DNA from: Pseudomonadota bacterium
GTDB lineage: Bacteria; Pseudomonadota; Gammaproteobacteria; Steroidobacterales; Steroidobacteraceae
DNA: 39,623 bases
Assembly: GCA_021838635.1 (NCBI GenBank)
Contig: JAKCDC010000024.1
Span: forward strand, 1-39,623
Direction: 5' to 3'
Shown piece after piece: positions 1-39,623 of the stretch; within the stretch, counting starts at the first letter, position 1, and every line of letters starts with the position of its first letter. The translations under genes and the position numbers were made by a program. The notes beneath the pieces were generated by a model. That model saw nothing but the letters and a program-made list of their open reading frames with translations. It ran no database searches and had not been told where the DNA came from.

Positions 1-629
1 TCGACCCGCAGCAGCAGCTGGCGGCCGAGCGTGCCACCGGGGTGCGAGCGGGCAAAGTCCTGCTGGGTGAAGCCGCGGGCGTCCAAAACCGCCACCGCCA
101 GCGCATCGCCCATGGCCAGCGCCGCGGTTGTGCTCGCGGTCGGCGCGAGGTTCAGCGGGCACGCCTCCTCCGGCACGCTCACGTCCAGCACCACCGCGGC
201 GGCGCGGCCGAGCGTCGAGTCGGACTTGCCGACCATGGCGATCAGCGGCACCCCGAGTCGAGCCAGGTGCGGCAGCAGCAGCAGCACCTCCGGGGTTTCC
301 CCCGAATTCGACAGCGCCAGCACCACGTCGGTGCGCGTGATCACGCCCAGGTCGCCGTGGCTGGCCTCGGCCGGATGCAGGAAGAAGGCCGGGCTTCCGG
401 TGCTGGCGAGGGTGGCGGCGACCTTGCGCGCCACGTGGCCGGATTTGCCGATTCCGGTGACCACCACCCGGCCCTGGCAGTTCAGGCACAGGCGGCAGGC
501 GGCCGCGAAGCGCCCATCGAGCCGCGTCAGGAGCGCCTGGACGGCCTGAGCCTCGATCGCCAGTGCGCGCTGCGCGGCGGCCAGCAGGCTCTGGTCGGTG
601 GCGTCGGCGGATTCGGCAGCGGCAGTCAT
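1..629 (-). CDS. kdsD: Arabinose-5-phosphate isomerase, KdsD/KpsF family (partial, C-terminus outside window)
   Basis: Reading the minus strand from an ATG at 629 gives an open frame to the window edge (about 209 codons; full-length relatives are about 320-330). It interconverts ribulose-5-phosphate and arabinose-5-phosphate, the first step toward KDO for lipopolysaccharide. The translation has the sugar-isomerase (SIS) fold signatures GKSGH and NSGET, then a conserved GDALAVAVL...FAR.HPGG.LG stretch that closes the SIS domain. The CBS pair expected at the C-terminus lies beyond base 1. It diverges from ibaG-murA, the same neighbourhood as in many gammaproteobacteria. Family assignment is firm; biosynthetic KdsD rather than a capsule paralogue (KpsF) is inferred from chromosomal context. 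Confidence 0.93.
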   Translation of the reverse strand, partial: MTAAAESADATDQSLLAAAQRALAIEAQAVQALLTRLDGRFAAACRLCLNCQGRVVVTGIGKSGHVARKVAATLASTGSPAFFLHPAEASHGDLGVITRTDVVLALSNSGETPEVLLLLPHLARLGVPLIAMVGKSDSTLGRAAAVVLDVSVPEEACPLNLAPTASTTAALAMGDALAVAVLDARGFTQQDFARSHPGGTLGRQLLLRV

Positions 630-736
630 GGCCCGGAATTGTAGCAAGTCCGCCTACTGCCTCCGGCCCGTTCCGTACCCTGGAGCGAACCGGGTTTGGG
701 CCAGCGCAGTGCGGCCTCGTCGATTAATATGGGTGC

Positions 737-2231
<1,495 letters not shown>

Positions 2232-2282
2232 CGGCTCGGGCGCTGCGCAAGCTGACCGCGGAGTAATGATCGGGGGGGGACT

Positions 2283-3299
<1,017 letters not shown>

Positions 3300-3307
3300 G
3301 GCCGATC

Positions 3308-3351
3308 GCGCTCCAGGTGCCGGCGGAGTCTTCCGCCGGCACCTGGAGCGC
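3308..3351. terminator. Perfect 20-bp palindrome between convergent genes (putative bidirectional terminator)
   Basis: The arms at 3308-3327 and 3332-3351 are exact reverse complements around the 4-nt loop GTCT. The palindrome sits 8 nt after the gnd stop and 3 nt before the stop of the convergent SPFH gene. It has no T-run on either side, so it is not a textbook intrinsic terminator, but position and stability argue for a shared transcription stop or 3'-end stabiliser. Confidence 0.75.
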
Positions 3352-3354
3352 ACG

Positions 3355-4182
3355 TCAGTGGGCCACCCCTGGCGCAGTGATATTGCCGATCATCGGCAGC
3401 ACGCCTCGGCCGCCGACTACCTGCGGCAGATGCCCGTTCCACTTGTTGACCGCTTCCTGTTGAATCAACTCGGGCGTGAGCGTGCTCTGCAACAGCTTCT
3501 GCGCCTGTGATTGCGCGGTCGCCTCGACGACCTTCTGCTGCGCCACGACCCGCGCCTTCTGCAGTTCGTATTCGGCCTGCAGCGCGCGCTGCTGTGCCAC
3601 CTGCTTCTCCTCGATGGCCGCGGCGAACTGCCGGCTGAAATGAAAGTCGGTGATGTTCACCGCATCGACCACCACCCGAAACGGCGAGAGCGCGGTGCGA
3701 ATCTGACTTTCGATCTGGTTGCGTACCTGGTCGCGCTCGACGATCAGGTCCTGGGCATTGAAATGCGCGGTGACCGCCTTGACGGCGTTGCTGATCGCCG
3801 GGTGGATCACCTTGCGGATCAGCTGCGGCTCGCTGCCGATGTGCTGGTAGACCCACTCGGCATCCCCGGGCAGGATATGCCAGTTGGTCGCGACGGTCGT
3901 CGAGACGTTCTGCAGATCGAGGCTCGCGGCCGTCTCGGTATCTTGGGCGTTCTGCACCTGCACGTTCATGTGCGCAACGCTTTGCATGAATGGCACTTTC
4001 AGATGCAGACCCGGATCGAGCACCCCAGGCTGCACCGCACCGAAGGTCATGAGCACGCCGCGCTCGCCGGGGCCAATTTGAACGAACGCGCCGCCGGCGA
4101 TGATCAGTACGACGAGCACGGCGATGCCGAGGCCGATCAGCCGGCTGTTCGGCGGGGGCAGATGGGGTCGTTGGGCACTCAT
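3355..4182 (-). CDS. SPFH/prohibitin-family membrane protein
   Basis: This 275-aa protein has a short Pro-rich cytosolic start, one membrane helix at about residues 15-35 (LIGLGIAVLVVLIIAGGAFV), then a Band 7/SPFH domain beginning VQIGPGERGVLMTFG. It contains the prohibitin-like region NAVKAVTAHFNAQDLIVERDQV and VVDAVNITDFHFSRQFAAAIEEKQVAQQ, and a coiled-coil C-terminus rich in Gln and Ala. Such proteins oligomerise on membranes and often scaffold proteases or microdomains (HflC, prohibitin). It is the last gene of a three-gene minus-strand unit, 16 nt behind the 187-aa protein gene. No FtsH/HflX/HflK gene is adjacent, so I do not call it HflC. Confidence 0.9.
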   Translation of the reverse strand: MSAQRPHLPPPNSRLIGLGIAVLVVLIIAGGAFVQIGPGERGVLMTFGAVQPGVLDPGLHLKVPFMQSVAHMNVQVQNAQDTETAASLDLQNVSTTVATNWHILPGDAEWVYQHIGSEPQLIRKVIHPAISNAVKAVTAHFNAQDLIVERDQVRNQIESQIRTALSPFRVVVDAVNITDFHFSRQFAAAIEEKQVAQQRALQAEYELQKARVVAQQKVVEATAQSQAQKLLQSTLTPELIQQEAVNKWNGHLPQVVGGRGVLPMIGNITAPGVAH

Positions 4183-4198
4183 CGGGAGGTCTCCATGT

Positions 4199-4762
4199 TC
4201 ATTGCAGCACCGAGAGAATCTGTTCGCGCCGGTTCCAGAGCGCCTGGATGTCCTGTGCGCCGAGCAGCGACTGGAGCTGCGTTGCCGCGTTCGCGCTGTC
4301 GGTGAGCGCGAGTACGCCGTCGTGCAGGTTCACTACGGCGAGTACTAAGTCGCTGTCGGCGGCGACCAGCTGTTCGAGCGTGGTTCGCTCATTGCGATGC
4401 CGCTGGTGGATGCGGTCCATCTCGGGCACCGGCGCGGTGCGGATGGCCGTCTCCAGCGTGTCGATCTTGCGTGCAGCCCGTTCGAGCGCCTGTACGGCGC
4501 TCACCGCGGCGGCGTCGGGAAAGGGATGTTCTCGGGTCGGCGGCGGCAGGTGCTCGCGGCGGAAGTCCGACTCCAGTTCCGCGGCGTGCGCGCGGCACTG
4601 CCCGAGCAAGTCACTCAGCTTGCCGCGGATCAACAGATCATCGGCGCGTAGCTGGTTCTCGCGGCGGTAGAAGTTGTAACCCCAGCCGTAGAACAGGTTG
4701 GCGAGGACCTGCTTGACGGGGCCGGCCGCATCGATCGGGTTGGCGGTGCTTTTCAGTTCCAT
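4199..4762 (-). CDS. Uncharacterised 187-aa helical protein between two SPFH genes
   Basis: I do not recognise this family. The frame could open at 4822, but the ATG at 4762 has a GGAG about 9 nt upstream and starts the well-behaved sequence MELKSTANPIDAAGPVK. There is no signal peptide or clear membrane helix. An early aromatic patch (LFYGWGYNFYRREN, about residues 23-36) is followed by charged helix-forming segments with heptad-like hydrophobics (DDLLIRGKLSDLLGQ; ALERAARKIDTLE; QLVAADSDLVLAVVNLHDGVLAL), suggesting a helical-bundle or coiled-coil adaptor. It lies 56 nt after one SPFH gene and 16 nt before the other, so it likely works with them. Confidence 0.75.
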   Translation of the reverse strand: MELKSTANPIDAAGPVKQVLANLFYGWGYNFYRRENQLRADDLLIRGKLSDLLGQCRAHAAELESDFRREHLPPPTREHPFPDAAAVSAVQALERAARKIDTLETAIRTAPVPEMDRIHQRHRNERTTLEQLVAADSDLVLAVVNLHDGVLALTDSANAATQLQSLLGAQDIQALWNRREQILSVLQ

Positions 4763-4818
4763 GCTCGAGGCTCCGCGGCCCGGCCGGCTGCCACGGCAGC
4801 CAGTCGGGTCGCTCAGGA

Positions 4819-5673
4819 TCAAATGCCGGGTTTCGGGCCTGCTCCGGTCGGCTGCAACGCGTTGCCGACGGGGAAGGTGCCCATGGTGGCTCCGCCGATG
4901 AAGAACGGCTGACCGACCGCGGCGTTCGGCGCCGAGACCAGTCCCTTCTCGGCCATCTTCAGCGCGACGTAGTATCGCACCGCCTCGAGTTCGGACAGAC
5001 CAAACGCGCGCAGCGAGATCAGCTCGCGCATGCGCTCGTCCTTCGGCAGGATCAACACCTTGGCATCGTTCAGCGTGATGCCATACACGCCGAGGAAGTC
5101 CGCCAGGTGCTGCTTGACGAGCTCGACGATCTCATGGATGTGCTCGTTGATCTTCTCCATCGGGGTGACCTGCACCACCTGGTTGATCGCCTGCTCGACC
5201 ACGGGTCCTGCGTAGCTCGCCACCTCGTCGGTCGAGATGAAGTGCTTGGCGAACGGCATGTGCGTCACGAGCTTCAGCGCGCCCTCCTTGGTGTCGACAT
5301 GCACGTAGTACTCCACCTGATACTGCATCTCGGCCATCTCAGCCGAAGTCGCCAGGCCCGCGCTGCGCACCAGCAGCTTGGCGCGGTTGACGTAGAGCAC
5401 CTCGTACTGCCAGGGCGACTGACCACCGAAGAATCCGGTCACGAAGCTGCCAATCAGCGGCTTGTCCGGCGTTTGAATGGGGAACTGGCCGGTGTCGTAC
5501 ACGCCGAGCACCGCGCCGCGCGATTTGAGCACCGCGAAGTGGTTGGCTTCCACGGTGAGGAGGCTGCCGGAAACCAGATTCTGGTCCGGGTAATGAAACG
5601 CGAGGACGTTCGGTCCCATGACGTCCGTGCCGTCCGGGTTGAGGGTCGAGACTACCTGTCGGGTCAATGCCAT
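4819..5673 (-). CDS. Soluble SPFH (Band 7)-domain protein, YdjI-like
   Basis: This is a 284-aa protein if translation starts at the ATG at 5673, which has AGGAG 8 nt upstream; an extension to 5736 is open but unlikely. It starts MALTRQVVSTLNPDG and has no membrane segment. It contains a Band 7-type core (VEANHFAVLKSRGAVLGVYDTGQFPIQTP... then YQVEYYVHVDTKEGALKLVTHM) and a helical region (EKINEHIHEIVELVKQHLADFLGVYGI) typical of the bacterial YdjI/'virion core protein-like' SPFH subgroup. Members often carry a C-terminal zinc ribbon; here the end is instead a Gly/Pro-rich tail without cysteines. It is the first gene of the minus-strand SPFH unit. Confidence 0.85.
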   Translation of the reverse strand: MALTRQVVSTLNPDGTDVMGPNVLAFHYPDQNLVSGSLLTVEANHFAVLKSRGAVLGVYDTGQFPIQTPDKPLIGSFVTGFFGGQSPWQYEVLYVNRAKLLVRSAGLATSAEMAEMQYQVEYYVHVDTKEGALKLVTHMPFAKHFISTDEVASYAGPVVEQAINQVVQVTPMEKINEHIHEIVELVKQHLADFLGVYGITLNDAKVLILPKDERMRELISLRAFGLSELEAVRYYVALKMAEKGLVSAPNAAVGQPFFIGGATMGTFPVGNALQPTGAGPKPGI

Positions 5674-5879
5674 CGTCCGTCTCCTGTTAAGAGGGGGGTG
5701 TCGGTCGGGCGCCTGCTGCAGAGAACCGCTGCGCACCGCGCGGTGTTCTTGTGTTGGGCCGCCTGTCCGGTAGCGACCCGAATCCTATCGGCAGCGCCGC
5801 CGCGATTGTAATCCAATCGTCGGCCGGCGTACGGGTCACGGACCCGCAACATCGTCGCGGTACGCTTGAGCGACGGGAA

Positions 5880-5916
5880 TTGCTCCCGGTCTTGTGTATT
5901 GGTATATTAATACACA
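5880..5916 (+). promoter_or_regulatory. Promoter overlapped by an 8+8 bp inverted-repeat operator of the GntR regulator
   Basis: TTGCTC (5880-5885), a 17-bp spacer and TATATT (5903-5908) form a plausible sigma-70 promoter. TGTGTATT (5893-5900) and AATACACA (5909-5916) are exact inverted arms around the 8-bp spacer GGTATATT, so the palindrome covers the -10 box. It ends at the A of the ATG at 5916, which is also near the predicted transcription start. This layout suggests autorepression and a leaderless mRNA. Confidence 0.6.
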
Positions 5917-6299
5917 TGGATGCATCGATGCTGAACATCCAGCCGAGCGCGCCGGAGCCGATCTACCGCCAGATCCTCGAGCAGCTGCGCCGGCTGATTG
6001 CCGCTGGCCAGTTTGCTGAGGGTGAGCGGCTGCCCTCGGTGCGCGAGGTGGCTGTGACGCACGCCGTGAATCCCATGACGGTCTCGCGGGCCTACAGCCT
6101 CGCGGAAGCCGAGGGGTTGCTCGAGCGGCTGCGCGGCAAGGGCATGGTGGTGGCCGCACAGAGCGCACGCACTCGCTCGCAGAGCGAACGGCTCGCGCTG
6201 CTCGAGCTGCCGCTGCAGGCGCTCTCGCGCCAGGTGCAGGAACTGGAATTACCCGCCGAGTTGGTGCTGCGGCGGCTGGGGAAGCTGTTGGGGGAGTGA
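5916..6299 (+). CDS. GntR-family transcriptional regulator, YtrA subfamily
   Basis: This 127-aa protein has the winged-helix DNA-binding domain of GntR proteins at residues 8-75: EPIYRQILEQLRRLIAAGQF, then the signature EGERLPSVREVAVTHAVNPMTVSRAY and EAEGLLERLRGKGMVV. The very short C-terminal helical tail, used only for dimerisation, is the mark of the YtrA subfamily, whose members usually repress a linked ABC transporter. The downstream ABC ATPase begins 3 nt after its stop. ATG 5916 directly follows the palindromic operator; ATG 5931 is a second in-frame candidate. No effector can be inferred. Confidence 0.93.
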   Translation: MDASMLNIQPSAPEPIYRQILEQLRRLIAAGQFAEGERLPSVREVAVTHAVNPMTVSRAYSLAEAEGLLERLRGKGMVVAAQSARTRSQSERLALLELPLQALSRQVQELELPAELVLRRLGKLLGE

Positions 6300-6302
6300 G
6301 TC

Positions 6303-7178
6303 ATGTCCGAGTCGAACTGCGCGCCGCTGGTGGCGCAAGGTCTGTGGCACACGTATGAGGAGCACAGTGCACTGCGTGGCGTCGACTTCACAGTCGAGGC
6401 CGGCAGCGTGCTCGGACTGATCGGGCGCAATGGGGCCGGCAAATCCACATTGATCCGCGCGCTCCTTGGCCTGCTGGTGCCGAGCAGTGGCTGTGCTCTG
6501 GTGCTTGGTGAGCCCGCCCTGCGGTTGACCGATCGGATCAAGGAGCGCATCGCCTACGTGCCGCAACAACCGGAGGCATTCCCGTGGCTCACCGCCACGC
6601 AGATGTTCGCGTTCGTCGGACGATTCTTTCCGCGCTGGGATGATGCGTTCGTGCGCGCGACGCTCTCGCGGTGGGACGTCCCGACCGGCCGGCCGCTCGC
6701 CAAGCTCTCCCCGGGGGAGCGTCAGCGCGTGGAGCTGATCCGCGCGCTCGCCTGTCGCCCGGATGTGCTGGTGCTCGATGAGCCGGCCGCAGCGCTCGAC
6801 CCCGTTGCGCGTCGTGACTTGCTGCGTGAAGTGGCGCTGCGGGCCGGGGAGGATGGGTGCACGGTGCTGTTCTCGACGCACATCGTGTCTGACCTGGAGC
6901 GGGTGGCTTCCCAAATTGCGCTGCTGCACGCGGGACGACTACTGCTGCACTGCGCGCTTGATGACACCAAGGAGCGGTACGCGCGATTGTGGCTGCCGCC
7001 CCGGCACGCCGCCGCGGCACCCGATGCAGCCCTCAGCCGGCGAGCACACAGCGACGGCAGTCTCACGCTGGTCGTGGGGCGCGGCGCGCGCGGGGACTGG
7101 CCACCGGCGGTGCAGCTCGATGGCGCGCGGCTCGACGCGCTGGGTCTTGAGGACCTGTTCGTGGAGATCGCGGCGTGA
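6303..7178 (+). CDS. ABC transporter ATP-binding protein (YtrB/CcmA-like)
   Basis: This 291-aa ATPase subunit has Walker A GRNGAGKST (residues 41-49), Q-loop VPQQP (about 86-90), signature LSPGE (135-139), Walker B VLVLDE with the catalytic Glu at 160, and the switch His in FSTH (near 190). The C-terminal ~80 residues are a variable extension ending in LDALGLEDLFVEIAA, as in ATPases that drive integral-membrane exporters such as the Ytr, Nat and Bcr types. It follows the YtrA-type regulator and overlaps the permease gene by 4 nt (GTGA). Substrate unknown; an envelope-stress or peptide-antibiotic exporter is a reasonable inference from the family. Confidence 0.93.
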   Translation: MSESNCAPLVAQGLWHTYEEHSALRGVDFTVEAGSVLGLIGRNGAGKSTLIRALLGLLVPSSGCALVLGEPALRLTDRIKERIAYVPQQPEAFPWLTATQMFAFVGRFFPRWDDAFVRATLSRWDVPTGRPLAKLSPGERQRVELIRALACRPDVLVLDEPAAALDPVARRDLLREVALRAGEDGCTVLFSTHIVSDLERVASQIALLHAGRLLLHCALDDTKERYARLWLPPRHAAAAPDAALSRRAHSDGSLTLVVGRGARGDWPPAVQLDGARLDALGLEDLFVEIAA

Positions 7179-8653
7179 AGATGCGCCTCGTGTTCGGTCT
7201 GGCGTGGCGCGGGCCCAATCTGCACAAGCCGTGGGTCGTGGCGTTCGCCGCGCTCGCGATGTGCTCAGCTGCGGCCCTGGTGTTGCACACGACCCGACCG
7301 CTCTGGCCCGCCGGGTGGCTCGGTGCCGGGGTGGTGTTGGCCCTCTGGCTTGCGGCCATGGGAGTGCTGTTGGGGTCGATGGTACGGCTGGCGGTCGAGG
7401 CGCGCCGTCTGTGCCTGCCTGGCCTCGAGCGCGCCACGGCGTTGAGTGTGTGCCTCAATGCGCTCGCGCTGTGGGTGCTGACGGCTATTCCCCTTGCCGT
7501 GCTGAGTGCTCATCCGGCGCCGCTCACCGAACTGCTCGCGATCGGCCTCGCCGCAGGGATCGCGTACGCATTGCTGCCGTTTTGGGTCGTCGCGCTGGCG
7601 CTGCTTCTGATGCCGCTGCTGCAGACGCTGACCGAGAGTCTGCGCTGGCGGGGGATTGCGCCGCAGGATCCGCGGTTCATAGCGGTGTGCGTGGCATTCG
7701 TCGCACCTGCCGTGTTGTTCAGTGCGTGGAACTGGCGGCGCGTGCTACAGCACGCCAACCGTCCGATCGGCTGGTTCAGCCGGCCCATCATGCTCTCTGC
7801 CACCTGGACCGGGGGCTCACCCACCCCGCGAGCAAATCCGGCAGACGGCGTAGCGGGGGTGTCCGGCTTGCAGATCCCGCGGTGGCTGCAGCCGCAGGTG
7901 GCGTTGCATGAGGCCGGACCGGCCGATCCGTTGCGTGCGCTGCGAATCGCGCTCGGGGGGCCTTATTCGCCACTGACGCCTGCGAGTACGCTGCGCCGCA
8001 TCTCCCCGCCGCTTGGCGCGGTCGGCCTATTGGCACTGCTCTTTCTGCCGGTGTTCGTGCATCCCGGCGTGTCGTCCAAAGGGCTCAGGGCGCTGATCCT
8101 CGGGCTGCCGGTCTTCGGGCTGGGCATCGTGTTGTTGATTGGAGGCCTCACGCGCGCGACTCACTTGGTCCGACGCTGGCACCTGTCGGGAGGCGAACTT
8201 GCAGTGCTGGCGCTGCTGCCCGGGTCCGGCGCCGCGCGCGAGCAGGCCGCACGACTGCGGCGGGTGTTGTTCAGCCGTATCCGTCTGCGCCAGCTGCCGC
8301 TGATCGCTGCGACGGTGCTGATCGAGGCGCTGCTCACCCCGGACGTGAATCGCACGCTGCTGCTCGCCCTGGTGCTCGGACTGGTACCGGCCGCCGAGGC
8401 GGCCGTCGTGTATGCCACGCTCGGTCGGGTCGCCGTCCCGCGTTGGGGCTACGGGGTAATGACTGCGATCGGTCAGCTGGTCTTCGTCGGTGGATTGAAT
8501 GTGGCAACGTTCTCCGTCGAGTTTGCGTCGGACGGGCTGCGCCATGCTGCGTTCGCCGCCACGCTGCTGTGCTACTTCGGGTTTGCGACACTTTCAGGAC
8601 TTGGCCGTCGCGCCGCACAGCGTCTGCCGCATCCCTATCTGGGACTCGACTGA
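7175..8653 (+). CDS. ABC transporter permease, multi-spanning membrane protein
   Basis: The 492-aa frame starts at GTG 7175, overlapping the ATPase stop. About ten or more hydrophobic spans are visible, in two blocks: residues ~20-185 (for example WVVAFAALAMCSAAALVL, LLAIGLAAGIAYALLPFWVVALALLLMPLL) and ~280-480 (LGAVGLLALLFLPVFV, LILGLPVFGLGIVLLIGGL, LLLALVLGLVPAAEAAVVY, AAFAATLLCYFGFATL). A ~100-residue soluble region separates them and includes WTGGSPTPRANPADG and VALHEAGPADPLRALRIALGGPYSP. I do not recognise a named family; the role is inferred from coupling to the ATPase gene. Confidence 0.8.
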   Translation: MKMRLVFGLAWRGPNLHKPWVVAFAALAMCSAAALVLHTTRPLWPAGWLGAGVVLALWLAAMGVLLGSMVRLAVEARRLCLPGLERATALSVCLNALALWVLTAIPLAVLSAHPAPLTELLAIGLAAGIAYALLPFWVVALALLLMPLLQTLTESLRWRGIAPQDPRFIAVCVAFVAPAVLFSAWNWRRVLQHANRPIGWFSRPIMLSATWTGGSPTPRANPADGVAGVSGLQIPRWLQPQVALHEAGPADPLRALRIALGGPYSPLTPASTLRRISPPLGAVGLLALLFLPVFVHPGVSSKGLRALILGLPVFGLGIVLLIGGLTRATHLVRRWHLSGGELAVLALLPGSGAAREQAARLRRVLFSRIRLRQLPLIAATVLIEALLTPDVNRTLLLALVLGLVPAAEAAVVYATLGRVAVPRWGYGVMTAIGQLVFVGGLNVATFSVEFASDGLRHAAFAATLLCYFGFATLSGLGRRAAQRLPHPYLGLD

Positions 8654-8902
8654 CGCCGGCGGCGGCCGCGCCGAGCGGGAACGAGTGCGGGGGCGTGCGG
8701 TCCATCTGAAGTGTGCGCCGCAGGGGCTGATCGTGGGCCGAAGTTCGGCGTCGGCGGCGTCCACGACCGGTCTGGTGGGCGGGCGGGGATCGACATTCAC
8801 GCCACGGCTGCGTTGCCGCCGCGACGTCGAGCGTATGATGTGACGGAAGTCCGCGGCGGATTGCCGCTGCGGTCGCTGATGGTTTTTTTTAGGAGGATCG
8901 AG

Positions 8903-11575
8903 GTGACGCGAATGACGTTCGGATCAATGTTGCGTTGGGCGCTGCTCGCGGCGGTGCTCGCCGCCGGACCGGCAGTGGCGGCCGGAGGCGCTGCGGTGAC
9001 CCGCGCGACGCTCGGCAACGGGCTTCGCGTCGTGATCGTGCGCGATCCGCTCGCGCCGGTGGTCTCCGTGCAGACGAACTACCTGGTCGGCTCGGACGAG
9101 GCGCCACCGGGGTTCCCGGGTATGGCGCACGCGACCGAGCACATGATGTTCCGCGGCAGCCCGGGGCTCAGCGCCAACCAGCTGGCCGCGGTGACAGCCA
9201 ATATGGGTGGGGCGTTTGACGCCGAGACCACCAACAGCGTCACCAAGTACTTCTTTCTGGTGCCCGCTGCGGACCTCGATGTTGCACTACACATCGCCTC
9301 GATCCGCATGCGGGCGGTGGACATGGCGCCGAAGCAATGGGCACTCGAGCGCGGAGCGATCGAACAGGAAGTTGCGCGGGATTTGTCCAGCCCGAGCTTC
9401 AAGTTCTACACCGAGATGGTCGCGCACCTGTTCGCCGGTACGCCCTACGCGCACACCCCGCTCGGTACCCGGCCGTCGTTCAATGCCACCACGGCTGCGA
9501 TGCTCAAGCGCTTCCACGACCGCTGGTATGCGCCGAACAACGCCATCCTGGTGATCGCCGGGGACGTCGATCCGGCGGCGACACTGGCAGAAGTGAAGCA
9601 CCTGTTCGGGGGCATTGCCCGCCGCACCCTTCCGCCCCGTCCCACCTACCACTTCCGCCCGGTAAGCGCGAAGACGCTGCGCCTGCCGACCGACAGTCCT
9701 TACGGCTCGGTATACGTTGTCTATCGCATGCCGGGCATCCGGAGCAAGGAGTACGCTGCGTCCCTGGTGCTCTCCACGGCGCTCGCGTCCAAGCGAGCAG
9801 CGCTATTCGGCATGGGCATGGACGGTACCGCGCTCTACGGGACGTTCTTCGACCAGAGTCTGCCGCGGGCCGGCGTCGGCGCGGCCGTCGGCATCTTTCC
9901 CCGCGGCGGAAAGTCCGGCCCGGTGCTGGCGCGGGTCGAGTCGATCCTGGCCCGTGCCGCGCGGCACGGGGTGAACCCGGCACTGGTGCAGGCGGCCAAG
10001 CGCAAAGCCATCGCCGATCTGGAGTTCGCCAAGAATTCCGTCAACGGACTCGCGAGCGCGTGGTCCTCAGCGCTCGCGGTCGATGGACTGTCCTCGCCCG
10101 AGGCGATCAAAGCCATGCTCGAGGCGGTCACGCCCGCCGAAGTCAATGCGCTGGCGCGCCGGATCTTCAACCCCGCGCACGCGTTCACGGCCGTCCTCAC
10201 CCCGCAAAGCTCGGGTAAGCCGGTGACCCACAAGGGCTTCGGCGGACCGGAGAGCTTCGCGGCCAATCCCAGCAAGCCGGTGAAACTGCCGGTGTGGGCG
10301 GCGCGGGCATTCGCCCACCTGCCCGTGCCGCACACGCAGCTGCATCCGTGGAGCGGCACGCTGCCGAACGGACTGACGCTCGTGGTGCAGCCGGAGTCGG
10401 TGAGCAATACCGTGCAGGTCGTGGGTCTGGTGCGTACCAATTCCGATCTGCAGTCCCCGCGTGGTCAGGACGGCGTGAGCGACGTGCTCGACGCGATGTT
10501 CCAGTTTGGCTCTGCGCACCTGAACCGGCTGCAGTTTCAGGCGGCGCTTGATGCCATTACCGCGCACGAGAGCGGTGGGCCGGAGTTCTCCCTCGATGTG
10601 CCCGCGAAATACTTCGCGCGTGGCATGGCGCTGCTCGCCGACAACGAATTGCATCCAGCGCTCAGCCCGCAGGCGTTCGCTTACATGCAGCGCGAGCAGG
10701 CCGGTGAATGGCACGGGGAGATCCACTCCCCCGGATTCCTCAACGACATCGGTCTGCAGCGCCTGCTGGTGCCGGCGAGCGATCCGTCGCTGCGCTATCC
10801 GACGCCGCGTAGCCTGCTCGCGCTCACGCTCGCGAAGGTGAAGGCGTACTACGCACGCGTCTACCGGCCGGACATGACCACGATCGTCGTGGTGGGCAAG
10901 ATCACGCCTGCCGAGGCGCTCTGGGTGGTCAGCAAGACCTTCGGCGGCTGGCTTGCCCACGGGCCGAAGCCCGCGGTCCACTACCCGCCGGTACCGCTGA
11001 ATGCGCCTGGCAGCCTGCAGACTCCGGACCGCAGCGCGGTGCAGGACAGCGTGCAGCTCGCCGAGATGGTCCCCGTGACGCGCCAGAGCCCTGAGCGCTA
11101 CGCGCTCAGGCTCGGCAACCAGATCCTCGGCGGCGGCTTCTACGCCTCGTGGCTCTACCACGATCTGCGTGAGCAGTCGGGTCTGGTGTACTACGTCAGC
11201 ACGGGTTTCTCCCTCGATAAGCACCGTGGGGAGTACACGGTGAGCTACGGCTGCGACCCCGACCACGTGTTTGCCGCGCGCACGCTGATTCTGAAGGACC
11301 TCAAGCGCATGCAGCACGGCGTGATTGCGCGCACCGATCTCGATCGCGCCAAGGGGATTCTGCTGCGCGGCCTGCCGCTGAGTGAGTCGAGCTTCGATGC
11401 CATCGGTGAGCAGCTGCTCGGCTACGCCTCGCGCGGCGAGCCGCTCGATGAAAGCGTGATTGCCGCTCGGCGCTACCGCGCACTCACCGCCGCGCAGGTG
11501 CAGCGGGCGTTCCGCCGGGCGGTCCGGCTGAATGACTTCGTGATGGCGGTGAAGGGTCCGGTGCCGACTCGCTAG
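8903..11575 (+). CDS. Periplasmic M16-family zinc metalloprotease (two-domain, pitrilysin/insulinase type)
   Basis: This 890-aa protein starts at GTG 8903, chosen because AGGAGG (8891-8896) is 6 nt upstream; ATG 8912 is the alternative. It has a Sec signal peptide (MLRWALLAAVLAAGPAVAAGG). The inverted zinc motif HxxEH is HATEH at residues 76-80, and the distal Glu lies in ERGAIEQEVARD. A second M16 domain begins near LPNGLTLVVQPES; its motif position reads DVLDA, so it is catalytically dead, as is usual for the family's second half. The ~250 nt upstream hold no gene; TATGAT at 8834-8839 may be a -10 box, and a run of eight T (8883-8890) directly precedes the ribosome site. The substrate is unknown. 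Confidence 0.92.
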   Translation: MTRMTFGSMLRWALLAAVLAAGPAVAAGGAAVTRATLGNGLRVVIVRDPLAPVVSVQTNYLVGSDEAPPGFPGMAHATEHMMFRGSPGLSANQLAAVTANMGGAFDAETTNSVTKYFFLVPAADLDVALHIASIRMRAVDMAPKQWALERGAIEQEVARDLSSPSFKFYTEMVAHLFAGTPYAHTPLGTRPSFNATTAAMLKRFHDRWYAPNNAILVIAGDVDPAATLAEVKHLFGGIARRTLPPRPTYHFRPVSAKTLRLPTDSPYGSVYVVYRMPGIRSKEYAASLVLSTALASKRAALFGMGMDGTALYGTFFDQSLPRAGVGAAVGIFPRGGKSGPVLARVESILARAARHGVNPALVQAAKRKAIADLEFAKNSVNGLASAWSSALAVDGLSSPEAIKAMLEAVTPAEVNALARRIFNPAHAFTAVLTPQSSGKPVTHKGFGGPESFAANPSKPVKLPVWAARAFAHLPVPHTQLHPWSGTLPNGLTLVVQPESVSNTVQVVGLVRTNSDLQSPRGQDGVSDVLDAMFQFGSAHLNRLQFQAALDAITAHESGGPEFSLDVPAKYFARGMALLADNELHPALSPQAFAYMQREQAGEWHGEIHSPGFLNDIGLQRLLVPASDPSLRYPTPRSLLALTLAKVKAYYARVYRPDMTTIVVVGKITPAEALWVVSKTFGGWLAHGPKPAVHYPPVPLNAPGSLQTPDRSAVQDSVQLAEMVPVTRQSPERYALRLGNQILGGGFYASWLYHDLREQSGLVYYVSTGFSLDKHRGEYTVSYGCDPDHVFAARTLILKDLKRMQHGVIARTDLDRAKGILLRGLPLSESSFDAIGEQLLGYASRGEPLDESVIAARRYRALTAAQVQRAFRRAVRLNDFVMAVKGPVPTR

Positions 11576-11584
11576 CGCGCCGTT

Positions 11585-11629
11585 CGTGCTGCACCGGGGC
11601 GCATGCCGCATGCGCCCCGGTGCAGCACG
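11585..11629. terminator. Perfect 21-bp palindrome with 3-nt loop between convergent genes
   Basis: Arms 11585-11605 and 11609-11629 are exact reverse complements around the loop CCG. The structure lies 9 nt after the M16 protease stop and 7 nt before the stop of convergent pgl. No T-tract flanks it. It has the same placement as the palindrome after gnd but an unrelated sequence, which argues for a terminator function rather than a dispersed repeat. Confidence 0.75.
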
Positions 11630-11636
11630 GGCTGCC

Positions 11637-12347
11637 TCAACTGCCCTGTTCGGCCGCGCTCTCCACCCACAGCTCGATCTGCGGGCAGGCGGCGACCGCC
11701 TGTACCGCCACGACCTGCGCGTCACGCTGCTCAAGTCCGGCGATCGCGTGTTCCTTGCCCGTGCCGGCCACGACGAACAGCGGCTGGGCGATGCCGGCGA
11801 TGAACTGCGGTGTCACACTGATGCCCGAGAGGCCGTCGGGGCGGCTCACCGCCAGTGCCAGCCGGCCGCTCGCGCGCTCGAGGTCCGAGCTGCGAAACAG
11901 CGACGCGGTGTGTCCATCGGCACCGAGGCCGAGCATGCCGAGCGTTACGCGCACGCCCTGATCCGTCAGCGCGCGCAGGCGCTGCTCGTAGTCGAGCGCG
12001 GCTTGCTCGAGGGGCAACTCGGTGCGCACGCGCAGGACCTGCTCGGCCGGGAGGGCGAGCGCATCGATCAGCGGCCGGGAGGCGTGATAGTTGCTTTGCT
12101 CGGAGTCGGCCGGCACGTAGCGCTCATCGGAGAACAGCAAGTGCAGCTTACCGCGCAGGGCCTCGCCGCGGTGCGCCAGGCGCGCTGCGAGCAGTCGGTA
12201 CGCCGGCAGGGGCGTATGTCCCCCGGAGAGCATGATGGCCGCGCCGCCGGCGGTCGCGGCGGCCGTGATGACGCTCTCGAGCCGCGCGGCAAGCGCCGCA
12301 TCGAGCTCGGAGCGGGTCGGGAATCTGCGGATCTGGACGTTCTGCAT
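11637..12347 (-). CDS. pgl: 6-phosphogluconolactonase (DevB/NagB-like type)
   Basis: This 236-aa enzyme hydrolyses 6-phosphogluconolactone in the oxidative pentose-phosphate pathway. It shows the sugar-phosphate isomerase-like fold signatures: AIMLSGGHTPLPAYRLLA (about residues 37-54), LLFSDERYVPADSEQSNY, and the family-defining MLGLGADGHTASLF near residue 150. The C-terminus is KEHAIAGLE...LWVES. It is 58 nt behind the DegS-like gene on the same strand and may share its transcript. The intergenic gap contains a run of 11 C on the coding strand. It complements gnd at 2.3-3.3 kb; zwf is not present. Confidence 0.95.
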   Translation of the reverse strand: MQNVQIRRFPTRSELDAALAARLESVITAAATAGGAAIMLSGGHTPLPAYRLLAARLAHRGEALRGKLHLLFSDERYVPADSEQSNYHASRPLIDALALPAEQVLRVRTELPLEQAALDYEQRLRALTDQGVRVTLGMLGLGADGHTASLFRSSDLERASGRLALAVSRPDGLSGISVTPQFIAGIAQPLFVVAGTGKEHAIAGLEQRDAQVVAVQAVAACPQIELWVESAAEQGS

Positions 12348-12365
12348 GGGCCATCCTGTGTGCTT

Positions 12366-12376
12366 GGGGGGGGGGG
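12366..12376. repeat. G11 homopolymer in the degS-like/pgl gap
   Basis: Eleven consecutive G on the plus strand (C on the coding strand), followed by C and four more G, lie 19-29 nt upstream of the pgl ATG. The tract is prone to replication slippage and lies in the pgl 5' untranslated segment; see findings. Confidence 0.9.
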
Positions 12377-12405
12377 CGGGGATGGTAGCGCAAGCCGCGC
12401 TGCGC

Positions 12406-13563
12406 TCAGGTGGGTCCCTGCTTGACCGCCAGCGTCAGGCTCAGGGTCTGCTTCCCGCGCAGCACCTGCACCTTCAGCGTCGAGCCGGGTTTGCGCCGGG
12501 CGATTTCAACGCGCGCCTGCTCGGCCGAGCGCACCGCATGACCGCCGAGTTTCAGCAGCAGGTCCCCCGGCTTCAAGCCGACTTTCTGCGCAGGGCTGCC
12601 CTCGTAGACATACGCGATCACCACGCCGCCGCGCGGCAGTCCGACCTGATGGGCCTGGGTGTTGGAGATGTCCTCCGGTACGATGCCAATCCAGCCACGG
12701 ATGACCTTGCCGTACTTGATGATGTCGTGCAGGACGCCGCGCACCATGTCGACCGGGATCGCGAAGCCGATGCCCTCCACGCCGAGGTTCTTCGCCACGA
12801 TGGCCGTGTTGATGCCGATCAGCTGGCCATTGGAATTCACCAGCGCGCCGCCGGAATTGCCGAAATTGATCGGTGCGTCCGTCTGGATGAAGTCATCGAA
12901 CGCCGAAATGCCCAAGTCCTCCCGCCCCGTGGCGCTGACGATTCCGTGGGTCACCGTCTGGGAGAGTCCGAGGGGATTGCCGATCGCGAGCACGATATCC
13001 CCGACGCGCACCTGGCTTGACTGTCCGAAGGCGATCACGGGCAGGTGCGGCAGGCTGATCTGCAGCACCGCGAGGTCGGTGTCCGGATCCACCCCGACGA
13101 TGTGCGGCACGGCGATGCGTCCGTCGGCCAGCTGCACGCGGATCGAGGCGGCGTTGGCAATGACGTGGTAGTTCGTGACGATGTGGCCCTGCCGGTCAAC
13201 GATCACGCCCGAGCCGAGGGTGCGCTCGATGCGCTGGCGGTACAGCGGCAGTACGTTGCCGAACAGCTCGCCGAAATTGCCGAATGGGAAAGGATTGACC
13301 TGCTCAGTCACCAGACGCGCGGTGTAAATATTCACCACCGCCGGTGCGGCGCGTTCGACCGCGCTGGCATAGCTCAGCACCGGCGGTTCGCGCCGCCCGG
13401 CCGTCCCGCCGGGTGCGGCGGGGGCCGTCGCCGGAGCACGCGAGGCGGGCGGCTCGGTGCGGATCAGGCTCGGGTGCAGCGCGACGATCACGAATGCGAG
13501 CGCCAGTCCGCCCACCACGGATCCTGCGATGAACGTCAGGCCCCGACCCAGTCGCTGCAGCAT
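12406..13563 (-). CDS. DegS-like periplasmic serine endoprotease, one PDZ domain (HtrA family)
   Basis: This 385-aa protein has one N-terminal membrane anchor (residues 9-29), a Pro/Ala linker, a trypsin-like domain with catalytic triad H133 (TNYHVI), D163 (DTDLAVL) and S237 (GNSGGAL), and a single C-terminal PDZ domain (from about 285: GWIGIVPEDISNTQ... then GSPAQKVGLKPGDLLLKLGG). A membrane anchor plus one PDZ matches DegS, which cuts the anti-sigma factor RseA in the sigma-E response; two-PDZ DegP/DegQ are longer. It is divergent from the cytochrome bc1 genes, a common proteobacterial arrangement. RseA/RpoE are not in the window, so the pathway role is inferred. Confidence 0.9.
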   Translation of the reverse strand: MLQRLGRGLTFIAGSVVGGLALAFVIVALHPSLIRTEPPASRAPATAPAAPGGTAGRREPPVLSYASAVERAAPAVVNIYTARLVTEQVNPFPFGNFGELFGNVLPLYRQRIERTLGSGVIVDRQGHIVTNYHVIANAASIRVQLADGRIAVPHIVGVDPDTDLAVLQISLPHLPVIAFGQSSQVRVGDIVLAIGNPLGLSQTVTHGIVSATGREDLGISAFDDFIQTDAPINFGNSGGALVNSNGQLIGINTAIVAKNLGVEGIGFAIPVDMVRGVLHDIIKYGKVIRGWIGIVPEDISNTQAHQVGLPRGGVVIAYVYEGSPAQKVGLKPGDLLLKLGGHAVRSAEQARVEIARRKPGSTLKVQVLRGKQTLSLTLAVKQGPT

Positions 13564-13644
13564 GTGTGTACTCTCCGGCTCGATAGTGCGCGGTCGGCCC
13601 CGAGCGCCGGCGGCGCCCCTCCCGGTTGCGGGACGGGGTTTGTG

Positions 13645-13650
13645 TATAAT
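13645..13650 (+). promoter_or_regulatory. Putative -10 box (TATAAT) for the cytochrome bc1 transcript
   Basis: A perfect TATAAT preceded by TG (TGTGTATAAT) lies 120 nt before the next start codon at 13765. No good -35 is seen at the ideal distance; CCGGTT at 13622-13627 is the best at 17 bp. Transcription would start near 13657, just before the foldable leader. Confidence 0.55.
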
Positions 13651-13656
13651 GCACGG

Positions 13657-13764
13657 ACCTCTGGCGGTGCGGGAAGTGCATCGACCGCCCCGCAGAGGTG
13701 CAAGAACAATGCGGGCGCAACGCAGCGCCAGGTGAAGCCGAGCGGAAATTGGGAGGTTCTTCCG
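13657..13764 (+). promoter_or_regulatory. Foldable 5' leader upstream of the cytochrome b gene
   Basis: The ~108-nt untranslated leader can fold into three helices. Helix 1 pairs CCTCTG (13658-13663) with CAGAGG (13693-13698) and stacks on GCGGT (13664-13668) with ACCGC (13684-13688). Helix 2 pairs AAGAAC (13702-13707) with GTTCTT (13756-13761). Inside helix 2, GGCGC (13714-13718) pairs with GCGCC (13725-13729). Helix 2 borders the Shine-Dalgarno GGGAGG (13751-13756) and shares its last base, so folding could control translation from the ATG at 13765. I do not match it to a known riboswitch class; the structure is by eye. Confidence 0.4.
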
Positions 13765-13824
13765 ATGACCGAATGCGTGAGGGCAGCCAGCGGGGCGGCC
13801 GGCCCGCCTGGGGGTGATCAGTGA
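13765..13824 (+). CDS. 19-codon ORF coupled to cytochrome b (leader peptide or remnant of the Rieske gene)
   Basis: An ATG 8 nt after GGGAGG opens a 19-codon frame (MTECVRAAS... ending GGDQ) whose TGA (13822-13824) overlaps the GTG start of cytochrome b (GTGA). The good ribosome site and stop-start overlap suggest it is translated and carries ribosomes to petB, whose own GTG has only weak ribosome-site sequence. This is the place of petA (Rieske) in standard petABC operons, so the ORF could be the fused first and last codons left after an internal petA deletion, or a regulatory peptide. It has no Rieske cluster ligands (CTHLGC/CPCHGS). Confidence 0.45.
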   Translation: MTECVRAASGAAGPPGGDQ

Positions 13825-15083
13825 GTGCCGAGCATCCCGAACCGACGCGATCTTCCGCTCCGCCCGCCAAGCGTGGGCTGTGGGCCTGGATCAATGAGCG
13901 CCTGCCGGTCGATTCGTTCATCTCGCATGAACTGACGGGCTATTTCGCGCCGAAGAATTTCAATTTCTGGTACTTCTTCGGCTCACTCGCCATGCTAGTG
14001 CTGGTGATGCAGATCGGCACCGGCATCTTCCTCACGATGTACTACAAGCCGGGCGCAGCGTTCAGCTCGGTGCAGTTCATCATGCGCGAAGTCCCCTGGG
14101 GCTGGCTGATCCGCTACATGCACTCCACGGGCGCGTCGTTTTTCTTTATCGTCGTCTACCTGCACATGTTCCGTGGTCTGCTGTACGGCTCGTACCGCCA
14201 ACCGCGCGAGTTGCTGTGGCTGATCGGCATGCTGGTGTACCTGGCGCTGATGGCCGAGGCGTTCATGGGCTACGTGCTGCCCTGGGGCAACATGTCGTTC
14301 TGGGGCGCGCAGGTGATCATCAACCTGTTCGGCACCATTCCGGGCATCGGGCCGGCACTGACGCAATGGATCCGGGGCGATTACGGCATCTCCGGAGCGA
14401 CGCTGAACCGGCTGTTCGCGCTGCATGTGGCCGCGGTGCCGATCGTGCTGCTGCTGCTGGTGGTGCTGCATCTGGTGGCGCTGCATCAGGTCGGTTCGAA
14501 CAATCCCGACGGCATCGAGATCCGCGATCGGCTCGGACCCGACGGCAAACCGCTCGACGGTATCCCGTTCCACCCGTATTACACGGTCAAGGACATCTTC
14601 GGCGTAGGCGTGTTTTTTATTCTGTTCGCGCTGGTGGTGTTCTTCGTGCCCACCTTCCATGGACTGTTCCTGGAGAAGGCGAATTTTACCCCGCACAACC
14701 CGCTCTCGACGCCGGCGGACATCCACCCGGTGTGGTACTTCACGCCGTACTACGCGATCCTGCGGGCGGTGCCGAATAAGAGTCTCGGCGCGCTGTTCCT
14801 GGTGCTGGCGCTCGTCTCCCTGATCCTGGTGCCGTGGCTGGATCGCTCGCCGGTGAAGTCGATCCGTTACAAGGGCTGGATGTCGCGCGTGGCGCTGGCG
14901 GTGTTCGTGGTGAGCTTCGTCGGGCTCGGTTATCTGGGCATGCAGCCGGTGGAGCCGATCTACGTCATCCTCGCCCGGGTGTGCGCCGTCGGCTACTTCG
15001 CGTTCTTCTGGCTCATGCCGTTCTACACGCGCTGGGAGCGAGTCAAGCCCGTGCCCGACAGGGTGGTCTACCATGCGCACTAA
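13821..15083 (+). CDS. petB: Ubiquinol-cytochrome c reductase, cytochrome b subunit
   Basis: This 420-aa integral membrane subunit of complex III carries hemes bL and bH and both quinone sites. Likely heme ligands are H101 and H115 (helix B) and H202 and H217 (helix D). Helix D has 14 residues between its histidines, one more than in mitochondrial cytochrome b. The Qo-site motif, PEWY in mitochondria, reads PVWY at 303-306, a variant I recall from beta/gammaproteobacteria. About eight membrane spans are visible. The GTG start overlaps the preceding 19-codon ORF, and the C-terminus overlaps petC by 11 nt. The Rieske subunit needed for bifurcation is not encoded next to it. Confidence 0.97.
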   Translation: MSAEHPEPTRSSAPPAKRGLWAWINERLPVDSFISHELTGYFAPKNFNFWYFFGSLAMLVLVMQIGTGIFLTMYYKPGAAFSSVQFIMREVPWGWLIRYMHSTGASFFFIVVYLHMFRGLLYGSYRQPRELLWLIGMLVYLALMAEAFMGYVLPWGNMSFWGAQVIINLFGTIPGIGPALTQWIRGDYGISGATLNRLFALHVAAVPIVLLLLVVLHLVALHQVGSNNPDGIEIRDRLGPDGKPLDGIPFHPYYTVKDIFGVGVFFILFALVVFFVPTFHGLFLEKANFTPHNPLSTPADIHPVWYFTPYYAILRAVPNKSLGALFLVLALVSLILVPWLDRSPVKSIRYKGWMSRVALAVFVVSFVGLGYLGMQPVEPIYVILARVCAVGYFAFFWLMPFYTRWERVKPVPDRVVYHAH

Positions 15084-15864
15084 TCGTCGTGGCTGGGCGA
15101 GCATGCTGCTCGCCGCGGCGCTCGCGGTCACGATGGCCGGCGGAGCGCGGGCGGCCGAGGGCGGCGCCACCTTCGGGTCACACTGGAAAGACTGGCAGGC
15201 GCATGCCGACGTGGCCGATCTCGCCTCGCTGCAGCGCGGGGCGCGGGACTTCGTCGGGTACTGCCTGGGTTGCCACTCGCTGCGCTACGAGCGCTGGTCA
15301 CGGCTCGGCAAGGATCTGAAGATCCCACCGGCGCTACTGAAGCAGGACCTGATCCCGCCCGGCCAGAACGCGCGCGATTACATCATGTCGCCGATGACCG
15401 CCGATGCGGCCAAATGGTTCGGCAAACAGCCTCCGGACCTGTCGCTGATTGCGCGCTACCGGGGCACGAACTACCTGTACCGGTATCTGGAGACGTTTTA
15501 CGTCGATTCGGGCCGTCCGACCGGGGCGAACAATCTTGTCTATCCGTCGGTGGCCATGCCCGATGTGCTCTCCTCCCTCGAGGGCCTGAAGGTCGCGGTG
15601 TACCGCACGGTGGAGGTGCCGGGGCCGAAGGGCGCGATGTTCAAGCGGCGGGTGTTCGAGCATTTTCGCCAGATTGCTCCGGGCAGCATGACGCGCCAGC
15701 AGTTCAATCAGTTCGTGCACGATACGGTGAATTTTCTCGACTACGTGAGCGATCCGCCACGCCTGGAGCGTCATCGGCTCGGGGTCTGGGTCGTGCTGTT
15801 CCTGATAGTGTTCACCACGCTCGCCTGGCTGTTGTACCGAGAGTACTGGAAGGACGTGCGGTAG
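15073..15864 (+). CDS. petC: Ubiquinol-cytochrome c reductase, cytochrome c1 subunit
   Basis: This 263-aa protein has a cleavable signal peptide (MLLAAALAVTMAGGARA), the covalent heme site CLGCH at residues 64-68 (followed by SLRYERWS as in other c1 proteins), the loop NNLVYPSVAMPDVL with a candidate Met axial ligand, and a single C-terminal anchor (VWVVLFLIVFTTLAWLLYREYW). It is periplasmic apart from the tail and passes electrons from the Rieske centre to soluble cytochrome c. The ATG lies inside the 3' end of petB, so the two are translated together. Confidence 0.96.
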   Translation: MRTNRRGWASMLLAAALAVTMAGGARAAEGGATFGSHWKDWQAHADVADLASLQRGARDFVGYCLGCHSLRYERWSRLGKDLKIPPALLKQDLIPPGQNARDYIMSPMTADAAKWFGKQPPDLSLIARYRGTNYLYRYLETFYVDSGRPTGANNLVYPSVAMPDVLSSLEGLKVAVYRTVEVPGPKGAMFKRRVFEHFRQIAPGSMTRQQFNQFVHDTVNFLDYVSDPPRLERHRLGVWVVLFLIVFTTLAWLLYREYWKDVR

Positions 15865-15987
15865 GCGGCGGCGAACGGATTCGCGGCGCGCCTGGCGGCC
15901 CGGGTGCAGTGGGGGGGCTGCGGGTACGCAGGCCCGCCCGGTACGGTAAAATCGCCGGGGTGCCGGCGGGCCGGCAGGAGCGCTATT

Positions 15988-16608
15988 GTGTCGAGCAGAC
16001 GATCCATCATGACGCTGTTCTGCGCTCCGGCCGACCTCTGGAGCCATCGCACGCGGATCGTGCTGGCCGAGAAGAGCATCGATCTGGAAATCGTCAGCGT
16101 CGCCCCGGGCAGCCTCCCGGAGGACCTGCTGGAGCTGAATCCGTATCATTCGCTGCCGACGCTGGTGGATCGGGATTTGGTCCTGTACGACTCGCGGGTG
16201 ATCATCGAGTACCTGGATGAGCGCTTTCCGCATCCGCCCCTGATGCCGGTCGATCCGGTGACCCGAGCGCAGTTCCGTCTGGCGCTTTATCGCATTGAGC
16301 GCGACTGGTACAGTCTCGTCGAACAGATCGAACGAGGGGAGGATCGTCGGCAGCTGCCGAGACTGCGCAGAATCCTCCTCGACACGATCGTGCAGGGGGT
16401 TGAGCTGTTCCAGTTGAAGCCTTTCTTTCTCGCCGACGAATTCTCGCTGGTTGATGCGACGCTCGCGCCGGTGCTGTGGCGGTTGCCGCACTATCAGATC
16501 GAGCTGCCGCCGAAGGCCCAACCCATCGTCCAGTATGCGCACCGCATCTTCGCGCGGCCGGCCTTCGCGCGCGCCCTGTCGGATGTGGAGCGGGCGATGC
16601 GGCGCTAG
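15988..16608 (+). CDS. sspA: Stringent starvation protein A (glutathione S-transferase fold)
   Basis: This 206-aa protein starts at GTG 15988: GGCAGGAG lies 7 nt upstream and the resulting N-terminus (VSSRRSIMTLF) parallels E. coli SspA. It has an N-terminal thioredoxin-like domain (FCAPADLWSHRTRIVLAEKSI; NPYHSLPTLVDRDLVLYDSRVIIEYLDERFPHPPLMP) and a C-terminal helical GST domain ending FARALSDVERAMRR. SspA binds RNA polymerase holoenzyme and affects stationary-phase and acid-stress genes; it lacks GST activity. The PHP-type surface segment (here PHPPLMPVD) used for polymerase contact is visible. sspB follows after 12 nt. A possible -10 (TAAAAT, 15947-15952) precedes it. Confidence 0.95.
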   Translation: MSSRRSIMTLFCAPADLWSHRTRIVLAEKSIDLEIVSVAPGSLPEDLLELNPYHSLPTLVDRDLVLYDSRVIIEYLDERFPHPPLMPVDPVTRAQFRLALYRIERDWYSLVEQIERGEDRRQLPRLRRILLDTIVQGVELFQLKPFFLADEFSLVDATLAPVLWRLPHYQIELPPKAQPIVQYAHRIFARPAFARALSDVERAMRR

Positions 16609-16620
16609 GGGGCCGGGCAG

Positions 16621-17070
16621 ATGATCAAGCCTCCCCCGAAGCGGCCCTATCTGCTGCGTGCCATGCACCAGTGGATCACCGACAGTGGCTACACGCCACA
16701 CGTGATCGTCGATGCGGCGCGTGCCGGGGAGGACGTTCCTCATGCTTACGTCCAGGACGGCAAACTGGTTCTGAACCTCAGCTACACGGCTACCCAGCGC
16801 CTGAAGATCGACAATGACAGCGTCGAGTTCGATGCGCGCTTCGCCGGAGTGATCCATCACGTGCGCTTCCCGGTGTATGCAGTCATGGGGGTGTACGCGC
16901 GCGAGACCGGCGAGGGCATGATGTTCCCGGATCAGGACACCAGTCCCGCGCCGCCGGAGCCCACGACGCCGGCGCCCGGACCCGGATCGGGGCCGAAGCC
17001 CGGGTCAAAGCCCGGGCCGGGAGAAGAGGGCGGCGGCCCGAAGCGTCCGCAACTGCGCGTGGTCAAATAG
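16621..17070 (+). CDS. sspB: ClpXP protease specificity-enhancing factor SspB
   Basis: This 149-aa adaptor delivers SsrA-tagged peptides from stalled ribosomes to the ClpXP protease. The folded substrate-binding domain covers residues 1-110 (RPYLLRAMHQWITDSGYTPH; NLSYTATQRLKIDNDSVEF; ARFAGVIHHVRFPVYAVMGVYARETGEGMMFP). A ~30-residue flexible Pro/Gly linker follows, ending in the ClpX-binding tail RPQLRVVK, which matches the conserved XB motif. Length and architecture are typical. It is 12 nt downstream of sspA in a standard sspAB operon. Confidence 0.97.
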   Translation: MIKPPPKRPYLLRAMHQWITDSGYTPHVIVDAARAGEDVPHAYVQDGKLVLNLSYTATQRLKIDNDSVEFDARFAGVIHHVRFPVYAVMGVYARETGEGMMFPDQDTSPAPPEPTTPAPGPGSGPKPGSKPGPGEEGGGPKRPQLRVVK

Positions 17071-17139
17071 CCGGACGTCGGTCCATTTGAAATCGGCCGC
17101 TCAGGGCACGTACGTCCCCGGCTGACGCGTGTCCCACGA

Positions 17140-17157
17140 GCCGCGGTCCGCCGCGGC
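17140..17157 (+). terminator. Small GC hairpin downstream of sspB
   Basis: GCCGCGG (17140-17146) and CCGCGGC (17151-17157) pair around TCCG, 70 nt after the sspB stop. There is no T-tract. It may end or attenuate the sspAB transcript, or be chance in GC-rich DNA. Confidence 0.3.
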
Positions 17158-17199
17158 CTCCATGCAGCGCCTGATCCGTCTGCGAAGGGACTTAGGCCC

Positions 17200-17457
17200 A
17201 TGACCCGCACGACCCTCGCCTGCCGCGGGTTCAATCAGGACACCAGTCGCGCCAAGAAAGCCGCCGCAGAGGGGCCGGTGTTCATCACCGAGCGGGGCAA
17301 GCCTGCCCCTGTCCTGCTCTGCATCGAGGATTATCAGCGCATCACGGGCAAGCGCCGGAGCATCGCCGATGCTCGGGGTGGGCCGGCGGGTGTCGAGGAC
17401 ATTGCACTGAAGTTTCCGCGCTTCCGTGAACCCGCCCGTCCGCCCGATCTTTCCTGA
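17200..17457 (+). CDS. Type II antitoxin, Phd/YefM family
   Basis: This 85-aa protein begins MTRTTLACRGFNQDTSRAKKAAAEGPVFITERGKP..., the Phd-type DNA-binding domain with the common FNQDTSRAKKAA helix and the strand-turn FITERGKPAPVLLCIEDYQRI. The C-terminal part (ALKFPRFREPARPPDLS) is the disordered toxin-binding tail, ending in the DLS typical of partners of PIN toxins. Its TGA overlaps the ATG of the toxin gene (TGATG), the classic antitoxin-toxin coupling. The antitoxin frame is intact although the toxin is broken. It would normally autorepress its promoter and neutralise the toxin. Confidence 0.9.
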   Translation: MTRTTLACRGFNQDTSRAKKAAAEGPVFITERGKPAPVLLCIEDYQRITGKRRSIADARGGPAGVEDIALKFPRFREPARPPDLS

Positions 17458-17840
17458 TGGTTCTGCTCGACACCAACGTCGTCTGGGAGCTGCGAAAGGC
17501 GAGGACCGGCACCGCTCGTCCCAATGTCGCCGCCTGGGTTCAAACGCTCCGGGACAGTCGCTTTTCTCTCGGCCATCACCGTGCAGGAGCTGGAGACTGT
17601 CGGTTTGCAGCTCGAGCGAAAAGACCTTGCCCAGGGCGCAATCATGCGCGGCGGGCTCGATGAACAGGTCTTACCGACCTTCGCCGATCGCCTGCTGCCG
17701 GTGGATACTGCCGTTGTCCGACGCAGCGCACGCCCGCAGGGACCAGAACCCCAGCCCGAGCGGGACGGGCTGATCGCGGCCACGGCGCTGACATTCGCGC
17801 GACCGGCGTGTCCACTTTTGAATCCGTGGGATGCGCCCGA
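17457..17840 (+). pseudogene. Decayed VapC-type PIN-domain toxin (frameshift and internal loss)
   Basis: The first frame from ATG 17457 reads MVLLDTNVVWELRKAR...NVAAWVQTLRDSRF, the PIN N-terminus with the first catalytic Asp. Homology then jumps to the +1 frame as LSAITVQELETVGLQLERKDLAQGAIMR...LPVDTAVVRRS...PERDGLIAATAL. The switch lies in a run of four T (17562-17565), where one extra T explains the shift. The segment that should hold the last acidic residue (VTRN..DF type) is missing: AATALTFARPACPLLNPWDAP joins directly to the C-terminal LLNPW motif. The frame has also lost its stop and runs on toward rnpB. A PIN ribonuclease lacking these parts should be inactive. Confidence 0.88.
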
Positions 17841-17964
17841 CTCCACAGGCTGGATGCTCAAGAGATCCCCTGGAGTGCCCCTGATACGGCGTCGGGCGCG
17901 GCCCGTATCGATCTGGCGCGTGGCCCGCCGGGCGGATCGATCGAGCACCGCCCCGTCCGGATCA

Positions 17965-17993
17965 TTGCAGGCTACGGCGCATTCTGCTATTCG
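17965..17993 (+). promoter_or_regulatory. Promoter of rnpB
   Basis: TTGCAG (17965-17970), a 17-bp spacer and an extended -10 TGC-TATTCG (TATTCG at 17988-17993) place the transcription start at about 18000, where the first strand of RNase P helix P1 begins. The agreement between promoter and RNA 5' end is the main support. Confidence 0.6.
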
Positions 17994-17999
17994 GTGGGG

Positions 18000-18480
18000 T
18001 CGGGGAGCCGGCCGGGCAATCGCTGCCCCAGTCCTTTACGGGACCGGGGGGGAGGAAAGTCCGGGCTCCGGCGGATCAGGGTGCCAGGTAACGCCTGGGG
18101 GGCCGCATCGTCAGCGGGGCGCAAGCCTCGCCCGGTACGTGCTCACGGAAAGTGCAACAGAAAGTAAACCGCCCAAGACCACGCTCAGGCCGCTCGTCGG
18201 TCCGGGCGGCGGGACGGCAAGGGTGAAACGGTGCGGTAAGAGCGCACCGCGGCCTTGGCAACAAGGCTGGCACGGCAAACCCCACCTGGAGCAAGGCCAA
18301 ATAGGGAAGCAGCGGGTTGCGGCAACGCAATGCGCAGCGCTGATCCGCGCGCGCTTCCGGGTAGGCTGCTGGAGGTCCACGGCGACGTGGATCGTAGAGG
18401 AATGATTGCCCGCGCGGCGGCGTCGCAGTTTCTGCGGCGGTGTTGCGCGACAGAACCCGGCTTATAGGCCGGCTCCCCGA
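18000..18480 (+). ncRNA. rnpB: RNase P RNA, bacterial type A
   Basis: This is the catalytic RNA of RNase P, which matures tRNA 5' ends. Conserved blocks appear in order: GAGGAAAGTCCGGGCTCC, AGGGTGCCAGGTAACGCCTG, GCAACAGAAAGTAAACCGCC, GGGTGAAACGGTGCGGTAAG, GAGCAAGGCCAAATAGGG and ACAGAACCCGGCTTA. Helix P1 is a perfect 14-bp pairing of 18000-18013 with 18467-18480. P2 pairs GGGCAATC (18014-18021) with GATTGCCC (18404-18411). Compared with the 377-nt E. coli RNA it is longer, partly because a hairpin (CGCAG-TTT-CTGCG, 18424-18436) sits between P2 and the last conserved block, where the optional helix P19 occurs in other bacteria. Its 3' end is 17 nt from the convergent rsmI stop. Confidence 0.97.
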
Positions 18481-18497
18481 TTCTTCGCGCGTCGTGC

Positions 18498-19355
18498 TCA
18501 GTCCGGCTTGCGCGGCGCGTGCTGCAGGGCGAGGGCGTAGGCCGCACTGCGGCTTGCGCCGGTGAGCTGCGCGGCGAGCGCCGCGGCGCGGCCTGGTGGC
18601 AGTTCCTTCACCAGCAGTTCCACAGCGCGGCGTAGCAACGCCTGATCGACGTCGTGAGCCTCTTGCGGGGCACCCTGGACCACCACTGTCAGTTCGCCAC
18701 GGCGGAAATTTTCCTCCGCGGCCGCGCGCCGCGCCAACTCCCCAAGCGTGTCGCGGTAGAGCGTCTCATGCGCCTTGGTCAGTTCCCGCGCCACCGCGGC
18801 GCGCCGCTCGGGACCGAATACAGCGGCCAGATCCGCCAACATGTCCGCGATCCGGTGCGGTGCCTCGAAAAACACCAGCGTGCGCGGCTCGGCGGCGAGA
18901 CTCGCCAAGGTTGCGCGCCGCTCGCGCTCGCGCGCTGGCAGGAAGCCTTCGAAGCAAAAACGGCTCACCGGCAGGCCGGCACAGGCAAGTGCCGTCGTGA
19001 TCGCCGAGGGGCCGGGTATGGCCTCGACCGTGATGCCGGCCGCCGCCGCGGCGCAGACCAGCTCGTAGCCTGGATCGGACAGCAGCGGCGTGCCGGCGTC
19101 GCTGACCAGCGCCAGGTGCTCACCGGCGGCGAGCCGCGCCAGCACCTGCGGCACACGCTGAGTCTCGTTGTGCGAGTGCAGCGACAGCAGCGGGCGAGAG
19201 ATTCCGAGCGCCCCGAGCAGCGCGAGGGTGTGGCGCGTGTCCTCGGCCACGATTGCATCGGCTTGCTCGAGCGCGGCGCGGGTGCGCGCGCTGAGATCAC
19301 CGAGGTTGCCGATCGGCGTTGCCACGACCTGCAACCGCCCGTGCACCTTGGCCAC
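18498..19355 (-). CDS. rsmI: 16S rRNA (cytidine(1402)-2'-O)-methyltransferase
   Basis: This 285-aa SAM-dependent methyltransferase 2'-O-methylates C1402 in the decoding centre of 16S rRNA; RsmH (encoded at 21.7 kb) adds the N4 methyl to the same base. The GTG at 19355 is chosen because CAGGAG lies 9 nt upstream and the protein then begins VAKVHGRLQVVATPIGNLGDLSARTRAAL, the family start. Tetrapyrrole-methylase fold motifs follow: IVAEDTRHT, LVSDAGTPLLSDPGYELV and IPGPSAITTALACAGL. Length is typical. It is divergent from lpoA, as in E. coli yraL-yraM. Confidence 0.97.
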   Translation of the reverse strand: MAKVHGRLQVVATPIGNLGDLSARTRAALEQADAIVAEDTRHTLALLGALGISRPLLSLHSHNETQRVPQVLARLAAGEHLALVSDAGTPLLSDPGYELVCAAAAAGITVEAIPGPSAITTALACAGLPVSRFCFEGFLPARERERRATLASLAAEPRTLVFFEAPHRIADMLADLAAVFGPERRAAVARELTKAHETLYRDTLGELARRAAAEENFRRGELTVVVQGAPQEAHDVDQALLRRAVELLVKELPPGRAAALAAQLTGASRSAAYALALQHAPRKPD

Positions 19356-19361
19356 TATAAT
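19356..19361 (+). promoter_or_regulatory. Possible -10 box for lpoA
   Basis: A perfect TATAAT lies 74 nt before the lpoA ATG in the divergent rsmI-lpoA gap. No convincing -35 is present at 16-18 bp, so the call rests on the hexamer and position only. Confidence 0.35.
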
Positions 19362-19429
19362 CACTCCTGCGCGCCGGATCGGCGGGCGTAATCTTGGCCC
19401 GAAAAGGACCGACAGTGAAAGGGTTCTCC

Positions 19430-20668
19430 ATGCAGCGATCGATCCTGCTGGCCGCATTTGGCGCGGCCACCGCACTGCTGGGCGGTTGCGCCACGACGCC
19501 CCCGATGGCCGCCCCGCCGCCCCGCGCGGCACGGGCCCCGGCACCTCGTCGCGGTGGTCCGCGCCATGCGCAGCAGTTCGCCCCGCCGGTGCGCGCACTG
19601 GCGCAGACGCGCATCGCGCTGCTGCTGCCGCAAACCGGGCCGCTGAGCGCTGCGGCGCGCAGCGTACGCGACGGCTTCCTCAGCGCGTACTACCAGCTGC
19701 CCCCGCAGCGGCGGCCGCAGGTGCGCATCTATGACACGGCCAGTGGCACGCCGATCGCCACGCTCATCGCGCGCGCGGCGCACGCCGGGGCCAATGTGAT
19801 CGTTGGGCCGCTGCTGCGCTCGAACGTCGCGGCGGCCACGGCCGCCACCGAGCCTCGCCCGCCGATCCTGGCGCTGAATTTCCTGCCGAGCGGCATGCGT
19901 GCGCCGCCGCAGTTCATCCAGTTCGCGCTCTCCCCGACCGCCGAGGCGCGCCTGGTGGCCAAGCGCGTGCTCGCGGATGGACACCATATCGGGATCGCGA
20001 TCGTGCCGGACAATACCTGGGGGACGCGCGTGCTGGCCGCCTTCTCGCACCGCTTTGCCGCCGGCGGCGGACAGCTGCTCGCCACGACACGCATCGACCT
20101 GGCGGCGACCGATTACACCGGCCCGATCGAACGGGTGCTGCTGATCCGCCAGAGCCGTGAGCGTCTGCAGCGGCTCGAGCAGCTGCTGGGCGTGCCGCTC
20201 GCCTTCGTGCCGCGGCGCCGCGCGGACCTGCAGTTCATCTTCGCGCCGGCGCCAGCGGCCACCGAGCGGATGCTCGAGCCTCAGTTGCGTTTTTACTATG
20301 CCAACGGCGTACCGACCTATTCGACGTCCGACGCGTTCACACCGAACCCGATCGCGAACCAGGATCTCGACGGGCTGCGCTTCCTCGACATGCCGTGGAT
20401 GTTGGGCGATCCGCTCGCCAACGCGGTGCGCGCGGTGAGCGCGCGCGCCTGGCCGGCCGGCGGGCCGGATCTCGGGCGCCTGTTCGCCTTCGGCTTCGAC
20501 GCCTACCATCTCGCGGTGGCGCTGTTCGTGCACGATGTGCCGCCGAGTGAACTGAGGCTGAACGGACTAACCGGTCGGCTGCGGATTGATCGTGACGGGC
20601 GGGTGCACCGCACGCTCATCTGGGCGCGGCTGCAGGGCGGGCAGATTAAAATCTTGCCGTCGAAGTGA
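19430..20668 (+). CDS. lpoA: Penicillin-binding protein activator, LpoA/YraM-like lipoprotein (short form)
   Basis: This 412-aa outer-membrane lipoprotein starts at ATG 19430 with AAAGGG 6 nt upstream; the N-terminus MQRSILLAAFGAATALLGGC ends in a lipobox (LGGC, Cys20). A Pro/Ala/Arg linker precedes a periplasmic-binding-protein-like domain (RIALLLPQTGPLSAAARSVRDGFLSAYY... VIVGPLLRSNVAAAT... FGFDAYHLAVAL). In E. coli LpoA this domain activates PBP1A glycan crosslinking, but that protein is about 680 aa because of an N-terminal TPR domain, absent here. The yraN gene that usually follows is also absent. The family is clear; actual PBP1A activation is inferred. Confidence 0.9.
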   Translation: MQRSILLAAFGAATALLGGCATTPPMAAPPPRAARAPAPRRGGPRHAQQFAPPVRALAQTRIALLLPQTGPLSAAARSVRDGFLSAYYQLPPQRRPQVRIYDTASGTPIATLIARAAHAGANVIVGPLLRSNVAAATAATEPRPPILALNFLPSGMRAPPQFIQFALSPTAEARLVAKRVLADGHHIGIAIVPDNTWGTRVLAAFSHRFAAGGGQLLATTRIDLAATDYTGPIERVLLIRQSRERLQRLEQLLGVPLAFVPRRRADLQFIFAPAPAATERMLEPQLRFYYANGVPTYSTSDAFTPNPIANQDLDGLRFLDMPWMLGDPLANAVRAVSARAWPAGGPDLGRLFAFGFDAYHLAVALFVHDVPPSELRLNGLTGRLRIDRDGRVHRTLIWARLQGGQIKILPSK

Positions 20669-20673
20669 GGGCG

Positions 20674-20727
20674 CACGGCAGGGACCCGGCGACGCCGTTG
20701 CACGGCAGCGGCCGGCCCCTGCCGGTG
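20674..20727 (+). terminator. Long-range GC stem after lpoA (putative terminator)
   Basis: CGGCAGGG (20676-20683) pairs with CCCTGCCG (20717-20724), extendable by CAC/GTG with one bulge. It encloses a second hairpin, GCCGT-TGC-ACGGC. It begins 6 nt after the lpoA stop and has no T-tract. Confidence 0.4.
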
Positions 20728-20901
20728 GATCAAACATCGCGAACGCGTGCCGCAGAGCGTATGGCGCATAGCTAATCCACTAGGTAAGCTTCTAATCACA
20801 ACCTTCTGATTAAAAAGACGAATGATAAAAAATGGCGTGTTGGCGCACGCCGGCATTTCGACATAACTCAACGCGGATGTGACGTTTTCTCGCTAATTCA
20901 A
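20728..20901. other. AT-rich gene-free stretch upstream of the division-cluster promoter
   Basis: No gene is seen here. From about 20760 the sequence is clearly more AT-rich than the rest of the window. It contains an inverted repeat TAATCA (near 20793) / TGATTA (near 20808) followed by a run of A, and a small hairpin GCGTG-TTGGCG-CACGC near 20834-20849. It may be an UP-element or regulator-binding region for the promoter at 20902-20931; no specific protein can be named. Confidence 0.5.
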
Positions 20902-20931
20902 TTGACATAGCGCACCCGCGATTCCTATAGT
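20902..20931 (+). promoter_or_regulatory. Strong sigma-70 promoter of the division and cell-wall cluster (Pmra)
   Basis: TTGACA (20902-20907) is a perfect -35 box; 18 bp later TATAGT (20926-20931) is a near-consensus -10 box. Transcription would start around 20938, at the front of the MraZ operator repeats, which fits repression by MraZ. Confidence 0.8.
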
Positions 20932-20970
20932 GGTACGAAGTGGGACAAAGTGGGAGAGGATGGGTTAAGT
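20931..20970 (+). promoter_or_regulatory. MraZ operator: four 10-bp direct repeats
   Basis: The unit TGGGA recurs with exact 10-bp spacing: TGGTACGAAG at 20931 (degenerate), TGGGACAAAG at 20941, TGGGAGAGGA at 20951 and TGGGTTAAGT at 20961. TGGGN repeats with 10-bp period between promoter and mraZ are the known MraZ-binding site, where the ring-shaped protein autorepresses the cluster. Confidence 0.85.
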
Positions 20971-20985
20971 CCTCGCTCGGAGTCC

Positions 20986-21438
20986 ATGTTTCGCGGCGCC
21001 ACAAAAATCACCCTGGACGACAAAGGCCGGATGGTCATGCCCACCCGTTATCGGGAGCAGATCACCGAACGCGCCCAGGGAAAACTGGTGGTCACCGTGG
21101 ACCGGGACCGCTGCCTGTTGATTTATCCACTGCCTGAATGGGATCTCATCGAGTCCAAGTTGATGAGCCTGCCGACGCTGCACGCGCAGGCGCGACGCCT
21201 GCAGCGGCTGATGGTGGGCCACGCGACCGATCTGGAGCTCGACGGGCATGGACGCATCCTGCTGCCGCCGGAGCTGCGCCAGTTCGCCGGCCTCGAGCGC
21301 ATCGGGATGCTGATCGGTCAGGGCAACCGGTTCGAGTTGTGGAACGAGTCGCGCTGGGGCGAGCGGCTCGATGAGTGGTTGAAGACGGAAGAGGCCGCCA
21401 CAGACCTGCCCTCGGAGCTCGACTCGTTGTCGCTGTGA
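20986..21438 (+). CDS. mraZ: Transcriptional regulator MraZ
   Basis: This 150-aa protein starts at ATG 20986 (CGGAG upstream, N-terminus MFRGATKITLDDKGR), not at the longer upstream GTG. It contains two AbrB-like swapped-hairpin domains, each with the DxxxR signature: D12/R15 in DDKGRMVMP and D86/R90 in LDGHGRILLP. It forms a ring that binds the TGGGA repeats just upstream and represses the cluster; in E. coli, excess MraZ is toxic and is balanced by RsmH, encoded next. It is the first gene of the mraZ-ftsZ operon. Confidence 0.98.
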   Translation: MFRGATKITLDDKGRMVMPTRYREQITERAQGKLVVTVDRDRCLLIYPLPEWDLIESKLMSLPTLHAQARRLQRLMVGHATDLELDGHGRILLPPELRQFAGLERIGMLIGQGNRFELWNESRWGERLDEWLKTEEAATDLPSELDSLSL

Positions 21439-21482
21439 GGCGCCGCGTACGGGGTGCCGGCCGACGCAACGGGGGCGAAGGG

Positions 21483-21680
21483 ATGCGCACGATGGTGTGG
21501 TGGAGCGGAATCGGGTCGGCGCGGCATGCGGCAGCGGCGCAGACCCTGGGGTCGGAACGGCCGGGGGCGCGGACCGCGCTGTGGAGCGGGCGCGTGGGTT
21601 ATTCGAGGTTCAAGAGCTGGGCACGGCCCATGAGTAGAGCACTGCGGGGGGTCGTTCGCGGCCGCTTCGAGCGTGGTTGA
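21483..21680 (+). CDS. Possible small Arg/Trp-rich protein between mraZ and rsmH
   Basis: The 234-nt gap between mraZ and rsmH is unusually long for this cluster. It is covered by a frame open from before the mraZ stop to 21680. An ATG at 21483 with an upstream G-rich stretch (GGGGGCGAAGGG) would give 65 aa (MRTMVWWSGIGSARH...), strongly basic. The same frame has a GTG at 21435 overlapping the mraZ stop (GTGA). Its TGA at 21678-21680 overlaps the first codons of rsmH, so it could couple translation to rsmH, which lacks a clear ribosome site. No homology is recognised; it may be spurious, since long frames are common in GC-rich DNA. Confidence 0.25.
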   Translation: MRTMVWWSGIGSARHAAAAQTLGSERPGARTALWSGRVGYSRFKSWARPMSRALRGVVRGRFERG

Positions 21681-22599
21681 GCACATTGCGGTGCTGGCCA
21701 CCGAGGCGATCACGGCGTTGGCTCCCGAGGCGGACGGCTACTATGTCGATGCGACGTTCGGGCGAGGCGGTCATACAGCACTCTTACTCCAGGCCCTGGG
21801 TCGAGAAGGCCGCGTGCTCGCGATCGATCGGGATCCGGCGGCCATCGCCGCAGGCCGGGCGGCCTTCGCGTCCGAGGACCGCCTCACGCTGGTGCACGCA
21901 TCGTTCGCCGAACTCGCGGCACTCGTGTCGGCCCATGCGCACGGCCGCTCATGCCGCGGCATCCTGTTCGATCTCGGGGTGTCCTCGCCGCAGCTTGACG
22001 AAGCGGCGCGCGGATTCAGCTTTCGCGCCGACGGCCCTCTCGATATGCGTATGGATCCGACGCGCGGGGAAGCGGTGTCCGCATGGCTCGCGCGAGCGGG
22101 CGTTGACGAGATACTGGAAGTGATCGCGACCCTCGGTGAAGAGCGGTTTGCGCGCCGGGTCGCACAGGCGATCGTCGTGGCGCGTGAGCACGAGCCGATT
22201 GAGCGCACCGCGCAGCTGGCCGAGATCGTCGCTCGCGCCGTGCGTACCCGCGAGCCCGGCAAACATCCGGCGACGCGCACGTTCCAGGCCCTGCGCATGT
22301 ACATCAATGATGAGCTCGGCCAGATCGCCCGCGGCCTCGACGCGGCGCTGGAAGTGCTCGCTCCGGGTGGGCGTTTGGCAGTGATCAGCTTCCATTCCCT
22401 CGAAGATCGTCTGGTCAAACGATTCATCGAGCGCCACTCGCGTCCGGACCCTGCGCTCGCCGATCTGCCCGCTCTGCCGCCAGAGTTCACGCCGCGGTTG
22501 CGCCGCATCGGGCGCAAGGTCCGTGCGCAGCCGGCGGAAATCGAGCGCAACCCGCGTGCTCGCAGCGCTCTGCTGCGCGTCGCGGAGAAACTCGCATGA
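21673..22599 (+). CDS. rsmH: 16S rRNA (cytosine(1402)-N4)-methyltransferase
   Basis: This 308-aa SAM-dependent enzyme methylates N4 of C1402 in 16S rRNA, the same base modified by RsmI. Only GTG 21673 gives the expected N-terminus (VVEHIAVLATEAITALAP), just before the SAM motif YVDATFGRGGHTALLL; an in-frame stop lies upstream. Other conserved segments are FDLGVSSPQLDEAARGFSFRADGPLDMRMD, HPATRTFQALRMYINDELGQI and VISFHSLEDRLVKRF. The start lacks a good Shine-Dalgarno. It overlaps ftsL by 4 nt (ATGA). Confidence 0.97.
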   Translation: MVEHIAVLATEAITALAPEADGYYVDATFGRGGHTALLLQALGREGRVLAIDRDPAAIAAGRAAFASEDRLTLVHASFAELAALVSAHAHGRSCRGILFDLGVSSPQLDEAARGFSFRADGPLDMRMDPTRGEAVSAWLARAGVDEILEVIATLGEERFARRVAQAIVVAREHEPIERTAQLAEIVARAVRTREPGKHPATRTFQALRMYINDELGQIARGLDAALEVLAPGGRLAVISFHSLEDRLVKRFIERHSRPDPALADLPALPPEFTPRLRRIGRKVRAQPAEIERNPRARSALLRVAEKLA

Positions 22600-22877
22600 C
22601 CGTGCGGCGCACCACGTTCGCGCTTACGCTGGCCGCGCTGTGGGTCGCGGTGCTCGCCTCCGGGGTCGGCGCCGTGTATTGCCGCTACCGGGCGCGCGCG
22701 CTGTTCATCCACCTCGAGCAGCTCAGCCGTCAGCGCGACAACCTCGACATCCAGTGGGGCCAGTTGCAGCTGGAGGAGAGCGCCTGGTCGACGCACGCAC
22801 TGGTCGAGAGCGTGGCGCAGACCAAGTTGCACATGAAGATGCCCGCCCCTCAGAACATCGTGGTGGTGCGTCCGTGA
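22596..22877 (+). CDS. ftsL: Cell division protein FtsL
   Basis: This 93-aa bitopic membrane protein has a short cytosolic start, a membrane helix at about residues 8-28 (FALTLAALWVAVLASGVGAVY), then a periplasmic coiled coil (ALFIHLEQLSRQRDNLDIQWGQLQLEESAWST). It ends in the moderately conserved VAQTKLHMKMPAPQNIVVVRP. FtsL forms a trimeric subcomplex with FtsB and FtsQ that activates FtsW-FtsI. Identity rests on position between rsmH and ftsI plus architecture, since the family is poorly conserved. It overlaps both neighbours by 4 nt. Confidence 0.93.
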   Translation: MTVRRTTFALTLAALWVAVLASGVGAVYCRYRARALFIHLEQLSRQRDNLDIQWGQLQLEESAWSTHALVESVAQTKLHMKMPAPQNIVVVRP

Positions 22878-24592
22878 AGGCCCGGCGGACCCGTCCGCAG
22901 ACACCGCTGTACCGCTGGCGGGGCCTGTTCCTGCTCGGCGTGCTGGGCGCGCTCGGCATCGTGCTGGTGGCCCGTGCGGTCGACCTGCAGCTCGTCGAGT
23001 ACACCTTTCTCTCCGGCCAGGGCAATGCGCGCTTCACGCGCATCGTGACCATCCCGGCCCATCGCGGGGTGATTACCGATCGCTACGGCGAGCCGCTCGC
23101 GGTGAGCACCCCGGTGGACTCGGTCTGGGTCAACCCGAAGCAGATCATGCAGAACCCGGCCCGCGTGACGCGGCTCGCGCAAGCGCTCGGCTTGAACCCG
23201 GCGACCGTGCTGCACGACATCAGCAGTAATCTCAGTCTCGATTTTCTCTACGTCGCACGTCAGTTGCCGCCGCCGCGCGCACTTGCGATCAAAGCCCTCG
23301 GCATCCCCGGGGTCTATCTGGCGCGCGAATACCGCCGCTACTACCCGGCGGGCGAGGTGACCGGGCAGCTGATCGGTTTTACCAACATCAACGATCAGGG
23401 CCAGGACGGTCTGGAGCTTGAATACAACTCCTGGCTGACCGGCATTGATGGCGAGAAGCGCGTCATCGAGGATCGCTACGGGCGCATCGTGCAGGACGTC
23501 GACAGCATCCGACCGGCCCGCCCCGGGCACAACCTGGTGCTCTCGATCGACATGCGCATCCAATACCTCGCCTATCGTGCGCTGAAGCAGCAGGTCGAGG
23601 CGCAGCGGGCGAGCTCGGGCAGCATGGTCGTGATCGACGTGGACACCGGCGAAGTGCTCGCCATGGTCAATCAGCCCGCGTTCAACCCCAACGACCGCTC
23701 GCAGCTGCTGCCGCAGCGCTACCGCAACCGCGCCATCACCGATACCCTTGAACCGGGCTCCTCGATCAAGCCGTTCTTCATCGCGGCGGCCCTGATGAGT
23801 GGTCAATACAACAGCCACAGCATCATCAATACCTCCCCGGGGTATATCAAGGTCGAAGGCCACATCTTTCGCGACGAAACCGACCTCGGGCCGATTGGCA
23901 TCTACACGGTGCTCGCCAAGAGTTCCAACGTCGGCATGGCGCACATCTCTCTGTCGCTGCCGCCCGCGCTCATCTGGCGGACCCTGCATCACTTCGGTAT
24001 CGGTCAGAACGTCGCCGGGGGCTACCCGGGGGAATCCCCCGGCGTGCTGCTGCCGTACAAGGACTGGCACCCGATCCGCATCGTGACCATGTCGCACGGC
24101 TACGGGTTGTCGGTCACGGCGCTGCAGTTGGCGCACGCCTACGCCACGCTCGGGGCACTCGGCGTCGAGCGGCCGATCTCCTTCCTGCGGGTCAACTCCC
24201 CGCCGCCGGGCCGGCGCATCGTGCCGGCGAAGCTCTGCCGCGAACTGCTGCAACTGATGCGCGGCGTGGTCCGTCCGGGCGGCACGGCGCCCTCGGGGAA
24301 CATCCCCGGCTACACCGTGGCGGGCAAGACCGGCACGTCCTGGGAGGCTGCCGATGGGGGCTACCGGGAGCACCACTTCAATGCCGTGTTTGCCGGCGTC
24401 GCGCCGTCCACCGCGCCGCGCCTTGCCGCCGTCGTGGTGCTGCGCGACCCGCGCGCCGGTCTGTATTACGGCGGTGATGTGTCCGCGCCGGTGTTCGCCA
24501 AGGTGATCGGTCAGGCGCTGCGCCTGATGGGTGTGGCGCCCGACAAGCCGCTGCCGGCCTCCCAGACTCTGCAGGTGGCCTCACTGCAATGA
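22874..24592 (+). CDS. ftsI: Peptidoglycan D,D-transpeptidase FtsI (PBP3)
   Basis: This 572-aa septal transpeptidase starts at GTG 22874, overlapping the ftsL stop (GTGA); the frame is open further upstream but the start fits the family. It has a membrane anchor near residues 17-37, the pedestal motif IPAHRGVITDRYGEPLAVSTP, and the penicillin-binding domain with active-site S296 in the SxxK motif SSIK (296-299), SSN at 350-352 and KTG from K485. It crosslinks septal peptidoglycan with FtsW and is a beta-lactam target. Length is typical. It overlaps murE by 4 nt. Confidence 0.98.
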   Translation: MKARRTRPQTPLYRWRGLFLLGVLGALGIVLVARAVDLQLVEYTFLSGQGNARFTRIVTIPAHRGVITDRYGEPLAVSTPVDSVWVNPKQIMQNPARVTRLAQALGLNPATVLHDISSNLSLDFLYVARQLPPPRALAIKALGIPGVYLAREYRRYYPAGEVTGQLIGFTNINDQGQDGLELEYNSWLTGIDGEKRVIEDRYGRIVQDVDSIRPARPGHNLVLSIDMRIQYLAYRALKQQVEAQRASSGSMVVIDVDTGEVLAMVNQPAFNPNDRSQLLPQRYRNRAITDTLEPGSSIKPFFIAAALMSGQYNSHSIINTSPGYIKVEGHIFRDETDLGPIGIYTVLAKSSNVGMAHISLSLPPALIWRTLHHFGIGQNVAGGYPGESPGVLLPYKDWHPIRIVTMSHGYGLSVTALQLAHAYATLGALGVERPISFLRVNSPPPGRRIVPAKLCRELLQLMRGVVRPGGTAPSGNIPGYTVAGKTGTSWEAADGGYREHHFNAVFAGVAPSTAPRLAAVVVLRDPRAGLYYGGDVSAPVFAKVIGQALRLMGVAPDKPLPASQTLQVASLQ

Positions 24593-26100
24593 GCGTCGCA
24601 CCGCATCACAATACTCCGGGGCACGAGCTCGCCGAACTGCTCGATGGCCTTGCCGCGGTGCCTGCGGGCCTGCGCGTCACCGACGTGACGCTCGACAGCC
24701 GCGCGGTCATGCCGGGGGCGCTGTTTCTCGCTTGCCGCGGCCGCACGCAGCACGGACTCGCCTTCGCCGCCGAGGCGCTCGCGCGCGGCGCAGCGGCCGT
24801 GCTCTACGAACCGCCGGCCGAGGTGCCAGATGTGCTGCGCGCGCAGGCGTTCTTCGCTGCCGTACCGCAGCTCTCGGCGCGCGCCGGCCTCATCGCCGAC
24901 CGGTTCTTCGGCGAGCCCTCGCGCGCACTCGGCATCGGCGCGATCACCGGCACCAACGGCAAGACCACCTGTGCATGGCTGCTGGCGCAGGCGTTCGAGC
25001 ACAGTGGCCGCAGCGCCGCCTACCTCGGCACCCTCGGCTACGGCAGGACCGTTGCGCTGCGGCACTCGGCGCACACGACGGCCGACGCCGTCACGGTGCA
25101 TCGGCAGCTCGCCGAGGTGCGCGCGCTCGGGGCGCACTGGGTCGGAATGGAGGTCTCCTCGCACGCCCTCGATCAGCAGCGCATCGCCGGGGTGCGTGTG
25201 CACACGGCGGCCTTCACCAATCTTACCCGTGACCATCTGGACTACCACGGCACCCTGGAGGCCTACGGACACGCCAAGGCGCGGCTGTTTGAACTCGACA
25301 CGCTGGTCAACCGGGTCATCAACCTGGACGATCCGTTCGGCGCCACACTCGCCGCGCGCGACGATCCGGGCGCGCTCATCGTCACGGCGCGCAGCGCGCA
25401 GGTTCTTCCCAACACGCGCTTTGTGCGTGCCGCGGCGGCCGACGCACACGGCATCGGTCTGCGCATCGCGGTGGACTCGAGCTGGGGGCGCGGGACGCTC
25501 GAGGTGCCACTGATCGGGGATTTCAACGTCGACAACGTGCTGACGGTGCTCGCGGTGCTGCTGGGCACCGAGGTGCCCTTCGCCGCCGCGCTCGCAGCGC
25601 TGCGGCGCTGCGCGGCGGCCCCGGGGCGGATGGAGACCTTTGGCGGTCACGCCGGCCGACCGCTCGTCATTGTCGATTACGCCCACACGCCCGATGCACT
25701 TGCCAAGGCGCTCGCGAATGCCCGTCGGCACTGCCGCGGGCGGTTGCGGTTGGTGTTCGGCTGCGGCGGGGATCGCGACCGCGGCAAGCGACCGATGATG
25801 GGCCGCATCGCCGCCGAATTTGCCGACGAGATCATCCTGACCGACGACAATCCGCGTACCGAAGCGCCGCAGCACATCACGGCGCAGATCCTCCAGGGTA
25901 TTGCGCAGCGCCCGGCACGGATCGAGCACGACCGCGCCAGCGCGATCCGCGCTGCGCTGCAGGCGAGCGCCGCGCAGGATGTCGTGCTGATTGCCGGGAA
26001 GGGGCACGAGGCATATCAGATCTATGGGGCCGAGCAGCGGCCCTTCAGCGACCAGGCCGTGGTGCGCGCGGCGCTGGGGCTGACTGCGGAGAACACATGA
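24589..26100 (+). CDS. murE: UDP-N-acetylmuramoyl-L-alanyl-D-glutamate--2,6-diaminopimelate ligase
   Basis: This 503-aa Mur ligase adds the third residue of the stem peptide in the cytoplasm. Domains: a UDP-binding N-terminal region (DVTLDSRAVMPGALFLACRG), a central ATPase with P-loop GAITGTNGKTTCAWLL, and a C-terminal domain with VDYAHTPDALAKAL and FGCGGDRDRGKRPMMG. The DNPR motif (TDDNPRTE) is the determinant for meso-diaminopimelate rather than lysine, so the wall is the Gram-negative A1-gamma type. It overlaps ftsI and murF by 4 nt each. Confidence 0.98.
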   Translation: MSVAPHHNTPGHELAELLDGLAAVPAGLRVTDVTLDSRAVMPGALFLACRGRTQHGLAFAAEALARGAAAVLYEPPAEVPDVLRAQAFFAAVPQLSARAGLIADRFFGEPSRALGIGAITGTNGKTTCAWLLAQAFEHSGRSAAYLGTLGYGRTVALRHSAHTTADAVTVHRQLAEVRALGAHWVGMEVSSHALDQQRIAGVRVHTAAFTNLTRDHLDYHGTLEAYGHAKARLFELDTLVNRVINLDDPFGATLAARDDPGALIVTARSAQVLPNTRFVRAAAADAHGIGLRIAVDSSWGRGTLEVPLIGDFNVDNVLTVLAVLLGTEVPFAAALAALRRCAAAPGRMETFGGHAGRPLVIVDYAHTPDALAKALANARRHCRGRLRLVFGCGGDRDRGKRPMMGRIAAEFADEIILTDDNPRTEAPQHITAQILQGIAQRPARIEHDRASAIRAALQASAAQDVVLIAGKGHEAYQIYGAEQRPFSDQAVVRAALGLTAENT

Positions 26101-27479
26101 CGCTTCAGCGCACTCTGAGTGAGTTTGCACGGGCCTGCGGCGCGACGTTGCGCGGCCCCGACCGCCCGTTCGGCGAGGTGTCGATCGACACGCGCACGCT
26201 CAAGGCTGGCGATCTGTTCGTGGCGTTGCGCGGTCCGCGCTTCGATGGCACGGAGTTCGTCGGTGCCGCGCTCGAACGTGGCGCCGCCGGCGCGGTGCTC
26301 GAGCGCCCGCAGCCGCTTGAGATCGCGCAGATCGTGGTCGACGATGCGCTGCTCGCCCTGCAGCGCGCCGGGCGTGCCTGGCGCGAGGCGTGCGTGATCC
26401 CGGTGGTCGGCGTCGCCGGCAGCAACGGCAAGACCACCACCAAGGAGATGACTGCGGCCATCCTGGGGTGCCTCGGGCAGTGCCTGGCGACCCGCGGCAA
26501 TCTGAACAATCACATTGGCGTGCCCCTGACGCTGCTGCGCCTGGAGCGCTCGCACCACTCGGCGGTGATCGAGATGGGCGCAAACCGTGCCGGCGAGGTG
26601 GCCGAGCTGGTGCGCCTCGCGCGGCCGACCGTTGGGCTCATCACCAATGCGGGCGCGGAGCATCTGGAGGGATTCGGCAGCCTCGAAGGCGTGGCGCACG
26701 CCGAGGGTGAGATGGTTGCCGGCCTTGCGCCCGAGGCCACCGCGGTGCTCCATGCCGACGATCCGTTCTTCGCCCTCTGGCGTGATATGACCCGCGCCCG
26801 GGTCGTGACGTTCGGCTTTGCCGCCGCCGCCGACTACCGTGCCACGGATCTCGAGGCAACGTTGAGTGCAGCGGGGTTCCTGACCCGGTTCACGCTCGAG
26901 TGTCCGCTGGGGCGCGCATCGATCGAGCTGCACGTCGGCGGCCGGCACAACGTGGCGAACGCGCTGGCGGCCGCCGCCGCGGCCGCCAGCGCTGGCGCTT
27001 CGCTTCAGGACATTGCGGCCGGTCTTGGCGCTGTGCGGCCCGTGCCCGGGCGATTGCAGCTGAAGCAGACCCCGGGTGGCGCCTGGCTCATCGATGACTC
27101 CTACAACGCCAACCCCAGCTCGGTCCGCTCCGGTATCGAGGTGCTCACGTCGCTCGCCGGACGGCGCTGGCTGGTGCTTGGGGACATGGCGGAGCTCGGG
27201 ACGTACGCCCAGAGCGCGCACCAGCAGATCGGCGAGTTTGCGCGTGAACAGGGTATTGAGCGGCTCTACGCGACCGGCCCGCTCGCGGCGCTCGCCGTGG
27301 AGCGCTTCGGTGCCGGAGCGCGCTGGTTCCCCGAAGGCGAGGGTCTCGCCGAGGCGCTGCGTGCGGCGCTCGCCGAGACCGGCGCCGGGGTATCGGTGCT
27401 GGTGAAGGGCTCGCGGATCAACAGACTGGAGCGGGTGGTCGCGGCGTTGACCGCCGACGCACCGCGGGAGGCGCACTGA
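26097..27479 (+). CDS. murF: UDP-N-acetylmuramoyl-tripeptide--D-alanyl-D-alanine ligase
   Basis: This 460-aa Mur ligase attaches D-Ala-D-Ala (made by Ddl, encoded at 34.5 kb) to the UDP-MurNAc tripeptide. Visible motifs are VSIDTRTLKAGDLFVALRG in the N-domain, the P-loop VVGVAGSNGKTTTKEM, RGNLNNHIGVPLTLL, the IEMGANRAGEVAEL segment typical of MurF, and DDSYNANPSSVRSGIEVL in the C-domain. Standard length. The mraY ATG directly follows its stop with no gap. Confidence 0.98.
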   Translation: MTLQRTLSEFARACGATLRGPDRPFGEVSIDTRTLKAGDLFVALRGPRFDGTEFVGAALERGAAGAVLERPQPLEIAQIVVDDALLALQRAGRAWREACVIPVVGVAGSNGKTTTKEMTAAILGCLGQCLATRGNLNNHIGVPLTLLRLERSHHSAVIEMGANRAGEVAELVRLARPTVGLITNAGAEHLEGFGSLEGVAHAEGEMVAGLAPEATAVLHADDPFFALWRDMTRARVVTFGFAAAADYRATDLEATLSAAGFLTRFTLECPLGRASIELHVGGRHNVANALAAAAAAASAGASLQDIAAGLGAVRPVPGRLQLKQTPGGAWLIDDSYNANPSSVRSGIEVLTSLAGRRWLVLGDMAELGTYAQSAHQQIGEFAREQGIERLYATGPLAALAVERFGAGARWFPEGEGLAEALRAALAETGAGVSVLVKGSRINRLERVVAALTADAPREAH

Positions 27480-28565
27480 ATGCTGTACTGGCTCGCCAAC
27501 CGGCTGGTCTCCTGGTACTCGGGATTCAACGTCTTCTCGTACCTGACCTTCAGGGCCATCCTGGCGATGGGCTCCTCGCTGGTGATCTCGCTGCTGGTCG
27601 GCCCCGGCATGATCAAGCGTCTCTCGCGGTATCAGATCGGTCAGGTGGTGCGCGACGACGGACCGCAGAGCCATCTGCCCAAGGCCGGCACCCCGACCAT
27701 GGGCGGCACGCTCATTCTGGTCACGACGCTGGTGAGCACGCTGCTGTGGGCACAGTTGGACAGCCGGCAGGTCTGGCTGGTGCTCGCCGTGACCTTCGCG
27801 TTCGGCCTGATCGGCTTCCTCGACGACTACCTGAAGCTCGTCGTGCGCAATGCCCGCGGTCTTCCGGCCCGTTGGAAGTACCTCTTCCAGTCGATCTTCG
27901 GGCTGGCGAGCGCCGCGGTCCTCTACTACACGGCGAGCGTGCCGGCGGAGCGGACGCTGTATCTACCGTTCGTAAAATCGTTCGCCGAGCCTCTGCCTGC
28001 GGCGGTGTTCATCACGATTGCCTATTTCATGACCGTCGGCATGAGCAATGCGGTCAACCTGACCGACGGACTCGATGGCCTTGCCATCATGCCCGCGGCG
28101 CTGGTGTCCGCCGCGCTCGGCATCTTCGCCTACGCGAGCGGCAACGCCGTGTTCGCCCATTACCTCGAGATTCCGATGATCCCGGGCGCCGGCGAGCTGC
28201 TCATCTTCTGCTCGGCGCTCTCCGGGGCGGGCCTCGGGTTTCTCTGGTTCAACGCCTACCCGGCCCAGGTCTTCATGGGCGATGTCGGGGCGCTGGCGAT
28301 CGGCGCGGCGCTCGGGATGATCGCCGTCATGGTGCGCCAGGAACTGGTGGCCCTCGTGATGGGCGGGGTGTTCGTGCTCGAGACCGCCTCGGTGATCCTG
28401 CAGGTCGCCTCCTTCAAGCTCACCGGGCGGCGCATCTTCCGCATGGCCCCGCTGCACCATCACTTCGAACTGAAGGGCTGGGCCGAGCCGAAGGTCATCG
28501 TGCGCTTCTGGATCATCTCGTTGATCCTCGTGCTGGCCGGACTGGCGACGCTGAAACTGCGATGA
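27480..28565 (+). CDS. mraY: Phospho-N-acetylmuramoyl-pentapeptide-transferase
   Basis: This 361-aa polytopic inner-membrane enzyme transfers phospho-MurNAc-pentapeptide to undecaprenyl phosphate, forming lipid I. About ten membrane helices are evident. Conserved cytosolic motifs are [23 protein letters not shown], the Asp pair and lysine in [32 protein letters not shown] and the histidine motif [11 protein letters not shown]. Length equals the E. coli enzyme closely. It overlaps murD by 4 nt. Confidence 0.98.
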
Positions 28566-29917
28566 GTGAGAGCAGCCAAAAACCTGCGACCGCCGTCATC
28601 GCTGGCCTGGGGCGAACCGGGCTGTCGTGTGCCCGTTACCTGCGCACGCATGGGTGGCGCATCGCGGTGACGGATACGCGCGCCGCCCCGCCCGGGCTGG
28701 CGGAGCTGCGTGCGCTCGATCCGCGCATCGAGGTGCGCACCGGCGGACTCGACACGGCCCTGCTCGATGAGGCGGTCTGTGTAGTGGCTTCCCCGGGACT
28801 CGCGCTCGACCAGCCGTTCTTTGCCGAAGCCCGCCGCCGCGGCCTTGAGGTCTTCGGCGACGTGGAACTGTTCGCACGCGCCGCGGCGGCTCCCGTGGCC
28901 GGCATTACCGGGACGAACGGCAAGAGCACCGTGACGACGTTGCTCGGGCGTATGGCTCAGCGCGCCGGCGTGCAGGTGCGCGTCGGCGGCAACCTCGGAG
29001 AGCCGGCCCTCGATCTGCTCGGTGCAGCCGAGCGGGCCGACCGACCCACCGAGCTGTACGTGCTCGAGCTCTCGAGCTTTCAGCTCGACACGACGCAGTC
29101 ACTGCATCTGAAAGCTGCTGCGGTGTTGAACGTGAGCGCGGACCACCTCGATCGCTATCCCTCGATCGAGGTGTATGCGCTCTCCAAGGCCCGCATCTTC
29201 GAGCGCTGCGACACCGCGGTGGTCAACCTCGATGATCCGCTCGTGACGCGTATGACGCGGACCGGCCAGCGTACGCTCGGCTTTTCAGTGAGCGGCGCGG
29301 CGCAGGCGACCTACGGCCTGCTCGATCTGGGCGGCCGCTGGCTCGCACGCCGCGGCGAGCCGCTGCTGCCGCTCGCCTCGATGCGTCTGCGCGGACTGCA
29401 CAACGCCGCCAACGCACTCGCCGCGCTCGCGCTCGGGGAGGCGTTGGAGCTGCCGATGGCGGCGATGGTGGAGGAGGTGCGCGAGTTTCCGGGACTCGCG
29501 CACCGTTCGCAGTGGGTGGGCGAGGTCGAGGGCGTGACCTATATCAACGACTCTAAGGGCACCAACGTGGGGGCGACGCTGGCGGCGGTGGGTGGTCTGG
29601 ACGGGCCGCTCGTGCTGATCGCCGGCGGCGAGGGGAAAAATCAGGACTTCACGCCGCTTGCCGCGGCGCTGCGCGGCAAGACGCGCCATGTGGTGCTGAT
29701 CGGCCGGGATGCCCCGCAGCTGGCGAGCGCGCTCGAGGGCGTGTGTGCGCTCGAGCGCTGCGAGTCGATGGACGCGGCGGTGCGTGCCGCGGCGCGCGCA
29801 GCGCAGGCGGGCGACACGGTCCTGCTATCCCCGGCGTGCGCCAGCCTGGACATGTTTCGGGATTACGCGCACCGCGGCGAGGCATTCGCCGCGGCCGTGC
29901 AAGGACTCGGCTCATGA
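28562..29917 (+). CDS. murD: UDP-N-acetylmuramoyl-L-alanine--D-glutamate ligase
   Basis: This 451-aa Mur ligase adds D-glutamate as the second stem-peptide residue. The ATG at 28562 overlaps the mraY stop (ATGA) and begins [27 protein letters not shown], a Rossmann-like UDP-binding domain. The P-loop is [17 protein letters not shown]; further motifs are [51 protein letters not shown] and the C-terminal [20 protein letters not shown]. Typical length. It overlaps ftsW by 4 nt. Confidence 0.98.
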
Positions 29918-31110
29918 GTGCCGTGGAACGCAGCGCGATGTCCTTCGCACGCTCGAGCGGACGTGGTCGGGTCATTTACATCGACACGGTCACCCTGGCG
30001 CTGGTGCTCGCCATCGTGCTGTTCGGGCTGATCATGATGACCTCGGCGTCGATTTCGATCGGCGCGCAGTACACCGGCCAGCCGTTCTACTTTCTCGAGC
30101 GTCAGCTGATCGCCGTGGCGATCGGTGTGGCCGGCGGGGTGTTCGTCTTCAGCTTCAAGTGCGAGCGGCTCGAGCGGCTCTCGCCCTGGTTGATGATCGC
30201 CGCCATCGTGCTGCTGCTGGCGGTGTTGGTGCCGGGACTCGGGCTGCGCGTCAACGGCGGGCGGCGCTGGCTGCACCTCGCCGGGTTAAGCTTCCAGATC
30301 TCCGAGCTCGCCCGGGTGCTGGTGCTGGTGTACATCGCCAGCTACGCCTCGCGCCGCCAGGACGAGCTGCGTGAGAGCTTCGCCGGTCTCGTCAAGCCGC
30401 TCGCGCTGCTTGCGGTGATCGCCGCGCTGCTGCTTGGGGAGCCGGACTTCGGCGCCGCGACGGTCATGTTTGCGGCGGGTTTCGGCATGTTGTTCCTCGC
30501 CGGGGCGCGGTTGCGCTATGTGGTGATCCTGACGCTGGTCGCGACGCTCGCCTTCGGCGTGCTTGCGGTCACTTCCGCCTATCGGCTGCGGCGCATCACG
30601 GGATTCATCAACCCCTGGGCCGCACCCTACGGCAGCGGCTTTCAGCTCACCCAGTCGCTGATCGCGATCGGCCGCGGCAAGTGGTTCGGTGTCGGGCTCG
30701 GCAACAGCGTGCAGAAGCTGTTCTATCTGCCTGAGGCGCATACCGATTTCCTGTTCGCCGTGCTCGCCGAGGAGCTCGGCCTTGCCGGGGTGCTGTTCAC
30801 CATCGGTCTGTTCGTCGGACTGGTCTGGCGTGCCTTCCACATCGCCTCGCTGGCTGCACGCGCCGGTCTGACGTTCCAGCGGCTGCTTGCCGCAGGCTTC
30901 GGACTCTGGCTCGGCATGCAGACCTTCATCAATATCGGCGTGAACATGGGCGTCCTGCCGACCAAGGGACTGACCCTGCCGATGATGAGCTATGGACGCT
31001 CCAGCATGATCATGACCCTGGTGTGGGTCGGGCTGTTGCTGCGCATCTATCACGAGACGCTGATCGAGAGCCGTGGGGCGGCCCGGCGGCGCGCCGAGGA
31101 GGCCGCATGA
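29914..31110 (+). CDS. ftsW: Septal peptidoglycan glycosyltransferase FtsW (SEDS family)
   Basis: This 398-aa SEDS protein polymerises lipid II at the septum together with FtsI. The ATG at 29914 overlaps the murD stop. About ten membrane helices begin with TVTLALVLAIVLFGLIMMTSAS. Family hallmarks include VNGGRRWLHLAGLSFQISELARVL, LLGEPDFGAATVM (with the catalytic Asp), GSGFQLTQSLIAIGRGKWFGVGLG, LPEAHTDFLFAVLAEELG and LPTKGLTLPMMSYGRSSM. The last motif has Arg where E. coli FtsW has Gly (SYGGSS). It overlaps murG by 4 nt. Confidence 0.97.
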   Translation: MSAVERSAMSFARSSGRGRVIYIDTVTLALVLAIVLFGLIMMTSASISIGAQYTGQPFYFLERQLIAVAIGVAGGVFVFSFKCERLERLSPWLMIAAIVLLLAVLVPGLGLRVNGGRRWLHLAGLSFQISELARVLVLVYIASYASRRQDELRESFAGLVKPLALLAVIAALLLGEPDFGAATVMFAAGFGMLFLAGARLRYVVILTLVATLAFGVLAVTSAYRLRRITGFINPWAAPYGSGFQLTQSLIAIGRGKWFGVGLGNSVQKLFYLPEAHTDFLFAVLAEELGLAGVLFTIGLFVGLVWRAFHIASLAARAGLTFQRLLAAGFGLWLGMQTFINIGVNMGVLPTKGLTLPMMSYGRSSMIMTLVWVGLLLRIYHETLIESRGAARRRAEEAA

Positions 31111-32192
31111 AGGGACCCATCCTCATTATGGCCGGCGGCACCGGTGGGCACGTGTTTCCGGCGCTCGCGCTGGCCCGCGCGCTGCGCGCCGGCTCGGTCG
31201 AGGTCGTGTGGCTCGGCACGCGGCGCGGCATCGAGGCGCGTCTGGTGCCGGCTGAGGGGATCGACATCGAGTGGCTCTCGGTCGGTGGGTTGCGCGGCAA
31301 GGGTTGGAAGACGCGCCTCGCGGCGCCATGGCGCCTGACGGTCGCGCTGTGGCAGGCGCTCGGAGTGATGCGTCGCCGCCGCCCGCAGGTGGTGGTGGGG
31401 CTTGGCGGATTTGTCACCGGCCCCGGCGGCATCGCCGCGTGGCTAACACGCCGGCCGCTGATCATCCATGAGCAGAACGCCGTGGTGGGATTGACCAACC
31501 GGGCGCTGGCGCCGCTCGCGTGCGAGGTGCTCGAGGCCTTCCCCGGCAGCTTCGCGCCGCGGGTGCGGGCGCGGGCCATCGGCAATCCGGTGCGGCGCGA
31601 GATCGCCTCACTCTCCCCGCCGCGCGAGCGGCTGGCCGGCCGCGACTCGACCGTGCGGGTGTTGGTCATTGGCGGCAGTCAGGGCGCGGTGCGGTTGAAT
31701 ACCGTCGTGCCCGAGGCGCTTGCGCTCGCTGCGGCGGCCGGCGCGCTGCGGGTGCGTCACCAGGCGGGTGAGCGCTGGCTCGATGCGTGCCGGGACAGTT
31801 ATGCCGCGGCCGGCGTGGCCGCCGACGTTCAGCCGTTCATCGCCGACATGGCCGACGCCTATGCGTGGGCGGACCTGGTGATCTGCCGCTCCGGGGCACT
31901 CACCATCTCGGAACTGGCCGCGGCCGGACTCGCCGCAGTGCTGGTGCCGTTCCCGGCCGCCGTCGATGACCATCAGACCCGCAACGCCGAGCTGCTGGTG
32001 CGCCAGGGCGCCGCAGTGCTGCTACCGGAGCGTGAACTGACGGCCGAGCGGCTCGCTGCCGAGCTGAGGCGGCTGTGTGCCGAGCGCGGCCGCCTCATCG
32101 AGATGGCCGAGCGGGCCCGCGCACTCGCCCGTCCCGATGCCACCGAGGCGCTCGCCGCGAGCTGCCTGGGACATCTCGGGAGGGCCGCATGA
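31107..32192 (+). CDS. murG: UDP-N-acetylglucosamine--lipid I GlcNAc transferase
   Basis: This 361-aa peripheral membrane glycosyltransferase (GT28, GT-B fold) converts lipid I to lipid II on the cytosolic face. The ATG at 31107 gives the N-terminal glycine-rich loop [16 protein letters not shown]. Other conserved parts are [49 protein letters not shown] and the UDP-GlcNAc-binding [36 protein letters not shown]. Normal length. It overlaps murC by 4 nt. Confidence 0.98.
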
Positions 32193-33646
32193 ACGGGCCC
32201 GCAGACACGGCACGCGAGCGCGGCGGGCGCGGCATGGACCGCATGCGGCGCATCGATACGATTCATTTCGTGGGTATCGGTGGCAGCGGCATGAGCGGGA
32301 TCGCCGAGGTGCTGCTGAATCTCGGTTACCGGGTACAGGGGTCGGATCTGCGCGGCGGCGCGGTGACCGAGCGGCTGAGTGCCCTTGGGGCGCGCATCGC
32401 CATCGGCCATGCGGCGGTCCATATCGCCGGTGCCGACGTACTGGTGGTCTCCGGCGCCGTGCCGCGTGAGAACCCGGAAGTGGCCGCGGCGCTGGCGCAG
32501 CGCATTCCGGTGGTCTCGCGCGCCGAGATGCTCGGGGAGCTGATGCGCTTCCGCTATGCGGTCGCGGTTGCCGGCACCCACGGCAAGACCACCACCACGA
32601 GTCTGATCGCCAGCATCCTTGCCGAGGGGGGTGAGGATCCGACGTTCGTGATCGGCGGGCGCTTGAAGAGCGCCGGCAGTCACGCGCGGCTCGGTTCGGG
32701 CCGCTACCTGGTCGCCGAGGCGGACGAGAGCGACGCCTCCTTCATGCATCTGCAGCCGGTGCTCGCGGTCGTGACCAACATCGACAACGACCATCTGGCC
32801 ACGCACGGCGGGGACTTCTCGCGGCTGGCGCAGAGCTTCGTCGACTTCCTGCACAACCTGCCGTTCTACGGACTGGCGGTGCTGTGTCTCGATTGCGAGC
32901 ACGTGCGCGCCATCCTGCCACGCGTCGGCCGGCATGTGCTGACCTACGGGCTGAGTCCGGATGCGGACGTCCGGGGTAGCGAACTGCGCCGGCAGGGATT
33001 GAGCACACGCTTCACGGTGACGCGCCCGACGGGCGGTGCGCTCGATGTCACCGTCAATCTGCCCGGCACGCACAACGTGCTCAACGCGCTGGCGGCGATC
33101 GCGGTGGCGACCGATCTTGGCCTCGAGGATGCGCCGATCAGCCGCGCGCTTGCGCAGTTCCAGGGCATCGACCGGCGGCTGCAGCACATCGCCGATATCC
33201 GCACCGAGGCCGGCACGGTCACGCTCGTCGATGATTACGGTCATCACCCCACGGAGGTGGCCGCGACGCTCGAGGCGCTGCGCCAGGGCTACCCGGGGCG
33301 GCGGATCGTGCTCGCGTTCCAGCCGCACCGCTACAGCCGCACCCACGATCTGATCGACGATTTCGGCCGGGTGCTCGCTGGAGTCGATGTGCTGCTGGTC
33401 ACCGAGGTCTACGCTGCCGGTGAGGCGCCGATCGGCGGTGCCGACGGCCGGGCGATCTGTCGCGCGGTGCGCAGCCGCGGCCAAGTTGAGCCGCTGTTCG
33501 TGGCGCGCGTGGAGGAGCTGGCCGAATCGCTGCGCGACGTGATTCGTAACGGCGATCTGATCGTGACCATGGGCGCGGGCAACATCAGCGCGGTGGCGCA
33601 CGGATTACCGGCGCAGCTGGCCGTGCCGCCGATGGGGCAGTCATGA
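32189..33646 (+). CDS. murC: UDP-N-acetylmuramate--L-alanine ligase
   Basis: This 485-aa ligase adds L-alanine to UDP-MurNAc, opening stem-peptide assembly. The ATG at 32189 overlaps the murG stop (ATGA); the internal ATG at 32234 is closer to the first conserved residues but would break the overlap pattern. Motifs: [22 protein letters not shown] in the UDP-binding domain, P-loop [42 protein letters not shown] and [18 protein letters not shown]. It overlaps murB by 4 nt. Confidence 0.98.
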
Positions 33647-34539
33647 CCTTCACGCTCGCTCCGCAGTTTCGCGCGCGCGTACGCCTCGAGGAGCCGATGA
33701 GTCGGCATACCTCCTGGCACGTCGGCGGCCCGGTGCAGATGTTCTTCACCCCGGAGAGTCGCACGGAGCTCGCCGCCTTCCTGCGCGCGCTGCCGCAGGA
33801 AGTGCCGGTGTACTGGGTGGGGCTCGGCAGTAACCTGCTGGTGCGCGACGGCGGATTGCGCGGTGTCGTGGTGTGCACCCACGGGACGCTCGATCGGCTC
33901 GAGCGCACCGATGAGACCACGGTGTACGGCGAGGCCGGCGTGGCGTGCGCGCGCATCGCGCGTCAGTGCGTGCGCTGGGGACTGGGGCCGGCGGAGTTCT
34001 TCGCCGGCATTCCGGGGACGTTCGGCGGCGCGCTCGCCATGAATGCCGGGGCGTTCGGCGGGGAGACGTGGCGCCAGGTGCTCGAGGTCGAGACCATCGA
34101 CCGCCACGGGCATGAGCGCCGGCGCGAAGCCGGCGAATATCACGTGAGCTACCGGCATGTGGAGCCGCCGGAGGAGGACGAGTGGTTCCTGGCCGCGCGC
34201 TTGAGCTTCCAGAAGCGACCTGCCGAGCAAGACGACGAGGTGCGTGAGTTGCTTGAGCGGCGCCGCGCCACGCAGCCGATCGGCGCCTGGAGCTGTGGAT
34301 CGGTATTCGTCAACCCGCCGGGCGATCACGCTGCGCGCCTGATCGAGGCGAGCGGCCTGAAGGGTCGCGCGGTCGGTGGCGCCTCGGTGTCGAGCAAGCA
34401 CGCCAACTTCATTCTCAACGACGGCAATGCCAGCGCGAGTGACATCGAGTCGCTGATTCAGATAGTGCGCGACACGGTCGCGCGCGAGCACGGCGTGACG
34501 CTGCATACCGAAGTGCGCATCGTGGGGGAGGCGCGCTGA
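33643..34539 (+). CDS. murB: UDP-N-acetylenolpyruvoylglucosamine reductase (short, type II-like)
   Basis: This 298-aa FAD enzyme reduces the enolpyruvyl group made by MurA, yielding UDP-MurNAc. FAD-binding segments are [36 protein letters not shown] and [22 protein letters not shown]. The catalytic serine lies in [19 protein letters not shown], followed by [15 protein letters not shown]. At about 300 aa and without the extra loop of E. coli MurB (342 aa) it fits the type II class. It overlaps ddl by one nucleotide (TGATG). Confidence 0.97.
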
Positions 34540-35516
34540 TGCCGTTGGCGCACGATCCGGCTGGACTGCACCGCGTGGACACGAGCGCCGCGTTCGGGCG
34601 CGTTGCAGTGCTCGCCGGCGGGGACTCGAGCGAACGGGAGATCTCCCTGCTCTCCGGTGCGGCCGTGCTCGAGGCGCTGAAGCGCCGCGGCATCGCTGCC
34701 GAGGCGTTCGATCCGCGCGAGCGTGCGCTCGCGGAACTCACCGCGGGACGCGTCGATCGGGTGTGGATTGCGCTGCACGGTCCGGGCGGAGAGGACGGCA
34801 CGCTGCAGGGCGCGCTGGAGTATCTCGGGGTCCCCTACACCGGCAGCGGTGTGCTCGGCTCGGCGATCGCGATGGACAAGCTGCGGACCAAGCGGCTCGC
34901 GCACGCTATCGGCGTGGCGACGCCGATGGCACTTGAGCTGACCGGGCCGGCGGACTTCGAACTGGCGGTCGAGCAGCTCGGCTTGCCGCTCATCGTCAAG
35001 CCGGCAAGTCAGGGTTCGAGCGTCGGGATGAGCAAGGTCGAGCACGCCGAGGAGTTGCCCTTGGCGTATGCGGCGGCGCACGCCGTCGAGGCGAGCGTGT
35101 TTGCCGAGGCCTGGGTCACCGGAGAGGAGTACACCGTTGCGCTGCTGCAGGGCGCGGCGCTGCCTTCGATCCGCATCGAGACCCCACGGGCGTTCTATGA
35201 CTATGAGGCCAAATACGAGCGCGACGACACGTGTTACCGGTGCCCGTCCGGTCTTTCCGAGCCCGCCGAGCGGCACCTCGGAAGCTTGGCACTCGCGGCG
35301 TTCGCGGCCATCGGCGGTGAGGGCTGGGGCCGGGTGGACTTTATGATGGATGCCGCCGGGCGCGCGCAGTTGCTTGAGATCAACACTGTGCCCGGTATGA
35401 CCGGACATTCGCTGGTGCCGATGGCCGCTCAGGCTCACGGACTCGACTTCGATGAGCTGGTCTGGCGGGTGCTCGAGACGAGCTTCGTGCGCCGACCGCG
35501 CGGTGAGGCGGGCTGA
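34539..35516 (+). CDS. ddl: D-alanine--D-alanine ligase
   Basis: This 325-aa ATP-grasp enzyme joins two D-Ala for MurF and is the cycloserine target. It shows the N-terminal AVLAGGDSSEREISLLSG with the substrate-binding Glu, HGPGGEDGTLQGALEYLGVPYTGSG, AMDKLRTKRL, KPASQGSSVGMSKV and the C-terminal metal/ATP motif EINTVPGMTGHSLVPMAA. Length is standard. Its position between murB and ftsQ matches the DdlB-type gene of other gammaproteobacteria. ftsQ follows after 2 nt. Confidence 0.98.
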   Translation: MPLAHDPAGLHRVDTSAAFGRVAVLAGGDSSEREISLLSGAAVLEALKRRGIAAEAFDPRERALAELTAGRVDRVWIALHGPGGEDGTLQGALEYLGVPYTGSGVLGSAIAMDKLRTKRLAHAIGVATPMALELTGPADFELAVEQLGLPLIVKPASQGSSVGMSKVEHAEELPLAYAAAHAVEASVFAEAWVTGEEYTVALLQGAALPSIRIETPRAFYDYEAKYERDDTCYRCPSGLSEPAERHLGSLALAAFAAIGGEGWGRVDFMMDAAGRAQLLEINTVPGMTGHSLVPMAAQAHGLDFDELVWRVLETSFVRRPRGEAG

Positions 35517-35518
35517 GC

Positions 35519-36304
35519 ATGATCAAACGCAAACGCCGCGACTCACGACGAACGACCGAGAAGGGCGCGCGCCCGCGGCGGCTGATCCGCCGTGTGCTCG
35601 GCGGCGTTGGCCTGTGCGCGGTGTTGGCAATCGTGCTGTGGGGGCTGAACCGCCCGATCCGCGCCGTGACCGTGAGCGGCGAATTTCATCATGTCGCGCC
35701 GCTCGCGGTCGAGCGAGCCGTGGCGTCCGCCAGCGCCGGCTCCGGCATTCTCACCGTGAATCTCGCTGCGGTGCGCGCCGCGGTCGATGCGCTGCCCTGG
35801 GTGGCGCATGCGAGCGTGCGCCGCCTCTGGCCGCACACGCTCGCGGTGCGGGTGCACGAACAGACGGCGTTTGCGCGTTGGGACGGCGACGGGCTGGTCA
35901 ATCGGGCCGGGGATCTGTTCCTCGTACACACCGCTGCAGCGCCGCCCGGACTGCCGAGCCTCTCCGGTCCCGACGGGACGGCCGCCGAGGTGACGCGCCG
36001 CTACCTGCGCATGAGCGGGGAGCTCGCCCCGGAGGGCTTCGCGATCACCTCACTTGCGTTGAGTGCGCGTGGCACCTGGGAGTTCACGCTCGACAACGGC
36101 ATCGCCGTGCGGCTCGGCCGTTCGCAGTTCGACTCGCGATTCGAAAAATTCGTCAATGTGGCGCTCGTGATCGTCAAACGGCGCGCCGGGGACATTTCCT
36201 ACATCGATATGCGTTACATGAACGGCTTTGCGATTGGTTGGCGCACGAACGCGCCGCAGGATAACTCATCGGCGCGGCGCGCCGGAGGAGGCCGCGATGC
36301 GTAA
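35519..36304 (+). CDS. ftsQ: Cell division protein FtsQ
   Basis: This 261-aa bitopic divisome protein has a basic cytosolic N-terminus (MIKRKRRDSRRTTEKG), a membrane helix at about residues 26-44 (RVLGGVGLCAVLAIVLWGL), a POTRA domain starting PIRAVTVSGEFHHVAPLAVERAV and running through LPWVAHASVRRLWPHTLAVRVHEQTAFARW, then the beta domain to YIDMRYMNGFAIGW. It recruits FtsL-FtsB. The reading frame ends with TAA inside ftsA, an 8-nt overlap. Confidence 0.96.
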   Translation: MIKRKRRDSRRTTEKGARPRRLIRRVLGGVGLCAVLAIVLWGLNRPIRAVTVSGEFHHVAPLAVERAVASASAGSGILTVNLAAVRAAVDALPWVAHASVRRLWPHTLAVRVHEQTAFARWDGDGLVNRAGDLFLVHTAAAPPGLPSLSGPDGTAAEVTRRYLRMSGELAPEGFAITSLALSARGTWEFTLDNGIAVRLGRSQFDSRFEKFVNVALVIVKRRAGDISYIDMRYMNGFAIGWRTNAPQDNSSARRAGGGRDA

Positions 36305-37532
36305 GCGATCTGACCGGGACCTCATCGTCGGGCTCGATATCGGCACCTCGAAGGTGCTCGCCCTCGTCGGGGAGGTGGGAGCCGACGGGGCCATCGAGGT
36401 GCTCGGAATCGGCACCCAGCCGTCACGTGGCCTGAAGAAGGGCGTGGTGGTCAACATCGAGTCGACCGTGCAGTCGATTCAGCGCGCGGTCGAGGAGGCC
36501 GAGCTCATGGCCGGCTGCGAGATCCACTCGGTGTTTGCCGGCATCGCCGGCAGCCATGTGCGCAGCCTGAATTCGCACGGTGTAGTCGCGATCCGTGACC
36601 GCGAGGTCACCCCCGGGGACGTCGAGCACGTGATCGACGCGGCCCGGGCACTCGCCATTCCCGCCGACCAGAAAATCCTGCACGTGCTGCCGCAGGAGTT
36701 CGTCGTCGATGGTCAGGAAGGTATCCACGACCCGATTGGTATGTCGGGCGTGCGGCTTGAAGCCAAGGTGCACATCGTCACCGGCGCCGACAGCGCCGCG
36801 CAGAACATCGAGAAGTGCATCAAGCGTTGTGGACTCGAAGTCGAAGACGTCGTGCTCGAACAGCTCGCCTCGAGCTTCGCGGTACTCACCGACGATGAGA
36901 AGGAACTCGGTGTGTGCATGGTCGATATCGGTGGCGGCACCACCGACATCGCGGTGTTCGCCCAGGGCGCGATCCGGCACACCGCAGTGATCCCGATCGC
37001 CGGCGATCAGGTCACCAACGACATCGCCGTGTCGATGCGTACCCCGACGCAGCACGCCGAGGATATCAAGATCCGCTACGCCTGCGCGCTCTCGCAGTTG
37101 GCCAATCCCGACGAGAGCATCGAGGTGCCGAGCGTCGGGGACCGCCCGGCGCGCCGCCTGGCCCGCCAGACGCTCGCCGAGATCGTCGAGCCGCGCTACG
37201 AGGAGCTGTTCGGCCTGGTGCGCGATGAGCTGCGCCGGAGCGGCTTCGAGGAAATCATCGTCGCCGGCGTGGTGCTCACCGGCGGCAGTGCCCGCATGGA
37301 AGGGGCGATCGAGCTCGCCGAGGAGGTGTTCCATGTGCCGGTGCGCCTCGGACTGCCGCAGCAGGTGCAGGGCCTCACCGATGTGGTGCGCAATCCGGTG
37401 TTCTCCACCGGTGTCGGCCTGCTGCTCTATGCCCGCGACAATATTTTGCCCGTGCGGCGCGGCCGTTCAATCGGCAGCAACGCCAAGACCACGATCGATC
37501 GCATGCGAGCGTGGTTCCACGGAAATTTCTGA
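36297..37532 (+). CDS. ftsA: Cell division protein FtsA (actin-like)
   Basis: This 411-aa actin-fold ATPase tethers FtsZ filaments to the membrane and recruits later divisome proteins. ATG 36297 has GGAGGAGG upstream. Nucleotide-binding segments are DLIVGLDIGTSKVLALVGE, CMVDIGGGTTDIAVF and GVVLTGGSARMEGAIELAEEVF. The extreme C-terminus TTIDRMRAWFHGNF is the expected amphipathic membrane-targeting helix. It overlaps ftsQ by 8 nt. The 45-nt gap to ftsZ is one of the few true gaps in the cluster. Confidence 0.98.
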   Translation: MRKRSDRDLIVGLDIGTSKVLALVGEVGADGAIEVLGIGTQPSRGLKKGVVVNIESTVQSIQRAVEEAELMAGCEIHSVFAGIAGSHVRSLNSHGVVAIRDREVTPGDVEHVIDAARALAIPADQKILHVLPQEFVVDGQEGIHDPIGMSGVRLEAKVHIVTGADSAAQNIEKCIKRCGLEVEDVVLEQLASSFAVLTDDEKELGVCMVDIGGGTTDIAVFAQGAIRHTAVIPIAGDQVTNDIAVSMRTPTQHAEDIKIRYACALSQLANPDESIEVPSVGDRPARRLARQTLAEIVEPRYEELFGLVRDELRRSGFEEIIVAGVVLTGGSARMEGAIELAEEVFHVPVRLGLPQQVQGLTDVVRNPVFSTGVGLLLYARDNILPVRRGRSIGSNAKTTIDRMRAWFHGNF

Positions 37533-37577
37533 CCGTGACAGATTTCATTTCACTCAGCCATCATCGAGGAGCGCGCA

Positions 37578-38777
37578 ATGTTTGAATTAATGGATGCCTA
37601 CACCCAAAGCGCCGTGATCAAGGTCATCGGCGTCGGCGGCGGGGGCGGCAACGCCGTCGCCCACATGATCAACAGCGGGATCGAGGGCGTGGAGTTCATG
37701 TGCGTCAACACTGACTCACAGGCACTGAAGCACGCCAAGGTGAAGACCGCGCTGCAGATCGGCAGCAACATCACCAAGGGCCTCGGCGCCGGGGCCGATC
37801 CGGAAGTCGGCCGGCAGGCGGCCATGGAGGACCGTGACCGCATCGTCGAGCTCATCAAGGGCTGCGACATGCTGTTCATCACCGCGGGCATGGGCGGGGG
37901 CACCGGGACCGGCGGTGCGCCCGTGGTGGCCCAGGTCGCCAAGGAGCTCGGCATCCTCACCGTCGCGGTCGTCACCCGTCCGTTCGAGATGGAAGGCGGC
38001 AAGCGCTCCCACGTCGCCGACCACGGCATCTCCGAGCTCGGCAAGTACTGCGACTCGCTGATCACCATTCCGAACCAGAAGCTGCTGACCGTGCTCGGCT
38101 CACAGACGACGCTCCTCGATGCGTTCAAGGCCGCCAACCAGGTGCTGCAGGGCGCGGTGCAGGGCATCGCCGAACTGATCACCCGTCCGGGCCTGATCAA
38201 CGTCGACTTCGCCGACGTGCGCACGGTGATGTCCGAGACCGGCATGGCGATGATGGGCACCGGCACGGCGAGCGGTGAGGGTCGGGCGCGCTCGGCGGCC
38301 GAGGCGGCCGTGTCCTCGCCTCTGCTCGAGGACATCAACCTCTCCGGTGCGCACGGCATCCTGGTCAACGTCACCGCCGGCATGGACCTGTCGATCGGTG
38401 AGTTCCAGGAGGTCGGTCAGATCGTCAAGGAGTTTGCCTCCGAGGATGCGACCGTGGTGGTCGGCACCGTGATCGATCCGGAGCTCTCGAACCTGGTGCG
38501 TGTGACCGTGGTTGCCACCGGACTCGGTCGTCCGGCGGCCGCGACCGGCGCCCGCCCGGTGATCGGTGCAGTGCGTGAAGCGGCTGTCCCGCGCGAGACG
38601 CGCGCCGAGCCGCCGATGCGCGTGGTGCGCCGCGGCGCGCCGTCGAGCAGCGATTACGCCAAGCTCGATCGGCCGACCGTGCAGCGCCAGCGTGCCGTGG
38701 GTGACGGACTGCGCCAGGACGTCCCCTCGGATGATCTGCTCGACATCCCGGCGTTCCTGCGCCGTCAGGCCGACTGA
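37578..38777 (+). CDS. ftsZ: Cell division protein FtsZ (tubulin-like GTPase)
   Basis: This 399-aa protein polymerises into the Z-ring. GTP-binding parts are the glycine loop at residues 20-24 (VGGGGGNAV), NTDSQAL and the tubulin signature GMGGGTGTGGAP (104-115). The catalytic T7 loop is NVDFADVRTVM. A variable linker (~320-385) leads to the conserved C-terminal peptide LLDIPAFLRRQAD, which binds FtsA and ZipA. GAGGAG lies just upstream of the ATG. It is the last gene of the cluster; lpxC, which commonly follows, is not found. Confidence 0.99.
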   Translation: MFELMDAYTQSAVIKVIGVGGGGGNAVAHMINSGIEGVEFMCVNTDSQALKHAKVKTALQIGSNITKGLGAGADPEVGRQAAMEDRDRIVELIKGCDMLFITAGMGGGTGTGGAPVVAQVAKELGILTVAVVTRPFEMEGGKRSHVADHGISELGKYCDSLITIPNQKLLTVLGSQTTLLDAFKAANQVLQGAVQGIAELITRPGLINVDFADVRTVMSETGMAMMGTGTASGEGRARSAAEAAVSSPLLEDINLSGAHGILVNVTAGMDLSIGEFQEVGQIVKEFASEDATVVVGTVIDPELSNLVRVTVVATGLGRPAAATGARPVIGAVREAAVPRETRAEPPMRVVRRGAPSSSDYAKLDRPTVQRQRAVGDGLRQDVPSDDLLDIPAFLRRQAD

Positions 38778-38786
38778 GCCGGTGCG

Positions 38787-38827
38787 GCTCCATCCCCTGG
38801 TGCTTGATGGCCGCCAGGGGATGGAGC
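38787..38827 (+). terminator. 16-bp GC-rich hairpin after ftsZ (putative operon terminator)
   Basis: Arms 38787-38802 and 38812-38827 pair over 16 bp: the outer 14 are perfect, then one T-G wobble and a G-C, around a 9-nt loop. It starts 9 nt after the ftsZ stop. As with the palindromes at 3308 and 11585, no T-tract follows. It also abuts the left edge of the TnpB remnant. Confidence 0.7.
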
Positions 38828-38846
38828 GGCGGACGCCGCGTGCGGG

Positions 38847-39254
38847 GAGCTGCGCCGGCAGATCCGCGACAAGGCGCAGTGGGCCGGGTGGCAGGTGATC
38901 GAGATCGATCGATTTTATCCGAGCAGCCAACGCTGCTTCGAGTGCGGGACGGTGAACGGCACACGGGGTTGCGCCAAACGCTGGGGGTGTTCTGTCTGTG
39001 GGGCATCCCATGACCGCGATGAGAACGCGGCAAAGAATATCCGGGCCGAGGGGATGCGCCAGCGCGCAGCGACCTGCTCGGTCCCTACCGGCCAGGGGCC
39101 GGGAAGTCACGCACGGGGAGTGGCCTGCGCGGCGGAGCGCGCTCGGCGGGTGACCGCCGGAGGCGCTCAGCGCCGCCCCCTGCAGAACCGTGAACTCGCT
39201 CAACGGCCCGTCAGGGCCAAGACCGCTCGAGTGCTGTCAGGAACAGCGCGATGA
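38847..39254 (+). pseudogene. tnpB: C-terminal remnant of an IS200/IS605-family TnpB protein
   Basis: The frame reads ELRRQIRDKAQWAGWQVIEIDRFYPSSQRCFECG... then KRWGCSVCGASHDRDENAAKNI. This is the end of the TnpB RuvC region with its zinc ribbon (two CxxC pairs) and the final catalytic Asp motif (HDRDxNAAxNI). The first ~250-300 residues, including the earlier RuvC acidic residues, are missing, and no start codon fits (a GTG at 38895 is internal to the homology). The frame stays open to TGA 39252-39254. No tnpA is present, so the element cannot move or cut by itself. It sits directly behind the ftsZ hairpin. Confidence 0.85.
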
Positions 39255-39260
39255 GCGGTC
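39205..39260 (+). other. Nested inverted repeats at the tnpB 3' end (possible element end or omega-RNA scaffold relic)
   Basis: GGCCC-GTCA-GGGCC (39205-39218) is a perfect hairpin. It is followed by GACCGCTC (39221-39228) pairing with GAGCGGTC (39253-39260), which encloses a second pair GCTGT (39233-39237) / ACAGC (39243-39247). Two consecutive structures overlapping the tnpB stop codon resemble the folded right end of IS200/IS605 elements, from which TnpB guide RNAs are processed. Function here is inferred. Confidence 0.45.
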
Positions 39261-39279
39261 GGGGCGGGACTAAATCCAG

Positions 39280-39495
39280 GTGCGGCGGGTACGGCCCGAG
39301 GAGAGCGGGCGTTTCCAAGAGCTGATGCAGGCGCACCATGACCTCGGGGCGCTGGGAAAGATGGGCGAGACGCTGTGGTCCGTGGCGATTGGGGCGGCGG
39401 AGGGTCCCGGCGACGCGGCCGGGCCTGGTGTGCGTGGAGCCATGGTCAAGGGGGCCATTGAAAAATCAAGAAATTTACCTGAAGTGCACCGGTAG
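39280..39495 (+). pseudogene. N-terminal fragment of a DUF4338 (DruA-like) protein
   Basis: A frame beginning at GTG 39280, directly after an in-frame stop at 39271, reads VRRVRPEESGRFQELMQAHHDLGALGKMGETLWSVAIG. This resembles the start of DUF4338 proteins (pattern VRPEE..R...LM..HHYLG......GE.L.YVA). Homology fades after about 40 residues and the frame ends at 39495, while family members are several hundred residues long. DUF4338 proteins are found in transposon-like elements and as DruA of Druantia defence systems. This piece is too short to work. Similarity is from memory of the family, not from a search. Confidence 0.55.
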
Positions 39496-39562
39496 GCCCT
39501 CGCATTGCGTCACTCAAAATGTTACCGGCTGGGATCGTTGCCTCACCTGAAATGCTACCAGC
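39477..39562. repeat. Three imperfect direct repeats spaced about 34 bp (possible insertion-sequence end)
   Basis: Related units start at 39477 (ACCTGAAGTGCACCGG), 39512 (ACTCAAAATGTTACCGG) and 39545 (ACCTGAAATGCTACCAG), spaced 35 and 33 bp. The last two align at 17 of 23 positions over 39507-39529 and 39540-39562. Multiple short repeats at an end are a trait of IS21-like and some other insertion sequences. An ATG-containing stretch (from 39607) may begin the element's gene but leaves the window. Confidence 0.45.
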
Positions 39563-39623
39563 GGCCGGAGCTGCATCATGTCGCCCCGTCACCTGCGGAG
39601 GTGTCCATGGGCATGAATGTAAT

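What the first reader, a model, noticed from the sequence alone, without database searches (positions are those of the whole stretch)
13600..15864. Cytochrome bc1 operon without a Rieske gene; a coupled 19-codon ORF occupies its place
petB and petC are intact, but petA (Rieske), normally directly upstream and coupled to petB, is missing from the whole window. Where it should be, a promoter and a good Shine-Dalgarno lead into a 19-codon ORF whose TGA overlaps the petB GTG. The ORF may be the first and last codons of petA left by an in-frame deletion that kept translational coupling, or a purpose-made leader peptide. If no petA exists elsewhere, the complex cannot run a normal Q-cycle.
Basis: partly seen in the sequence, partly recalled or inferred. 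Interest (0 to 1): 0.7.

Follow-up and report, generated by a model that had tools for sequence, protein, structure and literature searches.

The report
Swapped Rieske gene leaves ghost cistron
In one group of gammaproteobacteria a core subunit of a respiratory enzyme appears to be made from a distantly related gene elsewhere in the chromosome, and the old gene has shrunk to a stub of 16-19 codons that probably survives only to keep the next gene translated.

Summary
In detail: petB and petC are intact, petA is absent from the window, and a 19-codon ORF (13765-13824) with a good Shine-Dalgarno overlaps the petB start. The genome is not Rieske-less: it has two bc1-type Rieske genes, one stand-alone on contig C40 and one in a second bc1 operon on C18. 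One clade of the genus lost operon petA. The stand-alone Rieske is found in 18 of 21 such genomes and in 0 of 20 petA-bearing ones, at the same site in 14 of 16 examined. In six swapped genomes it is the only Rieske found beside the only petB. It is not moved petA: it is about 49% identical to operon PetA and belongs to a C-terminally extended, Tyr-type family. All 24 petA-less loci keep a 16-19-codon ORF between the ancestral promoter and petB. Its start, frame and stop are kept; the peptide varies. Best reading: non-orthologous replacement of the Rieske subunit, with petA reduced to a translational-coupling mini-cistron. Partnership and coupling are inferred, not shown. A tentative second case lies in an Oceanospirillales MAG.

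The parts
13645..13650 (+). -10 element (in TTTGTGTATAATGC), the ancestral petA promoter, now before the mini-ORF and petBC
   Evidence: Read; TATAAT found upstream in 24 of 24 petA-less loci and TGTATAAT upstream of petA in 24 of 26 petA-bearing loci printed. Promoter activity is inferred.
13751..13756 (+). Shine-Dalgarno GGGAGG of the mini-ORF
   Evidence: Degenerate (GCGATG) in L050 and L212, which share one mini-ORF sequence.
13765..13824 (+). 19-codon mini-ORF MTECVRAASGAAGPPGGDQ, probable ghost of petA; stop overlaps the petB start
   Evidence: same architecture in 24 of 24 petA-less loci; neutral simulation; 3' end resembles the petA 3' end.
13821..15083 (+). petB, cytochrome b of bc1 (Qo motif PVWY, as in 20 of 21 petA-bearing loci compared)
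15073..15864 (+). petC, cytochrome c1
12406..13563 (-). degS/htrA-like protease gene that flanks the petA/petB site in relatives
15904..16608 (+). sspA-like GST-fold protein (ORF as listed; true start probably further in)
16621..17070 (+). sspB

Best explanation
In the ancestor of one clade of this gammaproteobacterial genus the Rieske subunit of the main cytochrome bc1 complex was replaced by a non-orthologous, stand-alone Rieske gene. That gene is of a C-terminally extended, Tyr-type family and sits between an acyltransferase (E2) gene and paaX. The native petA was deleted almost completely. Its promoter, leader, a Shine-Dalgarno and start, and its last codons overlapping the petB start remain as a 16-19-codon mini-cistron. 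This should deliver ribosomes to petB by termination-reinitiation, as petA translation did before. PetB and PetC assemble with the unlinked Rieske into an ordinary Q-cycle complex. Shown by sequence: petA absence, the second Rieske, co-occurrence, separate phylogeny, conserved architecture. Inferred: physical partnership, the coupling function, and the order of events.
For: Two TIGR01416 (Rieske_proteo) genes over the 97.4-bit cut-off: C40 211.6, C18 179 bits. The C40 protein has CTHLGC/CPCHGSRYD and PF10399. In the 60 relatives plus own genome, the C40 type is in 12 of 15 petA-less genomes and 0 of 14 petA-bearing ones. Among same-genus genomes added, picked by whether one search found the C40 type, 6 of 6 with it were petA-less and the 6 without it whose petB could be read had petA. 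Total 18 of 21 against 0 of 20. Site E2 - petA - paaX in 14 of 16 genomes examined. G012, G014, G020, G031, G035 and G036 have one petB and one Rieske match each. The 16 swapped petB rows form one clade, support 99. Stand-alone Rieske against operon PetA 48.9% identical, petB across the split 73.9%. Trees: outside operon PetAs (98/96), inside the extended family. Mini-ORF: 24 of 24 loci; 0 of 600 neutral runs; ATG-to-petB distance 56 nt in 16 of 20, 53 in 3, 54 in 1; 3' end like the petA end (0-2 of 300 permutations). ATGA/TGATG pairs were strictly coupled in 13 of 14 tested cases (PMC6728339, abstract passage).
Against: Three of 21 petA-less genomes (G028, G023, G034; 94, 87 and 73% complete) show no C40-type Rieske. 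G000 and some relatives also have a second bc1 operon whose Rieske could serve the window's petBC; the six one-Rieske genomes argue against this but are drafts (G014 75% complete; G031, G035 and G036 at least 93%). No co-adaptation signal: petB and petC are no faster in the swapped clade than degS and sspA. No SD-hiding hairpin beyond composition (12 of 20). In L050/L212 the mini-ORF SD is degenerate. The pN/pS test discriminates poorly: the petB N-terminal tail gives 0.84, like the mini-ORF's 0.85. The conservation statistic rests mainly on the start codon. The 3' similarity may partly reflect a shared petB Shine-Dalgarno.
Confidence: 0.72

Rival explanations
1. The mini-ORF is a regulatory leader peptide (stalling or attenuating peptide with a Met-Thr-Glu-Cys start) that tunes petBC to Rieske, iron-sulfur or thiol supply.
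For: 17 of 24 mini-ORFs start MTEC, and 5 of the other 7 start MT or MS; pN/pS is lowest in codons 2-4, 0.61.
Against: pN/pS is 0.99 for codons 5-10. Cys4 is absent in L026, L028, L029 and L213. No hairpin beyond composition. The first codons may be kept only as part of the translation start. The pN/pS test is weak, since the petB tail gives a similar ratio, so this rival is not excluded.
Confidence: 0.15
2. The window's petBC uses the Rieske of the second bc1 operon (C18), and the C40 Rieske serves something else.
For: The C18 Rieske is in the same genome with all four ligands. In the Oceanospirillales MAG with a petA-like remnant, the only clear Rieske found lies in a second operon.
Against: In six petA-less genomes the C40 type is the only Rieske found. 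The C40 type tracks petA loss, 18 of 21 against 0 of 20. The C18 type has its own diverged cytochrome b (51% identity, Qo motif PLWF).
Confidence: 0.08
3. The native petA simply moved (vertical relocation) and then evolved fast.
For: Stand-alone gene and mini-ORF both often start MTE.
Against: 48.9% identity to operon PetA against 73.9% for petB. Groups with the extended Tyr-type family, not with operon PetA (98/96). Residue at the Tyr165 position is Y in 14 of 14 against F in 21 of 21.
Confidence: 0.04
4. Assembly or binning artefact: petA was lost from the contig and C40 is foreign.
For: Draft genome, 118 contigs.
Against: petA-less arrangement in 21 genomes; three further records (L049-L051) share mini-ORF sequences with three of them and may be the same genomes. 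Same Rieske site in 14 of 16.
Confidence: 0.01

Closest known systems
Exchangeable Rieske subunits of Rubrivivax gelatinosus (Ouchane et al. 2005; title in the reference list and one sentence in PMC6256036; the paper itself not read)
   Same: A Rieske encoded outside the bc1 cluster is functionally redundant with the one inside.
   Different: There both genes coexist; here the operon copy is gone and an outside copy appears to have taken over.
Split petA and petBC in Acetobacteraceae with a long Rieske thought to come by lateral transfer (PMC10715153, passages read)
   Same: petA separate from petBC; foreign Rieske lineage.
   Different: There the long form generally has Phe for Tyr165 and activity is thought reduced; here the swap goes from Phe to Tyr with ligands intact, and a mini-cistron remains at the old site. 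No mini-cistron was mentioned in the passages read.
Short upstream ORFs that only deliver ribosomes to the next gene (review PMC12548453, passages read)
   Same: Short ORF overlapping a downstream start, peptide apparently unimportant.
   Different: Here the short ORF stands in place of a deleted structural gene of the same operon.
Second bc1 operon in one genome, as in Acidithiobacillus ferrooxidans (two complexes: one sentence in PMC6256036)
   Same: The C18 cluster is a second complete Rieske/cytochrome b/c1 set in the same genome.
   Different: It is a separate complex with its own Rieske, not the window's.

Membership tests
Cytochrome bc1 complex (petABC) | Cytochrome b with both Pfam halves | tested here: met
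   PF00033 and PF00032
Cytochrome bc1 complex (petABC) | Cytochrome c1 with CxxCH | tested here: met
   PF02167; CLGCH read
Cytochrome bc1 complex (petABC) | UCR-type Rieske gene linked upstream of petB | tested here: not met
   Absent upstream; a UCR-type Rieske with ligands lies on C40 instead
Exchangeable or orphan Rieske | Bona fide UCR Rieske outside petABC | tested here: met
   TIGR01416 211.6 bits, cut-off 97.4; neighbours E2 and paaX
Exchangeable or orphan Rieske | Assembles with the petBC products | not testable with these tools
   Only co-occurrence (18 of 21 against 0 of 20) and six one-Rieske genomes
Termination-reinitiation coupling ORF | Stop and start overlap or nearly so | tested here: met
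   Overlap in 23 of 24 loci; in L026 the stop lies just before the petB start
Termination-reinitiation coupling ORF | Downstream translation depends on the ORF | not testable with these tools
   Needs a reporter or ribosome profiling
Regulatory leader peptide | Conserved peptide | tested here: inconclusive
   pN/pS 0.61 for codons 2-4 and 0.99 for 5-10, but the petB tail control gives 0.84 against 0.85 for the mini-ORF
Regulatory leader peptide | Conserved RNA structure at the downstream SD | tested here: not met
   petB SD more paired than shuffles in 12 of 20 loci only

The most novel reading that the evidence does not exclude
Completed natural subunit replacement in a core respiratory complex: a Tyr-type, presumably higher-potential orphan Rieske displaced the Phe-type native one and so retuned the bc1 complex, while the dead gene's reading frame is kept by selection as a pure translation device ('ghost cistron'). 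The same route, petA reduced to its first and last codons, was taken independently in an Oceanospirillales lineage (38-codon ORF in L116).
Probability: 0.4. Interest if true: 0.65.

Novelty: new variant of a known kind. Interest (0 to 1): 0.48.

Why it matters
The petABC gene order is widespread among the relatives compared here. This is a break of that order in a single clade, in which the subunit was exchanged rather than just moved, and its former cistron survives as 16-19 codons. It gives a natural test of what an operon gene does for its neighbour: supply the protein, or merely its translation. It also cautions annotators: PF00355 missed one of the two real Rieske proteins of this genome, and a missing petA next to petB does not mean a dead Q-cycle.

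Tried and rejected
PF00355 as the only Rieske test: rejected, it missed the C18 gene. Relocation of native petA: rejected by identity and tree. Co-adaptation of petB/petC after the swap: swapped loci are 5.7 and 5.0 points further from outgroups, but so are degS (5.7) and sspA (5.5), so this is a lineage effect. SD sequestration by a hairpin: not beyond composition (12 of 20). Purifying selection on the peptide: not shown; pN/pS 0.85 for codons 2-10, the petB tail control 0.84, so the test does not discriminate well. Absence of internal stops as sole proof of selection: not significant, 293 of 2000 runs. Qo motif PVWY in print: the word was in none of the ten papers listed of eleven. Searches for a described replacement of this kind: (16 of 16 listed; 11 of 11; 12 of 44; 2 of 2; 5 of 5; 8 of 435; 10 of 13), listings and abstract starts only, and passages of four papers. 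None seen described one. The listings were partly capped and subscription papers are not held.

Selections made before counts. L036 and L088 (petA fragments) were left out of the Rieske identities and tree. 'Operon PetA of the genus' there and means 21 loci: 14 from same-genus genomes and 7 records (L052-L058) with petB 70-77% identical and no genus given. Four duplicate mini-ORFs were dropped. Searches used 16 of the 24 petA-less loci, 21 petA-bearing ones and hand-picked outgroups (14; 11). One search's 3'-end comparison used only loci with TGATG spacing (13 of 20 mini-ORFs, 16 of 21 petA ends). Six swapped and nine other same-genus genomes entered through, so they were picked by presence or absence of the C40 type before their petB was read; of those nine, G192 and G360 had no petB and G224 only a C18-type petB. 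G021 also has a second operon-type Rieske (51%) on another contig.

Full report
What is there. The window is contig C87 of a 3.47-Mb draft genome (118 contigs, 96.5% complete). petB and petC are intact. Between the divergent degS-like gene and petB there is no petA, only TATAAT (13645-13650), a leader, GGGAGG and a 19-codon ORF whose TGA overlaps the petB GTG.

The Rieske is elsewhere. The NCBIfam model for proteobacterial bc1 Rieske finds two genes over its cut-off in the genome. One lies in a complete second operon on C18 (petA, diheme cytochrome c, petB, petC). The other is stand-alone on C40, between an acyltransferase (E2) gene and paaX. The C40 protein has a UCR TAT N-terminus, CTHLGC and CPCHGSRYD, and matches the bc1 Rieske chain 8smr_C at E 7.7e-61. 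PF00355 finds C40 only weakly and misses C18.

One event in one clade. I compared petB neighbourhoods in the same genus. In 21 genomes the region upstream of petB is present and has no petA: G000, G003, G006, G012, G014, G020, G022, G023, G025, G028, G029, G031, G034, G035, G036, G102, G147, G204, G298, G355, G375. In 20 genomes petA is there (14, 6; in G021 as a fragment at a contig edge). A C40-type Rieske is found in 18 of the 21 (not in G023, G028, G034) and in 0 of the 20. Fifteen of the 21 and 14 of the 20 come, where neither state was used for picking (12 of 15 against 0 of 14); the rest came in through by presence or absence of the C40 type. Two incomplete genomes (G008, G013) have it without a window-type petB. 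The order E2 - petA - paaX is shared by 14 of 16 genomes examined, own included; G355 has E2 but no paaX match in the stretch fetched, and G035 has neither. The 16 swapped petB rows form one clade (support 99) nested next to petA-bearing species. Six swapped genomes have one petB and one Rieske match; there these two are the only candidates for partners.

Not a moved petA. Mean identity is 75.0% among operon PetAs of the genus and close records, 82.5% among stand-alone Rieskes, but 48.9% between the two groups, no more than those PetAs share with outside PetAs (49.5%). petB across the split is 73.9%. The ML tree separates the stand-alone and C18 types from the 92 operon PetAs in it (98/96). 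A wider, quick tree places the stand-alone type inside a group whose members mostly carry a C-terminal W.P..W extension (119 of 120 listed database relatives; 7 of 8 loci checked). In that group I saw three settings among seven genomes fetched: an operon (G564), a convergent gene next to petBC (G526, G641, G737), and an extra orphan beside a normal petABC (G463, G491, G593). At the position of Tyr165 the stand-alone type has Tyr in 14 of 14 and the genus's operon PetA Phe in 21 of 21. According to PMC10715153 (passages) Phe there removes a hydrogen bond to a cluster ligand and reduces bc1 activity. That the swap raised the potential is my inference.

The mini-ORF. All 24 petA-less loci (20 distinct sequences) keep an ORF of 16-19 codons behind a GGGAG-like SD (degenerate in L050/L212) that ends at the petB start: offset +2 (TGATG) or -1 (ATGA/GTGA) in 23, and +6 in L026. 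petA-bearing relatives show the same kind of overlap (TGATG 16 of 21) and the same -10 motif. Where both have TGATG spacing, the last 9-21 nt resemble the petA end more than permuted sequence does (0-2 of 300), though both contain the petB SD, so function could explain part of it. The N-terminal codons show no clear likeness to the genus's PetA (MADHA and the like). Neutral simulation kept start, frame and stop in all tips in 0 of 600 runs at matched divergence and 2 of 600 at petB's rate; without the start codon the counts are 4 and 200. So it is chiefly the translation start that is demonstrably kept. pN/pS is 0.85 for codons 2-10, 0.61 for 2-4 and 0.99 for 5-10, but the petB N-terminal tail gives 0.84, so a weakly constrained peptide cannot be excluded. 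Position and frame are kept and the peptide varies, which is what a coupling device predicts. Overlapping pairs were strictly coupled in 13 of 14 tested (PMC6728339, abstract), and short ORFs serving only to deliver ribosomes have been proposed (PMC12548453, passages).

A second case. In an Oceanospirillales MAG (QIKV01000061, L116) petB is preceded by a 38-codon ORF overlapping its start (TAATG). Its first 12 residues resemble a PetA N-terminus and its last 20 or so a PetA C-terminus (best scores reached by 1 and 2 of 300 shuffles), so it looks like an internal petA deletion. That genome has one clear further Rieske match, in a second bc1 cluster. It rests on one draft genome and could be an assembly fault.

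Negative controls. Faster evolution of petB/petC in the swapped clade is matched by degS and sspA. No RNA structure beyond composition hides the petB SD.

Verdict. Observation confirmed, functional alarm unfounded, deletion-with-coupling idea upheld in modified form: replacement, not relocation.

Noticed in passing
L116:5882-5998 (QIKV01000061): 38-codon ORF MSSHDANQGRRRPPVAPASYHFLTNDTPLAGVGPRGAF overlapping petB (TAATG), looking like the first and last codons of petA: a possible independent petA deletion.
   Followed up: partly
L008:4907-8798 (contig C18): Second bc1 operon petA - diheme cytochrome c - petB - petC with Qo motif PLWF and Rieske CTHMQC/CACHGSMYD; the only type found in some genus members, for example G018.
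   Followed up: partly
L269-L271 (G641, G737, G526): petBC with no Rieske match upstream and an extended-type Rieske convergent shortly downstream: another broken petABC order.
   Followed up: partly
L267, L273, L274 (G463, G593, G491): Orphan extended-type Rieske in addition to a normal petABC operon.
   Followed up: partly
L026, between degS and petB (G003): Several tandem copies of a repeat of roughly 80 nt upstream of the petBC promoter, seen by eye.
   Followed up: no
window 38895-39254 (+): Cas12f1-like TNB-domain (PF07282, TnpB-like) fragment near the contig end, after an ORF that reads like ftsZ (by eye; for the domain).
   Followed up: no
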